Shown here in pieces: positions 1 through 64,000 of a stretch of 64,000 nucleotides of DNA (its first letter is position 1; each line of letters begins with the position of its first letter). The DNA is from Heterostelium album PN500 (taxonomy: Eukaryota; Evosea; Eumycetozoa; Acytosteliales; Acytosteliaceae). A program made the translations under genes and the position numbers. Where the stretch lies: NCBI RefSeq assembly GCF_000004825.1, contig NW_008805073.1, forward strand, positions 558,001 to 622,000. Reading direction: 5' to 3'. A model generated the notes under the pieces. That model was not told the origin of the DNA. It searched no databases and saw nothing but the letters and a program-made list of their open reading frames with translations.

Positions 1-3000
1 TAATTGAATTCTGTTTCAATCGATGTGCATATCCATCTACACACTTCTCGTCGGTAACCAAAAACAAAGCATTCCTATTGGTATTGAGAATAATGATGTA
101 TTGGTAAGTTGTTATGAAGAAGTAGTACTACCTCAAACATTAATATAATGTTAATGGGCAAACAAACTGATTGATTTTGGTTGGTTGATTGATGATTCTT
201 TTTTCTTTTCTTTTCTTTGTTTATTTTAATGATATTCGTTTCGTTTGGTTTGGTTTGGTTTGGTTGGTTTGGTTTGGTTCAACAAAGTTTTGAAGCAGGA
301 CTGCCTATTCCCAGTCTTGAGGGTTGGGGTGAGAGACTGGTATACTATTGTATCATGAAGAATCATATGTCGTTGGAACCGCAGATTGCTGATGTTCAAA
401 AGTGTATCGATCTGTTGGTGAAGCTCATGCATGACAGTGTGCACAAGATGCGTCTGCAATTCCAGACGATCTATCACGGTCTGCAAGATTCTCGACAGGC
501 AGCAATCACTGCACCGATCAACTCATTTTGGTACTCACAGTTGTGGCATATACTGTTTACGAGTGATCCACGAAAGATACCGTATCAAATACACGAAACC
601 ATCTATCAAACATATCGTGTCATCTCACTCCTCTCGATTCCACGCAGTTCTCAAGAGAGTGCTTCCGGCTCGCCAATCTTTGTCGCTCTGCTAAAGTACC
701 AGGAAGGCATGGCCAAGTACATCAAGGAGATGACCTATCTGACGCCGTTCATCATTGACAAACAACCAGGGGTAAACCTCGTACAGCTCGATGTGTTGGA
801 GAGCGAGGATTTCCTCAAGTGTACATTTGCATACACCATCAGCGCGTCACAGAAGATTCGCGATGAATTCAAGAGTTTGTTGATGAAGAAATACAAGGAC
901 ACACGTGCCGACAAGCAGACTGTCACCAACTCACTGAAATACTCGATCAAGACAAATCCCGATGTCAGTTTGAAGGGTATCATCGGTATTTGTCGTGACA
1001 TGCTCATGGCACTTGGAGTTCATCATGTCGACCCCGTGACGATGTCCACTTTCTTTTACTATATGAATCACATCATCTTCCATCTAAAAGTGCAACTGAA
1101 TGACACTTACACACGTCGTTTCGTTCCGCTACTGACCGACACGGTTTGGCCAATCTTTGAAATCGTTTTGCGCGAGACCAACATCTATACGCTGAGAGAG
1201 GTCAAGCCTATATTCTCGCTGTTTAAAGACTCACTTAGCATTGTCTCACTGGTTAGATACACTTCGTTTCAGTCTCCACCTACATTCATCGTCAACTTCA
1301 AGTCGCAATCGAAACATCTCTTTGAATCGATGGCACAATACCCTTCGTACGTAAGAGATCAACTGGACGACATGATAGAGATGAGCGACAATCCAAACTT
1401 TACCGATTCATTCTACCAGGTTTACAACTCGTTGTCCGAAGACCTACAATACGAGTACGGCGCAGAAGTAGAGTTTGGATTCGAACCAACACAAGAGCAG
1501 ATCGACGAAACTCTATTCAGCTCAATCATTGCAAATCATGTGCGTTGGATCGACATGTTTTTAATATGGGGACAAACTCAAATCGATTCGGAATGGTTTG
1601 ATGCTTTCTCCATGATATTAAGAGGTAACAAACAATTGAAACAACAAATGTTAATAGTTAACTAACTAACTATCAACATCTATCTCTAGAGATAATAAAG
1701 AATAAATTGAAAATTGCAACTCCTTTGATGAAGTACTGTCAGTCGGTTATCGATACGAATACTCCAACTTTGACGGATACCCAGATGGCATCGTTGAAGA
1801 AATATTACTATATGTTGGTGCCACCTACGGATAAGCAACAACAGCAATTGTTGAATGCATCGAAACCGTCACCGGCACTTTCAATGGTGCCTCTCAGCAC
1901 TCAGTCTTCCTATAGCACCATTCAGAAGGAGGACTGTCCACTCGGTCTCAATTGTACAAAGATAAGAAATCCCGATCATATTCTCCGATATCGTCACGTT
2001 CAACTTGAGAAAGGATACAGTGGTCCCACTCCAAATCTGCCGTCAAAGAGCATGATGGTAGGTGGATCTTTTAGCATGGGTAGACCATCGGCCGCACAGG
2101 GAGCAAGCGCAATTGACTTCAATACTCCATTCGACCCATTCGACCAACCACTTGCCAAACCAATTCCAGCGGCCGACAAGAAAAAGACTAAACTCTTGGA
2201 CAACTTTGGTAGCTCCAACTCTTCCTTCCACCAAAGAAGAGAGAAAGCACGAATTGCACAAATGGAAGCACATCTACCAAAAGTTGAAGATCTACACAAA
2301 ATCATTTTATCGTGGAATGTTGAAATGTTAAATCAAGTTGTATGTTAAATATATTGATTAATTAATTATTATTTTTGAATTGAGAATTAATTGACTAAAC
2401 AAATACATTTAAATTAGGACGCCAATCTAAAAGTTTTACCAACTTCATTTGAAAATCTATCGGAATATATCCAGATTTTCCAACCATTGTTACTCCAAGA
2501 GTTTAAAGGTCAATTGTTAAAGGCGGTGGAAGAACTTGAACCAAGTGGTACACAATATGTTTTGGATGATGTGGCGAGAGAAGGTGAATTCCATGTCGTT
2601 CTATTTTTCTTGGATGGTGACGAAGAGTTTTCACTTGAGGATTTGGTTTTGCTGCAAAAAGAGATTCTCGGTGTCAAGTTTGAAGTGTTTGGTAAGATTG
2701 AGAATAAAGGCAAAAAAGAAAGAAAAGATAAGAACTCGGCTCGTTGTGCCTACATTAGTGTTAAGTTCCATCAGTTGGAGAAGATCGGTCTTTTGAAACA
2801 CATGAAGATCAAAACACAATGGAACATTCAGAAACTCACGAGTCTTTCCACCGTCAACAGAGAGTATCTAGCTTTACACCTGGTTGGTAAAATCCCATTG
2901 GGTAGCTATATTATCTCACCGGCGCTGGCCATCACCAACCAAGAACGTACTAACAATGTCGTCATCCCACCGGCACTGCACAACAAGCTGCTAAGTGAGC

Positions 3001-4993
3001 TGAACTCCTCACAGATGGAGGCGATCTATCATTCGCTGATTCCACATGGATTCACCTTACTTCAAGGACCTCCTGGTACTGGTAAGACAAAGACCATCAT
3101 GGCCCTTCTTTCGGTGTTGCTCAGTACGCCACTGGACTCAAAGATCAACTCGACGGCGCCACCAAAGATCCTGGTATGTGCTCCCTCCAACGCAGCAGTC
3201 GATGAAATTGCATCGAGAATTATCGATGGTGATATGTTTGACAAAGATGGTAACTCATATGTACCAAGTGCCATTAGAATTGGACAACCAAGTGCAATCT
3301 CTAGAAAAGTTCAACAGATTTCACTTGAATATCTTTTGGAAAAGAATTCAAATGATCCATCGACTTCATTAAATTTTGAACAATCCAAGATTATATCTGT
3401 TAGAGAAAGTATGTAAACATATTATTTTATTTTTATTAATATATATCATAAGTTGTATTAACAAACATTTCGCTTTTTATAAATTAATAGAACTTGCAGA
3501 AATAAATAGTTCACTGGAAAGTGTTAAACAAAAAATCTCTACTTTACAAAGATCGCTTGGAACATCACTTGGAACGGCCACTGACTCTACAAGAGATCTT
3601 ACCACTCTTTATCATGAAAAGGATAGACTCTTTAAGGAAATTCAAGCTACCAAAGATAGTGAAAAAAAAGTATCTGATGTTTTGGAGTCGGCAAGAAAGA
3701 ATATGGCTCACTCTTTGCTCAACAAATGCAATATCATCCTCTCAACTCTCTCGGGTAGTGGTCACCAAGAAACGTTTTCCGCCATCAAAAAGTTTGATGT
3801 TGTTATCATTGACGAAGCTGCACAGGCAGTGGAACCATCGACACTCATTCCTCTCAAGCACAACGTAATGAAGTGTATCTTGGTAGGTGATCCCAATCAG
3901 CTGCCACCCACCATTATTTCGAGAATGGCATCGCAATACCAATACGAGACAAGTCTTTTCCAGCGACTCTCTAGCTGTGGTATACCACAACAGGTCCTTA
4001 AAGTTCAGTATCGTATGCATCCTAGCATCTCAAGGTTCCCTTCACGTCATTTCTATATGAATGTTCTCGAGGATGGTCCCAATGTGAAAAACTATACTGA
4101 GGAATTCTATAAAGATCCTAGATTTGGACCATTCATTTTCTACGATATCTACGACAGTAACGAAGAATCTGGACCTGGTCATTCGCTCAAGAACGTCACC
4201 GAAGCCAAGCTGGTCGCTCTCCTCATTACAAATCTTGAAAACTCATTCCCAAATATCAAGAAATCTATTGGTGTCATCACTCCTTACAAGCAACAGGTAC
4301 ACGAAATAAAGAGGCGTATCAGTCCTGTCAATCAAGATATAGATGTAAGCTCAGTCGATGGTTTCCAAGGTCGTGAGAAGGATATCATTATATTCTCGTG
4401 TGTGAGAGCTCATAGAGGTGGAACCATTGGTTTCCTTTCTGATGTGCGTAGAATGAATGTAGGTCTAACAAGAGCACGTTCCTCTCTAATTGTCATCGGT
4501 AATTCCAACCTATTGAAACTCAATCCAGATTGGGAAGCATTGGTAATGCATTCAATAAATGTACTGAATGGATGTAAGTATAAAATCAAAGGAGCACTGT
4601 TTATATTTTAAAATCACCTCGTGCTAATATATTTTCAACATAGATTTCCCGATATCTTCAAAGCACATCGAATCAAATTTCTTACCTATGAAACCAGCAT
4701 CAAACAATGTTAATTTCACCAATCCAAATCAAGCAAAACCAATTCTCAAAGTAAAGATAAAAGAAATGGAGGAGTTGACCAAGAATGACCGACCAAAAGA
4801 GAACGCAAATCGAAATGGAAATGGAAATGGAGATGTCAAAGCAGAGAAAAAGATTACATTGGAGAGTCAACATTTTGAGAAATATAAAAACCCAGACGAA
4901 AATGAAATAGATAAGGATAAAGAAAAAGATAAAGATAAGAAGAGAAAGCATGAGATCGATGAAACAATTGCTGTAAAGAAGGAAAAGATTTAA
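1..4993 (+). CDS. Senataxin/Sen1-like SF1B RNA-DNA helicase, 5' partial
   Basis: The gene enters the window already in frame, so its N-terminus lies upstream. I read six exons (3-103, 288-1624, 1690-2339, 2418-3408, 3491-4573, 4644-4993); the lengths sum to 1,503 codons plus stop. The C-terminal half holds a complete UPF1-family helicase core: Walker A GPPGTGKT (about 3068), IDEAAQAVE with GDPNQLPPT (3800-3910), QYRMHP (about 4005), VDGFQGREKD and VGLTRAR (4350-4480). A region before the core resembles the Sen1 segment reading YIQIFQPLLLQEF. The tail after the core is Lys/Glu-rich and likely disordered. Known role of the family: 5'-3' unwinding of RNA-DNA hybrids in the nucleus, transcription termination and R-loop removal. 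The Met at 217 lies inside the first intron and is not the start. Confidence 0.93.
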
Positions 4994-5157
4994 TATAAAT
5001 TTAAATATTATATTATATTCAATTTTTTTTTATAATATAAAAACCAATACTTAAATTCGTTGTTATTATTATTTTAAATACATATTTGTTTTCTTTTGTT
5101 TATATATTCTTTCTCTAAAACAAAAAATACAAAAAAAAAAATAAATGTTGGTAAATC

Positions 5158-7216
5158 TTATTGACTGATAGCAACTGGAACTTTACTCTCTGAAGAGTCA
5201 TAGAGCATTTCAGTTTCCTCGGCGTCGTGATCACCATCTCCAGAATGTACAAGTCCCTCCAAACTTCTGTGGTTGGACAAAGCTGCAATTGTCGATGGAT
5301 CAACGGGCAGCAGTGATTTTCTTCTAATCATTGAAATTGGTTTCTCACCATTCTCTGGTAATGCTGAAATATTTGATGTGATTGGTCTTGGTTGTTGAGG
5401 TTTCTTTTCTTCTGTAATCTTATTTGTTTTTCTGTATAATAAATTAATTAGTATAAAATTTATTGGTTCATTTCATATTAAATTTACCTTTCTTTATATT
5501 GATCTGATATTCTATTAAATGTTTCTACATCAATATCCATAAATAATTTTAATGAACTAAATGATAAACTTCTGATGGACCTTTTATTTAAAAAGATAAA
5601 GTAAAAATTAGTTAAGCTTTTTTTCTCTAGATCTAAAATGTATTATTATATTATATTTACTTATTCCAATGATTATTTGAATTTTCATATAAAACCTGGT
5701 AAAACAATTTAAGTACATTTGGTAAACATGTCTTGGAAGATACAAGAGAAACCACATGGTCATTACTCCATAACAACAATGCTCTTTCTGCTACTTGGAA
5801 ATGCTCACTATTGAAACATTTAGTGATCTGTTTGAATAATGGGATATAGATTCTCATGAACTGCTCTTCACCAATGGAATTCAAAAGGTCTTCAATTTCA
5901 TACAAGAATAAAACTTCTTTCTGGCTATTTCCAACTGGCCACATTCTAAGAACCGTTTTGAATACCACATCAGAGAGTGTTGGATCCTTTTCGATGAACT
6001 GAGTGATACAGTATCCCAAATGTGAGCAATATACAGAGTATGACTTTGGTTTGTGTAGTGGTAATAAAACTTTAACTAAAAACTGTTTATGTTCATCTTT
6101 CAAAGGGACTGCAAAACCATTAATAATACTAAGATAATAACTAATTAGTTCAAATTTTCTTTAAAGAATAGATAATAATAATAATAATAAATATTAACAC
6201 AAACCTTCCAAGAACTTCTAAAATCTCTGAAACACCATTATGTTGATATGACTCATAAACAAATGTACAAAATAAATCCTTGATAGCTGTTCTAATAAAT
6301 CCTCTCAGTGCTATAAACTTTCCATATATTCTATGAAGTGTTGTTTTGAGATAATCTCTTTCTCTTGGATCCTCACTATCAAAAAGATCCAATAACTGAT
6401 TATTTAAAATGCAATTGTTTAGTACAAATATATTAAATCATTAGCACCATTAGATATTTGATAATTTACCTGTAATACAAATTTTTGGTCAACAAATGCT
6501 TTGGCAATATGGGTATTAAATATAGGTGAATCAATAAATCTTAAAAGAATTTCATATACAATCTGAATGTGAAGCCATGCTGGTTCGAGAATCGGTTCAT
6601 CCTCCTCGGGATCGTACATCACACCATATGGATTCATTCTAGGTGGTAGAGGTCTGAAAAGATTGATCGATATCATTTCAAAGAGTGCCTCATATACAGC
6701 CTCTGTATATGCATCTTTTGAACTTGAAAGATAATCGACACATTGTAAAAGAGCCTCTCTCTTTATACTCTTTGACTTGCTATCAGCTTCACTATCTGAA
6801 AAATCAAACAAAGCACAACACTGTTTTAATTTTAATAATAAGAGATTTGGTCTTTCCTCTGGTGGTACAACTATAGAATGACATTATTAATTATTATTAA
6901 TATTATTTTTCTTAATTAAAAAACTATTAATAGTTTCTAAAAATAAATTACCATTAAAAGCTGGAATTTGTTGTAATTCACTGGAGGATTTTTCATGAAA
7001 TCTACTGGATGCACTTCTCCTTAGATTAATGGTATTCTTAATTGGTATCTCTGATTTTGGTGTGAGGGAAATACCTTTTCCTGAAGGTGAGGTAGGAGAA
7101 CCTGCAACTCCCGAAGCTGATTCCTAATTTTATATTTAACATTTCAATTGAATATTAATTTTAGTTGTTGCTCATTTTTTTCAAAGATTTCCAATATTTA
7201 CTTTTGGACTTTTCAT
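5158..7216 (-). CDS. psrA: PP2A regulatory subunit B56 (B' family)
   Basis: Seven exons on the minus strand (7216-7202, 7123-6952, 6870-6470, 6395-6205, 6128-5661, 5580-5488, 5431-5158) give a 537-residue protein with consistent phases. The first exon encodes only MKSPK. After a Ser-rich N-terminal leader comes a full B56 HEAT-like core with hallmark strings: [58 protein letters not shown] and [14 protein letters not shown]. The C-terminal tail is short and acidic. B56 subunits direct the PP2A catalytic core to its substrates; in D. discoideum the single B56 gene is psrA, with roles in development and chemotactic signalling. Nothing looks broken. The minor uncertainty is the tiny first exon, chosen because it supplies the only upstream ATG in phase. 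Confidence 0.93.
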
Positions 7217-8335
7217 GACTATAATATTGTAAACAGTTATCGATGTTTATGCTTCACCTATCTATGCAATTTATTTTATTATCTATCTATCTATCTACAA
7301 AATATAATATGAAATATATGAATCTAAAATATTATTTAAAAAACCAGAGTTTACTGTATAAATAATTGAAAATAAAGATATTGATGACTTATTAAGTAAT
7401 GTTAATTCGCTTTTTTGATATTATTTTTTCTGATGGAATTAAAATAAATTAAATTGGTTGATTTAATCTTTTACTTTTAAAAAAAAAGAGCAAGAATTTC
7501 TTTTAATAGTAGATAAACAAATGTTATGTTATGAATAACAAAAAAAAAATTTTTAAAGAGGAGAGGTGAAACAGAACAGAACAAAACAAGAGGAAGGGAA
7601 GAGAAGATTTAATAGCGACAATTAAATATATATATAAATAAATTTATTTTTTATTGACAAAAATATATAAATTCAATAGTTGAGTTATAATTGTTGTTAT
7701 TGTTGTTGTTGTTTGTTGTTGTTGTGGTTGTAGCAGTATAGTTCACCCTTCTCATTTACATAAATATTTAAATAAAATAATAAAAAAAAACACAAATTTC
7801 AAATTTGAATGAGTGTATGTGTGTTGGTTTGTTGGTAGTAAGATTTATGTGTTGTACTTAAATATGTATATTTATTTAGTATAAAGAAAAGTTATTATTA
7901 TTAAAACAAACTAACCAACTAGCTAGCTTGTGAATATTTAAAAAGAAAGAAAGAAAGACAGATTGATAAAGAAAACAACTTAAAGTCTAACATTTAAAAA
8001 CAAAAAACAAAAAAAGATAAAGTTTTTTTAATTATAATAAATTGAAGTCATTTTTTTTAATTTTTTTTATCTCGCTTAAAAGATTCCTTTTTTGGAATAT
8101 TAAATCATTTAGGAATGTGGGTTGTTTTCCCCAATAAAATAAATTTATCTTTGAAATTTTAAAAAGTTGTAGTGCAGATCGTTCATTTGAATAATGAATC
8201 TGATCAATCTGAAAATCAATCTTGCAAGAAAATAAAATAAAAAGTAAATTCAATTGGAATGTGATAAATAATAATATTTGTTTATTGTTTTGTTGTTTGT
8301 TTTTATTTTAAAAATTATATATATTATATTTAAAT
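7217..8335. other. Intergenic: psrA upstream region and PARP gene 3' flank
   Basis: AT-rich DNA holding a ctat tetranucleotide run (about 7258-7297), a purine-rich block (about 7555-7610) and GTT-rich repeats (about 7690-7735). No supported gene. A 73-codon open frame at 8032-8253 on the minus strand has low-complexity Ile/Lys/Phe composition and is probably chance. Confidence 0.6.
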
Positions 8336-11300
8336 TTATTTAACTTGAACTAAATATCTCATTCTGACTTGAGCTACATCATATACAATGTATTCATTCA
8401 TGTTCAATGATGGACGTGGAGCGTCGGGGACAGTAGAATCTACTTGGTATTGAACGGGTGTTGCCAATGGGATGGTAACACCGTTGTTGAGAACGATGCT
8501 GTTTGCAAAGTCGGGACCTCTATTTCCGATACCTTTGGTACTGTTGGAACCGGTCTGAGCGGCCTCCATGTAGGTTGCTTCGAAGAATTCTTGCATCTTA
8601 CCGAGTGCGACCTCCGAGAGCAAGAGGAACTCATCGCCAGAAACATTGGAGTGACAATAGTTGATGGATTTCTCAAACATGTCGGCAAAGTAGATACCCT
8701 TGCCAAACATGTAGCCAGTGGCTGGTGCCTCTGCCGGTGCCACCTTGAGTCCCTGTGAGAGAATCGAGAGGTAGTTGGTGGTCTTACTTCCGTGCCACAA
8801 GAGGAAGTGGTTGTCGAGGTTCTTGCAACGTGCGGTGAAACGCTCGGCTTCATCCTTACGCTGCAGACGGAATATATTTACAATAGTCTTGTGGCTGGCG
8901 CCAGTGTTGACGGCGTAGCTGCGGAGTGCATCAAACTCGGGGGTGTTGTGCTCGATCTTCTCAAGTGAACAACCGACCGCTTTCAGACAGTAGTCGAATG
9001 GATGCAGCTTCTTGTTGGAGTGAGCGGCCAGCAAGATCTTTGAGACAATCTCAAGCTCATCGAGGTTCTGGAGCAACTGGATCTTTGCTCCAATCAAACG
9101 GATGTCAGAGAGCACCTCCATCTTGTAAGTGGCAAACTCGGTATGTGGAATGAGTTCGTAGAATTGGTTGGACAAGTCGACTTGTTCCTCTCCATTCTGA
9201 GTGATTGCTTTGAAGTCTTTCTCTTTCTCTTCGCTCAACTTCTTTTCGCTCTCGACGAGATCCTTGAGTTTTCCGAGGATCACGAGTGCCTTGTGGATGG
9301 TGTCGTGTGACAAACGACCGAGTGGCATGATGTCGGTGTTGATTCTCAAATTCTTGAGTTGCTTCTCAATGGCGACGACATCGCAGAACTGACGCATCAC
9401 TTCTTGGAGTGGGATTGGCAGCTTCGATGCTGGATACTTGTCGTATTTGAAGGGCTTGAGAACCTCACGCTTCTTACGGTCGTAACGGTCGATCTCAATG
9501 AGATTGTACTTCTCTGGAACACGGACGAATGGGTTGGTCTCATTGAACTTGTCAAAGACGACACCGGACTTCATCTTGAAGATCTTTTGGAATTCGGCAA
9601 TACCTTCTTCTTTGCTGTAGGCGGTCTTTTGATAGTTTCCGGAATGACCGATTCTACCGTAACGATTGAAGAGAATAAAGTTCTGGTTGTTCTTGTTAAA
9701 GAGCAGTTGGAGAATGTAAAAGTTGTTCTTTCCATACATTCCGGCCTTGGCGTCGACCTTGGTCATGAGAACATCGTAGATGACACCATTGTCGTCGACG
9801 TAGACTTCGCAGTTTGCTGCCATGTCTGAGAAACGATCGACCACTGCTGGCAAGAGCTTGGGTGGCTCTTCGGCATTCTTGGCTTTGATCTTGGCCAAGT
9901 ACTTCTCGACGTCCTCTTCGTAGTTGACAGAGGTGTCCCAGTTGGTAATAACCGAGGTTTCACGAGTTGGAAGTGTGTTCTGTGGAATTGGCTTGGCACC
10001 GAGTGAGAGAAGTGCGGCATACATCTTTCCAGAGTCTTGGAGCGATGCGTAGTAGCTGGGAGTACGCTTGGCAATGTCTTGGACGTCGACTGGTGCGCCA
10101 CTCTTGGCGAGCAAGTTGAGCAACTTGACATTCTCAAAGGAACCGTACGAGGTTGGATTGACAATGTGATGGATGACGTTCTTCTTGTCAGTGTCTTGCG
10201 CAGTGAGACTTGGTTTGCGGGCGAGTAGCAAGTCGACATACTTCTCACTGTTGATACGGACGGCGTGCATCAATGGAGTCATTCCAAGGGCGTCGGGAGT
10301 GTTGATCTTGACAATGGGGATGAGTCGTTTAATGAGAGTATCGTTCTTGGTCATGATGGCGTAGATGAGCGGAGTCACCTTGTTGTCATCTTTGTATGGG
10401 AAGAGCAACTCCAAGTTTGGTGAGTTGTTGAGGAGTAGCGTTACCTCTGGCAACAGGTGTTCAGAGGTTGGGTTGGACTCCAAAAGCGCCAAAGACAGTG
10501 GAGTGTAACCTGCCTTGTCTTGGAGATTGATATCCAGTTTGTTGTCCAAGAGGAATTGGGTGAATTGGGTGTTCTGTTTCTTGGCGGCGTAGTGAAGTGG
10601 AGTGCGACCTTCGTTGTCCTTGACATTTGGATTCAATCCGAGATTGAGAAGTTTCTGTTGGATTCTTACGGACCAGTTGGTGACGGAACTTGGATAGAGA
10701 CCGATCATGTGGAAGAGATTCTGGTGGTGAGTTGTCGATTGTACTTCTTTGAGCTCACGAACCTTTGACAAGAGGGTGAGAGCGAGTTGGTACTTGTCGG
10801 CCTTGAATGCGTCGTGGAGTGCAGTAAAAGTGTCAAGTCCACTGTCCAACATGATAAAGGCGACACCCTGGTAGTTGTTCTGAACTACATGGTAGAAGAG
10901 ACCGACTGTTTCGATGTTCTCCTTCTTGACGGCAGTGTAGTATTTAACTTCGTCGGCATCTTGCACCTCAGAGTGTAAGGCATGTCCACCAAACAAACTA
11001 GCAGCATGTGATCTACCACGGTGATTGAAATGTGGTTGATGTTGATGTTGGCTACTGGTTTGCTTCTCGAGTAGACTCTTTTCATATTCCTCGAGTGACT
11101 GTCCAACTGGAACCTTGATAACTTTGAGTGTATACTTGGTCAAAGAACTGGAGACATTTGCATTCTTTTGGATCAAAGTGATAGCGCAATCTGGGTGTTT
11201 GAAAAAGAGAGCGAATCCCAGTGGAGAATTGTTATCTTTGTCCAAACGATTGATTTCCGCTTTACGTTGGAGCAAGTGGAGTGCAGATACTGTGGATCCA

Positions 11301-14300
11301 TGCTGAGCGGCGTAGAACAATGGTGTACGTCCAAAGTTGTCGGCAACATCCACCTTAATGGTTGGGTGAGAGCAGAGTGACGAGACTGTCTGGATTGGAT
11401 CGTAGGTAGCACCGTTACTCATGTTTCCAGTACCCATCTTTATGAAGCAGTAGTGGAGTGGAGTACGTCCGAGATTGTCAATGGCATTCAATGGTGCACC
11501 ACTACGGATGAGAAGATCTTCGATTTCAAACGAGGTGTTGGCGTCGGATGTCGAAAAGTTGATGCAGTAGTGAAGTGCGTTTCTGTTCTTGTTGTCACAG
11601 ATGGTGGCATCGGCCTTGTTCTTGAGGAGCAGAGAGATTGGATTCTCTTCACCCTCCATAGCGGCGTCACCAATGGAGTGCTTGTTCTTGCATGCCATGA
11701 TGAGAGCGGTTGCACCGTTGGAATCTTTGAGGTTGACGTTGGCACCCTTCTGGATGAGACGCTTCAACAATGGGAAGTGCATGGAGTTGCATGCCAAGTG
11801 GAGTGGTGACTGCTTGTGTTTGTTGACCAGCGACAAGTTGGCACCGCTGTCAACGAGGAGAATTGCGCAGTCAAATTTCAGACCCTCGATGGCCAGTACG
11901 AGTGGAGTCATATGACGCGAGTCGAGTGAATCCAATACTGTTGGCTTGGTGTCGAGCACCGCTTGGATAATGGCAGTGGAACCGGTCAAGACAGCATAGT
12001 GGACAACGGAACGTAGCGTTTCCTTGGCAGAGGTCTTCTTGTTTTGGTTGGCATTAAAGTTGAATCCACTGTCGTCATCCTCATCGGAATCCATATCGTC
12101 ATCAGAGTTAAATGCTTCTTCATCTTCATCATTTTCCTCATCTTCATCCTGATGTTCATTATCTTCGTCCTCATCGTCAGAATCGTGTTCAGCTGACTTG
12201 TTATTCTCAGCTGATGGACCGTCGATTTGCATCTTATCGCCACTTGCCTCTGGTGCTTTGGGAATGTGGTTGATAATCGAAGTGTTTGGCTTGGCTTTCT
12301 TCAAGAAGTTCTGGAGGAATTCGACAAAGATGGTGTCGAGCTGCTCGGCTGTGCATGCTCTCTCACCGTTCTCCTTCATCATGTTACGGTTTGGCTTGCT
12401 GTTGGTGTAGGTATCGAGCAATGTGAGGAGTGGAGTCATTCCATCCTTGTTGAGCTGGTCGACAATGGTTCCAATTTGTGGCGCGGCCAAAATGAGATTG
12501 GTGAGATCAGCGAAAATACACCAGAAATTCTTGTAGAATCGTGGGATGTGGTGGAGAATGGTCGATTTGTCTTCGTAGACTCCAGAGATAGATGCTCCAC
12601 GCTTTAACAGGAATTGGATGGCAGAGACATTCTCATTTTCGACGGCGAGCATCAGTGGAGTGCGACCCTTCTTGTCGGTGAGGTCGAGGTTGGCACCCTT
12701 GGAGATGAGAATATCTCCGACCAGGCTGATGGACTGAGTACGCTCCTCGATGGACTTGATAAACGATTCGTAGTTCTTTGTTTGGAAGGCGACACGCTTG
12801 GCCAGATAGTGGATCGATGACATGCCGTCCTTATCTTGGTGGTTGACTGACGAACCGCAGTTGTCAACGAGATAACGCACATTATTTACAATGGATTCGT
12901 TGATGTCTACGTTGAGCGATTGGAGGAGGATGTCACGTCCGTCCTCGTCGACGACATTGGCATCGGCTTTGTGCTCCATGAGATATTCAGTGATACGGAA
13001 GTGACCTTTCATGAGCGAGACAGAGAGTGGTGTCACTTTCCAGTCGTTGAGATCGTCCAACGGGAGCTTGAATTCCTCAATGAGATACTTGGTGATTTCA
13101 AACCAACCGTAAGCGCAAGAGTAGTGCAGTGAGTTGTTCTTGGTAGAGTCGACAACCTTGAGCATTGCATTCATGTGGAGCAGATAAGAGACAATGGTGA
13201 GATGTCCATTCTTGACGGCGAGCATCAACGGTGTCTTCTTGTATTTGTCCTTCTTTTCGATGTTGGCCTTGCCCTCCTCAACGAGAATCTTGACAGCATC
13301 GAGATGTCCTTGCATACAAGCCTTCATTAGCGGTGTATACTTGGTGATCTTCTCGGCCATTTCAACGTCGGCACCATCATTCAACAGAGTACGGATCGAA
13401 CCAAGCTGGTTGTGCTCGACGGCAACAAGTAAAGCGCTCTGCTTCTTCTTGTTGAAGGTATTGACGATCTCGTTGTCTTTGGACTTGGCAGCCTTGATCA
13501 ATGCCTTGATATTCTGTACACGACCATACTGTGCGGCGATCATCAAAGGCGACATTCCAGTGGCGGTAAAGTCGTTGAGCTCGACACCCTTGGCGATCAA
13601 GAGGTTCAAGCAGTTTGGTGTAGATGCAGCGGCGGCATAGTGAATTGGACGGAATTGGTTCTGATCAGGTCTGCTTGGCTCCGAACAAGACTCGAGTAGT
13701 TGCTTGAGATACTTCTCCTTCGGGTTGGCAGCAGCGCAATGCAGTGGAGTGATATAGGCATTGCCAATTGGCTTCTTGGTGACTGATGGCGACTTGAAAC
13801 TGGCAGAGAAATCTGCACCGCTGGTTCTCAACGACTCGAAATGCAAGTTGTTGAATCCGAAACCGGATCGCTTGACGAGTGTCTGAATCAGTTTCTCGGC
13901 AATCTCAATATTGGCAGCACGAACTGCCAGATGGATTCTATTGTTGACCATATCCTCCAAATTTGGAATCAACTTGATCAACTCTTCCAAGGTGGAGTAT
14001 TGCAAATTAGTCAAACCAAGTGCATAAGATGCAATATCTTCCAACAGACTATCATTCAAATCATACTAAAAAATAACCAATTGGTGTTAGTAAATAAAAA
14101 TAAGAATTCTCCTAGTACTATGTAATAATAATAATACATACCTCAGCTTCATAACTTTCACGATCATGAAGGAATGATTCCTTTCCTTCACGGTTACCTC
14201 TTGATGAGTTGACTTGACGGATGTGATGTCCGTAGGTGTAACGGTCGTAGGAACCGACAGACTCTGACTCGAAGCTTGGCATGTTTGGACGCTTCTTCTT

Positions 14301-16145
14301 GTCGTTCTTGGAGTCACTGAAAATGATTTGGATTGCTTTGACGTTGTTTTTGGCGATGGCATAGTGAAGTGCGGTCAAAGGAATATCGGTGGATCGGTTT
14401 ACAAAGAGTGAGCGGTAGTCACTGCGCTTGACAAGCTCCTCAAGGAGAATCATATTGTCGGTCTCGACTGCACGGATAGCTTCACGGGCAGTGCACATAG
14501 AACAGCAGACGACGATGGTGTTGCTGGTCGACTCGAAAGTTGGATCGGTAGTTACCACTTGGATGGTGGGATTGGGTTTTCCTTTCTTGGTACGATCTCT
14601 GATCTCTGCCTTGGTTGGCTGCTTCTTCTTGTCGTCGGCTGCGGCTGCTGGCTTGGATTCGCCAGTCTTTGCTTTGGTTTTCTTCTTGGTTGGCTTCTCG
14701 TCACTAGAGGATTCGTTCGATGACTCGGATTCCTTCTTTCTCTTCTTGACGGTCTCCTTCTTCTTGGTGGCAGTTGTCTTCTTTGGAGTGGCTTTCTTCT
14801 TGCTACTCTTCTTCTCTGACTCTGACTCGGACGAAGATGAATCGGATGATGAGTCTGAAGATTCCTCCTTCTGTTTCTTTGACTTGCCGGTTGTCTTCTT
14901 TGTCACCTTCTTCTTTCCATTGGCAGCGCTGCTCTTCTTCTTCTTTGATGACTTTTCATCCTCTGACGACGAAGAATCAGAGTCGGAAGATTCCGATTCC
15001 GAGGAAGAGGAATCATCCTTCTTTTTCTTGGATGATGATTTCTTCTTTGAAGATTTTTCTTTTTCCTTCTCCTTTTCTTTTTCTTTCTTTGATTTACTAC
15101 TTGATTTCTCCTTTTCCTTCTCTTTCTCTTTCTCTTTTTCCTTCTCTTTCTTGGTGGTTTTCTTCTTGTCATCAGATGTTTCTTTTCCATTCGATTTCTT
15201 TTCCTCCTTTTCTTTATCTTTCTTTGTAGTCTTCTTCTTGCTCTCTTTCTCCTTTTCTTTTTCCTTCTCCTTCTCCTTCTCTTTTTCTTTTTCTTTCTCT
15301 TTCTCTTTGGTTTCCTTTGCTTTCTTTTCTTTGGCTGTCTCTTTCTTGGGAGTGGAAGTTGTGCTGCTGGTGGTAGTTGTTGTCTCTTTCTTTTTCTTTG
15401 GAGATGCAGGTGGTTTCTTCTTTGGAGACTTTGGTTCCTTTGGAACAACAGTTTTCTTTGGTTGCTCCTCTTCCTCTGACTCCTCCTCTTCCTCTGACTC
15501 TTCAGCAGCTTCTTTCTCTGCACCAGTCTCGGCACCCTCTTCTTCCTCGTCGTCAGACTCGTCAGATTCTCTGTCCTCCTCGGCGACAAGCTTGGCTCTG
15601 TTCAGCTCGGCTTTCGAGATCTTATATACCTTTTTGTCCTCGTCAGTGACATCCTTGTCACGCAGCGTCAGCTTTGTAGATATCAAAATCGAGTCGATCG
15701 GAATCTTACAGGACTGTGCAGTCGATGCCAAACTGTACTCCAACTCATTGCCTTCGATTTGATTTAACCATCTTACATATATTTCTGTATTCCTATAGGA
15801 AGCATCTGTTTGTTTTTTTAAAAATAATAATGTTAGTTTTTTTTTTTTTTTTTGGAAATTTTAATATTTTTTTTTTGTGGAAAACCAAAAATTTCTGGTT
15901 AACCAACAACAATAATAGAGAACTTACCTTCCAAGGCCAAAGCTAACCAAAATAACTCTTTATCGGTATCTGGTCTGACCACCAAAAAGGAACCTTTAAT
16001 ATATCTTGTCTATAGTTATGTTTTTAAAAACAAAAATATTAATATTAGAAAAATATATATATATATATATATTTTAAAATCAAAAGATTATCATTTTTTT
16101 TATTATAATTACCTTTTCAAGTGTAGATGTACTTCTTCTCAACAT
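8336..16145 (-). CDS. Ankyrin repeat-WGR-PARP ADP-ribosyltransferase, 2,502 residues
   Basis: Four exons (16145-16113, 16009-15928, 15805-14142, 14065-8336) join in phase to 2,502 codons. Order of parts: a short N-terminal region (about 1-115); a long Lys/Glu/Ser-rich disordered block (about 130-450, many KEKE runs); a first ankyrin pair (about 490-560); a very long ankyrin array (about 690-1950) interrupted by an acidic Asp/Glu stretch near 1220-1260; a WGR domain (about 2008-2112, motif NRYGRIGHSG); the helical PARP regulatory domain (about 2140-2290, MPLGRLS); and the catalytic domain. The H-Y-E triad is complete: His in LLWHGSKT (about 2351), Tyr in GKGIYFAD (about 2385), Glu in MNEYIVYD (about 2484), so poly-ADP-ribosylation is expected. 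WGR domains of PARPs sense DNA ends; ankyrins bind partners as in tankyrases. C. elegans PME-5 has a similar ankyrin-WGR-PARP order. Likely nuclear, by inference. Confidence 0.93.
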
Positions 16146-17752
16146 GGTTGATTGTATTTAATATAAAAATTAATATTGTAACAAAAAAAAAATAGAAAAA
16201 TAAAAAAAAGTGAAATTTGAAAAAAAATTGTGTTTTTTGATGTTTTCAAAATTGATTTTTTTTGTTTTTCTTAAAGATTTACAATGAAGCTAAAAAATTA
16301 ATGTGAGGTGTAAAAAAAAAAAAAGAATATACAAAAAAAATAGTTTTATTATTATGACTAGATGTTCTCTATTATGAATGTTTGTATTTGATGATCTAGA
16401 AATTACTATAGTTTGCTATATTATAATATCTATTTACTATAGCAAAAACAACGACAACACTACTCTATAGAGTGGAATGGATAATAATAACTGTAATAAA
16501 AAAACAACACAATGATAATAATCAAAATGAAGATCGTTGAAACTTCACAACAGCTAAAAAACCAAAAAATTTGAAAAAACAAATTGTCAAAAAATTAATA
16601 ATTTATTAATTTTATTCAATTTTTGTTGTTTTTTGAATTTTTCTTATGTGGTGATAGAGGAAATGAGCAATATAAATGTTTAACGGCATTTTTTTAGATT
16701 TTTCAAAATTTTGAAATAATGGAGGGATGAACAACCTTTATTATTATGATAAAAATTAAAAATAAAAATAGTAAAAAATACTTGATTCTTGTAAAATGCA
16801 GGTGTTTTTTTTTTTGTTTTTTATATTTTTTTATTAAAGTGATCATCAAAATCATTCATCACAACCTCCTAAAAATGTTTAAAAACAGTCAAATTAAAGG
16901 TTTTTGACCTCAACAAAGCCCAAAGTGTCAGAGTCCTTTTTTTTGAAGTCTTAATTGATTTTTTGATTGTATTTTGACGTGTCATTTATATTTTTGGACA
17001 TAATGTTGATAGTCGACTAAACATGGTAATAAGTGGAATATGTTTGATATGTGCATGTATTTATTTTATTGTATTTGTAAACTTTGTTTATTTTGGTCGA
17101 ATCCAAAGATACAGAGAATAGATTAGATGATAAACCAAATAAAATCAATAATCTAAAGATTTACTTATTTGTTATTAATACATTGTTTTGTTGCCTCGAC
17201 TGGGGACAACCATCTTTCAAAATTGAAAAATTAAAAAAAAAAAAAAAAAAAACAAAAAAAGATATTAGATTTATTGTGTGAAAAAGATATTTGAGATTTT
17301 TATTTACAATAAAAATTTTATTCTCTTTTTTTGCTGTTTGGGATTTTATTGTGGTCCATTGACAATCCATCCTATGATATTGAATTGATATCATAATTAA
17401 CCTTAACAACAATAAGCAAAATTGAGATATTAAAATTGAAGCAACTACTTTTTTTTGTTTGTTTTTTTGATATTTTATTTTATTCTTATTTAATTTAATT
17501 TTAAAATTCAATTGTTCACAGCGTTTTCTACACTATTTAATTTAAAAGGTTTCATTTTACAATTTTTTATCATCAATCGTCGACTACACTCGTCTAAATT
17601 TCACCACCTTTCTTTCTAAACACACCATCTTAAAGAAAAGACATCATTCATTTTTTTTATTTTTTTTAAGACTCAATATTTATTTATTCATTTCAATATT
17701 GTTCAAACAGAATATAATATAATATAGTTAGTTATTTAGATTAAGAGAGAAA
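16146..17752. other. Divergent intergenic region between PARP and PYROXD2-like genes
   Basis: About 1.6 kb of very AT-rich DNA with many A and T runs. It should contain the promoters of both flanking divergent genes. Open frames here (for example 17084-17281 plus and 17161-17511 minus) are Lys/Phe/Asn-biased, overlap each other on opposite strands and show no domain; I do not call them. Confidence 0.6.
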
Positions 17753-19528
17753 ATGACTACTTCTTCTACTACTGCTACTACTATTACCAAAGAATATATG
17801 AGAGGTCAACCAATGGTTGAACATTTCGATGTTTTAGTTGTTGGTGCAGGTATGTTATGTTATGTCAATTTTTAAATTGCAAGAAAAAAAACTGCAGTTT
17901 GCAAAAAAAAAACAAAACTCTTGCAAATTCATGAGAATTCTAATTTGTTTTTGTCACCCTTAAAATGGAAATGAATTATTATTATTATAGGTCATAATGG
18001 ATTGGTAAATTCAACATTTTTATCTAGAGCGGGATTGAAAGTTTTACAAGTGGAGGACAAAGACCTTATTGGTGGATGCACAAAGACAGAGCATCCATTC
18101 AAGAAGGTTCCAGGTATGGGTGCTTCGACCGGTGCCTACCTGCTCGGTTTGATGCCACCCGAACTCGTAAAGAAGCTCGGCATCGAAATCACTCCGATGC
18201 GTCGTGATCCACATTACTTTATGCCAACGACAGACGGTCGTTACCTGTTGTTCGGTTCCGACAAGGTCGAGATGAAGCGTCAGTTCCTCCAGTTCTTCAG
18301 TGAGCAAGACTGGGATGCCAACGAGCGCATGAATGCCGAGCTCGATTTGATGCGTGAGGACGTCGCACCAGCCTGGCTACAGGAGCCACTCTCTGTCGAG
18401 GAGACAGCCGAGCGCTTCGTAAGACCTGCGCTGAGAACAGCGTTTGTCAATCTCTGTCGTGGAACTGCACGTCAATACGTTGAGCGTTTCGGTTTCAAGT
18501 CGGAGCTGCTCGTCGGAATGTATGTGACTACCGATGGTTGCTCGGGATTGTCGTCGGTTCGTGAAGGAACCGGAATGAACTTCCTAGTTCATAACATGTG
18601 TCGTTTGCCTGGATCGGATGGCACCTGGATGATTATCAAGGGTGGAATGGGTTCGGTGTCGAACGCCATTGCCGACGTGTCAAAGCGCGCCGGAACACGA
18701 ATTGACACCAGCCGTGGAGTGTCGCGTCTTATCATCCAGAATGAGCGCGTCTACGGTGCCGAGCTCAAAGACGGAACCAAAGTGTTCGCACCGATTGTCG
18801 TTATCAATGCCGATCCATTCCGTATGCTCGACCTCATCGGCAAGCAAAACTTGTCGCGCGACTACCTCACTCGTATCGATCGTTACCGTCGCGACGGTAT
18901 GACCATGAAAGTCAACCTCTGTCTCAAAGCACTACCGAAATTCACATGTCTACCAGAGAATCGTGGACAATACGGAACTACCACTCACATCTTACCGCCA
19001 GGTGACAACGTCGTCGAGAAGATCGAGAAGTCCTACGCTCAGGCGTGTGCCGGTATCTTGCCAGAGTTCCCAACGATCGAGTGGTACACTCACACCCCGA
19101 TCGATCCAAGTATCCAAGATCGTGAAGGTCACCACAATGCAGCATTGTTTGTACAGTGGGTGCCCTACGAGATTAAGGGATCGTCGTGGGAAGCCGAGGA
19201 AGAGCGTTACGTCAAGCATTTGCTCTCCCTCGTCGACATCTATGCACCGGGTACCAGTGAGTTGGTAGTCGACACCTTTGCTTTGCCACCACCCAAGTTA
19301 GAGAGACACTTTGGTATTACACGTGGTCACATTCACCATGTCGACAACGGTATTCCATTCGATGAGCGTCTACCATACAACACACCAATTCGTGGATTGT
19401 ACTCGTGTAGTGCAGGTACACATCCAGCTGGTTCCGTCATTGGTTGTGCAGGTCACAATTCCGCCATGAAAATACTCAAAGACTTGAAAGATAATATCAT
19501 CACAACTGAGAAACCATCAAAACTTTAA
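17753..19528 (+). CDS. pyroxd2: PYROXD2-like FAD/NAD(P)-binding oxidoreductase
   Basis: Two exons (17753-17849 and 17991-19528) give 544 residues. The intron splits the Rossmann dinucleotide-binding motif, which reads VLVVGAGHNGLVNS once spliced and sits near residue 28. The remainder matches the phytoene-desaturase-like family: IGGCTKTEHPFKKVPG after the FAD motif, IKGGMGSVSNAIAD in the middle, and a C-terminal FAD-contact region RGLYSCSAGTHPAGSVIGCAGHN (split here as RGLYSCSAGTHPAG and SVIGCAGHN). PYROXD2 proteins are linked to mitochondria in animals; substrate unknown. The second exon is markedly GC-richer than the surroundings, as in other conserved genes here. The start is the only upstream ATG in frame before the intron. 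Confidence 0.9.
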
Positions 19529-19605
19529 ACAAAACAAAACAAAACAAATAAAACAAAAGATATATATATATATGTGTAATTACTTTATACAATATTGTTT
19601 ATTAA

Positions 19606-20895
19606 CTATTTTTCATTTATTAATTGATCTTTAGATTGTTGTTGTTGTTGTTGTTGAAGTATTTCAAGTGTGTTTGGTGTTGTTATGATGATTTGGTCGA
19701 GTGAAGTTGGAGGAGAAGGTATTTTATCGAGTGTGAAGTTACCGAATTTGCCTTCACGGAATAGGTTTATCAGGTAGCGTGATGCTTGTTCAGTGTCGTT
19801 GGTTTTGTTTGAGTTTAGTCGATCGTTGTTCAGTTTTATCTGTTGGAATTGCTGTTGATTCGTCAGGTACATTCCTTTCAGTTGACAGATATGCTCGAGT
19901 AGCCGATTGATATCGTCGGTCGGTGCATCCAACTTCAACACGGTGACATAGGTGGTGATTCGCATTTGATTCATCTTGAACAACAGGTAGTCGGCGACTA
20001 CGGTGTGGTCGACGATCTTCTCACTGATGGCGCCGACCAGCGACAGAGTCAGAGCTCTCTCGACGTCCTCGAGAACACCCGGAATCATAATACCGGGGGT
20101 GTCCACCAGGAAAGCAGGAGGATCATCGGATACACGGAATCCCGTGATATTTCTAGTGACACCCGGGAGTGCACCAGTCTTTGCCGACTTTGTCATCCTA
20201 CAGGCATTCCTGATCGAATTGATCAGCGAACTCTTTCCAACGTTTGGCACGCCAATCACCAACATATTGATTTCCTTTTTCATTTGTTTTCTATCTATTA
20301 TCGTTGTATCAATTATCTTATTGTTATTATTATTATTTTCTTGTTGTTGTTGTTGTTGCTGTAGTTTGTCTTGTTGTTGCCTGTGTAATTCAACTGCATT
20401 TTTTATTACTTGATAGGGATGACGTGGATGAGATTGATGTGTTGTGGCGGCAGAGTTTGTTTTCGATGCGGATTGAGTGAATGCAATGTGTTTGTTATAA
20501 GCACGATCTTCAGTTAGTCGATTGTATTGATCGTAGTACAATTTGATCTTTGATTGCAGATTGTGATTTGACATGTCGGCTTTGTTAAAGACAACGATGT
20601 GTGTCTTTTTCGCACCGTCTTTGAAGGTCTGCCTCAGTATATCCTGTAGCAGTGGATTCTCAGTGGAGAGAGGTGCTCTCGAGTCTCGTATCTCGAGAAC
20701 AACATCGACATTCTTGATATTCTCTTTCAGTTGTTTGGTCGCTTTGATCATATGACCTGGGAACCAATTGATCTTTCCACCATAAGTAAAACTACTTCTA
20801 AAAGATTGATTCGTCGTGCCAACAGCAGCAGTGGCAGCAGTGGCAGCAGCACTACCACCACCACTACTTAAAAAAAAATGATTACAACGATACAT
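19606..20895 (-). CDS. mtg1: Mitochondrial ribosome-associated GTPase 1 (circularly permuted)
   Basis: Single exon, 429 residues. The GTPase motifs appear in permuted order, the mark of the YlqF/RbgA/MTG1 family: WFPGHM (44-49), DSRAP (71-75), G4 NKAD (104-107), then G1 GVPNVGKSS (about 215-223), G2 region GALPGVTRN (about 241-249) and G3 DTPGIM (about 265-270). A Gln/Asn-rich insert (about 175-195) separates G4 from G1, and another Gln run lies near the C-terminus; both are dictyostelid-type expansions encoded by repeated codons. The Arg-containing, Ser/Ala-rich N-terminus could be a mitochondrial targeting sequence. Family role: late assembly of the large mitoribosomal subunit. It converges with the PYROXD2-like gene, whose stop lies about 80 bases away. 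Confidence 0.92.
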   Translation of the reverse strand: MYRCNHFFLSSGGGSAAATAATAAVGTTNQSFRSSFTYGGKINWFPGHMIKATKQLKENIKNVDVVLEIRDSRAPLSTENPLLQDILRQTFKDGAKKTHIVVFNKADMSNHNLQSKIKLYYDQYNRLTEDRAYNKHIAFTQSASKTNSAATTHQSHPRHPYQVIKNAVELHRQQQDKLQQQQQQQENNNNNNKIIDTTIIDRKQMKKEINMLVIGVPNVGKSSLINSIRNACRMTKSAKTGALPGVTRNITGFRVSDDPPAFLVDTPGIMIPGVLEDVERALTLSLVGAISEKIVDHTVVADYLLFKMNQMRITTYVTVLKLDAPTDDINRLLEHICQLKGMYLTNQQQFQQIKLNNDRLNSNKTNDTEQASRYLINLFREGKFGNFTLDKIPSPPTSLDQIIITTPNTLEILQQQQQQQSKDQLINEK

Positions 20896-21155
20896 TTACA
20901 AAATTATAATCACCAAAGTTGAATTTCTGAAGTGAATGAAATGAAAAGAATAATACTGTAGATGCTTCCTAACAACTGTCTGTTTTACTTCCTGTTTTGA
21001 AGCGACAATACTTAGAAAAAAAAAACAAAAAAAGTAACATCTTTAAATTTTAAATTTTATCAATTTTCTTGATCTTTGTTTTTAAAACACTTATCTAATC
21101 TATGATATCATAGATAATCTTAAAATAGAAAGAGTCAAGCAAACTTGATATAGGA

Positions 21156-21773
21156 ATGAGTAGTAGTCAAAGTAGTGATTCTTCTCAGAAGAAAAAGAAA
21201 GATCTATTCTTTATTCCTGATTCAGATGAAGAGTTAGATGATGTTGTAGATGAAGAGCCAAAGTCACAGTCTGACTTTGCAATTATCAAGCCTGCTTCAA
21301 TCAAAGAGATATTGGCTGCTGAGGAAAGAGATAGAAAATTGAATCCAACCAACTATATTTCAACCGAAACAACAGCAACAACAACAACAGCATCAACAGT
21401 TTCATCTTCATCTTCATCTTCATCATTATCATTAGATAAAAGTGTTAATTCTTCATTTAGATCATCTATTTTACAAAAGAGAGATGATGTCATTAACAAT
21501 CGCATTAGTAGTAATAGAAATAATGATGATATCATTAATGATGACAATAATAATGAAAGTAACAATATATATAATACAAACCTTGATGATTTTTCATCTT
21601 TTTCAACGATAACTTTAATACCTAAAAATAAGGTGACAGACACAACAACAACAACAACAACAACTACAACATCAACTTCTTCAACTATATTACAACCTAA
21701 TAATATACCAAAACCTCTACCTAAACTACTTAAACTATTACCTCTTAAACCACTACCACTTAATAGACCTGTA

Positions 21774-21818
<45 letters not shown>

Positions 21819-23073
21819 AATAGTTTATCGACATCTCCAACTTCAATTTCACCTTTAACATTACCTTTACCTAATAATAATTCAAGTAATAGTACTAGTA
21901 ATAATACAGTAGTTCAAACAAATTATTTAAATATATACAAGACATTGGTTGCTAATGAAAAGTTAAAGGGTAATCCAATCTTTAGATTCTTCCTACAGTC
22001 AACTACCTTTGAATTTCAAGGCGGTATCAAACCAGATTTCGTAATGAGTTCGACTAGTTGTTGTTTGTACACCACTCTTAAAGACTATCGTCTGAAACCG
22101 ACCGAACTAATCGATCGTTCAAAACAACTACCGAGTCGATTCGAACTACGTGTACTCGTAGTCGTTGTAAACATTGACGATTGTATATCACTACTAGAGG
22201 AACTATCATTCGTTTGTACTCAAATAAATTTAGTGTTAATAGTTGCATGGAAGTATGTATACATTAACAATAGCTAAAAAGAAATCATTAGTTAGTTAAC
22301 TAACAGTTATTATTATTATTATTAGTGTTCCAGAGGCAGCAAGATATATCGAGGGATTCAAGATATTGGATACAGTTTCACCCGATATCATAAAGACAAA
22401 ACAATCAAACCTCGACAAGACATTGGTTCAAGACGCACTTACAACCATTAAGGGTATAAACAAAACCGATGCTACAACATTAATCTCTACTTTTGGTGTA
22501 TGTTAAAAGTTCATTAAAACAATTAAAAAAAAAAAATAATATTTTAACTAAAATTTTTTAAATAACAACAATGAAACTACAGACAGTAAAGAGAATATTT
22601 GATGGATCTAAAGAAAGTTTTGGATTATGTCCTGGTATGGGACAGAAAAAAGTGAATAGTCTTTACAATGTATTACATCAGCCGTTTAAGGCAACCAAAA
22701 AATCAACCACAACAACAACACCATCATCAATGACAACCACAACAAATACCAATGGTAAAAATAAAAAAAATAATAAAAATAATAATAATAATAATGAAGA
22801 GGATGAAATTTCAACCAAAAAAACAACAAAAAAACCGCTGTTTCAACCAAAACAACACCAACGAAATTCACAAAAAATGCAATATCCGACGATGATTTTC
22901 AAGATGATGAAAATACCCCCGACACCTTATTGGAGCTTGCAATTTTCGAGGACAAAACAGACAGTCACAATGAGAATTCGAGATTTCAGCAAGAATATAG
23001 TGTTACCAACGATTCTGATAACGATGTTGACGGCAACGATACTTTAGTGCTACCATTGCCCGAACGAGATTAG
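21156..23073 (+). CDS. ercc1: ERCC1-like DNA repair protein, frame break near C-terminus
   Basis: Exons 21156-22252, 22326-22497 and 22583 onward. The N-terminal 250 residues are Ser/Thr/Asn-rich and disordered. The central domain follows ERCC1: NPIFRFFLQSTTFEF, then FELRVLVVVVNIDDC, LVLIVAWNVPEAARYIE across the first intron. The tandem helix-hairpin-helix region follows: TIKGINKTDATTLISTFG, then ESFGLCPGMGQKKVN, LYNVLHQPF. ERCC1 pairs with XPF as the structure-specific nuclease of nucleotide excision repair. After the HhH domain the frame that stops at 23047 turns basic and unlike coding sequence, whereas another frame from about 22834 reads an Asp/Glu-rich tail ending at TAG 23071-23073. 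A one-base loss in one of the A7 runs at 22817-22823 or 22828-22834 would explain this. Confidence 0.88.
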
Positions 23074-23231
23074 ATTAGCAAATAATAAAATATAAAATAC
23101 TTTTGTAAATCTACCTTTATTTATTTAAGAGAAGAATTTTTTCATTTTTTTTTCATTATTAACAGTTATAGAGTTTTTTATCTATTTTAATACTATTTAT
23201 TTGTATTTATTTTTTTTAAAAAAAAAAAAAA

Positions 23232-24432
23232 ATGATTGGTATAAATAATATAAATCTTAGTTCAGTTGGAAAGACATCGTTGGTTGTCTCAATGTTTAGA
23301 ACATTGATTTCCAACAAACATGTTAAAAACATTTTATTAAAGGTTGAAGATGGAGCAGAACCTAATAGTTCGAATCTAGAGCAAATTCAATCGTATTTAC
23401 CTTTTTATACTTTAAATCCATATATTTCCGATATACCAAATGAAATTACTATATTTGATCCGTATGTATAGAATTAGTTTTTGAATTAAAGAAATATTTG
23501 ATTAATTAATAGAAAAAATTATTAGTTATGCTTATTTTTTTTCAACAAGTAAAGAGTGTCAAGCAATTTTGTGGGAGTCACTAGATTTAGTTTATTTTTT
23601 GGCACCAGATTTATTTAAATCTAAAAATTTTGTTAATTTACTTCAAAAGCATTGGTCAGAGTATGATCGTAGTAAAACTAATGTTGATGAAGTTCGACAG
23701 TATATCAAGAATTGTCCTCCTCTGAAAGCATGGTCATTGGTTGCAATCGAGAACATATCGGCAAGAATAGCTCTTAGAACCATGTTGATTGATGACCTGA
23801 TCCAGAGTTCGATTGTCGGTCAATTCAAACAAGTTGTAATTCTAGGTTCTGGTTTGGATAGTAGACTGCTTCGAATGCCACTTGGACCAGATGTGGTTGG
23901 ATATGAAGTCGACTTACCCGAGATTATAGAGTTAAAAAAGAAACTACTACCTTTAATAACCAAAGAATGTCCTCCAACTTCCAAATCTACAAATCATTAT
24001 ATAGGAGCAGATCTTAAAGGTGACAGTTGGATTGAGCTGTTAAAATCAGCTGGATCTTCAGATTTCGACTCGACAAAGCCAACTCTTTGGATAATGGAAG
24101 GACTTCTTATGTATCTATCTGAGGATGAAACGAACAATCTCATATCAAATTGTAGCCATCTATCATCTAGTGGTTCAACAATGGTCATTCAGATCATTGG
24201 TCATGTTGACGGCGAAAAAGATCCACAATTTAGGAAACTAGTAAAAACTCTTCTTCATGAGGATGTCAGATTTGATTTCAAGAAAGCAGCTGGTTCATAT
24301 TTAAAAGACAATTCTTTCATCTCGAATGTTCAAGTCTACAATGACAATGATATATTTTTCAAGTATACTGGCTTGAACGATCCGAAGTTGGATGATGGAT
24401 GGTCACAGTTTGCAATTGGTTATAAACCATGA
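23232..24432 (+). CDS. LCMT/TIGR00027-type class I SAM-dependent methyltransferase
   Basis: Two exons (23232-23461, 23526-24432) give 378 residues. The N-terminus SSVGKTSLVVSMFRTL and later FDPYAYFF across the intron are the hallmarks of this leucine-carboxyl-methyltransferase-like family. The SAM-binding motif I reads QVVILGSGLDSRLLR, followed by acidic YEVDLPEII (motif II) and LWIMEGLLMYLSEDE. Bacterial members lack the roughly 35-residue spacer seen here between the first two motifs. Substrate unknown: members methylate carboxyl or hydroxyl groups of proteins or small molecules. The ATG directly follows an A run after a T run, a common dictyostelid start context. Confidence 0.85.
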
Positions 24433-24514
24433 ATAAAATTATAATAATAATACTTTTAAATATGCTACTTTAAAAATCCGTTTAAATAACTTTTATTTTA
24501 ATAATAGTTGATTT

Positions 24515-26206
24515 TTAAAATCTAACCGATACAGATGGTGTCCAGTTTCTGCCCAATTTATCATATTGAAGGAATGGTTCCCAATTATTAGATTCTATTG
24601 AATATCTGTAGTTACCAAAGTCGACACCACCAAATGAATAGATAAAACTAGAAGTTGATGATTCTTGATGATACATCAAAAAAACTCCTACACTTTTGGT
24701 AGTAATGGGTTCAAGATTGATTGATTGTCTGCTTTCAACATTGTATTTGGTAAGTCTGTTTATTGAATATATGAAGAAATTTCCATTGTTATCATGACAT
24801 GCTGTGTAAGGTACAATGTTAATTTGATGATCTATTATGGTTCCATTTGCCAAATCCAATTGGAAGAGCTTTTTTTGTGTGTATGATACTGAATATAATG
24901 AACCTTTATAGATCATTGTAGATACCTGCTGTTTATATCCATCTGGTATTAGTTGATATCTTTCAAATTTCATTGTTTTGATATTGAATCGATCAATTCT
25001 ATTAGTATAATCCACCAAATAGATATGATCAAGACCGTCATAACAAACTGATGTATGAAGACCACAGTTGATTACTTCGATATCACCAATATGTGCAATA
25101 GATTTCGATTTTACTGAGAATTTCAGCCATTTGTTACTACTACCACCGAATATATAGATATATTCGCCAATAGAAACAATAGATTGGTATGTATTATTGA
25201 AATTAAAATCGATATTTAATTCTTGAACTGATTTGTCTGTTGTGTTGATCAGTGTTGCTCCTTTTGCTAGATGTGTTGAAAATATGTATGATGATTTATT
25301 CGTGTTGTTATCTTTTATCAAAGATGATGGTGTTGATGAGTCTAGCTTTAAAAGTTTGATTGATTGTTCAATCATCGAATTCAATTTATTGAAATCAAAT
25401 GGTTTGATTGATAACTCGTATGAGCATGCAGGTGTTGTTAAATTGTTATTATTATTTGTTGTTTTGTTGAATTTATTGTTGTATTTATGAATGATATCCA
25501 ATAATAATGTAGATGAATCATTGTCATTCTGTTTAAGGAGTTCATCAGTATTTAGTGCGTGATGATCATTGAACAATGTTTGATTATTATCTTTGATGAA
25601 TGATGCTAATGATGAACTCGATAATACTGATTTCATAATAGTTGTTGATGAATACTGAGATGTTTTATCTTCAATGATTGACATACTATCATCATTATTA
25701 TCACAATTATTATCATTATTATTATTATGAAACATATTATTTATATTTATAATATTTATTAAGTGCTTCAAATGATCTATATTTTTATCTATTTGGTTTA
25801 TGATTGTATCTTTATCGTTGATGATTGATTTCTTAAGTTTGTGCTCTTCTTTTATTAGATATTGATGTAATTGTTCAAAGTGTTGTGATATCTCATTCTC
25901 TGTTGCTGATAATGATCGATATCTTGTTGTCGATGATTTTAACGATTCCCATATCGACGTAATTGTTTTCGAGAATATTGAGTCTTGATTTTTATCATTA
26001 ATATCATTATTACTACTATTATCTTCTTTTACATTATTAACTAATATATTCTTTAATGAATGCTTAATTTGATCTATATGTTCACATTGAGAGTAATGAT
26101 CTGATTGCTGCTTCCAATGTTCAAGAATGCATAACGAACACATAAGATCATTGCATTGATGGCAAATGCACTCTAATATTTTTTTATGTTTTGTGCAATT
26201 TGTCAT
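24515..26206 (-). CDS. B-box zinc finger protein with C-terminal propeller-like repeats
   Basis: Single exon, 563 residues. The extreme N-terminus carries a B-box with the Cys/His ligand series in CTKHKKILECICHQCN and CSLCILEHW followed by His-rich DHYSQCEHI (residues 4-45). A Lys/Asn-rich coiled region (about 50-280) contains Asn and Ser runs. The C-terminal half (about 300-560) has repeated beta-rich segments such as GEYIYIFGGSSNKWLKFS and SFIYSFGGVDFGNYRYS that look Kelch-like. Dictyostelids carry a large family of B-box proteins of this layout with no defined function; without a RING finger here, E3 ligase activity is not supported. Codon use is AT-richer than in the conserved neighbours, which fits a fast-evolving family. 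Confidence 0.8.
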   Translation of the reverse strand: MTNCTKHKKILECICHQCNDLMCSLCILEHWKQQSDHYSQCEHIDQIKHSLKNILVNNVKEDNSSNNDINDKNQDSIFSKTITSIWESLKSSTTRYRSLSATENEISQHFEQLHQYLIKEEHKLKKSIINDKDTIINQIDKNIDHLKHLINIININNMFHNNNNDNNCDNNDDSMSIIEDKTSQYSSTTIMKSVLSSSSLASFIKDNNQTLFNDHHALNTDELLKQNDNDSSTLLLDIIHKYNNKFNKTTNNNNNLTTPACSYELSIKPFDFNKLNSMIEQSIKLLKLDSSTPSSLIKDNNTNKSSYIFSTHLAKGATLINTTDKSVQELNIDFNFNNTYQSIVSIGEYIYIFGGSSNKWLKFSVKSKSIAHIGDIEVINCGLHTSVCYDGLDHIYLVDYTNRIDRFNIKTMKFERYQLIPDGYKQQVSTMIYKGSLYSVSYTQKKLFQLDLANGTIIDHQINIVPYTACHDNNGNFFIYSINRLTKYNVESRQSINLEPITTKSVGVFLMYHQESSTSSFIYSFGGVDFGNYRYSIESNNWEPFLQYDKLGRNWTPSVSVRF

Positions 26207-26410
26207 TTATTTATATATAAATAATGATTTGTTTATTATTGATCTATTAAATAATTCTCAAAGATCTATTGCAACAGTATTTTATTTTTGTTTGGATTCG
26301 AAAAAATGTTGCAATAAGTTTTTTCTTGTTTTGACTTTATTTAATATTAATACCAGATGTTAAAATGAAAGAAGTGATTAAGTCCTTAATATTTGATGTG
26401 TTTAGTGATT

Positions 26411-29329
26411 TTAGTTAATTTTTTGCACCCCCCAACCATATGTTGTAAATCCATTTTTGGGACAGTTGTCAGGATTGTAAATTCCGAAATGACAGTGTAG
26501 GAATGAATATCCACAATATAATGATGCTTGGAAATTTGATACGATATTTCCACCTACAACGACACCATCACTGTCAATTCCTTCATATCTTGGATCGTTG
26601 AGAATTGGCGAGACATTGAATTTGCCAAACTTGTCTTGAGTTTCTTTGATGTTGATAGAACAAGAGTATTGTTTTCCTGGAAGCACTGAGAAACAATATC
26701 TTCCATCTTTGTCTGAGTATAAATAGGAGATTGGGCAGGTTGGATTATCTTGAGAGAACAGATAGATTTTAATATTTGGGATTCCTGGTTCATTACAATC
26801 CTGAATTCCATTTCCATTGATGTCATTCCAGACTCTTCCACAATCAAATACTTCAAGAGATGGTGGGAATATCGATGTAATAGATCCAAGACCATTCGAT
26901 TTGCTGAATGTTCCTGGTGAAGCAGTTGCATTGTAAATAGAGTAGGCACGAATAGTTTTACCAGTTGTGGTATCAAACCATCTCACTGAACCTTCATACC
27001 AGAAACTATTGTCCATTCCGGTTGCGACCACTTGATTTGGACCACCTCTTGTCAAACCATATGCAACATTGTAATCGTGTCCACCAGCACCTTGATTCAC
27101 TTGGAAATAGTAACCTCCACCGATACCCATTGAATTTCCAGCATTGGATTTGGCATTGGGAAGTGCACCAGTCTTTCCTCCACACTTTCCGTTACTTTCA
27201 AGTTGGAAAGTTCCAGATGGAGTTTGACAGGCAACCAGCATGTCTGGTGAGGACATCCAAACAGTGATATCATTGGATCTATCTTTGAATCCCATGATTA
27301 ATCGACCGGCATCGTCAAAGTAGAGTGCTGCAATTTGAGGTTGAGCCATGGTGTAGTCACCACCCCATTTGTGCCATTGTGATTGTGGACACTGGTCATA
27401 TCTTCTACAACCTCTGTTGTAATTCAATGGGAATTCCAAGACATTTGTCCATGAATTTGATAGCTCATTGAATCTAACTACTTATCCAGTCAACGATGAA
27501 CCAGATTCACCAGTGCAAACACCAGCAACATAGAGTTGACCTTGGTAAATTTCCAGTGCAAATATTCTCCAGTCGGATGCATAAGTACATCCAGGATTTG
27601 GAACACTTTTCTTTAGAACATTCGAGGTGGTAGGTGTTACAGTGATAGGGATCTGAACAACTTCGTTTGTATACAAATTGGTAACATAAAGATATCTATT
27701 GGTACTTTTAAGATCACCAAGTGATACTTTACAGGTGGAACGTCCTGCTTCTTGTCCTTCTTTCAAGGCGTCATTGAAATAGTGTGTTGTAGATCCCGGG
27801 TTAATTCCAAACTTTGTGAGATCAATAAAAGTAGATACTTGAAATCCTTTGGTAATCTTGTAGATGGCAGCCATTCCAGATGGTCCGAAATCACTACTTC
27901 CTTTGTAGAAAGCAGATACATAAGTATCTTCGGTTTCAGGTCGATAGGTAATTCCAAAACATGAACCAACTTGATTGTGATATGCCAGCTTTTGAGCATA
28001 TTTCATTCCATCTCCTTTGAAGGCGTATCCAGTTGCATTGGCTGAGAATCTGACAACTGCTGGATCATTCTGATAGGTTCCAGCTCTACTTCCTTTGACG
28101 AAACATGTTGTGGCGAAAGCAGATGGATTATTGGAATTTTGATTACCTTGATTTAAGATTTTTTGAGAAACACCGACTTGAATATTATCACTTCCATTAA
28201 TAAAGTTAAAAGGATCTGGTCCTGTTGAGATAATATTCTGACCAACGAATTCAATACGATACTTGATGGTTGATACCAATCCATTGCAACTCCATCTTCC
28301 ATCGGATCCAGTTGTGGTAGTCCAAACAAGATATCCATAGATTGGTGAATAAATATTGACTTTGATTCCGTCAGCTGGCTTATCAGTGGCATCGAAATAA
28401 CCATCGAAATCGAGATCGATATAAATCATTCCAGAACAAGTGGAAGTTCCAATCGGTGTCAATCCATAGTTTCCAAGATAGTTGATTGTTGGTGACTTGA
28501 CTTGATCATTGGAGGTGGATGCAACAGAATCTTTGTTGGCAATGGCGAAAGGACCGATGGTACCTGGATTATAAACTCCATTGATTCCACTGATGATCTT
28601 AATTGTATAGAATCCTTCACGAATGTTTTCAAAAACAAATCGACCATTTGCATCTGTTGTGGAGTAGGGCACTGGATTTCCATTGGCATCAGTCAAAGTA
28701 TTACCATTTCGATCTAAAAGTGCAATGGTGAGACCTGCATACCAATTCTCGTTGGAATCTTTCAATCCATTACCAGAGGAATCGATAAACATGTTTCCAA
28801 CAACAGCGATTCCTTTGTATGCGGGTGGTGGTGTTGGCATTGGACCGAGATCAACATTGATCTTCAAACAAAGTGTACTGATACCGGCAGCAATTCCTTT
28901 TTTGTATAACATTGGTACTTGAAAAGCAGTGAGATTTTCAATGACAGTTGTTCCTCTGTATCCTTCGTTGGGATTGGCATCTCTGACACACACCTTTCCT
29001 TGTGGACAAGTCAATGAGATATCATAAGATCCAAAGAGATAATCTGCAGGATTGGTGAGATTGAATCGATAGAGAGTTCTCTCCATCAAACCATCCCAGA
29101 AGAAAGCACCATTTGATTGAGTGTACTGATTTTGTAAAATCGTTCCTTGGTAGTCAACAGCGTTATCCAAAGGCACGATATAGACACCACCAACTCCATA
29201 CTCTCCATTGTTCACACTATTTACGTTGGTGTCATTGAAACACATTCCTCTCAGAACAAGAACCCTTCCTTGATACTGCTGGCATCTTACAACCGACAAG
29301 AAAAGTAATACCAAAAATATTAACTTCAT
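26411..29329 (-). CDS. Secreted SdrD/CnaB-repeat (colossin-like) protein with in-frame TAA
   Basis: One continuous reading frame of 973 codons holds a single internal TAA at 27484-27482, dividing it into 615 codons and a 356-codon remainder that keeps the same domain style. Signal peptide: MKLIFLVLLFLSVVRC (1-16). SdrD B-like domains: FIDSSGNGLKDSNENW (about 180), MIYIDLDFDGYFDATDKP (about 305) and near the C-terminus VWNDINGNGIQDCNEPG, each with Asp/Asn calcium-type loops. Between them lies a large beta-rich, probably propeller, region that spans the stop. Colossins and related dictyostelid surface or matrix proteins share these domains, which resemble bacterial adhesin repeats. The stop could be a sequencing error, a true recent nonsense mutation or read-through; I cannot decide. 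No intron with GT-AG ends removes it. Confidence 0.82.
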
Positions 29330-30200
29330 CTGATTTTAATAATAATTTCAGATAATATATTAGTTTCAAATAAAAATTATCTTTTTAATTTTATTATTTA
29401 CTTACCTTACTTGTTAATTATTGATGAATTAAATCAATCTTTTACTATTGAAATATAATATATAAACATAATAATCCAAGCATATCAGAATAAAGTTCTG
29501 ATACAAACCAGTGGTGTCACTTTTAATTTATCTATATAATATTGATATCATTATATATACTATGAACATTGAATTAAGTGTGAATGTATTGTTGCAGTTT
29601 GTAAATTATTGGTAAGTGTGAGTTTTTTCATGTTCTCACGCATAAGAAACAATCATGATTTATTACTGCATAATGAAGATGATTGCAGATTTATAAATAT
29701 TATCAAATGAATTATTTCACCACCTTTTTATCTCATCCAATTTCGTAAAACTACGATTATGAATTAATTAATATGGATGGTACTATGATTCTTCTTTAGT
29801 TGTTACTTTACTATATGAGTTGATGTTATTAGCACTTACTTCTTTCATTGTAGTGTGTGTGACTATTATTGAATAGGTTTTGGTTTGATAGTTTGTTTAT
29901 ATCATGATTTTACATATCGTTAATGTCGAGTACTCAGATGGTGAAGAAACTATAGCAATAGACATCACCAACACAAAAAAATCTAGTCTCTTTGATCACT
30001 CTTTAAAATATCCACAATACAAACAACCAATGTGAGGGTACTGATGTTTTCTTTCTATTATTAACTATAGTAGTAGTAGTAGTATGTTGTATTTTGTGTT
30101 AATATAAATATCACTTTTGCTATCTTAATAGTAATGATTGGCATGATATTTATTTATTTATTTTTTTGTACAATAATATATTTTTTTAAATAAATAGTAA
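29330..30200. other. Intergenic between SdrD-domain gene and C9orf72 homologue
   Basis: AT-rich, promoter side of the SdrD-domain gene and 3' side of the next. Contains a perfect 8-bp hairpin at 29483-29503 (arms tatcagaa/ttctgata, 5-base loop). I see no gene. Confidence 0.55.
29483..29503. repeat. Short perfect inverted repeat upstream of SdrD-domain gene
   Basis: Arms tatcagaa and ttctgata are exactly complementary around a 5-base loop, about 155 bases before the ATG at 29329. It could be a protein-binding palindrome; nothing else supports this. Confidence 0.3.
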
Positions 30201-32387
30201 TTAGAAAGCATCGAAAGCTGCAAAAGCACTCTGTTATTTTTTTAAAACAAAAAAAATAAAGTTAATAAATGGTTGTAGATCAGTTAAAAAAGGTGTAGTA
30301 GCATTAATAACAAACCTCTATTGTATCTTTTCTAATTGCAGTCATAAAGAGATTCAGTTGAATCTTTTCAGCAATTCCAAAAAGTAAAATTGGCATCAGA
30401 CTCAAAAGGTAAATTCATAAATGATTTCAGTATCTTTTGATAATTCAATCCTCCATTTGCACTGTCAATTTGAAATCATATCGCAATATTTGAATTAGAT
30501 TCAGATTATTTTTGAGTAGAATATAGTATCTTAACTAAATACATACGTTGATTGAATAAAAGAATGTGCCAGCGATGCCTTTCTCATTAGTAATCGCATA
30601 TAATATACAAGGTAGAGCTCTCTATAGCATATGGGAAGATTGAACACCTCTGTGAGCATTTGTTTGATGAACGACGATGGTTGTATGAATGGTGATAGTA
30701 TTTTAGTATCTTTTACACTAGATGATGTGATGAGTTGAAAAGATAAAGTTATAGTTATTTGGTTAGTTAAATATAGTTGATTAATCTATAATTCTTCGAT
30801 ACATTACTTTTTCTGATAAATATAAATGCTTATGAGGAAATCCTCACGAAAGCTGGTGTATTGATGCAAGATATCGGTGTGATACACCTCTTTCTTGTCG
30901 ATATCAATGACAGTTGTAGGTCTGAGTGAGAAAGGCAGTTTCTCTTCGATCTGCTTCTGATTGACATTCAATAGACCCTGTATCATTAGATCGGGTATCA
31001 TTTCATGAGAGTTTACCTGTCTCGACGAGATATAACGTTCATTCGGTGTCAAAAACATATAGAGTGTATCCAACCATTTCAGTATCTCGTTGTGCTTACT
31101 TCCAACAACAACGGTTGATCCCGATGTAATAATATGTGATGATATAGCTCTGTTATATTAATAATAAAGAATAGAATCATTTGAACTTAATTAATTTTAC
31201 AAACTACAATTTAAAAACAAATAAATAACAAACAAATCAACATACCTAATAAGAAAATCTAGATCTTGAGGTGAAGGAATAGTACTTTCCATAAAGAACG
31301 TCTGTGATATCTCTACGTGTGGATAACCAGCACTGAAAACATTCTCAAAGTTTGTACAAACATTGATTAACTCTGAAGTGAACGATGCTAAATCATATTC
31401 CTTGAAAGTAGTAGTAGTAGTTGTAGTAGTAGATAACAACAATCATCAGATTAATATTGATTGATTATAATGATTATAATGATTATAATGATTATACATA
31501 CATTCTTACTGTAGTTTCTTAGAATGAAAGATGCCAATATAGATAGTCTGTCAGAGACAAAGTCATGACAGTGTTGGTAGATGCTCAGCTTTGTGAGATC
31601 CAGATAGATCGAGAGCGACAGCTTTGTCAGTTTATCGTGGTATTTCGCGTTGAAGATGATCGATGGTATCATTACATTCTGCTCTGGATAGATGTTGAAT
31701 CTCATCTCTTCCGATTCCATCGATATGTCATATCCACACAGCGTTTGTCTAGCGATGAAAGTCAGGAAATCCGGTGCAAGATTCATCGAATTCTCATTGC
31801 CAGTCGACCAAAACTGCTCGATACCAGGTCCTGCAGTGTCATGCCAAATCGATAGTTGCGCACCACAAACCACCTGAGGTGGATGACCATCCATCAAATT
31901 CAATTTTATAGGTGCTGTATTCTGTTTTGACAATGGGAATTCTATATATATATATAATATATATAAGTTAACTCGATTGTTATGGCATGATTATGCTCTT
32001 TTTTTTTTTTAATATATATTTTTATACATTACTCTTGCCTTTACCAGGAGGGATTGGATGTGTTGGTTTGGGTGTCTGTTTCAATTCATCGTAGACACGC
32101 TTGAAGATGTTAGGATTCTTGAGGAATTCATTTGGGTTGTTGTTGGTATGAGTGATCGGTTGTAATTGAAAGTATTGTTGTTGAAGTTGTTGCTGTTGCA
32201 GTTGTTGTTGATGATGATTATCACGTCCCGATGCAGATCCGAAACTAGTTGTAAGTGTACCACCGCTATTATGATTGTTATGATGTGTATTACTATTGCC
32301 ACTACTCTGAAGATTACCATGATTATAGTTCATACTGCCACCGTTCTGCGATGAACCACTTCCACCCAAACTATTATCATTCATCAT
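30201..32387 (-). CDS. C9orf72 homologue (DENN-family)
   Basis: Rebuilt from seven exons: 32387-32033, 31941-31502, 31400-31246, 31149-30808, 30717-30547, 30400-30316, 30230-30201 (525 codons). After an Asn/Gln/His-rich leader (about 1-110) the protein follows human C9orf72 in order: AQLSIWHDTAGPGIEQFW (human AYWDNILGPRVRHIW), DRLSILASFILR (DRLTHIIRKGRIW), AISSHIITSGSTVVVGS (AISSHLQTCGCSVVVGS), MFLTPNERYIS (LFLTPAERKCS), LMIQGLLN (LFVQGLLK), LPFSLRPTTVIDIDKKEV (PTTHIDVDVNTV), and near the end LLFGIAEKIQ (MALAEKIK). C9orf72 works with SMCR8 in a GAP complex for small GTPases in autophagy and lysosome control. A rival splice acceptor at 30462-30463 would add 20 residues that also align but leads to an early stop. 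Confidence 0.85.
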
Positions 32388-32735
32388 TGTGTATTCTATT
32401 AGATCTATTTTTCACATTAACTCTCTTTCTTTACTTTTAAAAAAAAAAAGAGTGAGAGTTAGCTTCTATATTAATATACTATTAATTTCTAATCTAAAAG
32501 ATGAGTGTTTGGTGTGTGTGTGTGTGTTGTGTGTTGTTATGAATCAATAATAATAAAATAAATAAACTTAAAAAAACAAAATAAAACTAAAACAAAACAA
32601 AAATAAAAAATGAATAATGAATGAATGAATGAATGAATGGGTTACAAATTATTAGGCAAGAATGAAAATAAATTTATCAAATTTCAATTAATTTCAAGAT
32701 ATTTATTAATTTTTTTTGTTTTGGCTTATCTTAGC
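32388..32735. other. Intergenic: C9orf72-homologue promoter and ABCG gene 3' flank
   Basis: About 350 bases with a TG repeat (about 32510-32535) and a gaat tetranucleotide run near 32610-32640. No gene seen. Confidence 0.5.
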
Positions 32736-35700
32736 TTATCTTCTTGCCTTTTTGGTTAAGTAAACAAATGCAAGGATAAAGAGAATGGATGATGCCCAAT
32801 AAGCAGCGAGAATACCAAAGTTTCTCCAACGATTTTCGTAATGCCAGTCCAAAGTTTCATAGTATTCTTCACCGTTTTTGTAGATGCAATATCCACATTC
32901 GGTTTGATTGTTATTGATTGCTACTACGTAACCTGGTGCATTCTGGGTGAATTGCTCGGTGTATTGCTCACAGGTTTGTCCGTCTGGTGATGTGAATCTA
33001 ATGAGATCCTCTGGTTTACAGATGACTTCCACTGGCTTTAAGATGGTAGTGACAATACCTTCCAATAGGTATTTTGCTGGGTTGAGATTGTACATAAAAC
33101 GGAAGAACGACGGTAGCAATGAATATGGAATTTGCACACCACAGAACAAGAAGATGTAGAATAAAAGAATTGGCAGTGCTGCAATGGAGATTGCAATGTC
33201 AAAACAAGCTGCTCCCAATGCCTGACTGAACGAGACAATGTAGAGTCCAAACATCGAGTGAATCAGCCAGAAGTAGAATCCGGTGATCGCATCGAATTGG
33301 AGACCGGCAGTCCAGTAGGATGCAAAGAAGAAAAGCGTTGTTGAGATGATGACATACGGCATTTCAACGGCGACGATCGCCAATGAGAAACTGTGCCATG
33401 AGTAATATTTGCTGGCGTAATCACGCTTGAAGAAACTCTTTTGAATAAAGAATTGCGGTAATACCAAGTAAATCAACAATACGCCGAGAACCATACCTTC
33501 CCACAAGAAGAATATTCTCTGGTTCATATCGGACGATGAGTTTTCCAATTGATAAAAGGTGAATCCAATAATCAGACCGGAAACCAACGATTGTGCAAAC
33601 GATCCAATCGTATATTGTGGATCTCTCCACCAGATTAAATTGAAACGTTTGTAGACTTCAATGAATTGTGTGAGGAATCCAGTGGCGAATTCTCTGGGTG
33701 GCTTGGAATTGTTTGGATCTTCGTCGACATGACTAATATACTTGACGAGTTCCTCTCTGGTTTTCAAGAGTTGAAGTTCCAATTTCACTTGGTTGTACTC
33801 GGTGGAACTCTTCCAGATTGCACTCCAATCGAAATCGGTCTTTCCATGTACACCGGCACCAATAACATCGAGAATATATTCAGCTGGGTTTTCAGTTGAA
33901 TCATATGCACGTCCACCATTCTTTGTGAAATAATTGACAAGAGTTTGAGAGTTTTCACCGATATCACCGAAATAAACGGTTTTTCCACCTTTGGCCAACA
34001 AGAGAATACGGTCGAAATGCTCGAATAATACTGGCGATGGTTGATGAATTGTACAGACCAATGGCATTCCAGCATCGGCAAGCTTACGAATGAATTTAAT
34101 GATGTTGTATGACGATTGTGCATCGAGACCAGAAGTTGGCTCGTCCAAGAAAAGAATATGTGGTTTGGCAACTAGCTCCAATCCAATGGTGAGACGCTTT
34201 CTCTCCTCGACAGAGATACCAACTCCATTTTCCAAACTTCCAACCAGTGCATCACCCAAATGCTTCATTTCCATCATTTCAAGAACACGCTCGACATATT
34301 CGTATTTCTCTGAGAGTGGTACCTCTGGCTCTTGTCTGAGCTTTGCTGAGAATTGCAATGCCTCACGAACAGTCAAGCCTGGATTATGAACATCCATTTG
34401 CTCGACATATCCAGTGATACGCTCAAAGTCAATGGCGAGTGGTTTACCATTTAAGGGCAGAGTCACCTTTGACTATTCCAATGGTTTTACGCTTGGCCAA
34501 AACGTCCAACAGGGTTGTCTTACCGGCACCTGATGATCCCATTAAAGCAGTCATTTGTCCAGGTTTAATCCAACCGAGAACATCATCGAGTAACAACTTT
34601 TCACCGGCACCTGGAATGGGGACTGTATAATTGATATTCTCCCAAGTGAAGATTCCACCTTGAATCTTGAGATTGTCTTTCATGTTGGTGGTAGCTTGTT
34701 CAACGATTTTATTTTGATTACGCTCCTCTTCGACATCGTTCAACTTTGGTGCTTTTCCTTTTTTGTAGACTTTCTGAGTGTATCCACCGGCAGTCCAATC
34801 AAAGAATTCAACAGCGAAAACATTCAACAAGATATAGAACAACCAGAGAAGATAGACAACTACGACATAGAGTGCTCTTTGTTCAACTTTGAAATCGAAC
34901 GAGTCGAGAATATAAGATTCACCATTGACACTCAAATGACCTTCAACAGCACCTGGAACTGGACAAATACGATGTGCAGAGTCAGTGTAGCTTAGACCGG
35001 AAGGAATTGCTGATTGTTCGCATGAGAAATCGATTGATTTGAATTCATTTGTCATTAGAGCACGGAATGCATAGGACAATGGTGAGACGTGGTAAAACCA
35101 TTTGAACCATGGATGCATTTTAGTAACTGCTTGGGTATAACCAAAATAATTTACCATGAAGATGAAAACGAAATTCATTACATTCTGACCGGCAAACAAA
35201 GTTGGAGTGAAATTTCCAAAGGCACGGTACAACGAACCACAAGCCAGAGTGACACCGACCAGAGTAAATGCGAAAATAAAGAACTTTCCAGCATTGTAAT
35301 CAAGACCATACATAAAATAGGCAATGATTGCATGAAGAAAAGATTGAGCGAAAGCGAATGGAATGTCAACGAGCACCTGGGAAATAAGGAATGCCGACGG
35401 TCTGTAGAGAGCATAGGATTTGTGTTTCTGAAGGATACGACGACCATTGAATGTCGCATGAAGATTACCACTGGTCAAAATACACATGAATATGATTGAG
35501 GAGAAAATGGCACCTCCTCTTGTGAAAAGTCCATCGGTTGTTCTGTCCATCTGGAAATAGACACCACCGAGAATAAATGAATTAATGAAAACAGTGAGGA
35601 AAAGCGATACGATAGTGAATTTATCACCGTAACTCAATTGCATCTGACGTTTGGTGAGTGCAATACATTGAGTTATGAAACTGGCACTGTATGGAGAACG

Positions 35701-37188
35701 CTTACCTGCGGTCTTACTCTTTTCATTACGAATCTGCTGGATAAAGTCAGAGGATGGCTGCTCCTTCTCAACGGTTGCTTCGTAGATCTGTTGCGATTCC
35801 ATCTGTTGTTTGAAGAGAAAAGAGTTTTTCCAGGCGGTTTCTAAGTCTCCCGATGTCTCTGGAACACGACCTTCGAAACCGGGACGAACAATTCGCTCCT
35901 GTGGATTGGAGATTCCAGTGAGGAAATCAGCGATCGATTTTCTTGGTTCACAATCGAATCCGAGATCCAAGAAATATTGTTTGGCAAGTCCGATTGGACC
36001 AAAATATATACAACGACCTTTGTCCAAAACCATTACCTTATCGAAAAGATTGTAAATCGAGTCAGATGCCTGATAGAATGAAGCGATGGTTGTCTTGTGA
36101 AGAGTATCAGACATGATACGCAATGATTTGGCATAGTCCAATGCAGATGCAGCGTCCAATCCACGAGTTGAACTATCCCAACAGGTAATACTTGAACCTG
36201 AAACCATTGCTTCGGCAATAGTCATTCTCTTTCTTTCACCACCAGATAAACCTCTAACAAATTCATTTCCAACAACCTGACAATGAATAAAATTAGTCAA
36301 ATTTGTCAACTTTTTAAAATTTAATAGTATTTACTTACTGTATTTCTTTGATTTACTAAACCATACATTCCAACTAAAAGATCATATATTTTCGATCTGA
36401 AATTTGCCTTTGTTTCTTCTGGTAGACGTTGGCTTGGTGTTTTAAGTTTCAATGTGAAATCGAGTGTCTCGAAAACTGTGAGTGTCGGGAAATGGATATC
36501 TTCTTCCGGTGTATAGATGGCTTCACCTCTATATCTTCCAAATTCATCGGCTGGAATATTTCCATATTTAAGTTCACCTGATACGTCGATATATGATTCG
36601 GTTTGATTGGATATCACTCTCAGTAGAGTAGAACAACCAGACCCTGGACGACCCAAAACCAATAACATTTTTCCATCTTCAATAAAACCATTTACACTAT
36701 TTAAAATATTAAATGTATTTATTTCTCTATTTTTAAAACTAATATAATTATTTTTGTTAGATTGATTTGATATAGCTAATTTAGTTAAATTATTAATAAT
36801 TTTACACATACAAATTAAATGGATTTAAGGCAGATAATAAAAATTTGAATGGTGTGAAATTGTCGGCTATAACAGAACTATCGGCACCCTGGCCAACTAC
36901 AGTTAGATTCTTGAATGAAACTCCCATTTTCTTTGGTTTTCCACCGATTTCCAAGTTCATTCTCTGAGAGTTTTCAAAGTATTTACGGAGTTTGAAGTCA
37001 TCTTCATTCTCTTTATATTTTTCACCAAGTTCAATATCTACTTCACCACCAAAATCAGTTACAATCTCTCTAAATAACTTTGATCGGCTAAGTTCTCTGA
37101 CTTGATTTTCCAACTCTTGAAACAATTTATTTCCATCTTCAACAGATGGTGATTCATCGATCGCGATATTAATATCTTGATTAGACAT
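32736..37188 (-). CDS. Full-size ABCG (PDR-type) transporter with a one-base frame break
   Basis: Exons 37188-36812, 36696-36339 and 36276-32736, about 1,424 residues. Layout is NBD1-TMD1-NBD2-TMD2, the inverted order of the fungal-type pleiotropic drug resistance subfamily. NBD1: Walker [10 protein letters not shown] with Cys in place of Lys, signature [13 protein letters not shown], Walker [19 protein letters not shown]2: canonical Walker [10 protein letters not shown], weak signature [11 protein letters not shown], Walker [16 protein letters not shown]. This asymmetry is normal for PDR pumps and leaves one working ATP site. Each TMD has about six hydrophobic spans. In dictyostelids these belong to the abcG set; substrate unknown, plasma membrane likely. 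The frame jumps by one base at the GGG run 34455-34457 (plus strand), just after NBD2 Walker A; removing one base restores the family string [15 protein letters not shown]. Confidence 0.9.
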
Positions 37189-37444
37189 TATTATATATAT
37201 ATGTATTAAAAAAATAAAAATAAATAAAAAATTAATTATATTTTAATAAAAAATATATGTGGAGAGAGATTTAAAACTTATAGATATCTTTAAATATTAT
37301 ATTATTTATATACAGATTCTAATAATTATTATATATATTATTAAAATTATTATTATTATTAATATTAAAGTAAAATATATTTGTAGAATTATATTTACAA
37401 ATGTATTGATGATTTTATCAATTGATCCATTTTATATTTATAGT

Positions 37445-37625
37445 TAAATTGCGAAAAGCAATGCAAATCTGAAGATTGGTCAATCGAATGAGCGAGGTTA
37501 CATATTTACAAGAAATAAGTGATCGCTTTAACTAGAATGGTAATGATTCATCGTTCATTGGTGGTTTGCGGGGTAATTCGTTGCTTCTTATCTAAAGGTT
37601 TCGTTAAAGAGCGATAATCAAAGCT
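37445..37625. ncRNA. Candidate structured non-coding RNA
   Basis: A block clearly richer in GC than its flanks. A 5-bp hairpin with a GAAAA loop lies near 37449-37463 (attgc/gcaat). Farther on, atcgctttaac (37522-37532) can pair with gttaaagagcgat (37603-37615) through 6+5 base pairs with a 2-base bulge, closing a roughly 70-base loop. I could not match it to tRNA, U1-U6, 5S, SRP or RNase P landmarks. Strand unknown, and it may simply be regulatory DNA. Confidence 0.25.
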
Positions 37626-38106
37626 TCATGAAGGATATGAATAGAAATAAAGTAGTTTTTTTTAATTAAATTTTTGATGACGATCATCATAAAAACAATT
37701 TTTGTTCTATTTTTTTTTTTGAAAACAAAAACCTTCCATTTTTTTTTCGTTCTAGAAGTTAGCAAAAAGACATTTTGCTCATCGAGTTTCAATGTCTTCT
37801 TTTATTTAGTTTTATCATCATCCAACTATTGTTTCTTTTTCTAAGTTTAGTTTTCTTTCTACAATTATTTTTTTTAATTTATTTTTAATTGTATTTTTTT
37901 GTTTAATCTTTTTTTTTTTTTTCATCAAACAACAATTAACTCTCAAACTAGGTTTATAATCAATTTCATCATTCTCTTTAAGTTAACTCTATATAAATAG
38001 ATATAGATTTTATCTTTCACTTTAAATTTTTCTCAAGATACATAACTACAACTCTGATAACCATGATGATTAACAAAAAACTTTGTGAGTGATGTCACCT
38101 TTTCAG

Positions 38107-38240
38107 TCACTTTCCAATAGGTTTATTCAAAAAAATAAAATTAAAAATAAACCATTTGGTGTCATTTCAAAAAATAAAATTAAAAATAAACCTCTCCCCA
38201 TTGGAAAGTGATGTGGTGTCATTTCAAAAAATAAAAAATA
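38107..38240. repeat. Local repeat cluster bounded by a 12-bp inverted repeat
   Basis: The arms tcactttccaat (38107-38118) and attggaaagtga (38200-38211) are exact reverse complements. Between them a roughly 27-base AT unit (ttcaaaaaataaaattaaaa followed by ataaacc) occurs twice (about 38126-38152 and 38166-38192), and the segment tggtgtcatttcaaaaaata occurs inside and again just outside the right arm (about 38157 and 38214). This suggests small local duplications; no coding capacity. Confidence 0.6.
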
Positions 38241-38945
38241 TAAAGATCCCTGCACTTTAGATCATCTATTAACTTTTTCTTTACACAGCTTTGCTTGAAA
38301 ACAAAAACAAAAATAAAATAAAAAACTAAGTTTGGGAATTTGCAATGTTTTTTAAATAAACTTCCCCAATAAAAGGTGAATTTTTAATAAATTGCATCAC
38401 CATACCTCTTTGATCTAGAATTTACTTTTCCCTCACTTGAAGATCGATCTTGACTGGACCACCTAAGCAAGTTTTTATTTTCGTTTTTCCCAATTTTTTT
38501 TCCTTTTTTGATAGGTTATATTGGGTGAACACTGTGAACTTAATATCATCTTTGATCAATCAAACACAGATTAAAAGAAAATTTTATTTACTTTTCAAAA
38601 GTGGCCCTTAAACTTCGTTTAAAAAAATTGTCTCATTTTTTTGATTTTATTTACTTGGACAAATTTAAAATGGAATAATCAATCAATAATATACTTTGAA
38701 AAAAAACTCTATTTAAACGATCGGATCTTCCTTGGTTGGGTTCATAATAGTTTTATTCCTCTTTTTGAATAAACTATCTATCTTTAGATAATCATATTCG
38801 AATGTATGTATAATAAATAATTATTTGATTTCTAAAATAAAATAAAAAGAAACTAATAACAAAAAAAATTCTTATATTTTAATTTAATTTATTTAAAAAG
38901 AAATAAATAAATTTCTTTATGTTAGGTTAAAAGATAGTAATTCTT

Positions 38946-39043
38946 TTAACAATTTTAATATTCTTCTTTTTTTAAACAAAATCTAAGATTCACTTTTAAT
39001 CCATTCGGATTAAATATGTTCAACAGAATATTAAAATTGTTAA
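38946..39043. repeat. Nested inverted repeat: 19-bp arms around an inner hairpin
   Basis: Arms ttaacaattttaatattct (38946-38964) and agaatattaaaattgttaa (39025-39043) are perfect reverse complements 60 bases apart. Inside, tttaatcc and ggattaaa (38995-39014) form a second perfect 8-bp stem with loop attc. Could be an RNA structure, a tiny MITE-like relic or a matrix/terminator element. No open frame. Confidence 0.6.
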
Positions 39044-39259
39044 TCCTATTATAGTCAACTAGTTAACCTTTGTTTTATTAAGTTTCAAAAGGATCGATAC
39101 TAAAAAACGTTATCACAGTCCGGAATACTTTAATAAAACATCTATAGAAAATATAGAAATAAACTTTAACAACAATTTTATTTTATAATTGTTAAATCAT
39201 AAACTCCAATGATATATTTCAATAATTAGTAATTTATTTTATTTTTTGTTATATAGTTT

Positions 39260-41355
39260 CTACAGATTTAAATTTGTAGTTGTTGTTGTTGTTGGTGTCT
39301 CATTATTATCATTATTATCATTATTATTATTATTACTATCATTATTTTCGTTATTGTTATTTAGATTATTTTTATGATGATTATTTTTGTTTTGTCCATT
39401 TGCAATATTATTCTTTCTTTCTAGTTTAAGCAGTTCAAATGCTTCCTTCTTTCTCTCTTTCTTTAGTTGCTTCTTTGATTTCTCTTTCTCGCCAGTTGCC
39501 TTGTGATATACCTTGGTTCTTAGATCACCATGTTGTGGTTCGATTTGACCCAAATCCCATTTCTAAAAAAAAATTAAAAAAAAAAAAAAACAATGATATT
39601 AGAAATAAGTTATATATATTTGTTAAAAAAGTGTTGCTAATAATAAATACAGTAAGCTTTGATTTATCATGATCGATTGGGTTGAACTCTAGTGTTTTCT
39701 CCATAGTGATCAATCTTCTACCCCATCTCATTGTCAAGGTTTGTAAACAGTTTGAAATTAATGTTAAACAAGGATGCTTTGGTAAATCAGTTTCCTTAAA
39801 ACTATTCATTCATATTCGTTAGTAATGTTATTCTATATCGTAATTATCTAAACACAATATATCAATATTTATACATACTCTGGTGTTGTTGGTAACCAAT
39901 AAACTAAACGACCACCAATAACCAACTTCTTTGCTGCCAACTCTAATAAATCAGCCATTACATCCGGTACCTTATATTCGGTTGTTTGTGCCATATGTGA
40001 CCATTTACTATAAATAATTGATTGGTTGTTAATAAATATGATTAAAAAATAATGTATAATAAGTTAAACATACAATCCTTCTGGTGGTGCTTTGTGTCTT
40101 CTGTTTTTATTGTATCCAACTCTTTTGGCACCAGCTCTTATTCCGTAGGGTGGATCGGTAATGATACAATCGAAAATAGGTCCGTCTCTCCATGGTGCAC
40201 TTGAATTATCACAGATTACGACACCCACGAGATTGTCAAGCAGACCCAGTTGTTCAAAGTTGGTTTCCAAATTACAGGTCTGAGTCTTACGCATCGCTGC
40301 AACATCGATATCGCAACCAACGGTCTGTGCACCAAAGTATGAGCTAATCAACACGAACGATCCAGTTCCAACGAATGGATCCAACATGAACGAACCCGGA
40401 CGAACATGTCCCATGTTGGCACTGATGATCGATAACTCTGGATCCATCGATGTAGTTCCAAGATACTTTCTATCCTGCAAATTGAACTGTGAAATCGATT
40501 CACGATTACCCTTTGCCACTAAAATACCTAAATACATATTCTGTGGTCCCTTCTCTACTTGATTGTCTGTTGTTGTAGTTGTTGTTGTTGTCATTTCATT
40601 TTCTTTTTCCTTTTCCTTTTCTTTTTCTTGTGCTCTTTCAGCCATGAGTTCTGGTGTGTCTCTTGACAATCCGTAGTCTTCAGTTAGTCGCCATACAACG
40701 TGCTCATTGACACCGTTGGGATTCATTGACACCTTTCCAGACGACCACAAAGGACTTGGTTTCAAACGATGCATTCTTTCTAGTTGATCTTCCTTGGAGA
40801 ATCTTCTTCCAAATGAATCGAATTCAATCTTCCAAATTTTATCTTTGTGGAATGTTGACTACAGATTATGTGTATATATATTTGTTAGAGAATGTTGTAA
40901 TAAAAGTAAAAGCTATAGATATCTATAACAGATACATACAATGAATTCAGGGTCATAGTTATTAGCAAGTTGATCGAGTAAACCTTGATAGGTGTTGGAC
41001 TCTGCCCAGACTCTGTAGAATCCACGAACCAAGACAGTTCTTGAACATATCTTTTTGACGTCTTCATCCGACTCTAAATCCATATATAAAAATGGTGACT
41101 GTATAATAGACGATGATGGGAATTAGCATTTCAATTGATTAGCTTAACTCTGATATGATCATTAACTACTACTAGTAAAAGAGTAAACTAAAATATTTTA
41201 CTTACAGAGATCTCCAAAACATCGGATTCAATGATTGGCAATAACGATTCATCTATACCCCATATTTTAATATTAAACATTGAGGCAACTGCGAGCAGTT
41301 CTCTATATCTAAAAGTAGGATATTGTTGTACGAAAATACAAAGATATCTAACCAT
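39260..41355 (-). CDS. trmt11: tRNA (guanine-N2) methyltransferase Trm11
   Basis: Six exons (41355-41206, 41098-40940, 40858-40074, 40007-39879, 39801-39651, 39562-39260) sum to 558 residues. N-terminal THUMP-type region (about 1-160) starts RYLCIFVQQYPTFRYRELLA. The Rossmann methyltransferase domain has motif I DPFVGTGSFVL and the catalytic IITDPPYGIRAG (the DPPY motif of exocyclic amino methylation). After ITDPPYG the chain runs EGFKWSHMAQTTEYKV and RLVYWLPTTP. Trm11, with the activator Trm112, makes m2G10 in tRNA in the cytoplasm. A KEKEKE plus poly-Thr insert (near 40560-40640) and an Asn-rich C-terminal tail (39260-39420) are lineage-specific low-complexity additions. No sign of damage. 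Confidence 0.92.
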
Positions 41356-41548
41356 TTCTTTATTATTATCTTATCTTTTTAATAAATAATAAAAATAAAA
41401 TATAAATAAAGAAAACAAAAAAACGATTGAATTGAGACGATCGTTTTTTTTTTTTGTTGTTTTGCATTTTGGGAAATAATGGTATTAATAATGTTGTTAT
41501 TTTTTTGAGAAAGTTTGCATCTTTGATTATTTATTCTTTATTTTCTTT

Positions 41549-43017
41549 TTATTTATATTTAGCCATAATTGATTTAGCAATCACTTGAAGTTGAATATTT
41601 GTTGTTCCTTCATAGATTTGTCCAACTAAAAATAATAAAATTAATTTGATAGTGTTTTGTTGTTGGTTAGTTAGTTAGTTAGTTAAGATGATATTCTTGT
41701 TAAATTTTGATTTATCGAAAACATTGTAGTTTAGTTAGTTACCTTTGCAATCACGGAAATATTTTTCAGCGTCAAACTCTTTGGTGATACCGACTCCACC
41801 GAGCATTGTGATGCATGCAGATGATACTTTTTCGGCGATTCTCGAACAGTAGAGCTTTGCCATCGATGCCTCTGTGACGAATGGCTTACCGGCTTCTTGG
41901 AGACGTGCTGCGTTGTATGTCAGTAGCTTACCGGCCTCGATGTCAACGGCAAGATCGGCGTAGGTGAATTGCATTCCTTGGAACTCGGCAATTGGCTTTC
42001 CGAATTGCTTGCGTTGCATCAAGTAGGGAAGAGTCGACTCGAATGCACCCTCGGCCAATCCGAGCATCTGCGCGGCAATACCGATACGACCTTCGTTCAA
42101 TCCCTCGATAGCTATCTTGTAGCCCTTTCCGACCTGTCCCAACACGTTGGAAGCGGGCACCTTGACGTCGTTGAAGATCACCTCGCAGGTGGAACTCGAA
42201 CGAATACCGAGTTTGTCCTCCTTCTTGCCAACCTCCAAACCCGGGGTGTTTCTGTCGACGAGGAATGCAGTGATTCCTCTGTAGCCGGCCGACGGATCGA
42301 CATTGGCCATGACGATGAAGACGCCTGCCTCCTTGGCGTTGGTAATCCACGCCTTTCCACCGTTGATAACGTAGTAGTCACCTTGTTTGTCGGCACGTGT
42401 CTTCAAGGCGAATGCATCGGAACCCGAGCTGCTCTCGGACAAACAGAAACTACCGACCATTTCAGTGGCCAACTTTGGTAGATACTGTTGCTTTTGTGCG
42501 TCGTTTCCGTAACGCTTGATGCAGTTGTTGATCAGAGTGTTCTGAACGTCGACAATCACAGAGATACCTGGGTCGACTTTGGCCAACTCTTCGATGATGA
42601 TGATCGACGACATGAAATTCAATCCGGTACCGTTGTATTCCTCTGGGATCTCGATACCCATCAAACCATTGGCAAAGCAATCCGCCAGCAATTCCTTGTC
42701 CAACTCACCCTTTTCATCCATCTTCTTAACCAACGGTCTAATTCTTTCATTTGAAAACTTTGCAACTGTATCTTTCAACATCAATTCATCCGCTGTCAAT
42801 GTTGTAATTGGTGGTATTTTCTATTGTTATTATCATATTATTCATCGATTAGCGCTCTCTCTCTCTCTTATGATAATTGTACATTCATTCATTTACTAAT
42901 TACCTCAAAAGATGAAGATGAAAAATTTAATCTATTTAAACATCTCTGACTACTACTACTATTGTTGCTATTTTTAATTAATTGTGTAAAGTTTTTAGCT
43001 AATTTTAATTTATTCAT
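41549..43017 (-). CDS. acadsb: Short/branched-chain acyl-CoA dehydrogenase, mitochondrial
   Basis: Three exons (43017-42904, 42820-41743, 41625-41549) give 422 residues. Exon 1 encodes a basic, hydroxylated leader [20 protein letters not shown] typical of a mitochondrial targeting peptide. Family strings: [85 protein letters not shown]. The small last exon carries [13 protein letters not shown], including the Glu that acts as catalytic base. The similarity pattern is closest to short/branched-chain dehydrogenase (isoleucine catabolism), but short-chain substrates cannot be excluded. It uses FAD and hands electrons to ETF. Coding DNA is notably GC-rich for this window. Confidence 0.91.
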
Positions 43018-43244
43018 ATTTGGTTATTAAATAAATAATAAGAGTAATAAAAAAATATTAATTTTTGTAACTATTCTGATCATACACACACACATAGCAA
43101 AAACTAATTTTGATTTTATTTTTTTTTGAAATTTCCTGTGGTTTTTTGGGTGTTAACACAACCCGATGATATCGGAATACATAATACGTATGTGATATAT
43201 TTATTTTATTTATTTGTTTTGTTCTAAACTTATTATTATTTCTA

Positions 43245-43805
43245 TTAAAGTATTATTAAACAAGTTAGCAATGACACACCTGTTAAAATACATTGGTAGT
43301 TATTAATGTGATTCCATTTCTTTAATAATGATTCTAGTACTTTTTGTGTTGTTGACGTAGCATGGATATCGATGTTATTGTTGTTAGAGTTTGATGTTTC
43401 TTCTTTTTCACCACCACTTCTTTCACTATTGGTCATTATTATTACTATCATTAAATGATTCAATTGTTTGTTGATATTTATAATTACTAGGAATGAAATG
43501 ATAGATGCTGCTAAACTAAATATACCACTAACAATCCACTTGATATCACTTGTTGTATACCAGTTAATGAATAGCAATATACAATTGAGCATAGTAACAT
43601 AGATTTCAATAGCACGGTACCTATTGTATTCTGACTTGGCAATATTTAAACAAGTGACAACTACATTATCATCTACCTTGTGACTCTCAAGCTTACTTTG
43701 CATCAGAGGTATAGAAAAGAATTGAAGATTAGAGAACAATGTAAAATGTATACCAGAACAAACTATACAACAGAGTTTTATGATGAATTCTACCAACCCA
43801 TTCAT
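43245..43805 (-). CDS. Small four-span membrane protein, function unknown
   Basis: Single exon, 186 residues, real ATG. Hydrophobic spans near residues 5-25, 70-85, 88-110 and the C-terminus, separated by a charged loop and an Asn-rich stretch (about 135-145). The layout (N-terminal span, polar loop, two central spans, then a Trp/Asn-bearing amphipathic segment WNHINNYQCILTG and a last span) resembles DUF1772-like membrane proteins, but I am not certain. The neighbour at 44087-44581 has the same plan and strand, so the two may be diverged tandem duplicates. Confidence 0.6.
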   Translation of the reverse strand: MNGLVEFIIKLCCIVCSGIHFTLFSNLQFFSIPLMQSKLESHKVDDNVVVTCLNIAKSEYNRYRAIEIYVTMLNCILLFINWYTTSDIKWIVSGIFSLAASIISFLVIININKQLNHLMIVIIMTNSERSGGEKEETSNSNNNNIDIHATSTTQKVLESLLKKWNHINNYQCILTGVSLLTCLIIL

Positions 43806-44086
43806 ATTTATATAAAACTTTAATATAACAAATAAACAAAAAGTTTAACTCTAACATTATTTTAATAAACATTGTTTAAATTAATATTTGTTTATAAGAT
43901 TTATTAAGAGATAAAAATAGTACAAATTTAAAAAGTTAATAAATTTTTAATAAAATAATATATTTAACTTGAAGTTCTACCTCTTTTAAGGTTGATCTTT
44001 ATTGAGTAATTTTACTATTGCTCTAGTTATAACTTTACAGTAGTTTTAATAAATATATATTACAATTATTTAGTTGTTGTTTTTTT

Positions 44087-44581
44087 TTATGTAAAAAATG
44101 TAAAAGAAATAAATCCTATTACACTGGATAAACATCTAATTTGATGAGCTGCTTTCCAATCGACTATACTTTCCCAAAGTTCCTCTTTTGCGTCGCTTGA
44201 AGGTTTATCTTTATTGCGTACTTCCTTTTCGTATAGTTTGTCAAATTTTAGATATATTCTTCTTTGTATATATGTTGAAACGATACTTTGAGACAATTGA
44301 ATCAAACCAGAAACAATAAACATTCGGTACAAAGTGAAACAATATCCTATTATCCAAAAAACAAGGTTGATATATCCAACCACCAATAAGAAAGACTTGA
44401 AATTGCGACGTATTGAACGGTTGATCATCAAGACCTCAAGTACTGCGCTATCGCTATCACTCCTGATTAGCTTTGTCATCAAAGGAAATCGATCTAGCAA
44501 CACATATCCAAATATAACTACATACAATGATGATGTTACAATACATATTGAATTGCATAGATATCCTAAATCAGTAATCAT
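44087..44581 (-). CDS. Small four-span membrane protein, possible paralogue of neighbour
   Basis: Single exon, 164 residues. Predicted spans near 8-27, 65-82, 83-102 and the C-terminus. The last part, WKAAHQIRCLSSVIGFISF, parallels WNHINNYQCILTGVSLLTC in the gene at 43245-43805, and both have a short polar loop after the first span. This shared topology, with weak sequence similarity, suggests an old tandem duplication and a DUF1772-like fold; that is inference. No enzymatic motif is visible. Confidence 0.6.
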   Translation of the reverse strand: MITDLGYLCNSICIVTSSLYVVIFGYVLLDRFPLMTKLIRSDSDSAVLEVLMINRSIRRNFKSFLLVVGYINLVFWIIGYCFTLYRMFIVSGLIQLSQSIVSTYIQRRIYLKFDKLYEKEVRNKDKPSSDAKEELWESIVDWKAAHQIRCLSSVIGFISFTFFT

Positions 44582-45112
44582 GATTATGACTAATCTATCT
44601 AACTCTAAAAATGAATAATATTAATTGAATGGATTGATTGATCGTTAAATTAAATTAAATTAAACACCCAGGGATCTTCATATAATTAATGATCAAAAAA
44701 AAAAAATCAAATTAATTTTAATTATATAACCACACACTCTTTAATTACAAATATAAATAAAAATAGATAATTGACAGTGTTTACCAAAATAGAATAGAAT
44801 CCAATCCCATCATTAATGGTTTGTTTTAAAATAATAAAAAAATATCACACCAGATTGATTATAATTATCTGTTTTTGGTGAGTAATTGTTTAAGATAATT
44901 TAAACACCCCCTACCCCCCCTTTATTTTCTTGATGTTCATTCCAATATATAGTTGAAAGAATAAATGATAGATCATTTCGTTTATCAAATATATTTATAT
45001 TGAAGATTCAACATTTATACAAAATATTCTTTGTAAAAAATCTATCTTTTTTTTTTTTTCTTTTCAATTTAAGAATCAACATATAACTATACAAATTAAA
45101 TATATATAATAA
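44582..45112. other. Divergent intergenic region
   Basis: About 530 AT-rich bases between divergent genes, with a ttaaa repeat (about 44645-44665) and an unusual C-rich patch (about 44904-44920). Probably both promoters. No gene seen. Confidence 0.5.
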
Positions 45113-45433
45113 ATGGATAATAATTTTGATGAAATATTTAAAAAATTATCACAAATAGAAGTAGTTGTGGTTCCTCCAGTTTTTTTACCTATTGGAGTGG
45201 ATAGTTTAGTATCACCATTGTACTCTCCTTATGGTCACATTTTCGAAAGATCAAAAATAGAAAGTTGGTTAGAAAAACACTCGATTTGTCCAATAACAAG
45301 AGAACCTCTTAGTTTAGAAATGTTGAAACCTGTTATCTTTGTATCAGAAGATGAAAATATATTGGAAAAAGAGAATGAATCTCCAAAACATGAATTAATT
45401 CAATCCAACCAAACTCAACCAAATCAAGCTTAA
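45113..45433 (+). CDS. Small stand-alone U-box domain protein
   Basis: Single exon, 106 residues. Residues about 23-80 form a U-box: SLVSPLYSPYGHIFERSKIESWLEKHSICPITREPL (seen here as SPLYSPYGHIFERSKIESWL and CPITREPLSLEMLKPV). The usual PVxxxxGHxFExxxIxxWL then CPxTxxPL pattern is present, although the first Asp-Pro-(I/V) is replaced by Ser-Pro-Leu. U-boxes recruit E2 ubiquitin-conjugating enzymes without zinc. There is no substrate-binding domain; the rest is a Glu/Asn/Gln-rich tail. The ATG follows an A/T-rich leader. Confidence 0.8.
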   Translation: MDNNFDEIFKKLSQIEVVVVPPVFLPIGVDSLVSPLYSPYGHIFERSKIESWLEKHSICPITREPLSLEMLKPVIFVSEDENILEKENESPKHELIQSNQTQPNQA

Positions 45434-45865
45434 TTTAATAAAACAATAAAATATGTATTTATTTATTTATTTATTTTTTTTGCATCAAGTTCAAAGACTT
45501 AAAAGTGAAAACTATTATTAAAGTTGATATATGTGGAGGAATATAATAACAAATAATTAAATTAGTTATTTAATATTAGTAATTGCATCTATAATCTATC
45601 TATGAGGAAAAACAAAATCATTGAATAAATTTAGAGAGTTAAATTTAGCGAGATTTTGTAAATAAATAAAATAGTGCAACTAGAATTATTTTTTAATATT
45701 ATTATTAATATAAATAAAATAATGGAATAATAATTATAATTATTATTTATATCGATTCGAATGAGGTATAGGTGTTGGTGTTGGTGTTGGTTGGTTAGTT
45801 AGTTGGTTGATCGGTTTGGTGGAGTTTTATCCTATTAATGAAGATTGACAGGGCTTTCTGGGTGA
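45434..45865. other. Convergent intergenic region
   Basis: About 430 AT-rich bases between the convergent U-box and acid phosphatase genes. A ggtgtt repeat lies near 45772-45792. No gene seen. Confidence 0.5.
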
Positions 45866-47281
45866 TTACCATTGTCCTCTACCAATTACAACTGAATCCA
45901 AGACAGTGTCGGTTTGGTCTTGAATGAATTGCCATTGCATGTGATCGGAATCCAAGAAGCTAACTTTGGCGTAACCAGTTTCGAGTAAACGAACACCAGA
46001 TGAGTAGACTGGTTGTGGTTGGAAACCAGAGTTCAAACCTTCTTGACAACCACCAGTTCCAATTACAACATAGACGGTTGCTTGTGGATTGGCATTGCTA
46101 CCATAGACTTGTGATTTGTAGACTGGTAACATTCTTTCGTATTCGTGTGAGTGACCTCCAATGAAGAAGTTAACATTGTATTTGTAGAACAAATCTTCGA
46201 GAGAAGCAATGAATTTCACTAAATTTAAAAAAAAAGAATTGATTAATAACCCAACAATGATTTAAATGGTATCAATATCTATATTCTTTAACTTACTTCT
46301 GTCCTTATCGTTACTCTTGCACCATCCAAAGGTTGAAGTGCAGTAGAGTGGACGATGAGCGAAAACAATCAACCAACCATCTGGGTTTGATTTACGGTAG
46401 GTTTGGAGTTCGTTGGTGAGCCAAGTAATTTGGTCTGATGATGGTGAATAGTCAGTCTCTGAGGAAATTCCAACAAAGTGAACACCATTGTAGTCGAATG
46501 AGTACCAGTCTCCATCGTCGGATCCCTTTGGCATCATGAAGGTGTTTTGGTAGTTTGAATTGTCACCATCGAAAATATCGTGGTTACCTGGGCAAGTCAT
46601 GTATGGAATAGTGGCAGAGATTGGAGTGATCTCTTCCAAGAATTCATTCCAAACAGTTTGGTTACCATATTTACCTTCATCACCATCTTGGAGATCAGCA
46701 TAAGCCTATGAAAAATTAATTACTATTAGAAAATGGAAAATTTAGAAAGTTTAAAAAAAACTACTTACAATATCACCAACATGCAAGACAAATTGGAATT
46801 GGTCCAAAGATCTAACGATGTTACGGACGGTTGAGTTGTCGACAACTGCACCCATATCACCATATGTTACGAAACTGAATGGAGTAACTTGTGAGTTGGT
46901 ATTTGGGAAAGTTGAGGTGGTGAAGTTGTATAATTCACTCCATACACCGGTCTCCTTGTTACCGACTGCATAGTAGTAGGTTTGTTGCGAAGCCAATGGT
47001 GAAATGGTGGCGACGGAGGTGTATCCAGACCAGAGTTTCTCGTTGAATTCCACGGTGCTACCGGTGATGATGTTACCGGTGACGTCGGATGGGTTGAATC
47101 CCTTGTTGTCGAATTGGACACATGGTGAGGATGGTGAATCCAAAGTGAACCAGGTGACTTGCATCTCTCCTTCAGTGTCGGTAAGTGAGAGCTTAATCGA
47201 AAGTGGAGTAACATTCGATGCATTTACAATGGCTACAGCCAAAAGGACGGTAGCCATTATTTTCATGATTGAAGCTGACAT
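45866..47281 (-). CDS. Purple acid phosphatase (secreted metallophosphoesterase)
   Basis: Three exons (47281-46769, 46705-46297, 46218-45866) give 424 residues. A hydrophobic signal peptide (about 1-21, ending VNAS) is followed by an N-terminal fibronectin-like domain with MQVTWFTLDSPSSPCVQF. Metal ligands of the Fe-Zn centre appear in order: YGDMG, HVGDIAYADLQDGD (created by the first splice), CPGNHDIF, FAHRPLYC, GGHSHEYERMLPV. Product: a lysosomal or extracellular enzyme releasing phosphate from esters, part of phosphate scavenging. A direct repeat ggtcggaaa lies twice just upstream. No anomaly in the frame. Confidence 0.93.
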
Positions 47282-47297
47282 ATTGTTATTTTTATTG

Positions 47298-47332
47298 GGT
47301 CGGAAATAAATATATAAATATAAGGTCGGAAA
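47298..47332 (-). promoter_or_regulatory. Direct repeat just upstream of the acid phosphatase gene
   Basis: The 9-mer ggtcggaaa occurs at 47298-47306 and 47324-47332, 26 bases apart and within about 50 bases of the ATG at 47281. Such GC-rich words stand out in dictyostelid flanks and may bind a regulator; no further support. Confidence 0.3.
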
Positions 47333-49480
47333 GCGGGGTTTGTCTAGTTTTCGGAAACTTGAACTTGATCCTGAGTTTGACTTTTTAAAAGTAATAAATT
47401 TGTTGTTTAAAAAAATATAATTCTATTTATACTCTTAAACTTAAAACAAGCAATAGTATTATTACAAAAGAGGTAATGGTATGAAAATTGAAACTAAAGA
47501 TAGATAAGAGTGAGTGAAAGAGCAGAACAAACAAACTGGAAAAACAATATATTTATAATTACTTAAAAAAATAAAATATGTGAAAAAGTAGTAATTATAA
47601 TACACAAAGGTAATATATATGTTGTATTATTATAAAAATAACTTTGGCTCTGAGAGAGTGAGGGTTATTATATCTTTGATAACAATAGATATGTGTTTGT
47701 TGTGTGTGTGAGAGTGTTGTCAACAACAGTGGTAATACAATAATGAACTCTTTTGATATTGCTTTTATAATAAACTTCTTTTGGTCAATAAGATATAGCT
47801 ATAAATGTTTTTGAATATTGAGCACACAACCTTGACACTACAAAAAAACAACAACAACAACAAGCAAAGCTAACCGATCACCAATGAAAACAGGTTTCTG
47901 TCTTACTTTTCAGTATCACTCAATTATGTTTTTTTTTTTTTTTTTGGAAATGTTTTGGGTTAAGTGTCTAAATCATATGTTTGTTGTTTTATTTTAAAAA
48001 AACTATGAAAAAGGGGTAACCTGCTTTAGTGGGGTATCACCAAAAAATAAAAATAAAACAAAAATCAAAACACATTTTTTTTTAAGAATCAAAAATAAGG
48101 ATATTTATTTAGAAAAAAAAGAAATGAGAAAAAAATAAGGGCATGTTTTTTCATTTTTTTTCGTTTGTTTTTAGAAAGAATCTTGTTTTTGTGTGTGTGG
48201 TATCATTTCAAATCTCTAAACTCCGAACCCCCTCATTATATACTATGGGCTCGTGTAAAGATGTCGCAAAACTGTAACTCTAGAGTGTGCCCATGTGTGT
48301 ATCACCAGGTTGTTTTAATTAAAAATCTTTTTTTTTTTTTTTTTTTTTTTTGCAATAGCGGTGTTGGTATCTGCCACTAATTACACCGAGCTTACAATGA
48401 AAACTAAACAAGATCATATCATTGACGTCAAAAAGTCGATTAATATTTAATAAAACACATGGGCACAGGCAAATATAGATAATTTGTCAATTCATATTAA
48501 TATTCAAGTGGGTTGTCAAAAGCTCATCAACATGTCGATGTACAGATGACTCTTTGTCTGATACTTAATATCTTACAAAAAAACGATGAAAAGAAATATA
48601 GGGAAGAAAAGAGAAGGGAATAATAAGTCATCTCCCACGGAGATGTTGGTGATGTAGTTGGTGGTGTGCGTTGCAAGTTGTTTCTTTAAAAGTAGTGAAT
48701 ATCACATATTTTATTATAATTCAATAAGTTATTTGTTTGCTGCTATCTGCTTGTATGAAATTAAACATGTGTGTATATTGGTGCAAAAGTTGATAAAAAT
48801 ATTATTATTCCTTTTTAACTTTGCAGTATACTTTAAATGATTTTTGCAAATAATTCAAATCATCAGATTTATATTATACCACACACACACAATAAATACA
48901 CATTCATTCATCATTAATCAAACGTGAGTGAGAGTGTGTTGTGTGTGTGATTCAAATAGCTTAAAACAAAAAATAAAATAAAAAAACAAATATGTAAAAA
49001 AAATAAATATTATAATAATTATTTTTTTTAATACCTATACACATTAAACTAATTATTATTGTTGTTGAATGTTGGAGATTGCGTTACACTATAGTAATGA
49101 AGAGTCGTTGTAATAGCAACTGTTATTAGTTGTGAACTTTAATTATGAGTTTTGTTTCCTTTTTTGGTATTATTACAAAGATGGAGATTTTACAGGTAAA
49201 TCAATGTCGATATATTGTATAAAGATATCTCTATTTGTTGTTGTTTTTTGGTTTATTAATGTTTTTTGTTTTTGGTTTATTAATACTAAATATAAATCTT
49301 ATAATTATTTGTGAAAAGTGGGGAATTGGTTATTTGTGAAGGGAAGGGAAAGTAAAGTAATGGGAGAGAAAGGGGAATGAGAATACGATGTAATAAATTA
49401 TTGTTATTGTTTTTTTTCATTTTTCATTTTTCATTTTTGATTCAAATATAATTTGTTAAACTTTAACACATAATTATTGT
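47333..49480. other. Large intergenic region
   Basis: About 2.1 kb between the acid phosphatase promoter and the AP180 gene 3' end. It holds long T runs (about 47930-47946 and 48328-48352), a moderately GC-richer patch (about 48195-48470) with a 12-bp inverted repeat, and TG/CA runs near 48880-48950. Short open frames lack domains. No gene is supported. Confidence 0.5.
48287..48466. repeat. 12-bp inverted repeat with a 156-base spacer
   Basis: gtgcccatgtgt (48287-48298) and acacatgggcac (48455-48466) are exact reverse complements in an otherwise AT-rich region. The spacer includes a 25-base T run. Could bound a small non-coding transcript or be chance. Confidence 0.4.
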
Positions 49481-51507
49481 CTAAAAGTAAATGTTTTGTA
49501 CTTGTTGTGTCTTTTGTTGTTGTTGTTGTTGTTGCTGATAGTTATTCATTCCCATACCACCCATTCCTGGCTGTTGCATCATCATCATGTTGCCACCTTG
49601 TTGTTGCATTCCCATGTTTGGTTGGCCCATCATTGGCTGCATTCCCATTGGTGAGTTCATTTGCATTCCCATGTTTGGTTGCATCATGCCGTTGTTCATC
49701 ATTGGTGGACGGTTCATTTGATTCATTTGTGGCTGTAGAACACCGTTATTGTTGTTGTTATTGTTGAATCCACCGTTGTTCATTGGCGAGCCATTCATTC
49801 CCATTGGTTGACCCATCATTGGCTGTGATTGGAATCCACCGCCACTGTTCATCTTCATCTGGTTGTTGTTGAAACCACCATTATTCATTGGTTGTGGTTG
49901 TTGTTGTTGCTGTCCGAATCCATTGTTATTAATTGGTTGCATTGGCATCTTATTCATCTGATTGAAGTTGTTATTGTTATTAAAGTTGTTTTGGTTCATC
50001 TGATTCATTTGATTCATCTGATTGAAGTTGTTGTTATTCAATGTCATTGGCGACATCTGGTTCATTGGCATGATAGGTTGACTGGTCTTGAGACTGTTCA
50101 TCGAGTTGTTGTTGTTACTGTTAATTGGCACCAATGGAGCAGAGTTGGACGAAGATGACGACTCGAATGCAGCTTTGATCTGTAGTGCTTTCTCGTTATA
50201 GGCAGGTTCATTGAATGGGTTATAGTTTTGTTGACTCGACATCGATGAGGTCAACGGTGTACCTGTGCTTCTAACACCATTACCAAGTTGCTGTTGTTGT
50301 TGCTGATACTGTTGCTGTTGTTGTTGTTGTGGCTGAGCCATCATTGGTGAGAGTGGTTGGTTAGTGGTGATAGCGAACGGATCCAAAGGATCGAACGATT
50401 GACTTGGCTTCTTTGCCAACGACTGTTGTTGCTGTTGTTGTTGTTGTGTCTGTTGTTGTTGTTGATATTGTTGATGTTGTTGATGGAATGATGGTTGAGT
50501 TTGGTTTGAATACATTGTTGGTGTTGGTGCTGAACTAAATAAATCATCCTAAAATGTTATATAATAAGCATATTAATATTTACTACAATATATTTTTTTT
50601 TTTCATAATGATTTGATTTGATACATACATCAAAGTTGATTAAAGATGCGTCGTCCATCATCTTCTTTTGTTGTTCAAGCTGATTGTTTGCTCTAAATTG
50701 TGAACCCAAGCTGTTCTTTCTGTTGCTATTGTTATTGTTGTTATGGTTGTTTGGTCTACCATCGTCGTCTTCGAGATCTCTAAGGTACTCTTCGAGACCC
50801 TTTACAACGGTGGAGGGTGCCGGTGAGAGTTGTGGCAAGTCAATGTGGAATTTTCTTCTCGAAGAATCAAAGAAATGGATGATATCGTTGGTTTCTCTCA
50901 TAAATACTTTATAGATATCCAGTGCTGTTGTTGCATCTCTCTTTGTCATCTGGAAGTAAAGTTCTACAATTTGATTTGTTAGTTGGCGGTGTGATTATTT
51001 TTACAAACACAAACTATAAAGCAAACACAAACATACCTAAAACATTGAGTACAGCATCATTTAAATTACAATACATCTTAAAGCTATCCTTTAGAAGCAG
51101 TTCGAATGCATTGATTGTGATGATGTTATCACAAACCTCTTCGACGTGAGTCGCCAACAAAGCATCAAACTGTCTTTGCATCTTTGGTATTCTATATAGG
51201 AGTTGATCGATTGATAATCCTTTTGAACTATATGATTCCTTATCAAATTCACACTGTTTGTTTGTTTGTTTGATTGATTGTTTTAATTTTTATTTTAGTA
51301 TAAACATATTAAGTTTTAATTAATTGTATAGATATAGTTTGTTTGTTTATTTACCTTCATTTCACGATATGTGAAGATCTTTTCTTCAAGATAACTAGAA
51401 TACTTTCTAATAAATACAGATTGTTGATGAGCTATTTAAAATATAGTGTTAGTAACTATAAAATCATTTTTTAATAACCAATCAATATGGTTATAAATAA
51501 CAATAAC

Positions 51508-51548
<41 letters not shown>

Positions 51549-52245
51549 CTTGTGTAGAAGCCATATCAGTGAATCTATTCAATGGGAATACAACACCACG
51601 ATGTGATAGATCTTCCAAGAATCTGATATTGCCTGATCCAAATACACGATGAAATACAATCAAGCCTTTCAATACAATCTATTTTTAGATTCACCAATAT
51701 TAAATGATCGCCGATATACAGTTAATAATAATTATCATTTAAAATCTATCAAAACAAAAGTAAAGTACTTACAATCCAATCAGGTTGTTCCAATCTCTTT
51801 AGTAGATTCAAATAGAGATCACCAATTGGTCCTAATCTTTCATGTGTATAAATAACTAATTCTATTTATTTTATTAATTAATTTAAATAAATGTATAACA
51901 ATTAATTATCATATCATATTAGTAAATGTTATTTATAAATGTTGTTGATATCTGTAATAATGTTTGTGATGATGATTATGATGATGATAGTAATTGATAT
52001 TGTATAATGTAAAATCAATTTAATCAAACAATCAGTCAATCAATCAATCAACATGTTATTATTTTTATTTGATTATTTATTAGCTGGTATTATTATTATT
52101 TAATATTAAACCTACTTCTAACATGTTTCTCTTTTGGTACTCTCATTTTGTGTCTTGTTGCTTTGATACAAGTACGCTCGAGATCATTGAAGCTAGCTTT
52201 GACAATACTAGCTTGATCTAGTGCTTTTCCCCATGCATTCGACAT
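49481..52245 (-). CDS. clmA: AP180/CALM clathrin assembly protein (ANTH domain)
   Basis: Seven exons (52245-52116, 51861-51773, 51678-51549, 51431-51355, 51253-51037, 50963-50629, 50548-49481) give 681 residues with all phases consistent. ANTH domain at about 1-290: KASFNDLERTCIKATRH with KEKHVRKLVIYTHE (the Lys/His patch that binds PI(4,5)P2), then GLIVFHRVFGSGNIRFLEDL and FDALLATHVEEVCDNIITIN. The C-terminal half is Gln/Asn/Met-rich and disordered, with clathrin and adaptor peptides: FDPLDPFAI (DPF type), YNPFNEPAYN (NPF for EH domains) and an acidic LINFDDDLF. Role: clathrin coat assembly and VAMP sorting at the plasma membrane and contractile vacuole in dictyostelids. Gene symbol follows D. 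discoideum usage and is likely rather than proven. Confidence 0.9.
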
Positions 52246-52435
52246 CTTTCTACTTCTTCTTTTAGTTCTTTTGTTATTGTTGTTGTTCCTGTAGTTGTTT
52301 TAGTTGTAGTTGTAGTTCTTTGTTTCTACTTAATATATAAAAATCAATTATTTTAATCGGTTTTTTCTGATTGATTCAAACTATCTATCCAATATAAATA
52401 TATTGTGTGTTATATTAAATTTTCTTTGTCAGACA

Positions 52436-52466
<31 letters not shown>

Positions 52467-52993
52467 AAAAAAAAATTAAACAAAATTAATTTGGGGGTTG
52501 AAAAACCAATTTTAACAGATTTTTTTTTGTTGAATTTTCAAAAAAAACGGTTCATCATAGTTTTTTTTTTATTTTGTTATAAATATTTTTCATTTTAAAA
52601 AAAAAAGGTCATTAGTTATTTAGTATTTCAGAATTCCCGAATTAAAAATCTATCTAGTTTATTTAATATTTTTATAATTTAATAATTTATAATTCTCTAT
52701 TTTAGGTAAAAGAAATTTGAATGATATCTGATTCTTTTTTTTTTTTACAAGAACATCACATTTGGGGTTTTTCAGTTTTGTCAATAAAATCATAAAAATT
52801 TGTTGATAAATTGATAAAAAATATTTATTTGATATTAAAAGGTTGTATGGGGTATAGATATACTTGTTTTTATTCCATTCATATCAAGATTTACTGAAAA
52901 AACCAATCAATTGATTTTGTTTATCTCAAAAATATTTTTTCAACCTAAAATACAAAGATATATATCATTTATTGATGGTTTATAGATTCTAAT
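52246..52993. other. Divergent intergenic region
   Basis: About 750 bases, including two long A runs (about 52435-52475). Should hold the promoters of the AP180 gene and the membrane protein gene. No gene seen. Confidence 0.5.
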
Positions 52994-53809
52994 ATGTTTT
53001 TAAGATTTTTTATTTTATTTATAATTTTTATTTTCCAAATTGTTAAAGCAGAATTAAATTTGGAAAATAATTTCCAAAATTCAACTTTTATAATAGAACA
53101 AGGAGGTATTACTAGGCTAGAGATGAATTTTAGTAATTCCTCGATTGTGTTTATTAATAATATTACTTTAGATTCGAATATATATAGTAATAATATAGAA
53201 ATAGAGAACCAAGAAAATTTATTTATAAAATGTTTTTTCAAAGAAAATTAAAAAACAAAAATTATAACATCCAAATTTCAGACAATAATACTATTTTATT
53301 TAATAAAACAATAAATCTATCAAGAAGTAAGTTAAAAAATTATTAATATTGTAAATTAACAATTTTAACCGTTTTTTTAAAATAATTAAAAATTAGAAAT
53401 ACCCTATATTACAAATGTCACAAACAATTCGGAGGAAAGGATAACTTATATTTATGGAAACTTCTCAAATATCAATCCATTCAATCGAACAAAAGATAAA
53501 TATTTAACTTGTCGAGAAAGTGATCTACTTGACTTTAATTCCTCTTTAATTAGTCTTAGAATCTTTTATTTTCCAGATAATTGTTCAATTATAGTTGGAG
53601 ACTCAGACCCTTTTTATTTCAATATGAGTTATTTCTATTTTGGAGTGAATAGTTATAAATCTGAAGAAAGAGAAGGTGAACATTTTGGAAGGCATCTTAT
53701 TCTTACTCTGCTTCCGGTAATATTTATTTTAGGAATTCCATACTGTGCGGTTTTTATTCTTGTAATTGTCAAATGTTATAAAAGAAAGAAATCCAAAGAA
53801 ATAGTTTAA
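52994..53809 (+). CDS. Single-pass membrane glycoprotein, unknown function
   Basis: Best model has three exons (52994-53186, 53282-53326, 53397-53809), 216 residues. Signal peptide MFLRFFILFIIFIFQIVKA (1-19). The ectodomain has many N-glycosylation sequons (for example NST, NFS, NSS, NIT, NKT, NLS, NVT, NNS). A transmembrane span near the C-terminus, LPVIFILGIPYCAVFILVIV, is followed by a basic tail KCYKRKKSKEIV. Without the first intron the frame ends at 53251; using donor gtaata at 53187 and acceptor tttcag at 53281 keeps the frame open and phases agree. I recognise no domain; such proteins form large, fast-evolving surface families in dictyostelids. Confidence 0.65.
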
Positions 53810-53886
53810 TAATATTGTAATAAAATTTTATTAATAAATTTAAATTCCTAATATAAGAAATAAATCCTTTATTTTTTTTTTTTGGT

Positions 53887-54528
53887 TTAATCTAATCTTG
53901 AATCTGGAGATTTGAGTATTTGTGGAATCTTTTTGGGAGTTGGTGGATGTGGATAAGTGTAGGAGTGTGTAGGATGGTTTGGTGGAATGTCAGACGCTGG
54001 TAAAAGACAAACAAATTTATCTGCAGGCCATTCTGGTAATATGAAATCACTAAAATATACCAGCCCAAGTTTTTCCAAGATGTGTCTGGATACCGGATTC
54101 CTTTCCATAGTTGTTCCAACAATGTAGATGCCTCTCGATAGTGCATAGTCAACACAGGCTCTGGCAGCTTCGTAGATATATCCTTTTCTTGAGTATTCAA
54201 GGAGGATTGAGTATCCAATATTCACTTCATCCTCCTTGAATATCTTAACGGGTCTATCAACCAAACCTACTGTTCCAATGGGTGTACCACATTGTTTTAA
54301 TCTGAGTATGAATAGTCCCCAACCATTCTTTTCATAAGACATATGGATCATTCTTACATACTTCTTAGCACTTTCAATATCTACAATACCAGCAGTACCA
54401 AGATATTCTAGAATCACAGGATCTTGACGCATCTTTACTAAAAATTCAGCATCATCTTCTGTCATTTTATTTAAAATACATCTTTCTGATACAACAACTG
54501 CTGTTTTGATTAATTCTTCTAAATTCAT
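53887..54528 (-). CDS. GNAT-family N-acetyltransferase (RimJ/RimL-like)
   Basis: Single exon, 213 residues. Begins ERCILNKMTEDDAEFLVKMR, then the acetyl-CoA-binding fold with PIGTVGLVDRP, VNIGYSILLEYSRKGYIYEA (beta4 and the pyrophosphate loop R-K-G-Y) and ERNPVSRHILEKLGL (the typical N-x-x-S-x-x-x-x-E-K-x-G motif). These fit the Acetyltransf_3 group that modifies protein N-termini or small amines. Residues after about 175 form a Pro/His-rich tail of unknown role. Substrate unknown. Confidence 0.85.
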   Translation of the reverse strand: MNLEELIKTAVVVSERCILNKMTEDDAEFLVKMRQDPVILEYLGTAGIVDIESAKKYVRMIHMSYEKNGWGLFILRLKQCGTPIGTVGLVDRPVKIFKEDEVNIGYSILLEYSRKGYIYEAARACVDYALSRGIYIVGTTMERNPVSRHILEKLGLVYFSDFILPEWPADKFVCLLPASDIPPNHPTHSYTYPHPPTPKKIPQILKSPDSRLD

Positions 54529-54869
54529 TCTTATTATTTGATTATAAAGATAAAGGAGAAATAATAAATAGTTGGTGGTAAAGCCATCATCACTAAAGAC
54601 TTTTTACAACTTTTTAATTAAAAAAACCTCAAAAAAAAATCTTCAAAAAAAAAGAAAAAAATATCTTAATGTCAAAAAAAAACCATTTGGGAAAAGATAG
54701 TTAAAATGATTCAAATCCAAAGATATTTTAAAGTAAAATATCTGAATGAAGTCCTAAAACATCTTAATCTTAAATGATGTTATTAAAATCAAACAAAAAA
54801 TCATAACAAAAATGATCATATTGTTTGAAAAACTATTTATTTAAATAAATTGTTGGGATGGCAATACTG
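54529..54869. other. Intergenic
   Basis: About 340 AT-rich bases upstream of the acetyltransferase gene and downstream of the C2H2/JmjC-like gene. I see nothing in it. Confidence 0.5.
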
Positions 54870-57788
54870 TTACCTCGCATAAAAACTAGACATCAAGATG
54901 AGTGAATAGTTCAAGTCGTTGGATGTTTTCTTTAAACTTTCAATGAGTTGTTCAACCTTTCCTTTTGCTTCTGGCCGTTTGTTCTCGGTGGCCAAGTAGT
55001 AAACTGAAATGAGGGTGAAGCATTCCTTTAGCAATGCTGTAGCATTGTGATACTGTGTTTGTTCTTTGGTGGTACCTTGATAGTTGTTCCATTGCTTGCT
55101 GGCTTGCTCCACCAAAGGGTTGGGATTGGTGTTGGGTTGTACACGATTAGCTTTACGGTGTCCACCGTTGATAGCGTGATCCGCACGCTTCAAAAAATCG
55201 GCAACCACAACCTTTACAAAATCCAACGGACTCAGTAACTCTCCGAATATATTTCTTTGCTTGTTACATGCATTTTGTAAAAAGAACTCGATATTGAATT
55301 GATTTATATGTTGATAGTGTAATGAAATACATTCTAAAAATAAAAAAAAAATAAAATAGTTAATATTAAATAAATAATTAAATAATTAATAATAATTTTA
55401 CCATCTTCTAAAATTGTAGATTGGAAATACCATCCAGCTGGAATTATTAAAGTTTCTTCCTTATTTAAAAATACTACTCTGCCACTAAACTTTGAAATTA
55501 AATCCAAATCGTCTTGAGAAAGCTGTGGTTCGAAATAAATGTATCTTGTTTTGTTATTATCTTTGTTCAAAAGATGTTTATTGTATTCTCCCATTTCGAT
55601 TATCTTGTTTGGTGGGAAAAGTATTACCTATTATATATAAATAAATTAATTGATAAATATTTTTAAAAAAAGAATGAAATTTAGCATGTTATTTTTTTTT
55701 TTTGACTTACTCTAATCATTCCTTGTAAATTTGTAATTGAATAATCCAAAAATTGTCTATGTAATGAAATAATCGATCCAGATCCACCAATAAATAAGAA
55801 AGATTTATTATATTGACTCTGTTTTCAAATAAAATAAATGATTGAAAAAAAAGTAAGTACTAATCTATAAAATAAAAATAATATTCAAACTCATTCTTAC
55901 TTCTTTAACATGATTTAAATAATTGGTGTTGAAATATGGTAATTGTTCCCAGCTTGTCGGTACTTCATATTCCATTTTGACACAACAGCTGTTTCTCATG
56001 CTACGATTGGTGCTATCTGTAAACTTGCTGAACGATCCAATCCATTGGTAGTTTCTTCCAGAGTCATCGACATAGTTCCACATTGTTTTAGCTTTTGGAT
56101 GTTTCTGTTGAAGATAGTTCACAGAGAACTCTGATGTTTCCGCCCACGACTTGGGTAGACCGACCATCAAGAGTGGCGTGGAGCTGGCAGCACAACGATG
56201 TAACAAAGAGTTGTCAGACACCTCGTCGTACCCGACGATATCGACTCCACGCCTATCGAGTCTGTTGGTCGCCTGCAATCGATTCGGATGAATCAATTGG
56301 CAGTGAATCTCAATGTCTTTGTACTTTTGGAAGATCTGGGTGCATCCCCATACCGGACAGGAGTACACCTCAGTCTGAATCGGAATGGTGGTAAAAGTTG
56401 GACGATCGAAATGTTTAAAGTGTTCCATTGTTAGATTCTGAGTGTTGTTGTTGCTATTAGTGTTGTTTTTGTTTGTTGATCTGAGGTTGGCAAAACTTCG
56501 GGAAATATCGAGACTGTTGTAAAGTAGTGAGTTGGATGAATGACCATTGTATGAATGGGAGAGAGGGTTGGTGGTTGCAGTGGTTGTGGTGGTGTTGGTG
56601 ATACTGCTGCTTGTGTTTGCTAGTGGATTTCTGTGTGATGAGAAGTTGCTGTTGTTGTTATTCAAGTCAGACACTAAATCTTCGTCTGTCTTTGAAATTG
56701 ATTTGATAATATCGAAAATCGATATTTTTGGAACGAATGAAACGGGTGGAATCACTTTTTCGGTTTCGTTTGGTGGTGTGCGATTTTTAATTACATCGGA
56801 ATATGATAAATATGGGTTGTGTCTTTGTTTATTATGTGAATTGTCACTTTTATTTAAATTATTATTATTATTATTATTACTATTACTACTATTATTATTA
56901 CTATTATTTAAATGACCATTTTCATGATTATTATTATTATTATTATGATTATGATTATTATTATTGAGGTTGATTATATGATGATTACTACTACTATTGT
57001 TGATATTATTATTGTTATGATTATTATTATTGTTAATATTTGGTGAATTATTTATATGAATATTATTAGGTTTATTAATATTAATGTTATTATTATTGTT
57101 GTTATTCGGTTTATTGATATTATTCTCCCATATGACCATTATTAATTGTAATAGGAGGGTTTAAATTTCCATCTAGAAACATTGCTTGTATAGATGGAAT
57201 TGAAGGCGATTGTTTGTGTTGATTGGAATTGCTAATGCTATTATTTAATTGTTTGTTGTTTGGACTACCTGGAGGAAATTGTATTTTTAGATTGTTATTT
57301 ATACTATTTATATTATTGTTATTATTATTAATAAAGATAGGATCACTCGCTTTGCTACCAGGTGCTGAATCCATTTTCATTCTCTGATTGATTTGTTGAA
57401 TGGCTGAATGATTTCTGTGTTGTTGTTGCTGTTGTTGTTGTTGTTGTTCGTATGTTTTGTTATTAGGTGTCTGTGGGTAACTAGTTGTATTTGAAGCTGG
57501 ATAGGTTGTTGTCGATTGCTGATGTTGAAGGTGTTGCTGCTGCTGCTGATGATGATGTTGCTGCTGGTGTTGCTGGTGTTGTAGCTGTTGATGTTGTTGC
57601 TGTAGCTGTTGATGTTGTAACTGTTGCTGTTGATGTTTCAACATTTGAATTTGATGCTGATTCAATTGCTGTGGAGATAATGGTTGATGAGGTTGAGGTG
57701 ACACTCTATTATTACTAATATTATTATTATTATTATTCACAAAAGATACACTTGTTGGTTTGCCATTGGATGATTGAATATTACTCAT
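54870..57788 (-). CDS. Asn/Gln-rich C2H2 zinc finger protein with degenerate JmjC-like domain
   Basis: Exons 57788-55901 (with a one-base frame break near 57120-57139), 55818-55711, 55627-55402, 55333-54870; about 894 residues. The N-terminal half is Gln/His/Asn-rich. A C2H2-type finger CPVWGCTQIFQKYKDIEIHC with a following QLIH lies near residue 500. After it comes a cupin/JmjC-like domain: LLMVGLPKSWAETSEF, then SFLFIGGSGSIISLHRQFLD, GMIRVILFPPNK, and ETLIIPAGWYFQSTILED. The fold landmarks (LFIG, LFPP, IPAGW) are there, but the iron ligand pair HxD/E reads His-Arg-Gln and the distal His after PAGW is replaced by Phe. Hydroxylase or demethylase activity is therefore doubtful. A helical C-terminal region follows. 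Confidence 0.78.
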
Positions 57789-60073
57789 TTTTTCGATAAC
57801 TACAAATACTACTACTATTTACTTATTGATCATCAATTAATTGAAACTAATCTGTTTATAAATATTTTTTTCAATGATAATAGATAATAATAAAAATAAT
57901 TAATTAATTAATTAATATAATAAACTAATTTAATAAATAGAAATAATATTATTGTTATGTATTTTATTATGATTTAAGTAATTTAAATATTTTAAAAGAA
58001 ACAAAGTTGTAGATTTTAATTTAGATTAGAATTGAATTGACAAAAATAAAAAAAACTTAAAGATAAAAATTATTTTATGTCTGTAATTATTATTATTATT
58101 ATTCTTGTATTATTATTATTAATACTATTAATATTAATATATGCAATGTAATCAAATCATAATTTCACATATAACATTATTGATAATAATTATTTTTTTC
58201 TTATTATTATTTGTTGTTGCCTTTTAATAATTAATTGTTTTCTATTCTAAAATGTAGTTTTAATTTATTTATACTTACAGCTTTATAAAATATTAAATTA
58301 ATATTTATTTTATTGTTATTCAAGATAAATTAGATATTTAAATTGAAAGAGTACAATTTTATAAGTAAATAATTAAGAACAAACTAGAATACGTTTTAAT
58401 TAATAGAAATTCAAAAAAAAAAATATTAAAACGAAATATAATTAAACTATGTAAATTGAAGATTGATATTCTAAATTATTTAATATTTATTACTGATGTA
58501 AATAGATGAACAAATAATAATATTTAGCTTGAGCAATAAAACTAAAAAAATAAGGAATATTTTTTGATGCACAATGACAAGGAAAGTTGTGCCCAAAATT
58601 TTTTTAAAAAATCAACCAAGAATTTTAAATAAAAAATTTGTTTTTTTTTTTTTCAAAGGGAATTAATATCCAATGGTACTTGGCTTAATAAGTAATAATA
58701 ATAGAAGACAACAAAATTTAAAGAAATTGATTGATTTATTAAATCAAAAATATATAGATGTGATTGTGATTAAAACCAAAAGTTGAATAGATAATAATTG
58801 ATTTGAAAAATAATAATAATTTATCAATCTGGTTTATAAAATATAATTTGAAATTATTTTAATCCTTTTATAAATTTATGAAAATTAATTATACTAATAT
58901 TTTAAAAATATTATTTACAATAAATAAATACTGTTATAATTAATTTTTTAAAATTTTACATTCAAAATTTATTAGAATTTCTAATCTTTGGAGAAACAAT
59001 ATTCTATTGTTTGGTTTGAATAATTAATATTTAGTGATCTAAATATATTGTATATTTGATTTTAAAATTTAAATTTTGTATAATCTTTTTCCGGTGTATT
59101 AAAATTATAATTCATAAAGAAATTATAATACAATTAAAAATTATTCTTCGAAAAAAAATTAACGTAATAAATAACTTTGACTAAAATAGTTATTATATAT
59201 TATGAACAAATGAATCAATATTGATGTATTAAAATAAATATTGAATAAAATAAAATAGAAAAAGTAATTTAAGAAATACAAAGTAGTAAAGTAAATAACA
59301 AAAACAAAATCTAATTCTAATAAAAAAAAATCTACACTACTAAATATTTTTTATCGATATTATCAATTATTGATGGTTATAAAATAGTCACTAATTAATA
59401 CATACCCTTTGAATAATAATGGTTGTGTAAATTATTTATTTCTCTATCTATAAAATAATAATTATTTATTTACTAAATTAATGATCACAAAAAAGTTATT
59501 TTGAAAATTTTTTTTTGTTTTTTGATTTTTTTTTTTTTGTATTTTTTCTTTCATCAGCAAAACTTGCAAAGTTTATATTTAAAATAAATAAAGGAAATAT
59601 TATTTGATGTACTACTACAATTGTTATATTATTATTACTATCATATTGATATATTAAATCTAGATTGTTTTATTATTAGAGTATAAATTCAAAATTATTC
59701 ATATTTAATGAAGTAAGTGTTTATAAAGTTTTGTTTTCTACTATTATTTTCAACTCGAAGCTCTTCGAGTAAATAAGGATATAATCATCCCATTTCTATA
59801 GAATTACACTTAATACTTAATACTACACACTACATAAATAATAATGAAGAAAACAAATTAATCGAGATATAAAAAGAAAACTTGTGAAGTTTGTTAAAAT
59901 AAAAAAATAAACACACAAAATTTGAACAACAAATGTGGTGGGGTCACAATTTTTCCATTGCAAATATTCATAAATTTGGAGTTTTTTAATTAATTATTTC
60001 ATCCACGTGATTAAAAAGAAAAACTCTCTATAAAGCTTATTAGCTAATAAAAATAAAAGAAATTAGTTTTATA
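57789..60073. other. Large divergent intergenic region
   Basis: About 2.3 kb of extremely AT-rich DNA, upstream of both the C2H2/JmjC-like and PTEN-like genes. It contains ATT/AAT triplet runs and an 18-bp palindrome at 59753-59770. No gene seen. Confidence 0.55.
59753..59770. promoter_or_regulatory. 18-bp palindrome upstream of the PTEN-like gene
   Basis: actcgaagctcttcgagt reads the same on both strands except for the central two bases' symmetry (8-bp arms actcgaag/cttcgagt around ct). It stands out in AT-rich DNA about 300 bases before the ATG at 60074. A protein-binding site is possible. Confidence 0.35.
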
Positions 60074-61922
60074 ATGAATAACAATAGCAATAATCATTTT
60101 TATTTTATAAACAATAACAATAATAATGATAATGTTGGACAATATCATGAAAATAATCATAATAACAATGCCTCAAAGAATAATGAAAACAACGGTGTCT
60201 ATATAATTCATAGTGACGGTTTAAGTTCATCTGCAGATGCATTGAATATTCAAAATATATTACATAGTCATAGTTATAGTCAAAATAATATTAATAATAA
60301 TAATAATAATAATCATTTTTATCAACAACAACAACAACCACAACTACAACAACAACAACAATTTCAAGATATTAATCAAAATGTTAATGTTGGTGGTACT
60401 AGTAATTATTTTAGAACATTAGTTTCGGGTAAAAAGAAAAGATTCATTCAAGATGGATTCAATCTTGATCTATCGTATATAACAGAGAGAATTATTGCCA
60501 TGGGCTATCCAGCTGATAGCTCTGTTCACAAGATGTTTAGAAATGACATCAGCCATGTTTATAACTTTTTGAAACCTACCATAAAAATCATTGGAAAGTA
60601 TGTTATTTATTTTATTTAGATTAGTGAGATACACTTGCACACAAAGAAATAATAATATTAACAATAATAATAATTTATCAATAATCTTATTAGATTGTAA
60701 ATGTTGCTCAGGAAATTTCATACAGCCATACGAAATTAGGTGGCAATGTAATAATAGAGGCATTCGAAGATCATACTCCACCACCATTTTTGCAACTACT
60801 GAAAATTATAGATATCATTGACAAGTGGCTGTCGGAGCATCCAGAGAATGTTGTTGCCATCCACTGTAAGGCGGGAAAGGGTAGAACTGGAACTGTTATA
60901 TCCTCCTATCTAGTACATATGTTGAAAAATAATGTTCCAGAGGTGTTTGCCACCTCTGATGCTATTCTGAGTACGACTCTAGGATTCTTTAATTCGATGA
61001 GAAGCAAAAGCGGTGAATGTGTGACCGTTCCATCGCAGAAGCGGTACGTTGGATACTATATTTCCTACCTCAGAAACGAAATTTCCTACCAGTCTCTATT
61101 AAATCCTCCTATCTATCGTGTTGCCAACATCGAACTCCTATTCCTCCCATCATCGATTCACCTGACCTCCATTGAGATTCACAATAGATATAATCCAAAC
61201 ATAAAGAGTTTACCAATTATTTTACATAAAAAAAATAGCACACTCTATGTAAGTATTTTGTTAATTATAATTATCCATCTATTTATTAAATCTTTTTTTT
61301 TTTTCAAATAACCAATCCAATCACAATCCAAAGTTCAAATAATTGTTATATAAGATTTGAACCTGTAAATTTAAAGATAGATGGTGATGTTATGATTAAA
61401 TTTAATCAGATGGATTCAACTCAATCGATATTTAGAATTGTTGTACATACTTCATTTATAAAAGAACCATTGCCAACTGACAATGGAATTACTACACTTT
61501 CATTTGGTCGTTCGATTCTCGATGGTGCCACACATGGTGCGCTGGACGACAATCGATTTTCCAATGATTTCCAACTGAAAATTGCACTAGAATCAGTGAC
61601 CCAGCAACACTATCCAATTACAGTGGCGAGATCACGATCGTTGTCAGAATCTCCAGCTATGCAAAACCTCACAGTACCTCTGGAACTCTGTCCACCTCCA
61701 ATACCAGACCGATCTAAAAAACCATTGCTTTTGTATCAACACAATAATAATAATAATAATAATAATAACCAAACACAACAACACAATATTGGTAACATTC
61801 CATATTCTCTGTCGGAAAGTGAGATTTCAAAAAACAGATATTCCACATCGTCTTCTTCATCTTCCTCGTCCTCAACAAATACACACTTATCATCATCATA
61901 TGATAATGAATATATTTTATAA
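60074..61922 (+). CDS. PTEN-like lipid/dual-specificity phosphatase with two apparent indels
   Basis: Three exons: 60074-60597, 60694-61248, 61334-61922. Asn/Gln-rich N-terminus (about 1-120), then a PTEN phosphatase domain: FIQDGFNLDLSYITERIIAM, MFRNDISHVYNFL, AFEDHTPPP, catalytic P-loop HCKAGKGRTG identical to PTEN, VTVPSQKRYVGYY. A C2-type domain follows (YIRFEPVNL, IKFNQMDSTQ, FRIVVHTSFI) and a Ser/Asn-rich tail. It would remove the 3-phosphate of PIP3 at the membrane. Among D. discoideum relatives CnrN, also Asn-rich, is a candidate counterpart. GT-AG splicing leaves the frame one base off at each intron; an extra A in run 60583-60587 would give KNHWKIVNVAQE, parallel to human KNHYKIYNLCAE, and one A fewer in run 61228-61235 would fix the second join. 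Confidence 0.85.
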
Positions 61923-62122
61923 TAAACAAAAGAAAATTAATATTTTTAAATTCAATAAATAAAAATAAATGAAATTTATTAATTTGTTAATTGTTTACTA
62001 TATATACAAATATTATTATTATTAGGATTTCACCAAAATATTATAATATTTTCTTAGGATTTTCAATTTTGTATTGGTTTTTGTTTGTTTTTTTTTAATT
62101 ATTAATTTAGATATTCCATTTT

Positions 62123-62533
62123 CTAGAACTCTGAATTATAACCCTGTGATCTATTATTTCTAATTAAACCATCTAAAATGTGATCAGTAGCCATATGAAG
62201 TTCGAAAGCATTGTCACACTTGAAATATAATCTTCTTCTATCTTTTAGTACTATTTCCCATTCGGTCCATGATTCTTTCAAGTTGAATTGGTGGATTGTA
62301 GACCAGGCGATTTCTTGGAGTAGATCTGCTTCATTCATTGAAATTACTTTGATTCCCTCTTCGCAAACTCCAAGTATTCTTGGCTGAGACCATTTTCCCT
62401 TTGTAAATTCATCCTCGCCAAGTAGTTGAGTGACTTGGAATCTTGTTTCAGCCAACTCGTTGAGTGGCGATTTATCCATTTCCTTCTTTGGCGACTTTTT
62501 GAATAAATTTGATAATGGTCTGGCTATCTTCAT
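62123..62533 (-). CDS. Small protein of unknown function, possible PH-like fold
   Basis: Single exon, 136 residues, real ATG and stop. After a basic Lys/Ser/Pro leader (1-25) the sequence alternates hydrophobic strands: QPRILGVCEEGIKVISM, EADLLQEIAWSTIHQFNL, EWEIVLKDRRRLYFKC, and ends in a helix NAFELHMATDHILDGLI. This strand pattern with the L-x-W-x-x-I-x-x-F core and a C-terminal helix is like the FERM F3/PH-type domain, but I recognise no specific family. Composition is well balanced, unlike the AT-rich surroundings, which supports a real gene. Confidence 0.7.
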   Translation of the reverse strand: MKIARPLSNLFKKSPKKEMDKSPLNELAETRFQVTQLLGEDEFTKGKWSQPRILGVCEEGIKVISMNEADLLQEIAWSTIHQFNLKESWTEWEIVLKDRRRLYFKCDNAFELHMATDHILDGLIRNNRSQGYNSEF

Positions 62534-64000
62534 TTTTGTTTATTTTATATTTTAGAAAAATAAGAAATAGGTGAATGGAATAAAAATAAAAAAGATATAA
62601 AAAATAAAATATCAAAGTTTAATATATTTGATATTATAAATAAATAAAAAAGTAAAAAAATAAATAAATAGAGATAGATTTGATGAATGTCTGTGACTTT
62701 TAAAAAAATAAAAGGTATGACTAACTTGCAGCAGATTTGATATCTCTTAAAACTTTATAGGTTATTTTTTATTGAGGTAATAGAAAATGGAAAAAATAAA
62801 AAAAAGTAGATATTCGAATTCGAAAATTAATATTATATACAAAAATAATGGTGATGAACAAAGTCAAGACAATAGAAAAATAGAAAAATATACAATAACT
62901 ATTGGAATGTAAAAATAAGTAGGTGTTAATCAGTTTGATGTTGGTTGGGAAGATGGGTTGTTCGGTACTGATTAGAATTACTATTTAACAAAATATATTT
63001 ATAAATATATATAATTGAATGATAGATTTAAATTGAATATATACAGGATTGTAATAGTAGTAATAATATATATATATATATGGAGACTTTGTTGTTATAA
63101 ATAAAAATTTAATTTGATAAATAAAATGATGAGTGAGTGAATGAATGAATTGTGGTCTGTGAGATGGTGTGAATGATGAAAAAAGAAGTATAGTAGTTTT
63201 GAAAATATTGGAAAGTGGAATAAATATGAAATATTGTTATTCAATTGAATTCGATATTGTTGGTTAGTGAGGAAGTTTGATGATGAGTGATGTTTGATTG
63301 TTGTTTCTGTTGTTGTTTTAACTATATAAATATAAATTATATATATGTGAAATAAATTTGGTGTTAATTTTATTTGATGTTAATTTAATTGAGTGATGTT
63401 TAATATATATAGATTCCCAGAGAGAGAAAAAAATTTTTTTTTTTAATTTAATTTATTTGAGAATTGCTATTATATTTCTTCTTTTCTCTCTAATTGTGTA
63501 TTTGTGTGAGATTGATTGATCGTGTGTGTGTATGTGTTTATAAAGGTGTGTCGTGGGGGTGGTCTCCATCCAATCATGATCATATATTCTATTTTAAATA
63601 CCCACACACGCTTAGTGTGGGGTTTAATTAAGAAAAAATGAATGATTCAAATATAGTAGTGGAATAAATAAAGATTGGTGGTTGTTTTGTTATTTTTATT
63701 ATTTATTCAAATTTTTTCTTTTTATATTAATATAAAAACAACAAAATTTGCAATTTTTGTTTTGTTGGGTGAAGAGAAAAAAATTATTTGATTTCAATCA
63801 CAAATTAAACGAGATATTAAAATAACAACAAAAGATTGAACACCCTATGATAGCTTTATTAATCATTCATGTGATCAGGCAAATTGTAGCTGATTACTGA
63901 CAATCATTACTACCTATGATTATTGGTTTTAAAAATACATTACTTTATTATTTTTTTTTAAAAAGAAAACAACTTTATGCTGAGAATGAGAATAGAAAGT
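62534..64000. other. Upstream region with G-rich/C-rich promoter-like words
   Basis: About 1.5 kb of AT-rich DNA to the window's end. The part near 63500-63625 is rich in GTGTG and GGGTGG words and has a 7-bp inverted repeat cccacac/gtgtggg (63601-63621). No gene seen; a gene beyond the window may share this promoter. Confidence 0.5.
63515..63621. promoter_or_regulatory. Candidate G-box cluster (GBF-type sites)
   Basis: Runs gtgtgtgtatgtg, ggtgtgtcgtgggggtgg and the inverted repeat cccacac-acgctta-gtgtggg lie within about 105 bases. Dictyostelium G-boxes bound by the factor GBF are GT-rich words of this kind in cAMP-induced developmental promoters. The match is by composition only. Confidence 0.35.

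Follow-up and report, generated by a model that had tools for sequence, protein, structure and literature searches.

A predicted dictyostelid C9orf72 ortholog in Heterostelium album PN500 and its candidate complex partners

The stretch of Heterostelium album PN500 DNA analyzed here (64,000 nucleotides, hereafter the window) carries a multi-exon C9orf72 gene on its minus strand, between positions 32387 and 30201, that is very probably the dictyostelid ortholog. In its product, a low-complexity N-terminus is followed by the longin and DENN regions of C9orf72. Loss of the C9orf72 protein has been put forward as one factor contributing to ALS/FTD, and what the protein basically does in biochemical terms continues to be debated. 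The amoebal gene is ordinary in kind and useful for comparison.

Gene structure

An earlier note on this DNA had placed a C9orf72 homolog hidden in seven small exons at 30201..32387. Both ends of that interval are exact, and the strand, which had been left unstated, is minus. The features of the gene are as follows.

Gene ends, minus strand: ATG at 32387, last possible stop ending at 30201
Exon 1, 32045..32387, minus strand: ATG, low-complexity extension, then PTHPIPP, with donor GTAAAG; placed by sequence and phase
Exon 2, 31502..31941, minus strand: longin domain; placed by GT-AG ends, phase, and the alignment with human C9orf72
Exon 3, 31246..31400, minus strand: linker and start of the DENN region, EYDLASF...DLDFLIR; placed by GT-AG ends, phase, and the PDB alignment
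Exon 4, 30808..31149, minus strand: AISSHI...VVVGS...FLTPNER...VIDIDKKEV; placed by the PF15019 match and the PDB alignment
Exon 5, 30547..30717, minus strand: dDENN helices, LSPFIQPSSFIKQMLTEVF...LLMRKASLAHSFIQS; placed by GT-AG ends, phase, and an alignment up to human residue 410
Exon 6, first part, 30379..30461, minus strand: frame of NGGLNYQKILKSFMNLPFESDANFT; acceptor TTGACAG ending at 30462, phase matching exon 5, and the PDB alignment
Exon 6, second part, 30316..30391, minus strand: a different frame, GIAEKIQLNLFMTAIRKDTIE; AEKI lies within the PDB alignment, which runs to human residue 459
Putative exon 7, 30201..30230, minus strand: SAFAAFDAF and a stop, nine codons; read from sequence only

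The introns that join exons 1 to 5 and lead onward all have GT-AG ends (5 of 5), measure 85 to 103 bp, and are consistent in phase. Their GC content is 17 to 24%, compared with 34 to 42% in exons 1 to 5; the window as a whole averages about 33%. Joined together, exons 1 to 5 form 1451 nt free of stops and encode 483 amino acids. The N-terminal extension in exon 1 comprises about 114 residues and is rich in Q, N, H, and S, while SIWHDTAGPGIEQFW in exon 2 pairs with human C9orf72 residues 31-45. Exon 4 is the block of strongest conservation, and all three motifs singled out in the earlier note (VVVGS, FLTPNER, and IDIDKKEV) are present within it (31149-30808). The proposed count of seven exons is plausible: exons 1 to 5 are backed by GT-AG introns and phase, but exon 7 shows no homology, and the PDB alignment stops short of it. 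This last exon is preceded by an 85-bp intron (30315-30231) with the weak donor GTTTGT, and it remains putative, a plausible reading from splice signals and phase.

Family identity

We compared the 483-residue product of exons 1 to 5 with Pfam, where it matches the C9orf72-like family (PF15019) at 117.6 bits (E 9e-34), far above the curated cut-off of 27 bits. When five exon frames were scanned singly, two matched PF15019: exon 4 at 86.9 bits (E 2.1e-24) and exon 2 at 18.3 bits (E 0.002), the latter under the cut-off of 27. Exons 1 and 3 matched nothing in Pfam when scanned in this way, and the exon 5 frame drew one unrelated model (E 0.13, under its cut-off) and not PF15019, because the PF15019 model ends before the dDENN part. 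The score of exon 4, together with that of exons 1 to 5, therefore indicates a C9orf72 match beyond chance. Neither a Pfam family other than C9orf72-like nor, specifically, the PF11704, PF16692, or FNIP models matched the 483-residue protein at a threshold of E 10, at which the HMMER filters remove most matches above about 0.1.

A search of the PDB agrees with the profile result. The top match of the exon 1-5 product is human C9orf72 (6lt0_C), with an E value of 2.1e-22 across human residues 24-410. Seven sequences appear up to E 10, namely, two C9orf72 constructs and five unrelated sequences, the latter beginning at E 0.15, and no FLCN, FNIP, SMCR8, or other DENN chain is among them. Neither the Pfam nor the PDB search placed the protein closer to a different DENN family, the outcome named in advance as speaking against C9orf72, and the homology proposed in the earlier note stands. 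Its description of a chain running from the longin part to the C-terminal helix holds for the portion encoded by exons 1 to 5, but residue 459 is reached only across a frame step in exon 6.

Compared with human C9orf72 (6lt0 chain C, 6v4u, and 7mge), the window protein is alike in the VVVGS, FLTP.ER, and ID.D..V motifs and in Trp33, and it can be aligned over residues 24-410 through exons 1 to 5 and, by read-through, to 459. It differs in its long N-terminal extension, in shorter loops at several places in the alignment, in residues D34 and I71, which do not fall at the same position, and in its C-terminus, which is unaligned past the AEKI block. A search for C9orf72 across this genome, which totals 32.9 Mb in 39 contigs, scored four candidates and returned a single match at E <= 0.001. 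C9orf72 is reported to be single-copy in most eukaryotes that possess it (PMC3521125).

The 3' end of the gene

Toward its 3' end, the gene is more complicated than the earlier note assumed. The longin region, the DENN region, and the first dDENN helices are open across exons 1 to 5, and the last block can be joined on only by a frame step or through an alternative acceptor. With the acceptor ending at 30462, exon 6 continues in phase with exon 5 and reads TANGGLNYQKILKSFMNLPFESDANFT, followed by FWNC and a stop, and the AEKI block (GIAEKIQLNLFMTAIRKDTIE) lies in a different frame; the step between the two frames is located in a T-rich stretch at approximately 30391-30379. With a query trimmed at its N-terminus and exon 6 read across with X, human C9orf72 aligned to residue 459 at E 8.1e-27, a gain over E 2.1e-22 that has other sources besides the step, since this query also lost the low-complexity N-terminus and gained exon 6. 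The 22-residue tail encoded by the second part of exon 6 found no match in the PDB by itself and is too short to decide the matter.

The most likely cause of the break in exon 6 is a single-base error in the assembly or a splice choice, rather than gene loss. Of these two, we tentatively favor an assembly error, because a conserved neighboring gene has a comparable frame step. This neighbor, an ABC transporter gene on the minus strand (window 32736-36330; ABC2_membrane, PDR_CDR, and ABC_tran matches), is divided near 34460 between two frames that overlap, within a nucleotide-binding domain and about 4 kb from the exon 6 step. The ABC_tran profile is matched at 4-35 in one frame and at 56-137 in the other. 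The step in this otherwise long, open, and conserved gene is probably an assembly error.

A splice choice would dispense with a frame error altogether, with exon 5 joined to a downstream acceptor that gives an exon start at 30400 and omits about 20 residues. Such an exon would reach the AEKI block in frame and without a stop, its acceptor has a short run rich in T and C before it, and the count of seven exons would be retained. We nevertheless regard this arrangement as possible but unlikely. The residues it would drop (KILKSFMNLPFESDAN) can be aligned to human C9orf72, with fair posterior scores, and TTGACAG, ending at 30462, is the better-looking acceptor. Still less probable, in our judgment, is that the step is real and fixed, with the gene decaying or the protein ending early without its last dDENN helices. 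As assembled, exon 6 does run into a stop just after ANFTFWNC, with the AEKI block in the other frame, and no GT-AG intron of at least 20 bp was found inside exon 6 that would bridge the step. Decay would nevertheless look different from what is seen in exons 1 to 5, which keep an open frame over 1451 nt, undamaged splice sites, and a strongly conserved sequence. Moreover, the AEKI block past the step still matches the human protein, though it is too short to find alone, and the similar step in the conserved neighbor gene also argues against this reading.

SMCR8, FLCN, FNIP, and NPR2 in the same genome

The earlier note had called for a search of this genome for SMCR8 and WDR41. That search recovered SMCR8 with its arginine conserved and, for WDR41, a candidate that is only probable. 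The loci concerned are listed below.

SMCR8, C3:230283; in locus L005 (G000:C3:229000-238000), about 756-3501: longin exon and C-terminal exon
FLCN, C3:2396541 (L002): PDB folliculin at E 5.4e-42; PF11704 and PF16692
FNIP, C2:53724 (L004): separate locus
NPR2, C9:1636213: separate locus
WDR41 candidate, C10:1929908-1931280; in locus L019 (G000:C10:1928500-1933000), 1105-2931: five exons, spliced in phase, 486 amino acids

The Folliculin model matches two loci in the genome, C3:2396541 and C3:230283, the second at 17.8 bits, under the model's cut-off. The longin exon of this second locus matches human SMCR8 in the PDB at E 2.7e-20, with chains of no other protein matched up to E 10, and it has an arginine aligned with human Arg147. 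Downstream of it, the reading frame at L005:2806-3501 matches SMCR8 residues 697-790 (E 4.6e-9), and the frame at L005:3549-4613 matches no SMCR8 chain in the PDB, only unrelated proteins at E 0.07 or worse. We therefore assign C3:230283 as SMCR8, with the catalytic arginine conserved. The locus also carries long low-complexity inserts. For dictyostelid SMCR8, the literature searched, mostly outside subscription journals, yielded only the general FLCN-SMCR8 statement found in PMC3521125.

The presence of FLCN and FNIP (L002 and L004) alongside these genes means that both paired longin-DENN systems coexist in this genome. There is next to no chance that the window locus encodes a different member of the longin-DENN group (FNIP, FLCN, SMCR8, or NPRL) instead of C9orf72: the longin-DENN relationship is common to all of them (PMC3521125), but within the group only C9orf72 models and chains match the window protein, and FLCN, FNIP, SMCR8, and NPR2 each have their own locus in the same genome.

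A probable WDR41

The candidate for the third subunit is the C10 locus, which is probably WDR41, an identification weaker than those of the other two subunits. It emerged from a search with a 424-residue WDR41 query, with 40 WD40 places among the matches listed, in which it was matched near both ends of the query (20-88 and 362-407). A locus on C12 was also matched twice (3-49 and 283-317) and was rejected as WDR41, as its PFU domain (L027) makes it a PLAA-type protein.

The spliced candidate scores best in Pfam with WDR41 (PF25178), reaching 90.8 bits where the cut-off is 50, while WDR3_1st reaches 89.4 bits, under its own cut-off of 154. When the pieces of the candidate were instead joined with X, the order was reversed, with PF25178 at 87.6 bits and WDR3_1st at 88.0 bits. 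In an exon-by-exon search of the genome with PF25178, the two places of the candidate score 35.3 and 26 bits, under the cut-off, and eight other WD40 places among the 40 listed pass it together with their in-frame neighbors. Six other WD40 loci were scanned, five of which pass the PF25178 cut-off (L020, L021, L024, L027, and L028) and one of which does not (L023), and in these loci other families outscore PF25178; the scan left out the passing C6:233337 (65.4 bits), C38:334586, and C9:1351334, as well as L025, L026, and L029. Matches to PF25178 under the cut-off also occur in 2 of 14 control genomes.

In the PDB, the C-terminal two-thirds of the candidate match human WDR41 at E 4.4e-8 and 2.1e-7 (ranks 2 and 11), and these chains stand among many G-beta chains. 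The top match is a construct annotated as G-beta-1, at E 8.5e-10 with several matched stretches. With the joined-piece candidate as the query, generic N-terminal blades dominate, and no WDR41 chain is present in the best 60 of 506 matches. A dictyostelid WDR41 is named nowhere in the literature searched, which lies mostly outside subscription journals, and in PMC8213707 and PMC11405869, Dictyostelium occurs in the reference list only. None of six taxon names looked for occurs in PMC5822839.

Proposed mechanism and the GTPase contact

In mammals, C9orf72, SMCR8, and WDR41 form one complex (PMC8213707, PMC8336837). ARF1 is described as resting on both longin domains, with Arg147 of SMCR8 as the catalytic finger, and the W33G/D34K double mutant of human C9orf72 almost abolishes ARF1 GAP activity (PMC8213707). 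In our alignment, human Trp33 pairs with a Trp of the window protein. Human Asp34 pairs with a His, with an Asp one position later, and human Ile71 pairs with an Asp, with an Ile adjoining. Because of these two substitutions, the GTPase contact appears to be only partly kept.

The amoebal product most likely serves as the C9orf72 subunit in a GAP complex for Arf/Rab GTPases. By analogy with the mammalian system, it would bind SMCR8 through its DENN region, and an Arf- or Rab-type small GTPase would be held by the paired longin domains while the SMCR8 arginine accelerates GTP hydrolysis. WDR41 would tie the complex to endolysosomes, and the role of the complex may, as in mammals, lie in autophagy or membrane traffic. 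We consider this mechanism, taken as a whole, to be likely.

Evolutionary context and outlook

The finding leaves the known history of the C9orf72 family unchanged, as Zhang et al. had already traced C9orf72 to the eukaryotic ancestor in 2012 and defined a C9ORF72 clade of DENN proteins (PMC3521125). The abbreviation list of that paper includes Polysphondylium pallidum and two Dictyostelium species, D. purpureum among them. Each subunit of the C9orf72-SMCR8-WDR41 complex has a counterpart or probable counterpart in the amoeba genome, including the SMCR8 arginine; for the amoeba, complex formation and GAP activity are predictions. The FLCN-FNIP pair has a similar paired longin-DENN architecture and both of its genes are present in the amoeba, but they occupy separate loci, and the window protein matches neither family. 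On balance, we lean toward the view that the C9orf72-SMCR8-WDR41 complex as a whole, with WDR41 and the arginine finger, had come together before Amoebozoa and animals diverged, in their common ancestor.

If this is true, a dictyostelid that also keeps FLCN-FNIP would offer a simple cell, open to gene editing, for telling the original task of the complex apart from that of FLCN-FNIP. An amoeba with one C9orf72, an SMCR8, a WDR41 candidate, and separate FLCN and FNIP genes would allow clean deletion and rescue tests, and editing of H. pallidum has been reported (PMC13046832).

Apart from the C9orf72 gene, the minus strand of the window encodes a protein with SdrD B-like repeats at 27482-29335 (PF17210, three stretches). 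The reading frame at 26411-27481 directly adjoins this repeat frame, in the same frame and with one stop codon between them.
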